Of a stretch of 64,000 bases of DNA, positions 1 to 64,000 are shown piece by piece (the first letter of the stretch is position 1; the number at the start of each line of letters is the position of its first letter). The DNA lies in assembly GCA_008933995.1 (NCBI GenBank), contig WARS01000051.1, forward strand, positions 2,914,001-2,978,000. Direction: 5' to 3'. The notes below the pieces were generated by a model. That model was not told where the DNA came from. It did not search any database and was given only the letters and a program-made list of their open reading frames with translations. This DNA comes from Datnioides undecimradiatus. Its lineage: Eukaryota; Chordata; Actinopteri; Lobotiformes; Datnioididae. Both the position numbers and the translations under genes were made by a program.

Positions 1-989
1 TGCATTGATTGACAACTAAGAAAAAGACACACATAAGGGCTGCCAGCAGGACCTTTATTTGGAACAGGCTTATAATAGGCAGGTGTTTCTCTGGATTATA
101 TATTCTAATATGTAATGCTTTAGCTGTTATTGGAATTTGAAACACAGTAAGTGTTGATTTTATTTCTACTAAAGAGAAAAATGTCAAAGGTGATACAAAC
201 AAATACAAGAAACATAAATTGAGAGCATCACAGTGGTGGTGGGTGGTGTGGGAATGAATGCTGTGGAAAGGTGCTTCATACTGAAAAACTCTGCAAGTGG
301 GAAAGGGCTGGTCAAGCACTTTAAGGCTAATGTTGAATGATGAAGTGGAAACAGTTGCAGGTGGATGGGCGGGGTCAGGTGACTGATAGGGAACGGGCTC
401 GTTTCAAAATGAGCCAGGCCTGCACACGAACAATCACCCACGGTCATTAGACAGATCTGTATTGACTAGATCCATATTTGCTCACACGCCACGCGCAAGT
501 GGACCATAGCAATCTCACAACATCCAGTCTGCCGCAGGTTTTACAGCCAGGCAACGCGGCTGCTCTCGCCTGATTGCAAGACCCGGGGCATGATGGGAAA
601 TTTTAGATGCTAGAGCACAAGGTGTTTCCACCTGCGTCTGAACTAGGCTAAAGACGTCCTGATTTGAGCACTGCCCTTTACACACAGACGGGAGGAAGTG
701 TCAGCCAAACGTACTTAATTACAAAGCTGTCTATTAAAAGCCCAGTGGCTATGGTTATTATAGGAGGGCCACAAGTTCACTAAAGTAGGACAGAACAGGT
801 TTAACTGCTGGGAAGTCTTAATCCAGATTTCCTCAGTCTGGTGTATTTGCATATTTGTTTGCAGTTTGCTTGGCTCTTCTGTATATTTGTGGTTTCACTC
901 AACATCTTTCTTTCTTTTGGTTTGTGCTCCCACTCTCCCCCTTTCCTCCTGCGTCTCTGCCTCTCCCTGTATGGACTCTATGTGCTCAG
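1..989. other. Non-coding sequence left of the first recognised ehbp1l1 exon
   Basis: No exon could be supported here. The open frames on both strands are short, lack family resemblance and are not bounded by splice sites that fit the downstream gene. The first supported exon to the right needs one base from an upstream exon, so this stretch is most simply an ehbp1l1 intron, with the N-terminal C2-type exons before base 1. A pyrimidine-rich run from about 930 to 989 is the splice acceptor region for the exon starting at 990. Confidence 0.55.
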
Positions 990-25876
<24,887 letters not shown>

Positions 25877-27892
25877 TTCTTTCAAGCTCCAGCCACACGC
25901 GATGCAACCTATCTCTGAGAACGCAGGTTGGAGCAAAACCAAGAATGGGACAATAGGATGTTCGGTCCTGCTTCAACATCCGTCAAACCGATGGGTGGGA
26001 CAGATTGGATGGGAGGACATTTAGGCCCGTCAACAGCTGATTCAAGGAGAGTGTTTCTGCAAAAGAGCACGGTGAAGCAGTTTGCGTGTGTTTCCAATAG
26101 TAACTGTGACGATCCAACCCAGAGTGAGGCTCTGAGAAGTGTAGGCGTAATCGTAACTGAAACGGGCTGTAGCCTAATATCCATAAATCCTATCCGTCTG
26201 TTCGTCTGTTGACACGCCCCCGTGGGATGCTCAGCACCGCGGGCGCTTGACCCACCTGACGGAGGCAGCATCAGTGCCTCACAGACAGCTGCCCGTACCT
26301 TTGGACTGTTAGCTTTGCCGTTCCTGTGCTGTGGTTTTAACTGACTATCCTTACACTGTGTGATTGTGAATGTTAGCTTTGTGTGACTGGAAATGTTCGG
26401 TGTAGATACGAAAATCCTTCGCCAGCACATTTCAAATTCAAAGATAACATGAATTACCCTCTAAAATGAACCATATGATATGCAAGACTAATCATTTGAC
26501 AGTGCTTTCCATGATTATTACATGACGAAATTATTTATTTGCCCATTTTCTGATGTTTCAGGAAGCACCTGACTGTGATTGAGGTAAATGAAGGATTGTG
26601 CTTGGGGTCAAAATGAAAGACTCAGCTGTGGCTACAGAATGATTGTGGCCATGTTTCCATACACAAACCCTGTAGAACAACAGATATTGGGCTAGCACCA
26701 AAGGAAATGACTCTTACTACCTGCAATTTGTCACCACAGTTGCCTTATTACAGGATGTTATACATTAGAAATGTAATGCAAAAGTTCTGCCACTTCAACA
26801 CGTGGAGCAGATTCACGGATTGCGGCTCGTCCATTGGAATTGAATTTCGTCTTCCAACCCTTGTGTTTGTCGTTTGCTTTATTATAATTTTTATCAGAGA
26901 TAAACATCGGTCCAAACTGAGAAAGGCAAATGTCTGATTTTGGTGTGGAAGTGAATGCATCATGTTTTGTGAGCTCCTCTCCAGTGGAGCAGATGGGCTG
27001 AAGGTGCAACTGGAAACAAAGACAAGGAAAGCAGCGGTGGGTCAGGATCAGGTCGCACGTCTTTTAACTTATGGATTCTTATAAAATTTTACTATGTATT
27101 TATTAAACCTGTGTCACCTGGAGAAGCAGCCACACAGACACTCTTAGAAAACTATTTTAGTCGGTCTTGACTTTTATTCTTCAATTCGAGACAAATGTGC
27201 AAAAATAACAACTTTGAAGTCAGGAGATGTAGTTTTTGTTCTGTAAACTGAAGATGTGAATGCCTATGCATGACAAAAGCCAAATGGTTGTTAGCACAAT
27301 TATAACATTTGCTCAAAGTGAATTAACGCATCCATCTGTTGTAAGAGTTAAAGCATGGTTGTGCTTTGAGAAGCTTGATGATGTTCTTACTTCAGCATGA
27401 GAGCGATCTGTAACAGTGACGTCTGTGGGCCTGACGCGTTTTATTTTGTGTGTGTAAAGTTCTCGTGTTGCCATAAAAGCTGTTTGCAGCAGCTCTGACG
27501 CCGCTCTGTGAATCAGTTCCGGCCTGTCAAAGGATCGCTTTCTATGTTACATTTGCACTATTTGTAAAGTTTGGAAAATACAAAACATTTGAATGCCTTT
27601 ACATGTGTTGTGCACTTTTATTTAAATACTATATTTAATTACCACACGAATCTAAAACAGTTTGTCCAGAATGCCTGAGGCTGTCAGTTCCATGGACTCT
27701 CTGGGTCTTTCAGTCTTGGGTCATGGCTCAGTTATGAGTGGAACTGCAGTCCTGCACCTCAGACTCTCAGACTGCATGAAGGTTCCAGGTGTTTATAAGA
27801 CAATATATGAACCTAAGTTCTAAGCTCACCTCATCTATAGTAAATTAGATTTGAAATCAAGGAATATAACATGTCCAGGTCACTCAGGGGCA
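25877..27892 (+). other. ehbp1l1: ehbp1l1 3' untranslated region and downstream flank
   Basis: No coding sequence supported. The only likely poly(A) signal I saw is an ATTAAA variant at 27102-27107; no canonical AATAAA was found between the stop codon and the LINE fragment at 27893, so the 3' end is uncertain. The open frames here overlap on both strands and resemble nothing known. Confidence 0.45.
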
Positions 27893-28670
27893 TTAATTCA
27901 ATTCAGTTCAATTCAATTTTATTTATATAGCACCAATTCACAACAAAAGTCATCTCAGAGCGGGTCTAGACCACACTCATTACTGTTAATTACACCCAAC
28001 AGTTCCACCATGAGCAAGCACTTGGCAACAGTGGCAAGGAAAAACTTCCTTTAACAGGCAGAAACCTTGGGCAGATCCTGGATCAGGGTGGACGGCCATC
28101 TGCCTTGACCGGTTGGGGGGAAAGGGAGAGAGACAGAGAGAGAGAGAGAGACAGGAGGGGCTTTGTCAAACAAGAAGGTTTTAAGCTTTACTTTAAAAGT
28201 AGAGAGGGTGTCTGCCTCTCAGACCCAAACTGGCAGCTGGTTCCACAGGAAAGGCCCGGCCTCCCATTCTACTTTTGGAGATTCTGGGAACCACAAGCAA
28301 ACCTGCTCTCTGGGAGCGAAGCGATCTGTTGGGGTAATAGGGACTTAGCATCTCATTGATGTATAATGGAGCTTGGCCATTAAGAGTCTTGTAGGTAAGA
28401 AGAAGGATTTTAAAATCTATTCTGGACTTTACAGGGAGCCAATGAAGAGAAGCTAGAACTGGAGAAATATCTCTCTTGCTAAATCCCATCAGAACCCTTG
28501 CAGCAGCATTTTGGATGAGTCGGAGGCCTTGCAGTGAGCTAGTCGGACAGCCTGACAACAAGGAATTACAGTAGTCCAGCCTTGAGGTAACGAATGCATG
28601 GACTAGTAGCTCTGTATTTAAAAAGAAAGAGTGGTTTAGGCAACAGTTTGTTAAATTTGCTGTAGACATA
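27893..28670 (-). mobile_element. L2-like LINE, 5'-truncated 3' end with reverse-transcriptase C-terminus
   Basis: Read on the minus strand, the frame from about 28669 to 28193 carries the C-terminal part of a non-LTR retrotransposon ORF2: VTSRLDYCNSLLSG, LQGLRLIQNAAARVL, ASLHWLPVKSRIDFKILLLT and AGLLVVPRISKSRMGGRAF. Beyond 28193 the element continues as the 3' untranslated part (A/G-rich run 28123-28152, then the widespread fish sequence containing tttatttatatagcacc) and ends in a short ATTCA/GTTCA-type tail near 27893. The frame breaks near the C-terminus, so it is a dead, 5'-truncated copy. Clade assignment to L2 is from memory of typical motifs. Confidence 0.8.
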
Positions 28671-28857
28671 GCAAGCTTCAGGTTGACCGTGCATCGAGCA
28701 GCTGTGCATTGCTACAATTTATATTTTGTGAAAGGTTACAGAGCATTTTTTTGAAATTGATTGTTTTTGCTTTTTCTAAAAGTAAAACAGAAGATTCAGC
28801 TGATATAACAAGTCTGTGATTCAAATCAGTGTGAGATATGGACTGGGGGTGGGTGGA
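28671..28857. other. Short spacer between LINE fragment and next repeat
   Basis: Unique-looking AT-rich sequence with no recognised feature. Confidence 0.5.
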
Positions 28858-29356
28858 TGTGACAAGACAGTTCGTCTGAACCCAAACGCACGACTCAGGA
28901 GATGAGGGATTCCAAAAATACACAAGTTTATTAACACACAAAGTAACAACCAAAAGACACTCTACTAGAGGAGGCGAAATAAACACAAAATCACTCTGTC
29001 GAGGATAAAGGCAAAACTCAAAATCACTGACGAAGAAGTAACGATTAGCACTAGGCACAAAGTAACAAATTAATACAAAAATTCAAACAAGGAAATAGGC
29101 ACAATGACGATACTTAGCACAAGGCGAGGAATTATAGACATGGACTTGAGGCTAGCTGACAATGGGACGGGATGAACTTGCACAAGACGGGGAGACACGA
29201 ACACAGGAGGGTAGGGTGCACAGGTAAAGACAATCGGGGCGGGGAAGACAATTAGACGGGTGGGAAACACAAGAGGAAGGGCAAGCCACCTGAAACAAGA
29301 GGGAAGTTTTCAAAATAAAACAGGAAGTCACGAGACAAGCTTTACTTGACTATGAC
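28858..29356 (-). mobile_element. Interspersed repeat, likely non-autonomous element
   Basis: Begins tgacaagacagttcgtctga and ends gactatgaca. Internal sequence is rich in adenine runs separated by short GC-rich words; reversed, it has the look of fish repeats with 'cttcctgttttattttgaaa' near one end. No conserved coding frame: the 126-aa minus-strand frame lacks family motifs. The ends show only a short imperfect inverted match (tgacaagaca / tgtcatagtc), so class cannot be settled. Boundaries are approximate. Confidence 0.45.
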
Positions 29357-29924
29357 AGGATGAGGTGATGGCTGAGTGTAATGTGATGATGTTTCACACT
29401 CACACTATGTTCTTCCACATTTCTGTCACCACTGTGTTTGTTCTTTTCCAATTTCGATACAACAATGCCCCAGGACACCCAGCCAGCTCCTAAAAGAAAT
29501 GGTTTTCCCAGTTTTCTGTGGAGGAACTTGAATGGCCCGCACAGCCTGGCAGTAGCCACCACTGAGGATGCAGAGGTTTGTCCAATGTGTTAACATGTGG
29601 AGATAAAGCTCTGGGTTTAATGGGCAAATACCAATATGTAGTAGTGTCAGTGAATTCATCTAACAAAAGAGAACAGTTTTAAATCACAAAATTATTAGAC
29701 CTAGACAGGGTTTTAAACGAATTACGAAAAGAATGAATTGAATTTAACGGGATATTATCCAGATCATCAGACAAATCAGCAGAATTTATCTGAGACCTAC
29801 TTTTCAATTAAACTCATGGATGGTGTTGTGTCTCAGGGCTCTTTGGATCACTGAAATCAATCTCAGACACCTGTGATAATTAGTTTGCCAGGTGAGCCCA
29901 AATAAAGGAAAAACTACTGAAGAA
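29357..29924. other. Flank or 5' part of the Tc1-type element
   Basis: No gene. The stretch from about 29690 to 29924 may belong to the transposon's left non-coding end, because it has the character of its 5' leader, but no matching right-end copy of this part was found. Confidence 0.35.
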
Positions 29925-31275
29925 GGGTGTTCCACATTATTAAGCAGACCACCATTTTCAAGCAATATGGGAAAGAAAAAGGCTCTCTGGTGCCGAAAAG
30001 TGTGAAATAGCTGAATGCCTTGGACAAGGTATGAAAACCTTAGATATTTCACAAAAACTTAAGCGTGATCGTCATACTGTTAAGAGATTTGTGGCTGATT
30101 CATAGCACACACGGGTTTATGCAGATAAAGACACAATGAGGAAGGTTTCTGCCAGACAAATACATCGGATTAAGAGAGCAGCTGCTAAAATGTCATTACA
30201 AAGCAGCAAACAGGTATTTGAAGCTGCTGGTGCCTCTGGAGTCCCGCGAACATCAAGGTGTAGGATCCACCAGAGGCTTGCAGTTATGCATAAACCTTCT
30301 ATTCGACCACCCCTAACCAATGCTCACAAGCAGAAACGGCTGCAGTGGGCCCAGAAATACATGAAGGCTCATTTTCAAACAGTCTTGGTCACTGATGAGT
30401 ACCGCGCAACCCTGGATGGTCCAGATGGATGGAGTAGTGGATGGTTGGTGGACGGCCACCATGTCCCAACAAGGCTGCGACATCAGCAAGGAGGTGGCGG
30501 AGTCATGTTTTGGGCCAGACTCATGGGGAGAGAGCTGGTCAGCCCCTTCAGGGTCCCTGAAGGTGTGAAAATGACCTCTGAAAAATCTGTGGAGTTTCTG
30601 ACTGACCCCTTTCTTCCATGGTACAAAAAGAAGAACCGTGCTTTCCGTAACAAAATCATCTTCATGCAGGACAATGCACCATCTCATGCTGCAAGGAATA
30701 CCTATGCATCATTGGCTGCTATGGGCATAAAAGGAGAGAAACTCATGGTGTGGCCCCATCCTCCCCTGACCTCAACCCTATTGAGAACCTTTGGAGCATC
30801 CTCAAGCAAAAGATCTGTGAGGGTGGGAGGCAGTTCACATCAGAGCAGCAGCTCTGGGAGGCTGTTCTGACATTCTGCAAAGAAATTCAAGCAGAAACTC
30901 TCCAAAAACTCACAAGTTCAGTGGATGCAAGAATTGTGAAGCTGTTATCAAATAAGGGGTCCTATGTTAAAATGTAACCTGACCTGTTAAGATGTTTTTG
31001 ATTGAAATAGCTTTTGATTTCAGTAAATATGACCTCCTAATGCTGCAAATTCAACAAATGAGCATTTTCAGTTCTTTACAACCTATAAAATGTTTCGAAA
31101 CTCTTATTTTTAACTTATTTTTGAAAAAAATACTGTTATCATTGGGAGGTTTGTTCAATAACATTCGAGTTATAGTGTAACGGTTGATGACTTGAAAATT
31201 ATGCTGACTATCATTCGACTGTTCAGGAAAATCAGAGAAAAATATCATTTGCATAATAATTTGGAACGTGGTGTA
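29925..31275 (+). mobile_element. Tc1/mariner DNA transposon (DD37E type), inactivated
   Basis: Imperfect terminal inverted repeats are visible: gtgttccacattattaagca at about 29928 and, reversed, acgttccaaattattatgca at about 31250-31269 (16 of 20 match). Between them lies a transposase gene with helix-turn-helix-type N-terminus and DDE catalytic domain. Fish genomes carry many such elements. Boundaries are approximate and target-site TA duplications were not firmly placed. Confidence 0.82.
29967..30975 (+). pseudogene. Tc1-like transposase, broken by frameshifts and a stop
   Basis: Starts near the ATG at 29967. A frameshift near 29985-29995 follows at once, an in-frame TAG lies at 30103-30105, and a one-base deletion lies within 30752-30757. 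The long middle part is open (30136-30750). Catalytic acidic residues are still present: Asp at 30394-30396 (VTDEY), Asp at 30670-30672 (MQDNAPSH) and Glu at 30783-30785 (NPIENLW). Allowing for the deletion, 37 residues separate the second Asp and the Glu, a DD37E spacing. The last segment ends near LLSNKGSYVKM. Few lesions suggest a fairly young copy. Confidence 0.85.
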
Positions 31276-32577
31276 ATTCCAGTGTGATGCAGGACAGATA
31301 ATACATGGAACTGAAATAGTTAAAAAGCATAATTTCTTGAATTCATGATGACTGGATGGATTGGATGAAGTACACCACTTGACCTAAAGTATGTGTAGAT
31401 ATGCTCACAAATGTTGGTTTTGAAAAATTAGGAATTGTTTCTATTTTGGGAACTAAAGAGTTGGATTTGGGGAAGAAGGTCGTGGGTGCAGGCAGTTGCA
31501 GTCACTCTTCAGCTTCGCAACCATAGTGTCGTGTATGGGCTGTGGCTTTTCCCTTTGCCCTGAATCTCTCTGGTGGGTCAAAGCTTTTGCAACAAGTTTT
31601 AAAATGTAATCAGAACTGAAAGAGGAAGTCATCACGGCTGTGTTTATTGATTATGATTGGTTGCGTGATCTTCAGTACAGTGCTTCTGAAAGTTTTAACA
31701 TCAAACTCATTTAAAAAGAGACGTTCGGTACAGAGTAGTAAGAGGTTTTATCTGTGGGGATGTTCTGAGATGTAAACAGAGATGTATCTGATGTCAAGAG
31801 TGAAAAGAAACTCATTTGTGCAGCTTCAAAGTCGATCAGACCTCAGCCTGTGGACCTGTGGTTGTTTCATGAAATTAAAAACATGCGTTGCTGTTTTGAC
31901 GTAATCTTTGATGCTAATCGTTCAGAGCCCAGGGGCTGTGAGTGTGTCAGGGGTTTGATGCGACATCACAGCACAAAATGTGCTGAGAATGCACACTGCA
32001 GCTGCAAACGGGCGACACGAGAAAACGCAACTTATCTCCTGAGAGGCGCAGCAAGTTCAACTTCCCTTCACACAGAGAACAAACACTCATCAGTCCATAT
32101 TTCACTACCATGCCATTTTGTGCTTAAGTGATGTCTTTAAAGTGTCACTTTATGGTGAATGTGGGGGGAAATATGGAAATATGGAATATGGTGGAAAATG
32201 AGAACAAGGTGATTCCTCTGGTGCAGTAATGGACAGACACGGGTCGACTTGGACTGGATGGATTGCGCCCAACGAGTGAATTAAACAAAGGGCAAAAACT
32301 TTAACATGTCAACACTTCTAAAGAAAGGACAAGGAAGTGAGAAAGTGTTGCCCAACGCTGTGTGGACAGAATGAGAGGGGAAAATAAAAACCAAACAAAG
32401 ACCACGATGTCTTCAGAGGACTCTGACCTGGTCCCACAGAACGCCATTAAACTGGATGAAATCACGGTTTATCATAACGTCTCGTCGCGTTAGAGTTTAA
32501 AGTTTCATTTGGTTTTTCATTTATTATTGTCAATTTCACAAATTTGATTCTTAACCCAGCTCTGAGTTTAATCCTAT

Positions 32578-32581
<4 letters not shown>

Positions 32582-32608
<27 letters not shown>
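32582..32608. repeat. (AC)13 microsatellite
   Basis: Short AC dinucleotide run in the intergenic region. Confidence 0.93.
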
Positions 32609-33011
32609 GCCATCACTCTTTCTATCAGATTTTAGTGCTACTACAGTTTAATTTGAAAATCTGCATTTGTGCCGATTTGGAGTCACTGGGTCTCATGACA
32701 GGGAAGCTTTTGGAAAAGCTTATTATTATTTATTTTCATTTCAAATATTTATTTACAGTAAGATAATGCCATTACACGTTAGCGACCAAGGATGCACCAC
32801 GAACTGTGTGCTAAGATGCCGCTGGAGACAGATTTTTTGTGAAATACTCAACCTAAGGCTTATTTCATTATATTTGGTGAAATAAACGGGGCGCGCTCCG
32901 CCAAGCTCTGTGACCTTTAGCCATGACCCCGGCCAGCTACAGGAGTCCACGGACTAAACCTGCAAGATGTCAAGTGGTCCGATTCATTTTGCCTATTGTT
33001 TCTTGTAGTGT

Positions 33012-33148
33012 CATATCATCACCCTCTTAAAATAATGGTCATATTTTCAGGTTTTTTTCAAAAAACAGAAACAACTGAACAAAATATAGAGTATGTTTTG
33101 TCAAAAAATGACTTTGGCCATTATTTTAAGAAGGTGACAATATCATAG
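33012..33148. mobile_element. Short MITE-like element with about 30-bp terminal inverted repeats
   Basis: Left arm tatcaccctcttaaaataatgg (with a small insertion) around 33013-33040 and right arm ccattattttaagaaggtga at 33118-33137 are near-perfect inverse copies, extending imperfectly outward to tcatatcat / atatcata. The 70-90 bp between them is AT-rich and non-coding. Typical of a miniature inverted-repeat transposable element; the family was not identified. Confidence 0.65.
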
Positions 33149-33401
33149 CTGTGATCTGGGATTTTTGTTTTATTATAATCTTCGAAGCAGTAACACAATA
33201 CAGGAACTCAGCTGGTCCAGGGGAAGGGAGGCGTAGTTTCCAGAGGAGGAAGGCTTGGCTCAGCAGTTTAATTACAAGCATTCCTCTGAGCCAGATCACA
33301 AGTGGATGTAAACACAGTGGCTCTTCATCCCAACACTCTGACGGGCTGACTGACAACTGGCCCACGGTGGATTACAGCCAGACTGCTACCAAACACAAAA
33401 C

Positions 33402-33507
33402 ATGTCTGTGTGTAACACCACACCGTGGTGTGCCTGGCCTACTTTAATCCTATTGTGGATCTGGATGTGGGAAGGTGGCTGTGATGTACAGAATCAAGCA
33501 GAGGAGG
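33402..33507 (+). CDS. Receptor kinase exon 1: start codon and signal peptide
   Basis: ATG at 33402 in the context aacATGt opens [20 protein letters not shown] and continues [15 protein letters not shown] before the gtgag donor. The hydrophobic core [11 protein letters not shown] followed by GGC is a good signal peptide. The exon ends in phase 1, precisely what the next exon (34855, needing one base) requires, which supports this start. It was not part of any long open frame, so it rests on these two arguments. Confidence 0.7.
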
Positions 33508-36500
33508 GTGAGTGCACTGCGATTCCATGCTCACATAGAACTTTGACGTGATTATATGACGGTATATTAAAACTCTCAGACTTATTGCGTCTGACTGTTA
33601 TTCCAGCACATTCCAGGGGACTATGACGAAGTTGTCAGGAAGTGTTTTAGGAAATGATAAGGCCGCTCAGAACATTTATAAACACATAATGTTTTGTTTA
33701 TTGTAGAACTCTTTCTCTGCACGCATTATATAAGATATAAATGATTGTGTCCCTTAGCATTAGTATATAAGAATAAAAATCCCAGCAGTTATTTTGGTAA
33801 AAACTGCTCTGGGAACAGTACACCTGCAGAATTACTTTAATAGCAGTAAGATCGAAAAATTCTGTTTTTTTAAATTCACTATAGTGGTTAAAATATTTAT
33901 TTCAAAAATAAAAGTAAACAGTCTGAGAGCTGGGAAACAATAAAAACAAAGGTTTATAATGTTGCGACAGTGTAGAGTTCCTTAAAGGGACACAGTGGGA
34001 AGCGCTTTGCCTCTTTATGTTCACTCCGAACAGGATGGCGTTCTTAGGTGATGAAGTCCACATCGCTTCAGTTCAGTCCAAATAATGTGACTTTATTTAG
34101 TGCAAAAGGCTGTGTCACATCTGAATAAGAAGAAATAAAACTTTGAAGGTAGTCAGAGTATTCACTGTCGGGTTATTACTATAGATAGATCAGTGTGTGA
34201 TCTATTATTTAATATTAATAAATCTTATTACTATAATATTGCACCTATTAATCCTGCATCATCTATTAACTGATCATGTGTTTTATACGAAGACTTATAA
34301 TCTGTCAAAATTAGTCTTTCTACAGCTGATAACTCTTAGAACAAGAAGAACAATATGTCACTTGACACAAACTCATCATTAGGAAATGAACAAAGGAGGA
34401 GGCAAACGTGTGTTTTAGCACAAACTTTGACCTGCTGGTGAACTGAAGGAAAAGTCAAGTCATCGAGTTTCTGGGAACCATGAATTTCTATATGCTGTCG
34501 GTTGATTCAGAGTTGAGATATTTAAGGTGGTTTAAAGTGGTGACAGACCTTTAATTGAAGTGCTCAGAAGATCTCCAATTCGTGCAAATGTTTAGGGAGC
34601 GATGCCGGACAACATCCTGATAAAGAGACAGAGAAGATAAACACTATGCTGAGGGATTTGCATGCTGCATCAAAAGCAGCGCAGTATGAAATAAAAGCGC
34701 GCGATGCAAAGCTCTGTCAGGTTTCCCCTGATCTGGGATCTGTGTTTCTGACTGCGTATGGTTCGCTGTCCTGTCAGTCAAAGAGGATCATGTCTGTCAC
34801 TGAAAGCATGGGATGATTCGGCAGCGTTGACGTTCTCTTCTCCTCTGTGTTCAGAGATTTTCCATTCTGACAAACAGAGCAAGCTGGGATGGACTTCCAA
34901 CCCACCCACTGAAGTAAGTTGGACTGCGCAGTGCTGGGTCAAAGTTATGAGACCATGCACTGTCAATGCACTGTATAGTAAAACGAGTTTACACTGAATG
35001 TTTGACCTAATACTAACTGCATTAACATACTGGCATGAGGGAAACTGTAACGTTATAATCTGATACATTACCTACATGTGATTAATACAGCACTGTAAAG
35101 ACATTTCACCTCATTTACCACATTTTCATTCACAATATGGATTTTAGAAAGTTGGCATTTTGCATGGAAGCTTCCTGGAAGATTAACTGAACTATATCCG
35201 AGTTAACACTGCATAAACATTCAGTTTAGCCCTGGTGTTGATCCATGAGGTTGTCGGGTCTCATCAGGATTTGTGTGTCTGGAGTTTTCCCCTGCAGCTT
35301 TTCACTGACTGTGTCTTTCCCACTTTCCTGTTGTCCCAGTGGGATGAAGTCCGTCTCAGAGTGGATAGAGAGAGTCCAGTGCCTGTGCTCCAAGCATGTA
35401 AAAGAAGCATGATGAGAAGTATTTTAAGTCAACGGATGGAGCGTAAAGATGCCCGCTATCTACTCATGGACATTGCGTTTGCTCAAGAAATGGAGCCATC
35501 TGGTGTACTCAACCCACTGCAAGTTCACCTTTTTGACTCAGACACACTCACCACAATGTTTGGCAATGCTGTCACAGTCCTGAGCCTGAAGACATCGAAG
35601 CCATTTCCTGACACGGTCCACCCAAACCAGATATCCAGCTACCTGAACCGCAGCCTGGCTCTGAACCTGGGCCCAGTCAGCAGGAGAGGCTTCCAGCTCG
35701 CCTTCTCCTACTCTGGAGAGTGTGTGTTGGTAACGTCCATCAGACTGTACTACAGGAGGTGCCCTGACATTGTGGCTCAGCTGGCCTCCTTTAAGGGGAC
35801 AGCGGCTGGGTCAGGCCCTGTGACAGGTTCCTGTGTGAAAGGAGCTGTGGAGGTCTCTCCACCTGTTACAGAGTGTAATGTGGATGGAGTATGGGGCCCA
35901 CTGCAGGGGGGATGCGCCTGCCAACCTGGGCACCAAATGATGAATGTCACCTGTCAAGGTATGGAGATGATCTGTTTCATATTGTTTATCCGTAACTCAT
36001 TCACTGGCGAGGGGCACACCATTAATGAAGCATATGAAAGATGAGATAAAGAACTTAGGCCAATTCTTCGGGTGTTGCTGAGTTTGGGGAAGGTTCAGAT
36101 GGGAATCAGCCGTAGCCCCCGGGCACGATGGACCCCCATAGGGACCTAGAGTTAGTCAGAAGGAGAGAAAGAAATAACAGGAAGACAATGGTTGGAGGGA
36201 AGGTTGTTGAATGTGATAGAGAAAATAGGGGAAAGAGGGCTGTTAGGGTATTTACAGGGAAGTGACACATTTAGGTGTGGTCCTGCATGTTTCACTGATA
36301 GCTCCAACTAATTTTTAAACAGTTTGTCATCAAACAGTATTTATACTGTGCCTGCTAAAGTAACTTTTACTCACACTCCAGGAAAGTGGGTGAGAGATGC
36401 AGGTGACAGCTTGCACATTTTTCCGATTCATTAAAAGAGAAAGAAAAACTTTCATGTGCGGTTAAAGTCAGAATATAGAATTTAAAGTTGGGATCTGTGA

Positions 36501-39500
36501 ATTTAGAGTTCTGTACTCTATACTCTCTACACACTGTGCTAAAAAGCAGAGAAACCTTTAAGTTACAAGGCAACAGATTTGTAAAATTACATTGAGTTGA
36601 TTTGATTATTATGATTTGTTAAGTTTAAGCTAAGTTGAAGTGTTTAAGCTTTGAGCTTAACTAAAATTGAATGTTTAAGCTTATAAATGAAAATAATATT
36701 CCTCCCTGTGTGTTAACTTATAGTTACTCAAACCTGTATGCCTTGCATTATAGACTGTCTTGTCTTGGTATCTATCTTTTTTTAAATTTTACTTCAATGT
36801 GTCAGGTTTTTAATTGCCATGGCAACTTTTGCTATGTCACAATAAGTCAGGCAACAGTGTTCCGCAGATGGGACAGCTTAACAACCTTACACAATACAGC
36901 CCAGAGTGGACATCACGGGCCTTATGACTAATAATAAGTCAAGAGAAGATCAATAGAATATTTAATCAACTGAACGTGTGCTTATATAAAATTATAGTAG
37001 TTTAACAATTCAAACCTGAAACTATATAAATAAAGAAATAAATAAATACATACATACATAGAAATTCAGGATTTAAATTAATGGTAAAAAACACAAAAGG
37101 GAATAAATTGTCATCAAAATATGATTTATGAAATTTTTTTTACCCTGAATTATAAGCAAATGAAAATGCAAGGAGAAGATGCACAAACGTCCACAAACCT
37201 CAAAGCTACAGAAGTCAACAGAACGTATTAAAACCAGTTAGCTAAAGTCTGCAAAAGGCAGGAGCCAGTTACTTGTGAACCCTGTGCTGTGACCTTGTGA
37301 GAACACAAGGAGAACGCTTGTGTTTCGCTGTGTGTGTTGCACGGCAGATCGCAGGTCAGAGAGACGATAACACGACGCAGTCTCTCTTGCCCGTGGACGA
37401 TGAGGACGACACAGTGATAACATGTCACTTCTGTCCAGTGTGCCAGCAGCAGCAGCAGCTAAAATTAGCAGCCTGTTTTTTTACCAGTTAGTGTGCTGAT
37501 GCAAACATTTCCCAATATATTTAGCTCAATCTTGGGTTCCTAGATCTACAGATTGTGTGTCTTTTCCTTCTTTATGAATCATAGCCATGACTTTCACATC
37601 CTCTTTCCCATCATCATCCTTCCTGTCTGTTTTATCTCACTGGTTATTTATACATTTCCAGCTAATTGCTGAACACACAGTCACAGTTTCATGTCTTCTG
37701 GATTTTAGGATAGTGTTCTCAGAGTTGGTCAGGACAATAATAATAGGAACCAGTCCGTAATGCGAGCAGGGACATGTGGAAGGTCATTTAAAAGGAGTCA
37801 CCATCACACAGTTGGTCAAGGCTTCAGGTTCTGCACTCGTGCTTGAGCTACAGTCACTCGGGCCAATGAGCGTCTCATGATGAATTCACTGGAAGCTACA
37901 GAGGGCGTTTAGATGCAGTGAGAAGAAACTGTTCATTTTGAAACCAATGGCGATGCTATCAGCATCTGCAGGTGTTTCTCAATGCTCCTCTCCTGGACTG
38001 GATTCAGCCGGTTTCTGTCGAGGGAAGATGGCCTGTGAGAGACAGATGATTCAGCCAATCCCATGCCTGCCCTTGTCATGATGGCTATAAAGCAATGACA
38101 CCATCCAGATCGAACTCTTCAGTGAACTCGCTCTTCTTCTTTGTTATTTGCAAACTAGTATTGATTGCTTCTTCACAGAGACACATGCCTTGGGTCCTGT
38201 GCTGATCTATATGTGTTTGTAGCAGGAGCATCAGCAATGATATAACCTGGAAATGCTAGAGGGGCAGGGAAGGTTAAAACGTCGTAACAAAGAACAATAT
38301 TCCTAGAAAATGCCAGATATTACAACCAAAACATTGCACCCTTACCATGTCTTTTTTCACCACCAGTATTAGTGGCGTCAATGAGACACTTGTTTCTCTC
38401 TCACCAGCGTGTGGGATCGGCTTCTACAAACCAGCCAATGACAGCGGAAGATGCCGGCTGTGTCCGCCGAATAGCAAGACGCACAGGGAGGGATCAGAGA
38501 CGTGTGACTGTCTGCAGGGTTTCAGCCGCCTGCCGACCGACCCTGGTGACCTCGGCTGCACCAGTAAGAAACACTGAGTGGGCTACTGAGTTAAACTAAT
38601 GCGTGTGACTGGACCTAGAACCTTAAGGGGAATTGTCAACTCTTTCATGCCCCCCACTGATGGTAACTGTGGCAGAAACAAATGGATGTCACTGTCTCAT
38701 GTCTTGTATTTTTAAATCACCAGGGTAATTCCACCTTCCACCTGTATACCCTAATCATATTTGATCCTATATAGATAATACATATTCATAAATAGCCATA
38801 ATCAAAGAGTTAAGCGTAAGCAGTTTTCTCATTCTCTGTCTTGTCCCCCACAGAGCCACCCTCTGCCCCTGTGAATCTAACAGCCCATTACCACAATGGC
38901 TCCATGCTGGTAATGACATGGGACCCTCCTCACGACCGGGGAGGCAGACCGGAAGTGACGTATCGCACCAAGTGTGAGATGAAGGCAGAGGCTGGGAGTC
39001 AGTGGGAGGCATGTGGTGATGATGTGGTTTTCCTGCCGGGCTCAGTAAGACTGACCCACACATCAGTCAGCATCACAGGACTGAGCCCGGAGCACGACTA
39101 CAGACTGTCAGTGCAAGCCTGGAATGATATATCCACCCAGCAGGGAGCGCCGCCTTCATCCACCGCTGCCGTTACTATTCATAGATGTATGTAAAGTCAA
39201 CGAGATGATGTCACCGTATTAGACAGTCAACCAGTCTTAGATAGCAGACACGAAAGCTGCACATCCTCAATAGGAGGAAGACAGCTGAGGGACCGAGGGT
39301 TCAGTTCTGGTTTCAAACGTTCTGCGTGTAACTTCCAGAAAACTTCCTCTGTCATCAGTGACTGGCTGTTCATTGAGCTGCAGTCAGCGTCCTGTTGCAT
39401 GCACTCGCACTCTGTGGGCACAGGCAAGCATCATTCCAGGCACCGGCCAGCAGTGTTGCCACATACACAAGACTGAACATGAAATGATTCAGTTTGATTT

Positions 39501-42500
39501 GATTTGATTTGATTTGGCTTCGTGTCACTAACTGGCTTGATGTTTGCAGCCGATGCCACAAAACGACCAGCGTCAGATCTATGCCATGCACCGAAGCCTC
39601 AGCCAGCCCAGCAGTAATGTTAGCAAACAACAGTTAGCAGGGGCTTTTCTACACTGCACTCATCTTGCATTTGTTCCATTATAATTGTAGCTGAAAAAGT
39701 AATTTTGCAAAAGGCAATTTAGTCAGTTTACCAGTTACACCGCAGCCCCGGGAGTCTGGATGAATTAGCTGAAATTACTCATTCAAGACAGTATTTACTC
39801 CAGTGTCTGGCTAGCAATTTGACAACGGTTACAAACATGTAAGCTGACATTAGCCAGATAAAACTACAATATCAATCAATCAAAGAGTTAATTGAGTTTA
39901 TTTGTCATATGTAATCATGCAAGATACAAGCACGGTTAAATGTAACTGAGCAAGTTCTTTCAATCCATTATCAGGAAAAATGAATTAATAAAAATGTTGA
40001 ATAGGCTAAAGTGGTGTTTTATTTCTGAGCCCCGTCAAACTCTTCTGCTTCCCTTACAGGGAAAGTTCCTCCCGCGGCCTATACAATTCCCCAGCCTCCA
40101 ATGACACCTGCCCCTCAGCATCAGAGTCGCTATTTCTCGTGGGTGACACTGTGTCTTTTGTTTGGCGCCCTGCTGCTCATGGCTGTTGTCCCACTGGCTG
40201 TCTGCGCCCTGCGGCGCAACTACTCCAAGCTCAGGTATATCCCACTTCCGTTTCTGTGCCCTACTGCTTTCAATTCACTGTCAGGGAAATCCCGAGTTCT
40301 CATATGAATCACAAAAGATGCAAATGACAAACATCGCCATGTATTTTCCTTTTTGATCATGACAATACACCACCACTTTTAGACAGTTATCAAGGTGAAA
40401 CATGGGACATGTGTAGATTTGTAATAATAATAATTATTGGAATTTCTATTCTTATTTAAAGTTGCATAAAACGACTAAAGGCCAAAGACAAAAAAGAATG
40501 GACGATCGTTTTATATATTTCAAAATGTCAATATAGGTCATTTAAAAAAAATGATCAGAGGCGTTATCAACATTATCAGTATTAACTGGAGGTGCAATTG
40601 ATATCTGAGTGGTGACTAAACTGAAGACTAATTACTGATACTGTGTGAAAATGATCATTTCTCTACAGGTCTGACCAGGAAGTGGGGCTTTTGCCACTGA
40701 ACGCAGAAATTTCCTACCGACGTCCACTGGAAGTGGAGGCTGCACCTCAGCAGGCCAACAGTCAGTCTCACGTTATTATTTTATTCCATCATCTCTATCC
40801 CATATTCAGTAATACTGCATGTACACATTATTTTAACACAAACAAGAAGCTGATTTTAACACAACAAGACTTTGTGTTTTTTCAGCGGTGGAAGGTGTGG
40901 CCCAGCTGTTGGAAGGGATCAGCAGCAGGCTGCTTGCCAGTCTTAAGGAGGTCCTGGTAGAGAGAGACATGCTCACCTTAGGCAAGGAACTTGGCAAAGG
41001 TCAGTTCATGATTACTTACCAGCGACAATCTTTTTCTCAGTGTCATAATGGACCAAGGGTTTGCAAACTCTCAGTAAAGTGGATAATGTTGTTGTCTTCT
41101 GCTAAAACCTATGAGTCACTTGGTAACATTCAGTGCCTATGCAAAAACTAGAAAAGGAAAACAGAAGTAAGAGTGTGGAGATTGGCATTGTGGAAGGGCA
41201 CGTGGGGCATTTGACTTCTACTATGACTTTTTATTATGTTCTCTGACTTTTTATTATGTTCTCTAATGACAACTAGAACACTCCAGGTAGTGGAAACAAG
41301 GGACTTTGTTAACCAATTGCAAAAGCTCAGTCAGCAGCCAGGACCAAGGAACAACAAGCAAGAGGATGTTAAGTTAGGATACGAAAGAATCTCTTCAATG
41401 TAACATTCGGGCCAGACCATGTTGGACCTCAAAAGTTAAAGAACATTAAAATCAATCCTGAATTCTTGGTCAAATAGTTTCAGACATCAACATCAAACAT
41501 CATAACTAAAGTGCCTGGGTGTTAAAGTGATTGATGACAGTCAGCCGTGTTTTTGTTCTGCAGGGGAGTTTGGCTCAGTCTATGAAGGGATCTTTACCCC
41601 ACAAGAAGGTGTGGACATTAAGGTGGCCGTGAAGACCATGAGAGGTGAGTGCTGACACTCATGCCCTTTATCAGAGCTCAACTCTGCTGCTTCCTAATTA
41701 TTTCTTTTTCTCTGTCCCAAACATTTAGTTGGAATCCACAGCCACGAAGACCTGCATGAGTTTCTACGAGAGGCGGAGACCATGAAGAACTTCCATCATG
41801 AAAATGTGGTCAGGCTGCTCGGTAAGATATCCCTCCTGATTCACTAGAAAATAGATCAAAGGAAACTGAGACTGCCCAAGAATGACAGAAACAGCTTACT
41901 CAGCAAGTGCCCTGAAATGACACGTTACTTTCATACGATGTCACGACATAATGTGGATTTTCACACGAGACGCTGCCATTCCTTTCTAGCTGCAAACACT
42001 ATTTTCAAAAGTATGACTGTAATTATTCCATAACCTTACAGCTTCAGTGTGGAACCTTAAAAATGACATTTGTTCCATTCCAGCCAAAGAGTTCACACGA
42101 TGCTGATTCAGCCTATCCACATAAATCTCTCTGTGCTTTAAATAGTTTTAAATCTGGTGTGACATTCCCACTTTGGAGCACTTCAGTTAGGACTGGTTCC
42201 CCATAGCTGATGGGGAGGGCAACTGTTGGCTACAGCATCCAGTAGAGCGTTAATGTAATTACTCTTACTTGCCAGAAGGGGGAGACAAAAGTCCTGCACG
42301 ATAGCTTTAATCTCTCATTCTTGTACCTGTGATGGTGAAGATCACTTGACCTTGTCTGTCCCCAGACTTAGTAATCTTGTAAAGATGTGTATGTGTTTCT
42401 ATGCAGGGGTCACTTTACAGAGAGAGCAGGACTCTTCTCTGCCGGTTCCTCTGGTCATCCTGCCCTATATGAAACATGGAGACCTGCGCCGCTTCCTCAT

Positions 42501-44497
42501 TGGTACGCGCTATGGTGACATTCCCATGGTAAGACACAGTCAGCACATGCATGTACAAAAATGGGGCTTATTATATGCTGTTCCTCTCCCGGGCTCATTT
42601 CATTCTTTGCTGTCCACCCTGATGCCGACGTATATAAAGTATAAAATAGAATAAACAGAGAAATGCAATCAATAAAAAAAACACAATAGTAAAAATACAA
42701 TAGAAAACTATGATATTTACAAAAGTGTCTGATGTGCAGTGTGCAATGAATGGATGGAATGCAGCACAGTAATGTATGTAATGTAATGTACAGCACAGAA
42801 TACACCAATTTCTCCTCTCTTCCAGTTTGTGCCCCATCAGAGTCTCCTGCGCTTCATGATCGACATTGCTGCAGGGATGGACTATCTGAGCTCACGAGGG
42901 TTCCTGCATAGAGACCTCGCTGCCCGCAACTGCATGTGAGTCCATCAGAGGGAGACAGTGAGAGGAGGGAGTTTGAAATCAAGGACTCCTTGTTCATATA
43001 AGACTGTGTCTCTGTCCTCAGCTATTGGTATTCTACCATGGTATGTATCTGGGAAGGAAGCTGCTTAAAATTTCAATAAAGCAGACAGAGAGACTCAGAG
43101 GAGACGACGTGTGTGTTGGCAGGAAATTCAAAAAAACAGTGTGTCAGAACTTCCATTTTGTTATTTGATCTGACTCCAGAGCTTGGTGCCTTGCCTGTGA
43201 TGATTACGCAAACGCACTTTTAATTTTTTTCTCTTTGTCCACAGGCTAGGTGATGACTTCAGCGTGTGCGTGGCTGACTTCGGCCTGTCCAAGAACATCT
43301 ACAGCAGCAGTTATTATCGTCAGAAAGTAGCTATCCGTTTGCCAATCAAGTGGATGGCCATTGAGAGCCTGTCTGAGTCTGTCTACACCACAAAAAGTGA
43401 TGTGGTAAGTTCAGTTTTCTGTGGAACATCACTTTACAGTGGGGAGGAAGTACAGTTCTATGAGAACTCTTACATCTGATACAGCTTTAAAATACAGGTT
43501 AGATTCTGATTTACATTCAGTGAATGTCTGAATTTGTACATTGTATACGCTATAAGGCTATGATCTCTTGTCTCTGTCCTCTCAGTGGTCATTCGGGATA
43601 ACCATGTGGGAGATTGTGTCCCGGGGAAGGACTCCTTATCCTGGAGTTCACAACCACGAGCTGCTTGACCTGCTGATGCTTGGACATAGGCTCAAACCAC
43701 CTGAGGACTGTGACCCCAAACTGTAAGTTCCTGTGCTTATTCTGGGACATTTGCCATATTATATATTTGATGAAATTAGGTATTTATTGATTTGACTGAC
43801 CATTGTCATCATCTAATTATAATTATTTCACGTACACAACTGAGGGTGGCTGTGGCCCGGGTGTAGAGTGGGTCGTCCACCCATCAAATTATCCTCTCAG
43901 CTGCATGTCAAAGTGTCCTTGGGCAAGACACTGAGCCCTAAATTGCTCCAGATGGCTGTTCTATCAGTGTGAATAAGTCTATGAATGTTAGTTACTACTA
44001 CATACCACTGATTGATCTGTACCCGTACTGTATGAATGGGTAAACAATAACCTGTAGTGTAAAGAGCTTTGATAGATCCAAAGACAAGAAAGGCCCTCCA
44101 TGCTCCTCACACTTAACTCTCAGATTTTCATATCTTCAGTATGTGGACTTGCACAGACCTCATACCTCCTCCATCTCCCACCAAACACAGTTATGAAGTC
44201 ATGCAGAGCTGCTGGGATAAGGACCCGACCTGCAGGCCTGGCTTCAGGGACTTGGGCGAGATGCTGAAAGGTCTTCTGTCGGAGCATCCAGAGCTGGAAG
44301 CCAGCTATGAGGCCAACTACATGAACCAGGTCCTTCAGGTCGCTGCTGAGGCTGCCTCTCAGGATCTGCAAACAGACTCTGGGAAAAGATTGGAAAATGA
44401 TTACCTGCCTGCTCCTGTTGGTGCTGCTGCAGTCAGAGATGACGATAAGGAATTAGAGAATGGATACCTTAAATGTATTACTGGCTTTAGCAGTTAA
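33402..44497 (+). CDS. Receptor tyrosine kinase with Eph-type ectodomain and TAM-type kinase, 887 aa
   Basis: Fifteen exons: 33402-33507, 34855-34913, 35340-35958, 38408-38563, 38854-39186, 40060-40234, 40669-40760, 40886-40999, 41564-41644, 41729-41821, 42407-42528, 42826-42935, 43245-43404, 43586-43722, 44191-44497; total 2,664 nt, exactly 888 codons. Domain order: signal peptide (1-~28), Eph ligand-binding-like domain (~36-230), Cys-rich module (~250-315), one FN3 (~315-425), transmembrane helix (~452-474), kinase (~550-820), short tail with two ENxYL motifs. The kinase has all catalytic signatures ([25 protein letters not shown]-equivalent) and TAM hallmarks ([12 protein letters not shown]). 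Eph proteins normally have two FN3, an Eph kinase and a SAM domain; TAM proteins have Ig and FN3 domains. The combination is seen directly; ligand and role are unknown. No stop, frameshift or missing catalytic residue was found, so it looks functional. Confidence 0.87.
34855..35958 (+). CDS. Receptor kinase exons 2-3: Eph ligand-binding-like domain
   Basis: Exon 34855-34913 gives [18 protein letters not shown], the first strand of an Eph ligand-binding domain, joined to [13 protein letters not shown] in exon 35340-35958. The C-terminal half is clearly Eph-like: [29 protein letters not shown], then the beginning of the Cys-rich part (GCACQPGHQ). The middle (about 35400-35560) is poorly conserved: the Cys-containing RDC...CKETFNLYY-type segment used by Eph proteins to hold ephrin is not recognisable, so ephrin binding should not be assumed. 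The two-exon layout of small then large exon resembles Eph genes. Confidence 0.82.
35959..38407 (+). other. Receptor kinase intron 3, 2.4 kb
   Basis: No exon or element recognised. AT-rich with a short TAAA/TACA run near 37023-37063. Open frames here are short and overlap on both strands. Confidence 0.6.
38408..39186 (+). CDS. Receptor kinase exons 4-5: Cys-rich module and single FN3 domain
   Basis: Exon 38408-38563 (156 nt) encodes [20 protein letters not shown] and [14 protein letters not shown], the Eph/TNFR-type Cys-rich repeat. Exon 38854-39186 (333 nt, phase 1-1) encodes one fibronectin type III domain: [55 protein letters not shown]-glycosylation sequons NLT and NGS are present. Exon sizes and phase-1 borders match my recollection of Eph genes. 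Directly after it the sequence goes to the juxtamembrane segment, so the second Eph FN3 is absent. Confidence 0.88.
39187..40059 (+). other. Receptor kinase intron 5
   Basis: No exon recognised; the sequence that would encode a second FN3 was looked for and not found. Contains a (GATTT)5-like run at 39493-39517. Confidence 0.6.
39493..39517. repeat. (GATTT)5 pentanucleotide repeat
   Basis: Consecutive tttgatttgatttgattt units in a receptor-kinase intron. Confidence 0.85.
40060..40760 (+). CDS. Receptor kinase exons 6-7: transmembrane and juxtamembrane
   Basis: Exon 40060-40234 has a Pro-rich stalk ([17 protein letters not shown]) and a hydrophobic helix [20 protein letters not shown] followed by basic RRNYSKLR, giving type I topology. 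Exon 40669-40760 encodes the juxtamembrane segment [20 protein letters not shown]. The twin-tyrosine juxtamembrane motif of Eph receptors (YxDPxTYEDP) is absent. Confidence 0.85.
40886..44497 (+). CDS. Receptor kinase exons 8-15: TAM-type tyrosine kinase domain and tail
   Basis: ATP loop [12 protein letters not shown] spans the junction 40999/41564; catalytic Lys in IKVAVKTMR (41630s); alpha-C Glu in [10 protein letters not shown]; catalytic loop [13 protein letters not shown] (42900-42935); [18 protein letters not shown] with the activation-loop tyrosine pair (about 43270-43320); substrate lobe [42 protein letters not shown](I/L/M)A(I/L)ESL is the accepted hallmark of TAM kinases. The tail (44350-44494) contains [10 protein letters not shown] and ELENGYLKC, two similar candidate SH2-docking sites, and no SAM domain. 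The stop TAA is at 44495-44497. Confidence 0.9.
43844..44100 (+). mobile_element. SINE-like fish repeat in the last receptor-kinase intron
   Basis: Starts ggtggctgtggcccgggtgtagagtgg, a decayed tRNA-like head (A-box-like part; B-box eroded), continues through gtccttgggcaagacactga and aattgctccagatggctgt, and ends tgtaaagagctttgatagatc. The same ordered words occur in reverse at 56138-56376. It ends about 35 nt before the pyrimidine-rich stretch that leads to the last exon, without disrupting the splice site. Confidence 0.7.
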
Positions 44498-44924
44498 GGA
44501 GGGTTGTAACTACTGAAAAGGGGTATTATGGCAGGTTACAAAATGTAAATATGTGTTTAAGTGTCGCTTTTACGAGCTATACCCCTCTATGTATATATAC
44601 AGGTGGTTGTATGGTAAGAGTTGTGCATCTGTCTGAAAACTGAAAATGTCTGTTACTGGTTGAGGTACTTAGGTGTATTGAAGTCCATTTCTGTTGGCAA
44701 TAGGGAAAACTACCCTGCTAACATTGAATATTACCATAAAAAGAAAAAGAAAAAAATACTAATGTAAAATAAGATTTTTGGTACTTTGCAACCTGGACCC
44801 AATTTTACCACTTTAATGTGTGAATTACTGATGGATATCTTAGCTTACTGATATTGAGCTGACTGTTGACAGGTATGTATATAGTATTGTTTCCACATCA
44901 TACAGCCATACGCGCTTGAATAAA
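44498..44924 (+). other. Receptor kinase 3' untranslated region
   Basis: About 430 nt of AT-rich sequence from the stop codon to the poly(A) signal. No other feature. Confidence 0.65.
44919..44924 (+). terminator. Polyadenylation signal AATAAA of the receptor kinase
   Basis: Canonical AATAAA in cttgaataaaagac, followed by T/GT-rich sequence (ttttttgtaaaatgttgt). It is only about 100 bp before the first promoter motif of rab1b. Confidence 0.75.
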
Positions 44925-45019
44925 AGACTTTTTTGTAAAATGTTGTATCCCATTTTGTTGCGAATGCAGGCTCTTATATGGTGTATAGGTGTTTTAAATC
45001 AACACTTTGCTAAAAATGA

Positions 45020-45125
45020 ACTACAAGTCCCAGCGCCGCTATTTCTAGACTTGTCTGGATTTCTGAGTAGTGACACGTCACCGTACGTCACCCTACGTCA
45101 CTACCGCACCTGCGCAGCCATCTTG
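45020..45125 (+). promoter_or_regulatory. rab1b: rab1b housekeeping promoter: ZNF143, triple CRE-like, NRF1-like and YY1 motifs
   Basis: ACTACAAGTCCCAGC at 45020-45034 matches the ZNF143/THAP11 site. Three ACGTCA CRE-like half-sites sit at 45075-45080, 45085-45090 and 45095-45100, exactly 10 bp apart. A TGCGCA (NRF1-like) at 45111-45116 overlaps into gccatcttg (45117-45125), the reverse form of the YY1 consensus often found at start sites. No TATA box is seen. The block is 270 bp before the Rab1 start codon. Motif assignments are from known consensus sequences; activity is inferred. Confidence 0.65.
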
Positions 45126-45392
45126 AACCTCTAACAAGCAACGGACAGAGAAAGGCAGAAAAAGAAGGAAAATACAACACCCTTGCCCGACGGAACAGGG
45201 ATATGTCCGGTAGAATTAAGTATACATGAAACAGTAAAGGTTGGATACAGTCGGGCCAGGAACGGTAACGGAGACGGTTAAAGAGTCTTCTAAGTGCCTC
45301 GGATACCCGGACCTAACGTTACAAGTCATCTTTTTTCACCGGAGGAAGGAAGAGCCGAGTCGCCGACAGAAAAACACATTCAGAGTGAAACC

Positions 45393-51284
<5,892 letters not shown>

Positions 51285-51348
51285 AGGACCCCTCCCCCAC
51301 CATCCCAGCCATCACCTCCACCATCTCCACTTTCTTATCCTTCTGTAT

Positions 51349-51365
51349 CCCCCCCCCCCCCCCCC
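51349..51365. repeat. C17 homopolymer
   Basis: Seventeen consecutive C after gtat, shortly downstream of the rab1b stop codon. Prone to slippage and to sequencing error in length. Confidence 0.95.
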
Positions 51366-53211
51366 GTCATTTCTGCCACTCCCACAGCCCACCAGTCCTC
51401 CATAACAACCTGTAACCTAAACCCAACTCCCTCACTCCCCCTCAGCCTGCCCGGAGATCCAGGGCAGGTTGGCCAAACAAAGGACATGAGTGTAGGAGTG
51501 TTCAGATCAGAGGGGTTAGTTCAGGCCTGCGCACTCGCACAACAGCAGAGAGGAGAAAGCAGCCAGTCTGTGAGGGAGGGACAGAGACGGACACCGGGGC
51601 ACCTTTTCCCGTTTGCCAAGAGGACAAAAACAACCGATTTGAAGGAATGAGACAGTGGAAGATTACAGTAGGTTTGGATATCAGTGAGCTTATTTCTGGA
51701 CACACACACAGAGTAGTGGGGTGGCAGGGGTTAAAAAAGATTCAAGCCTTTTGGCTAAATACTCTTCTCCCCAGGCTTCGTCTGTCTTTGCTGATCTCAT
51801 TGTGTGGCAAGCCCTGCACTTTCCCCGTCCCAAAACTTAATTACTATCGAAAACACACACTCACACAGGTGCAGCGTGCTGAGTCACACGCTGTAGATGC
51901 TCAGCACACAGCAGAAAGTCCTCCTAAATGGCAGCCTATAGTGAGTCATCATTGCCATTAATTGATCCAGGGAAAGCCCCTTCAGTTAGTGTCCTCTCCC
52001 TCCATCTGTCCTCTTCCTCAGCCTCCACTCTCACTCTCTGGCTCTCTTGGATAAAACTGCGTCCATTCATGGCCACTCAAGTCTTTCCATTGACTTTGTA
52101 TGCAACTGTGCCCGATTTGAAATTCACCTCGCGTTCTCTCTGAACATACCTTTACGGTCTCAGTATGCTTCAGACATACTAGGAGGTGCTGTACAGGAGT
52201 AGCCGTGTGAAGAAAGGGGAAAGAGAACTCTTCACACATAGCCAGCTGCTGCATCAACTGAGCAAGGGCGTTGAGTTGGAGTTATGAAATTAGCCTGATG
52301 CAGTCTCGCAGCTCCTCCATGAAGCATACTGAAGCCTCTCGTGCCTGGCCACCTCAGAAAGTGGCAAAGCAATTTTATTTCGCATTGTCGCGAAACAAGC
52401 TAGGTAGCATAGTGACTGGTTGTGGGGCGAGTTGGAAAGCTGCTGAGCTAACATCTAACCAGTCAACAAGCCAGCCTGGTCACTAATGGCGGGATTACAC
52501 AGTTCTCTCAAGAGATTATCCCCACTGTACCATGGACCCCAGGATGACACAACACAGCTCATTAGTCAGAGCTCCCAAGATGCCACACGATTGGTCAGTG
52601 GCACAGATTCACCTGTCAAATTCACCAAAGTCGAGCAACAGAAATGCTTTGTGCAGATTTAATGTCCTGCAGGCTCCATCCATACAAGCTGGTTTCCATG
52701 GTTGCTGGTCTAAATGCTCGTGTGACTGGGCGTCTTGGGTGGCTAATGAGATCACTTAACCAAGGGTTTCTTTACCCTGCTCAATACATGCAGAGGAAGT
52801 AGACAACTGATTGGGCCAGTTGATTCCACAGCAGGGATGGAGGAGGAACTGCAATATGAGGAATCATTTCATATGGGAGAGAAATCAGTGTGACGTACAG
52901 CACAGTGACTTCCTGGAATGACACTACCTGTACAGTCTAAGGGCAGGTAATGCTGTACACAGATGAAGAGGCATAACAAAAGTGAGGGGGGGGGGTGACT
53001 GACAAACAAAGCAGTTGGCAATATTCTGCATTGATCTTACAATTACTGTTTTATTATCGTTGTGCTTCTCTTGTTTTTTATTCTCTCTTTTAAAATGATG
53101 ATGACAGCTTGTACACTTAGCTTAAACTCATGTTGGTATGTGACTGGTAGGTTGTAGGTCATTTCAGTCTTGCTTGTTTGCAGATGAAACTGAGGTAGAG
53201 ATGCGGCGCGC

Positions 53212-53239
53212 GTGTGTGTGTGTGTGTGTGTGTGTGTGT
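53212..53239. repeat. (GT)14 microsatellite
   Basis: GT run preceded by cggcgcgc. Confidence 0.95.
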
Positions 53240-55428
53240 CTGCTGGCTGGAGTGGGGTCCTATGAAAGCTGCTGTTTCTTCCCTGAGATCGCCGTGTTTG
53301 ACCAACGTAGCTGTTTCCCATTCGGTCACATGATCCACGCGTGTCTTCTGTGTCTCTGTACATTTCTGGTTCCTTATCATCTCATAATGCTTTAGTGCTG
53401 CACTTCGTGGCACCTGAGTCATCCATCTTCTTACAAGATCTCAGTTGTCCATAATATGTGGACACGATCCCTGGTAGATGATTCTCCATCCTTACTCAGC
53501 AACTCATTTCCTTTTTCCAGAGCTTCTTCTGATTGTGTGGCTAATCTCATCAATGTCAAGGTCTCAAATGTGAAACCATTACATGGACGCCGTTTCAGTC
53601 ACATTGATATCATATCTTTGCTACCACTGATGATGCAGCGGCGCAGGTTTGGTACAGAGAGCGTGAAAGCAAACGTACATGTATACATGTAAGCATACAT
53701 ACATGTTTTCCTGAATAAAACTGTAAAATTATAAAGCGTGCAAAATTCCCAGCAGCACATTATGAAATTTGGAAAAGAAAAAAAAAAAAGGTCCACCTTG
53801 TTTCTTTTTCCAAAACGTTCAGCTGTTGTTCGCAGCGTGGAACTGAGAAAGCTCCATCTGTGTGTGAAAGTTCTGGAAGAGGATAGTTGGTGCACCTCGT
53901 GTTAAAGCTTCTTTTTTCCCCAATTAGGCAGCGTGGTACCAAAACACGCTAAGGCTTGATATGTAGCACCAAACGGAAGCTTAGCAGGTCTCCCTCACCG
54001 CTGGACGACACGTTTATCTAAACACATTTGATCTGTTTGGATCAGGCTTAGGCTCGTGACTGCTGGCGGTTGGCATAGTAATGGTGAAATCAGAGATGGG
54101 TATGTGGCTGTTTACATGCCTGACGCTGTGAGTGGCTCGCTGCTTCTCATAGCTGTGTTAGGTCGCGCTGATATATCCAGGGAAACTGAAAGGAATGTGA
54201 GGAAAAGGGCAACTGATCCCCCTTCTAGTGGGGCCTCTACCTTTTCAATCTGAGCCACAAGTTTTACCCTCTTTCACAAACAACTGGAAAACTTTAGATG
54301 CATTCACACTGTAAAGGCTCAACAGCCTGTACTGCGGTGGCGTCAGGGCCTTTGAAGAACTTACTCTTTTAAAAAAAAAACACTGTGGTTTAGTTCATCA
54401 CTTCTGTTGCGTTTGGGGGTGTCTGGAGGTTCAGGGACTGACTGGTCTTGGTTTGCTGACCGGATATGAACTCCCAACTCTCCCCTCCAGCCAGCTATGT
54501 CACTGCGGCTTGAGGAATTCCTCAAGATCCTTCCTGGCTGGCCCTTCTTACACTCGAGTTGGAGAATGCCAACCAGCATTCGGTTGCACCACTGGTTCTC
54601 TCTTCAAAAAGACTTATTGCCACAGGTTCGACGCTGCCTCAGCAGTGTGCGGCTGCAAAGTGCAATTTCAGCTCCTGGAAAGTGATTATAAATAAATACA
54701 CATCGTATTGTGAACAACGCCCTTGCAATTGTAGAACGTCAACACCGAAAGCTTCAACTGTAGAGCGATCCAAGCGAAGCACGGCTGTGACGTCGCCTTC
54801 CGACCACATTGGCAGCGGTCGGAGATGAGTTGCATGCCTGACGGCATCGTTTTACATCAGTGTATTTATAGATTTCTGTTTTTCAGGCTGAGCGAAACTG
54901 GACTGCTTGTAGTTGGATGTGCAGGAGCGGTACCTGGCGTTAAGGGGGAGGGAAGGAAACAGCAGTGTTCGTGTATGTGTGTGTAGAGCAGGACGGGGTG
55001 GTGTGTTGGCACCCGGCATCATGCCAGTCTCACTTAAGTAGATGCAGAACAAGCAATCATTGGAAACTGAAGTCTGTCTCACACACGCACACACAAACAT
55101 ATATATACTGGATGTTTTGCGGTTTGATGACTGATTTTCTTTTCTAATTTTTTCTTTAAACAAGTCTTGATATTCTACTGATTTTAATGTATTCCTTGAA
55201 TACTATACTGTGTCGTCTAGTCCAGGGAAGTATGAGGGGGGCACTGTTTAGGGTGGGGGACTGTGATGTCGGGTGGAACAGATGCAGGGTGGGGCCTTTG
55301 CTTATGAATGTGATTCTGATGAAACAACACTTGACTCTTCTGCTTCAGTTCACTTTTTGTATTTGTTTGGGTTAAAGGGGGTGTTTTACATCTCATTTGC
55401 ACACGTGTTCATGGCTGATCAATGGCTT

Positions 55429-55434
55429 AATAAA
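55429..55434 (+). terminator. rab1b: Candidate distal poly(A) signal for rab1b
   Basis: AATAAA in ggcttaataaaggcact, followed by gtgtttgtt. The first strong signal pair after a long non-coding stretch; an alternative is 53714-53719. Confidence 0.4.
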
Positions 55435-57982
55435 GGCACTCACTAGGTGTTTGTTAATAAAAAGCACGGGGCAGGAGCTCGCCCGTCACTCACCTCCTGT
55501 CTTTATTCTGTTTGGCTTGTTGACTTTGGTGCTGTCTCCCTGCTGAGTTTCATCATGTTTTTTTTCTGTACATACTATAAATATATATATAATAAAATGA
55601 TGATAAAGATCAACATCATCACGAAGGCTGATGTGGTGTTGTTAACAGTAGCTACTGACAAACTGTTGCAATGGAGAGCGGCTGAGTCTCATGTTTCGTT
55701 TCAACAAAAAGCAAAACCATGTCGTGTGTTTCTGACACGGAAATGACCCTTTGTTTGGTTTCTGTGCTGATTGGTAAAACAAAACTAATTTCACATAAAT
55801 TCCCATTCAGATGTAACCTAATTTAAGATGCCATTAGGACAATAATTTCACATACTTTTACCAGCTGCCAAACACATATGATTTGTGTATAGCCAGACAC
55901 ACACAAACATGCTCATGATGTCATTTTCTGTGTTCTTTTACAATAAACACAAGTGGAAATATGAAATGTAATCAGACCCCTCTCTGCTTTTCCAAAAACA
56001 ACAAGCATCATACTGTCTTCATGTTTTTAATGAACATGAAGAATTTATGATGCTTTTTTGGTCCTGTCAGATTTTTGTTATGTTGATCCTAAAGGGTCTC
56101 CACTTCCATAATGTCAGGAGACAAACAAACCACAGCAGGTAAATAGACTGTACTCATATAGCGCATCACACTTCAAGTCAGCATTGACCCATTTACACTA
56201 AAGGAAACAGAAATCTAATGCATCTACACACTGATGAGGCAGCATCAGGAGCAACTTGGGGTTCAGCGTCTTGCCCAAGGACATGTGGGCACGCAGCCCG
56301 GAGGAGACGGGGATCGAGCTGCCTGTCCTCTGAGAGCTGGACTAACTGCTCTGCCTCTGAGCCACTGCTGCCCCCAGTCAGCCTGAGCCATGCTTGCTCA
56401 CAGTGTGGGAGTCAGTGAGCTGGTGCTGAAGAGAGAAGGTCCCAGGGTAAGTGCTGCAGTCCAGCTGTGGGATTTTTAAACCCACTGCCATGATCTGCCG
56501 TGACCGTGATGGGGACTGTGATTCTTCATGCTAGTTGTCCAAAAACAGACCGCATGCATTTAACTGGATCATCATAAAGTCTAAACTCACAGAGTTTGTG
56601 TTCGTATGTTCTAATCTAATCATTTAGTGAAATGCATTTTGAATATCTACCCTCTCCGCCCAGCCTTACATACTTGTTTTTATCCAGTGTTCCTTTAATA
56701 AGGAATAATCTGTTCAGGATGTGGAATCAATCTGGATACAAACAGTATTAGATTGAGAATTTGATGACTCCTAGTGGCTGCATGTGCCCAGGAACTCTGG
56801 TGTTGGGACACTTCATTTCAGTATTTCAGTCGAGCAAGACATCCTTTTGTCCTGATGACTGGGCTCGAGGAACGATCAGAAAGGCCACCGTAACATTAAT
56901 CTCGTAGGGCCCACAGCCATGCCTGTAGATGTCACGTCAGTGTGTGGAGATGTGTTGTTGTGGATATTGTTATCAATCCCGCTGACTGACACCTAAAATT
57001 GGAATGAAATCCCAATCATTTGGTTGCTAGTCGGGGTTGTTTTGCACAGACACACACTTTGCATGCTCTCTTTAGGAGTGCTGCAGTCTACTGGAGCCAC
57101 CACAGGAAACAAGTCCCTCCCCAGCGTCCATCACTAACATACTGTAGCTCTCCCCTGCTGTCTGTCACCCACAAGGCAGTTGTCCTTGATCAGTACCCCT
57201 GCTTCTCCCTGGGGACCCTTAAATAACCAAGCTCCGAGTGGATCATCCGTAGGTGCTAGCAGCTCAGTTGCGGTCCCTCTCCATGTCAACTGGGAATGTT
57301 GGGAAGGCAGATGAAGAGATACTTGACATTGCCTGTTGTTCAGGATCTGGCACTGACATAAAAAACCTTGTGCAGCTCTGGGTGGGATTGCAGCTGCCCT
57401 CTGCATCTGCTCTGCACTGATATTACATCATAAGATACAAACAGTGCCTGCTCACATGCAAGCCACGTTTACTTACACCTGGCTTAAATCTGAGCTATGT
57501 GTACAGGTGCAGCACATGCTGTATCCTTGTGGTGTTCTTGAATTTGAACAAAGTGAAGGTTTTGTTAGTGTTGGTCAAACCTTTCCTAAGGTGCTGAATA
57601 GGTGACGCACTGATCCACTGATGACAAAGCTGCCCCGTCGCTCTCTCTCTCCCACTCTCTCCCACTCTCCTGGTGTGAAGGCATGGGGCTGCTTGGTGAC
57701 CTTGAGCTATTTTTAGCACGAAGGGGGCGCTGCATACTGGGAGCAGAGACACTCCGTGGAGTCTGCAGCTTACCACAGCGTAATCTGTGTGCTGTCTGAA
57801 ACTACAGAGGGCGGGCTTCTCGCAGGAGAAGGCTGGAGGAGGAAAAGGTGGGAACACGTGAGGAGCAGCCACACAGAATGTCGAGGCTATGCATCACTTT
57901 GCCCATCATCTACAGAACAGACTAAGCAGGTAGCTTAAGTGGAGAACAAAAGGTCAGCACACGTGTGTTCATTTAAACACAA
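55435..57982. other. Intergenic region between convergent rab1b and peli3
   Basis: No gene recognised. Contains a SINE-like element (56138-56376, minus). The remainder has short overlapping open frames without family features. Confidence 0.55.
56138..56376 (-). mobile_element. tRNA-headed SINE-like repeat
   Basis: On the minus strand it starts ggcagcagtggctcagaggc, an A-box-like tRNA head, with a B-box-like gctcgatcc about 50 nt on, then ccttgggcaagacgctgaac, aagttgctcctgatg, and ends near cgctatatgagtacagtc. The order of words is the same as in the element at 43844, so both belong to one broad fish repeat family. This copy keeps the tRNA-like boxes better. Confidence 0.7.
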
Positions 57983-57988
57983 TTTATT
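57983..57988 (-). terminator. peli3: Poly(A) signal of peli3
   Basis: TTTATT on the plus strand is AATAAA on the minus strand, about 200 nt beyond the Pellino stop codon. Confidence 0.6.
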
Positions 57989-58188
57989 TACATATTCTTA
58001 ATTCCAAGCCTTGGCAATCTGCTATTGCATCATGTCAACAGTCCTTTTCTTGTACTCGTCATCAGTGCCTTCTCTGTCATCCCACACTTGAGTGTCCAGG
58101 TTTTCCCTCTAGCACAGTCTTTACTCAGCAGGTCAACCCTCGTCCAAGTCATCATCAGTTTCCTTTGAGTGGCTCACAGGTTGGACTC

Positions 58189-58788
58189 TCAGTCGACGGG
58201 GCCCTGGAAGATGAGTTTGATGTGGCCCTGCTCCCCTGTCAACCAAGTACCACAGAAGGGGCAGGCAGCGTGGAAGGCGTGGGTGCCGTGGGGTAGCGGG
58301 ATCTGGCTCCACCCCACCACTGTCTTTTCTGAGCATACGTGGCCGCAGGGGCAGAAAGCGTGAGTGGGCGGCCCGGCATCCAGGTACAATCCTCCCTCAC
58401 AGCCCAGCCACAGCGGCACGTACGGGCCGACTCGCCGGCACATGGGGCACTCCCTCTCCCCAGTGCTGGCTGGTGCTGTCCCCCCGGGGCCGGCCGGACC
58501 CTTGTCCTTACGGTAGCCCCAGTTGTGGTAGCCATGTACATGGCCGCAATTGACATAGACCCAGGGTTGCTTCTTGTCAACAATCTCGCGCTGGGCCAAA
58601 CTGGGGAAGGCCAGGGTGTTGAATCCAACGGGACACTGAGGCCGCGCAGCATTCAGCTCCTGGCGAAGGGACTCTAGTTGTTTGAGGGTTGGGGTGTGGC
58701 GCAGTCCGGCAGGGGTCCTCCACAGCAGGGTGGCCCCGCACAGATCGATCAAAGATCCGTCCTGGAGGGTGTTTGACTCATTTTCAAC
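58189..58788 (-). CDS. peli3: peli3 last exon: RING-like domain
   Basis: 200 codons starting VENESNTLQDGSLIDLCGAT after a pyrimidine-rich acceptor (ttctgtgttctctgaag) and ending TGA at 58191-58189. Pellino Cys/His pattern is visible: NCGHVHGYH, CPMC, CPCGHVC and HAACPFC. A Gly/Pro/Ala insertion (KDKGPAGPGGTAPASTG) lies just before the RECPMC step. Confidence 0.92.
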   Translation of the reverse strand, partial: VENESNTLQDGSLIDLCGATLLWRTPAGLRHTPTLKQLESLRQELNAARPQCPVGFNTLAFPSLAQREIVDKKQPWVYVNCGHVHGYHNWGYRKDKGPAGPGGTAPASTGERECPMCRRVGPYVPLWLGCEGGLYLDAGPPTHAFCPCGHVCSEKTVVGWSQIPLPHGTHAFHAACPFCGTWLTGEQGHIKLIFQGPVD

Positions 58789-61002
58789 CTTCAGAGAACA
58801 CAGAAAGATGGAAATGCAGCGGGGGGAAACAGGAGAAGAGAGGGTTCATCATTTTTCATCACTGCGCTGTCAGGACAGGTGACTGATTCAGAGAAATACA
58901 AGTCAAACTGGAACTGTGCACTGAGCTGTACACTCTGTACAAAGGAATCTTCTAGCATTGTCCTTCCCTACCACCACATGAGGGCACTGTGCTCAACTAA
59001 TTACAGTTCAGTTGACACCCATCAGTTGAGAGCAGCATGTCTGAAAAAGTATTTTTTGAAATGTGCAACAGGCTGTACTCCTGAAAGACACAGGAGTTCC
59101 TGTTTCCAGCAAACTGATGTTTGAAATGTCTGGAGAGATCAAATGTCTCAGTTTGTGACGTATGATGAGCTGCCTTTACATGATTATACTCGAGGGGACA
59201 TAACGACATAATGAATCAAGCAGCAGTTGTTCTGATACATACTGTCATTTCAGGATGGAACCTAAAGGAGGCGCAAGGGATGGGGGAAGGGTTTCAATTT
59301 GTGTGTAATATTAAAAAGAAAAAAAATTGGACAGATTTAAAACTGAAATTACAATTCTGTTAGTTCCTGCTGGATACTGGATGGTACTAAATTCCGGAAA
59401 CTGGGAAGAGTCACAGGGGCCATTGGTTCCTAGTCGTGGATTGATATTCAGCAAGGTTCTACACATGCTTGGCTGAAACTAACTCCTGTAATGGTCATGA
59501 AAGTCACAACAGTCCAGTGGACTTTCATTGAAGATGGTTAAAGAAGAAGGTTGACACATCACAGAAAGGTATTTTGAAATGTCATGCTAGTATCGTGGAA
59601 CTGTGTGGGAGCCAACAGCTCAGGTCAAGAAAGAAGTGTCCGGACACAGCGGAGTGAACTGAGTTACACCAACAGGGCACGGAGACCAGATTCTACACTG
59701 TCTCTGTCATCACCTCGGACCTCAAAGGAAACACTGGACTCATTTTCCCATAAACCCCGACATCTTACCAGTTTTCCCCTCTGCTGGGCCGAGCGAGTCT
59801 CCCTCAGGGCAAAGACATTTCCACACACTGAAATTTCCCGCCAGACGCCCGGAGCTGGCTCAGACACAAATTCCCCTGCCGGGTGCATCACCAGCACGCC
59901 GTTGGTGGTCAGGCCGTCCATCAAGCCATCCGACGTCCTCCATTTGGCAGCCCGCTCCTGTGGACCCCACACACACACACGCGCGCGTGCAAACACACAA
60001 AGAGCAGGCAGACGTAAAGGTTAGGGATGGGGAGGCACAGAGGCATGCTAGTGGAGGTGGATGTCAGAGGTGGTTGGCTAGAAAAACAGCCAACGTTGCT
60101 TTTCTCTGCTATATTTAGCTCAGTACAGAGTGACTACTGTACTGACTAATGCACAGAGGTGCACCCACGCCTAAGAATAAACCCGTCCCTCAGAGGGAAA
60201 AAGGATGTATTACGAACACAAATGAGCTCTCATGAAATGAAGCAGCAGATTTCTGGCATGTGTAGCTTCAGTTTGAAAAAAAAAAAAAAAGCTTTGGCAG
60301 TTAAAAAAAGCAGCCTGCAAACTGAGACTGAGTCCTGCAAACACTTCTCTGAGGCTGCTGCAGAGAACACAGGCTGGCAAACTGGCAAGTTAAAGTCAAA
60401 GCTGCACTTCAACAGCACTGTATATACGGCAAACGTGCAACCACGTAGTGACAGCTACGCACTGTTTCGGTTTTACAGTCGCTTCCTGTTTTGGTTCAGT
60501 CTCACGATTACCAGCTTGGTTTCCTGCAGCAGCTGCTTCTCCAACCTTTGCCTCATGTCAACTGCGATGTCTAAACAGATGATAGTGTGCTGAAATGTTA
60601 GCCATATTAAACTGAATGCAATATGAAAATCAATAATGACGGGCTAACCGAATACAGCTAAGAATAGTGGAATACACATATTTTTCAAGTTTTAACATGA
60701 CCTTGCAGCAGTCTTTTTGGTTTCTCTGGATAAGTGTGTTTGGTTTAACATTTCCCAATGTATGAAATATGTCTGGTTAAAATATTAAATAATTCAATGC
60801 AGAGGTATCTACTACGTTACTAAGTTGTTTGCTCAACCTTGCCCATCTTACAAAACCATATTCAAACCAAACTTGACATCCGTTTGTTGACATGATCGGG
60901 CAGAAATGCATATAGTGAGTGCTGGAGTGTAAATATACTGTATAATGTCCATTTCTGCAAACATGCTGACCATATACACTATAAAAATAGGAATATATAT
61001 AT

Positions 61003-61034
<32 letters not shown>

Positions 61035-61261
61035 ACACACACACACACACACACACACAATGAAAACCTTAAGGTCTTCCTATACCTAATGATGTATTAT
61101 TTATCAATGAGACAATAACAGTGTCATCTGCAGCATAGCCAGCATACAGATCAGGGGTGAACCACAGAACCTGTTTCCTCATAAAAGGGCAATATTTGTT
61201 CCATATATCACTGTAAATGTAGTCCTGATGCTTAGGGGAGTTATACAAGCCTCAGTCGTGA

Positions 61262-61299
<38 letters not shown>

Positions 61300-62730
61300 T
61301 GTGTGTGTGTATGTGCGCGCGAGCATGTGTTAAGAACTGCTTGCTGACGTTATCTCTCTGACTGCTGGCCTAGTTGTCGGGGGTCCTGATGAATCTTGCA
61401 TGGGATGAAGTCATGCTGTCATGAGAAAGGGCTATTATTGGTTTGCGTGGCTTTGCGTACCTAGATGTCACGTTTCAGACCGCCCCAGCCCGGCAGCATC
61501 TGATGCCACTTGGAAGCTTTCGCCTCTTGAAGTGTATTAACAAAGACGGAAAAGTAAATGTTTCTGGCGACACGCTTCACATGTCAGTGGAGTACTGCAG
61601 CAGTTAGGTTGGAGGTGATCTCTCATAATTAGCCTGTAACTGTCATTAGTAGCTGCGTAAGGCTCCAGACAGCTCTACTCACTGAGCTGCAGATACAGTA
61701 AGACAGAGTGCAGGGGAGGGCTGCTGAGTCGGCCTGATGGTGCATGACTGCTGCGTTCATGAACGTGCCCTGTTGGTTTTTCCTGTTTACGGCAACTCGG
61801 GTGCTCCATTACCATCCGTTCCTGCCAGTTATTATAAAAATGTAATTTCCAAGTTAAAGGACGACTCTGGTTCATAATTGCTTGGTTTCATTCGCATATC
61901 TTCGACCACTGGTTATGATGATAATGTGCTCATCAAAGACCTGGGAGCGCTGCTAGGTCGCTGAAAAGACCGGGGTGAGAAAAGAGTGAGCAGTCAACAA
62001 GAGAAGAGTTTAGATATTAAATGAATTAGTGATATGAATAAACATATGCTTTATTTGCTTGAGTATCAATGGGTGCTTCAGTGTGGCTTGTAGAAGTGGG
62101 AATGTGAGTTAAAGCAGCATAATCCTGAACCATTAGGTCCGTCACCTATTCCAGAAGCATACGCAACATGTGTGAGGACATACTGATATTCTGAATATTA
62201 TGGTATGTTGTATGTTCACTGCTTATGTAACCAGACGCACATCTCTCCAAGCCAAAGCCCTTTCATAACACACATGACTAACACTACCAGCAAGTCCTAC
62301 CACACACACACACACAGAAACTCCTTCCTCTCCTATTCTTCCTCAGGCCAGGTCACATGCACTGACACTCATCCTCACAGCTATGATGTCACCCGTGGGT
62401 GGCACAGCTCTGTCCCTGCTGTTGCTCTCGCCATGGTTACCACAGTTACCAAGCCCTGTGTAGTTCACCAGTGGAAGCCTGGCACCCATGAAGAAGAGCA
62501 CTCACCCCTAGGAAGATGTTCTTGGAGGAGTCGAAGCCGGCGGCATAGATGCGGGCCGTGTAGGGAGCGCTGCGTTCACACATGATGCGGCACGCGTAGC
62601 GAGAGATGGTGCTCTGAGCCGACTGGCCACCACCACCACCCTCCCCTGCCGCGCCGCCACCCTGACCGCTGCTGCTGCCCGCCGTGTCTGTCACCACGAA
62701 GTCGATCATGCTCTCTGTGGACCTGCCAAT
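58189..62730 (-). CDS. peli3: Pellino E3 ubiquitin ligase (probably peli3), C-terminal 337 aa, 5' end beyond window
   Basis: Three minus-strand exons, all phase 0: 62506-62730, 59769-59957, 58189-58788 (1,014 nt with stop). They read IGRSTESMIDFVVTDT, RIYAAGFDSSKNIFLG, then ERAAKWRTSDGLMDGLTTNG and WREISVCGNVFALRETRSAQ, then IDLCGATLLWRTP and the zinc-binding RING-like region (PWVYVNCGHVHGYHNW, RECPMCRRVGPYVPLWLGCE, AFCPCGHVCSEKT, HAACPFCGTWL), ending IFQGPVD. Pellino proteins bind phosphorylated IRAKs through an FHA-like core and ubiquitinate them in Toll/IL-1 receptor signalling. The first part of the FHA-like core (roughly 110-130 residues by comparison with about 420-470-aa family members) lies right of 64000. 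Gly-rich and GPAGPGG insertions plus the ehbp1l1-rab1b neighbourhood point to peli3 rather than peli1 or peli2. Confidence 0.88.
58789..59768 (-). other. peli3: peli3 intron
   Basis: 980-nt intron with gtaagatg donor; no repeat or exon recognised. Confidence 0.6.
59769..59957 (-). CDS. peli3: peli3 middle exon (63 codons)
   Basis: Begins ERAAKWRTSDGL after ggtccacag and ends SAQQRGKL, joined in phase 0 to VENES of the next exon, as in other Pellinos. Part of the FHA-like core wing region. Confidence 0.92.
60992..61059. repeat. (TA)n-(CA)n compound microsatellite
   Basis: About 44 nt of TA with one break, followed directly by CA repeats. Confidence 0.95.
61264..61321. repeat. (GT)n microsatellite ending in GC steps
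   Basis: GT run with single TT and AT interruptions, ending atgtgcgcgcg. Confidence 0.93.
62506..62730 (-). CDS. peli3: peli3 exon in FHA-like core with Gly-rich insertion (75 codons)
   Basis: Starts IGRSTESMIDFV after ggtttaatcag and ends KNIFLG before gtgag. Between TDT and QSAQSTISRYACRI lies GSSSGQGGGAAGEGGGGG, longer than the loop I recall for PELI1/2. The rest is highly conserved. Confidence 0.9.
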
Positions 62731-64000
62731 CTGATTAAACCAGGAGACAGGGGTCAATATTCAAAATGAATCATGCTGGTACTAAAGGGTTGGTTCACCC
62801 ACACTACAGAAATGTATTCCTTCATTGTCCCTTTTAGGATACTCTCAAGGGCTGGGTGCTGCTCCTGCCTCCACTGTTTTTAATGTATTATGCATTATAT
62901 TATTATTGCTATTGCCTATTGCTGACCATTTCCCCTCTGTATGGGTGTGACCTACCGCTGGGTGTGTAACTGCAGCCTGTGGTGGAGCAGGCTGGTAGGA
63001 TTGCAGGTAGCTGGAGCCACGGCAGCTTCAAACACAGGCCACAGTTGGCTGCAGTCAAGGCAGCACTTACTCACGATCACGAAGCACCTTTGGAAATGTT
63101 TGTACCTTCTGAGGTCTCATTATTTGCATTGTATTAGGACTGTCTGAACCAATAGCCCTGCACACAGTTGTAAAACCATTGAGGAGAATGAGGAAAGAGG
63201 TGGAGGCAGACGTCTGAATTACAGTAAATCAGTCTTCGATATACCTGAACGTGGACAGTGTACATCAAAACTACCTGCATGATTAGATGCCACCAGAGAT
63301 AAGTGTTCTTCTATTGTGGGTGAACTAACCCTTTAACGCAGCAGACAGAGGGAGGGAGGGAGACAGACACGTGGATGATTGGAGTGGAGCCCTGTTGATT
63401 CTGTCTGCCGGAGTCACGGCTTTTCATGGATCTCCTTGATGATGAGAGAAGGTGGTTGGGAGAAGACTGCGAGCCGCTGAGAGCAGACAGCTCTGAGTCA
63501 TCTTTCTCTTGTATATTTTATCTCTCCAGTCTTTTGTCTTCCCTCCTTCTGGCTGTCTCTCCTGTGCTACCTCTTCATTCCCTCCCCCTGCTTCTCTCTG
63601 ATGCCCTCGCTTTGCTGCTCCCTCGTGATGCTGCATTCTCGAGAAGATCACCTGTGCACTCGCTGAGACATTTACTGTGTCTAGTTGTTTGCCTCTATGG
63701 GGACAAAAGGTTTATTCACTGTTTGACAACATATTCAAATCTGAGAGGCGTCTGAAATGAATTGTTCACTGTTTGGGGGGGATTAGCTTTCTTTCTGTAA
63801 GTGACATGAAGAGATGGATATGAATCTCATGCCAGTGTGTCCTGAACATAGTCAGGATGTGGTTGGTAATGTCTCTGAACACTTATTGGATATTCAGCAG
63901 CTTTATTAAAACCAACTGGGCACCTCTACCTCTGCCTATGACCACCAAAGACTTGAGTGAGCTGTAGCTTTTCAAAGCAAGCAGAATATAAGTTGTGTAT
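62731..64000 (-). other. peli3: peli3 intron running off the right edge
   Basis: No further Pellino exon was found to the right edge. A pyrimidine-rich run (CT-rich on the plus strand) lies near 63495-63600. The open frames at 63424-63755 overlap on both strands and are low-complexity. Confidence 0.55.

Follow-up and report, generated by a model that had tools for sequence, protein, structure and literature searches.

Receptor tyrosine kinases (RTKs) are tabulated as subfamilies with fixed pairings of ectodomain and kinase; in the table of 58 human RTKs given in PMC9953206, the ephrin-binding domain occurs in the EPH subfamily only, and the TAM ectodomain consists of two Ig and two FN3 domains. 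Ephrin_lbd seems to be Eph-specific in vertebrates according to the relevant passage of PMC6993872, and Eph kinases are described in PMC8662651 as missing the D-E insert that nearly every other RTK has. Here we describe a gene, located in a window of 64,000 nt (the whole stretch of DNA that was analysed), whose predicted single-pass protein begins with the ligand-binding domain and Cys-rich modules of an Eph receptor, followed by one FN3, a transmembrane helix, a TAM-type kinase and a tail.

Rebuilt independently, the gene model has 15 exons at 33402-44497 of the plus strand (2664 nt; 887 amino acids and a stop), in agreement with the first-pass annotation, whose 888 codons in 15 in-phase exons include the stop. 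Each of the 14 introns has GT-AG ends, and the frame is kept at every exon junction. There is no stop in the 887 codons of the reading frame, as against 40 and 49 in the two other frames of the spliced CDS, and none of 2000 base shuffles was stop-free. Upstream of the ATG, an in-frame stop lies at 33351; 3' of the stop codon that ends at 44497, there is an AATAAA at 44919.

The ectodomain is encoded by the first five exons. Exon 1 (33402..33507; donor GTGAGT) carries the start codon and a putative signal sequence, called by eye; in a hydropathy scan with 19-residue windows, none of those beginning before residue 40 exceeded the threshold of 1.2. Gene model and Pfam agree that the Eph-type ligand-binding domain begins in exon 2 (34855..34913; SKLGW) and that exon 4 (38408..38563; 156 nt, phase 1-1) holds a Cys-rich Ephrin_rec_like module; exon 3 (35340..35958), also covered by a PDB match, encodes the remainder of the ligand-binding domain and the Ephrin_CRD. 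The sole FN3 lies in exon 5 (38854..39186; 333 nt, phase 1-1) and is colinear with Eph FN3-1. A Pfam scan of the whole protein returned seven families at E<=0.001, including Ephrin_lbd (PF01404; aa 41-196, 8e-10), Ephrin_CRD (PF25599; aa 197-249, 6.5e-10), Ephrin_rec_like (PF07699; aa 258-292, 9e-6), a single fn3 (aa 317-415, 1e-8) and a tyrosine kinase domain (aa 543-810, 5e-87). The Eph ligand-binding-like domain, Eph Cys-rich module and one FN3 claimed in the first-pass annotation were thus all found, and the three families it had proposed to look for (Ephrin_lbd, fn3 and tyrosine kinase) matched within a single protein. At the same threshold, neither a further fn3 nor any Ig, SAM or Eph transmembrane domain (EphA2_TM) is present in the protein.

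Among solved structures, the ectodomain matches Eph receptors, with EPHA4 (E=2.6e-56) colinear over aa 42-422. Eph chains account for 35 of the 41 PDB matches at E<=0.001, the other six being titin or myomesin, matched via FN3; no TAM chain occurs among the 41. EPHA4 scored 189.8 bits, EPHA2 179.8 (a partial match) and EPHB2 163.6. An AlphaFold model of exon 3 alone had a pLDDT of 36 and was discarded.

In the ectodomain, the order of ligand-binding domain, CRD, rec-like module and FN3-1 is that of EPHA and EPHB receptors. Its identity to EPHA4 is just 32% in the alignment, and all 16 of its cysteines (aa 41-424) align on EPHA4 cysteines. It differs from Eph receptors in having one FN3 rather than two and in lacking both an EphA2_TM match and a SAM. 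Moreover, in one alignment with EPHA4, two loops of the ligand-binding domain are shortened and two loop cysteines, forming one loop disulfide, are lost. We take these to be the ephrin-gripping loops, so that a classical ephrin held in the customary way is probably not the ligand.

The transmembrane helix (about aa 453-475; hydropathy peak of 2.75 at 455) is encoded, together with a stalk, by exon 6 (40060..40234; phase 1-2). It is followed by a juxtamembrane segment in exon 7 (40669..40760) and, in exon 8 (40886..40999), by a juxtamembrane part that phmmer aligned to MER and by the start of the kinase. The glycine loop and VAVK lysine are found in exon 9 (41564..41644), the helix C region in exon 10 (41729..41821), and beta4-beta5, the hinge and a D-E segment of TAM length in exon 11 (42407..42528). 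Exon 12 (42826..42935) carries the catalytic loop HRDLAARN, exon 13 (43245..43404) the DFG and activation loop, and exon 14 (43586..43722) the C-lobe, with the kinase end, a tail containing YMNQ (44318-44329), ENDYLP and ENGYLK, and the stop in exon 15 (44191..44497). The catalytic motifs are intact (GKGEFG at 550, VAVK at 572, HRDLAARN at 678 and DFG at 698), and with its single transmembrane helix the predicted protein has the Gly loop, VAVK, HRD and DFG of an active RTK.

The closest PDB kinases are MER, AXL and TYRO3 (2e-112 to 2e-107), with MET far behind (1e-71); these three make up the best 14 of the kinase matches listed (60 of 825). The window kinase is 59% identical to MER, 56% to AXL, 54% to TYRO3, 46% to MET and 38% to EPHA2, the 54-59% identity to the TAMs comparing with 64-71% among the three TAMs themselves. 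It shares with the TAM kinases the activation loop Y-x3-YY-R-Q, the segment lengths at beta4-beta5 and D-E, the absence of a SAM and, directly behind the kinase, a YxN site. MET, of the next nearest kinase family, is without both TAM-type insertions (at beta4-beta5 and D-E), which the window kinase has; its D-E segment of TAM length also sets it apart from Eph. The first-pass annotation had regarded KWMAIESL as a TAM hallmark, a claim that did not hold: MET carries KWMALESL, the motif KWMA[LI]ESL being common to MET and the window kinase, so KWMAIESL alone is no such hallmark and was dropped. The TAM assignment is based instead on whole-domain scores, shared indels and the tree. Outside the cell the likeness ends: in place of two Ig and two FN3 domains, the protein has an Eph-type ectodomain with one FN3. 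Gas6 is bound by the Ig domains of TAM receptors, and Pfam finds no such domains in this protein.

In a tree of nine rows, three of which are provisional sequences and whose reference rows are presumably mammalian, the window kinase branches as the sister of MER, AXL and TYRO3 with moderate, unstarred support (87/91), placing it with moderate confidence in the TAM clade, and the AXL/MER/TYRO3 trio excludes it (92/91). Its grouping with Eph, which would have spoken against the first-pass reading, was rejected (AU p=0.014), and that with MET/RON was not (p=0.068). Support for the TAM clade falls to 74/69 once the Eph rows are left out. The outgroup rows had been added after an earlier tree of six rows, which had no starred branch under a mixture model. 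Six placements of the window kinase, among them those with Eph and with MET, were compared under LG+G4, and the AU test rejected none at 0.05 (window with Eph, p=0.14); the free six-row tree set the window and TAM kinases apart from MET and EPHA2 (SH-aLRT 95, bootstrap 90).

Taken together, the gene model, the Pfam and PDB matches, the tree and the intact motifs make one chimeric receptor, arising through exon fusion at phase 1, the most likely reading, in line with the core claim of the first-pass annotation that a single gene joins an Eph-type ectodomain to a TAM-type kinase. In the proposed mechanism, Eph exons 1-5 would have been joined, at a phase-1 intron, to those exons of a TAM gene that encode the transmembrane helix and the kinase. 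The phases at the junction agree, since exons 4 and 5 are both phase 1-1 and exon 6 begins in phase 1, and we infer that the breakpoint lies in intron 5 (39187..40059), between the Eph-derived and the TAM-derived exons. The outer half retains the core of the Eph fold and every cysteine of the Cys-rich module, and the inner half the catalytic motifs, a three-tyrosine activation loop and the YxN site directly after the kinase. A cell-surface ligand, with side-to-side clustering of the Eph kind, would probably bring the kinases together, the YSSSYY loop would be phosphorylated in trans, and Y829-MNQ, which we read as a Grb2-type site, would recruit Grb2-type adaptors. The net outcome would be an Eph-style input coupled to a TAM-style output, and we consider this explanation as a whole to be probable.

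The gene lies between an EHBP1L1-like gene (6757..25873, plus strand; giant exons with a CH and a bMERB domain, partly traced), whose L1 paralogue identity we assume, and two downstream neighbours: a RAB1 gene (47314..51284, plus strand), traced without its first codons, and a Pellino gene (58189..62754, minus strand), with partly traced FHA and RING exons. We presume their human counterparts to be EHBP1L1, RAB1B and PELI3, all at 11q13, with EHBP1, RAB1A and PELI1 on 2p as the alternative arm. The RAB1 gene scores 411 bits against RAB1A and 407 against RAB1B and was not assigned to either. Among the human TAM genes, AXL lies at 19q13 near TGFB1, MERTK at 2q13, and TYRO3 at 15q15 near EHD4 and SPTBN5. 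The three neighbours suggest a human-11q13-type arm of a duplicated region to which the TAM family belongs. PMC6298421 counts the MERTK family as one of 15 families in a 1R/2R paralogon, with human chromosome 11 (gar LG28) carrying the first member and human chromosome 19 the fourth. EHD4 and SPTBN5 are placed on chicken chromosome 5 in the text of PMC10666442, which gives no position for TYRO3. The location of the window gene raises the possibility that it is the fourth TAM duplicate, otherwise missing, with its ectodomain swapped.

That it is a fourth 1R/2R duplicate beside AXL, MERTK and TYRO3, kept in fish and lost in mammals, with an Eph ectodomain replacing the Ig/FN3 one, is possible, at somewhat under an even chance; the idea refines the chimeric explanation and does not contradict it. 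It draws on the paralogon and on the neighbouring genes. However, a kinase outside the TAM trio fits an older split and a fast-evolving duplicate equally, the RAB1A and RAB1B scores leave the 2p set as an alternative arm, and a word search of the available text of PMC6298421 found no fourth TAM gene named. In its full form the proposal is slightly more tentative: a fourth duplicate on the 11q13-type arm, its Gas6-binding ectodomain exchanged for an Eph one with rebuilt ephrin-gripping loops, would feed a contact-type and probably non-ephrin input into TAM signalling, and may have stayed hidden.

An older origin of the chimera, before the vertebrates, which would make it the sister lineage of every vertebrate TAM gene, kept in some fish, appears unlikely. 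The position of the kinase outside the trio would suit it, as would an ectodomain roughly equidistant from EPHA4, EPHA2 and EPHB2, which is thus no recent copy of any of these three. Yet a fast rate alone would give the same picture in this tree with its presumably mammalian reference rows, and the site in a TAM-bearing paralogon better fits a duplicate.

A reading as two neighbouring genes or as an assembly join, in which exons 1-5 belong to a truncated Eph gene and exons 6-15 to a truncated TAM gene behind it, would be in keeping with the length of intron 3 (2449 nt) and intron 5 (873 nt). However, the frame is kept throughout, the transmembrane helix that both halves need comes from exon 6, and the window contains no N anywhere. 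The missing parts of either half were also not found in the stretches tested: neither FN3 nor Ig occurs in the 7/7 non-exonic plus-strand ORFs of at least 40 aa in intron 5 or in six of the ORFs of intron 3, and no SAM in six ORFs downstream of the stop. Since these parts were not found in the stretches tested, two separate genes would both have to be truncated, which we regard as very improbable. A decaying or untranscribed gene, to which the long kinase branch (0.69 in the nine-row tree, where the TAM branches measure 0.23-0.47) and the low identity to EPHA4 might point, is if anything still more improbable, given 15 open exons with canonical splice sites and the catalytic motifs and ectodomain cysteines retained.

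The receptor class was proposed in the first-pass annotation to be absent from the human kinome, which agrees with the 58-RTK table of PMC9953206. If the window is vertebrate, the gene contradicts the Eph-only statement on Ephrin_lbd in the passage of PMC6993872 cited above. A search of the open-licence literature with a few terms found no paper on an Eph-TAM chimera. The census of jawed-vertebrate RTKs by Brunet in 2016 reportedly added five RTKs, and this gene could already be included there. Exon 3 had no relative among viral contigs or plasmids, and exon 13 none among the genome contigs of a prokaryote collection; the absence of orthologues there means little, because these collections are prokaryotic or viral. 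A natural exchange that places Eph sensing on TAM signalling would provide a ready test of the modularity of both receptor halves, and would also serve questions about the ligand of a remodelled Eph domain and the fate of the expected fourth TAM duplicate. Sorted by its ectodomain, the receptor falls with Eph, and by its kinase with TAM; because RTKs are named by one (Eph) or the other (TYRO3/MER-like), the class may have been hidden.

Rebuilding the receptor gene from splice sites alone yielded 15 exons at window positions 33402-44497 (plus strand), whose 2664 nt encode 887 residues plus the stop codon. Each of the 14 introns has GT-AG borders and every phase matches, so that the phase-consistent 15-exon gene reported by the first-pass annotation was independently recovered. 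The alternative frames contain 40 and 49 stops, and none of 2000 base shuffles of the CDS remained open. An in-frame stop at 33351 lies 5' of the ATG, and an AATAAA occurs 422 nt 3' of the stop codon. The window has a GC content of 42.7%, no N, and a CpG observed/expected ratio of 0.36.

The outer half is of Eph type with a single FN3, as had been read from the sequence: Pfam identified Ephrin_lbd (the ligand-binding domain, LBD; aa 41-196), Ephrin_CRD (aa 197-249), Ephrin_rec_like (the Cys-rich module; aa 258-292) and one fn3 (aa 317-415). At E<=0.001 the ectodomain matched 41 distinct PDB sequences, 35 of them Eph receptors and the remaining six titin or myomesin, via FN3; no TAM (AXL/MER/TYRO3) ectodomain was among the 41. 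The top match, EPHA4 (2.6e-56), aligned colinearly across aa 42-422. EPHA4 gave the highest bit score (189.8), followed by EPHA2 (179.8), EPHB2 (163.6) and EPHB6 (135.8), with the alignments to EPHA2 and EPHB6 restricted to the last two thirds. The ectodomain is therefore no recent copy of EPHA4, EPHA2, EPHB2 or EPHB6; overall it is 31.8% identical to EPHA4 (LBD 26.8%, CRD 37.7%, Cys-rich module 41.1%, FN3 30.8%). All 16 cysteines in aa 41-424 align with EPHA4 cysteines; four EPHA4 cysteines, two each in the LBD and FN3, have no counterpart here. Two LBD stretches are shorter than those of EPHA4, by 3 and 6 residues; we take these to be the D-E and G-H loops, which grip ephrin, and the lost LBD cysteines are presumably the pair making the loop disulfide. 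Because a conserved fold core is combined with rebuilt loops, a changed ligand is suggested.

The inner half scored highest against TAM kinases (MER 379, AXL 368 and TYRO3 363 bits), TAM chains being the best 14 of the 60 PDB rows listed (825 matched at E<=1e-30). MET reached 245 bits among the listed matches. Identity was 59% to MER, 56% to AXL, 54% to TYRO3, 46% to MET and 38% to EPHA2, compared with 64-71% among the TAM kinases themselves. Like the TAMs, the receptor kinase has an extended beta4-beta5 stretch, and its D-E segment, again as in the TAMs, exceeds those of MET and EPHA2 by five residues; according to PMC8662651, the D-E insert of nearly all other receptor tyrosine kinases (RTKs) is absent from Eph and EGFR kinases. 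The Gly loop, VAVK, HRD and DFG are intact, as is the activation loop (YSSSYYRQ), bearing out the YYRQ noted earlier. The tail contains ENDYLP, ENGYLK and, at 829, YMNQ, which presumably occupies the position of the TAM Grb2-binding YVNx site. Pfam found no SAM domain in the receptor protein or in six ORFs just downstream. Ranking between the TAM chains and MET was PDB 9p9u_A, labelled EGFR (678 residues, two matched stretches, 315 bits), which an Eph kinase query also matched and which looks like a multi-kinase construct.

In a nine-row tree under a mixture model, the receptor kinase joined MER+AXL+TYRO3 (support 87/91), and this trio formed a group without it (92/91). Support for the kinase with the TAMs dropped to 74/69 once the Eph rows were omitted. 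Placement inside Eph, which the first-pass annotation had named as evidence against its TAM-type kinase, was rejected with nine rows (p=0.014) and not with six (EPHA2 p=0.14); a MET/RON constraint on the nine rows was not rejected (p=0.068). The earlier six-row trees were weaker, with no starred branches, and AU rejected none of six placements (MET p=0.139). Scores and indels thus give the TAM assignment good support, the tree only moderate support.

PMC6993872 describes Ephrin_lbd as apparently specific to Ephs within vertebrates. Searches of open-licence papers listed no description of an Eph-TAM chimera, though the RTK census of Brunet 2016, which PMC6993872 and PMC5940169 cite, may already list the gene; the receptor is an RTK whose domain pairing is apparently so far undescribed.

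The flanking genes bear on the origin of the kinase. On the 5' side lies an EHBP1-family gene with giant exons and CH and bMERB domains; Pfam detected CH in one of two pieces and bMERB in both, one under its cut-off. The spliced CH and bMERB domains match EHBP1 (2e-50 and 4e-49); no chain named EHBP1L1 was among their structure matches, and we take the bMERB to be closer to EHBP1L1 than to EHBP1. On the 3' side are a RAB1 gene (47314-51284, plus strand; RAB1A 411 vs RAB1B 407 bits) and a Pellino-family gene (FHA + RING; 58189-62754, minus strand). Human EHBP1L1, RAB1B and PELI3 are located on 11q13, and AXL, TYRO3 and MERTK on 19q13, 15q15 and 2q13; to our knowledge, the human chromosome-11 member of the paralogon carries no TAM gene. 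This 1R/2R paralogon includes the EHD, LTBP, MERTK, SPTB and TGFB families, with human chromosome 11 as first and human chromosome 19 as fourth member (PMC6298421). The receptor's TAM-type kinase looks as if it occupies the place of the missing chromosome-11 TAM gene. An origin older than such a fourth TAM duplicate would also fit the position of the kinase outside the AXL/MER/TYRO3 trio.

Exons 4 and 5 (156 and 333 nt, borders in phase 1-1) come close to Eph exons 4 and 5 in size and phase, and the transmembrane exon 6 begins in phase 1. The break would lie in intron 5 (39187-40059), joining the first Eph FN3 exon in frame to a TAM transmembrane exon; such an in-frame phase-1 junction is a classical setting for exon shuffling. 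Two separate genes read as one would each have to lack precisely what the other provides, and no Pfam domain (E<=0.01) was found in intron 5 (7/7 non-exonic plus-strand ORFs of at least 40 aa) or in six ORFs, a subset, of intron 3.

With a complete layout and intact kinase motifs, as read from the sequence, the fused receptor would cluster outside the cell as Ephs do, its activation loop would be phosphorylated in trans, and Y829 may recruit Grb2-type adaptors. The rebuilt ligand loops argue against any straightforward 'ephrin in, TAM out' scheme.

By eye, the EHBP1L1-like giant open exons (6757-10698, 1314 aa, and 12314-15589, 1092 aa; both plus strand) carry many copies of the unit LLPSCPK-x-S-x-IPGFPS; the former had no Pfam match. 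A Tc1/mariner transposase-like fragment 5' of the receptor gene (30337-30672, plus strand), also seen by eye, had no Pfam match in its frame. In the RAB1 protein, some residues are RAB1A-like and others RAB1B-like, and the Pellino RING part contains an apparent Gly/Pro-rich insert, YRKDKGPAGPGGTAPASTGERECPMC.
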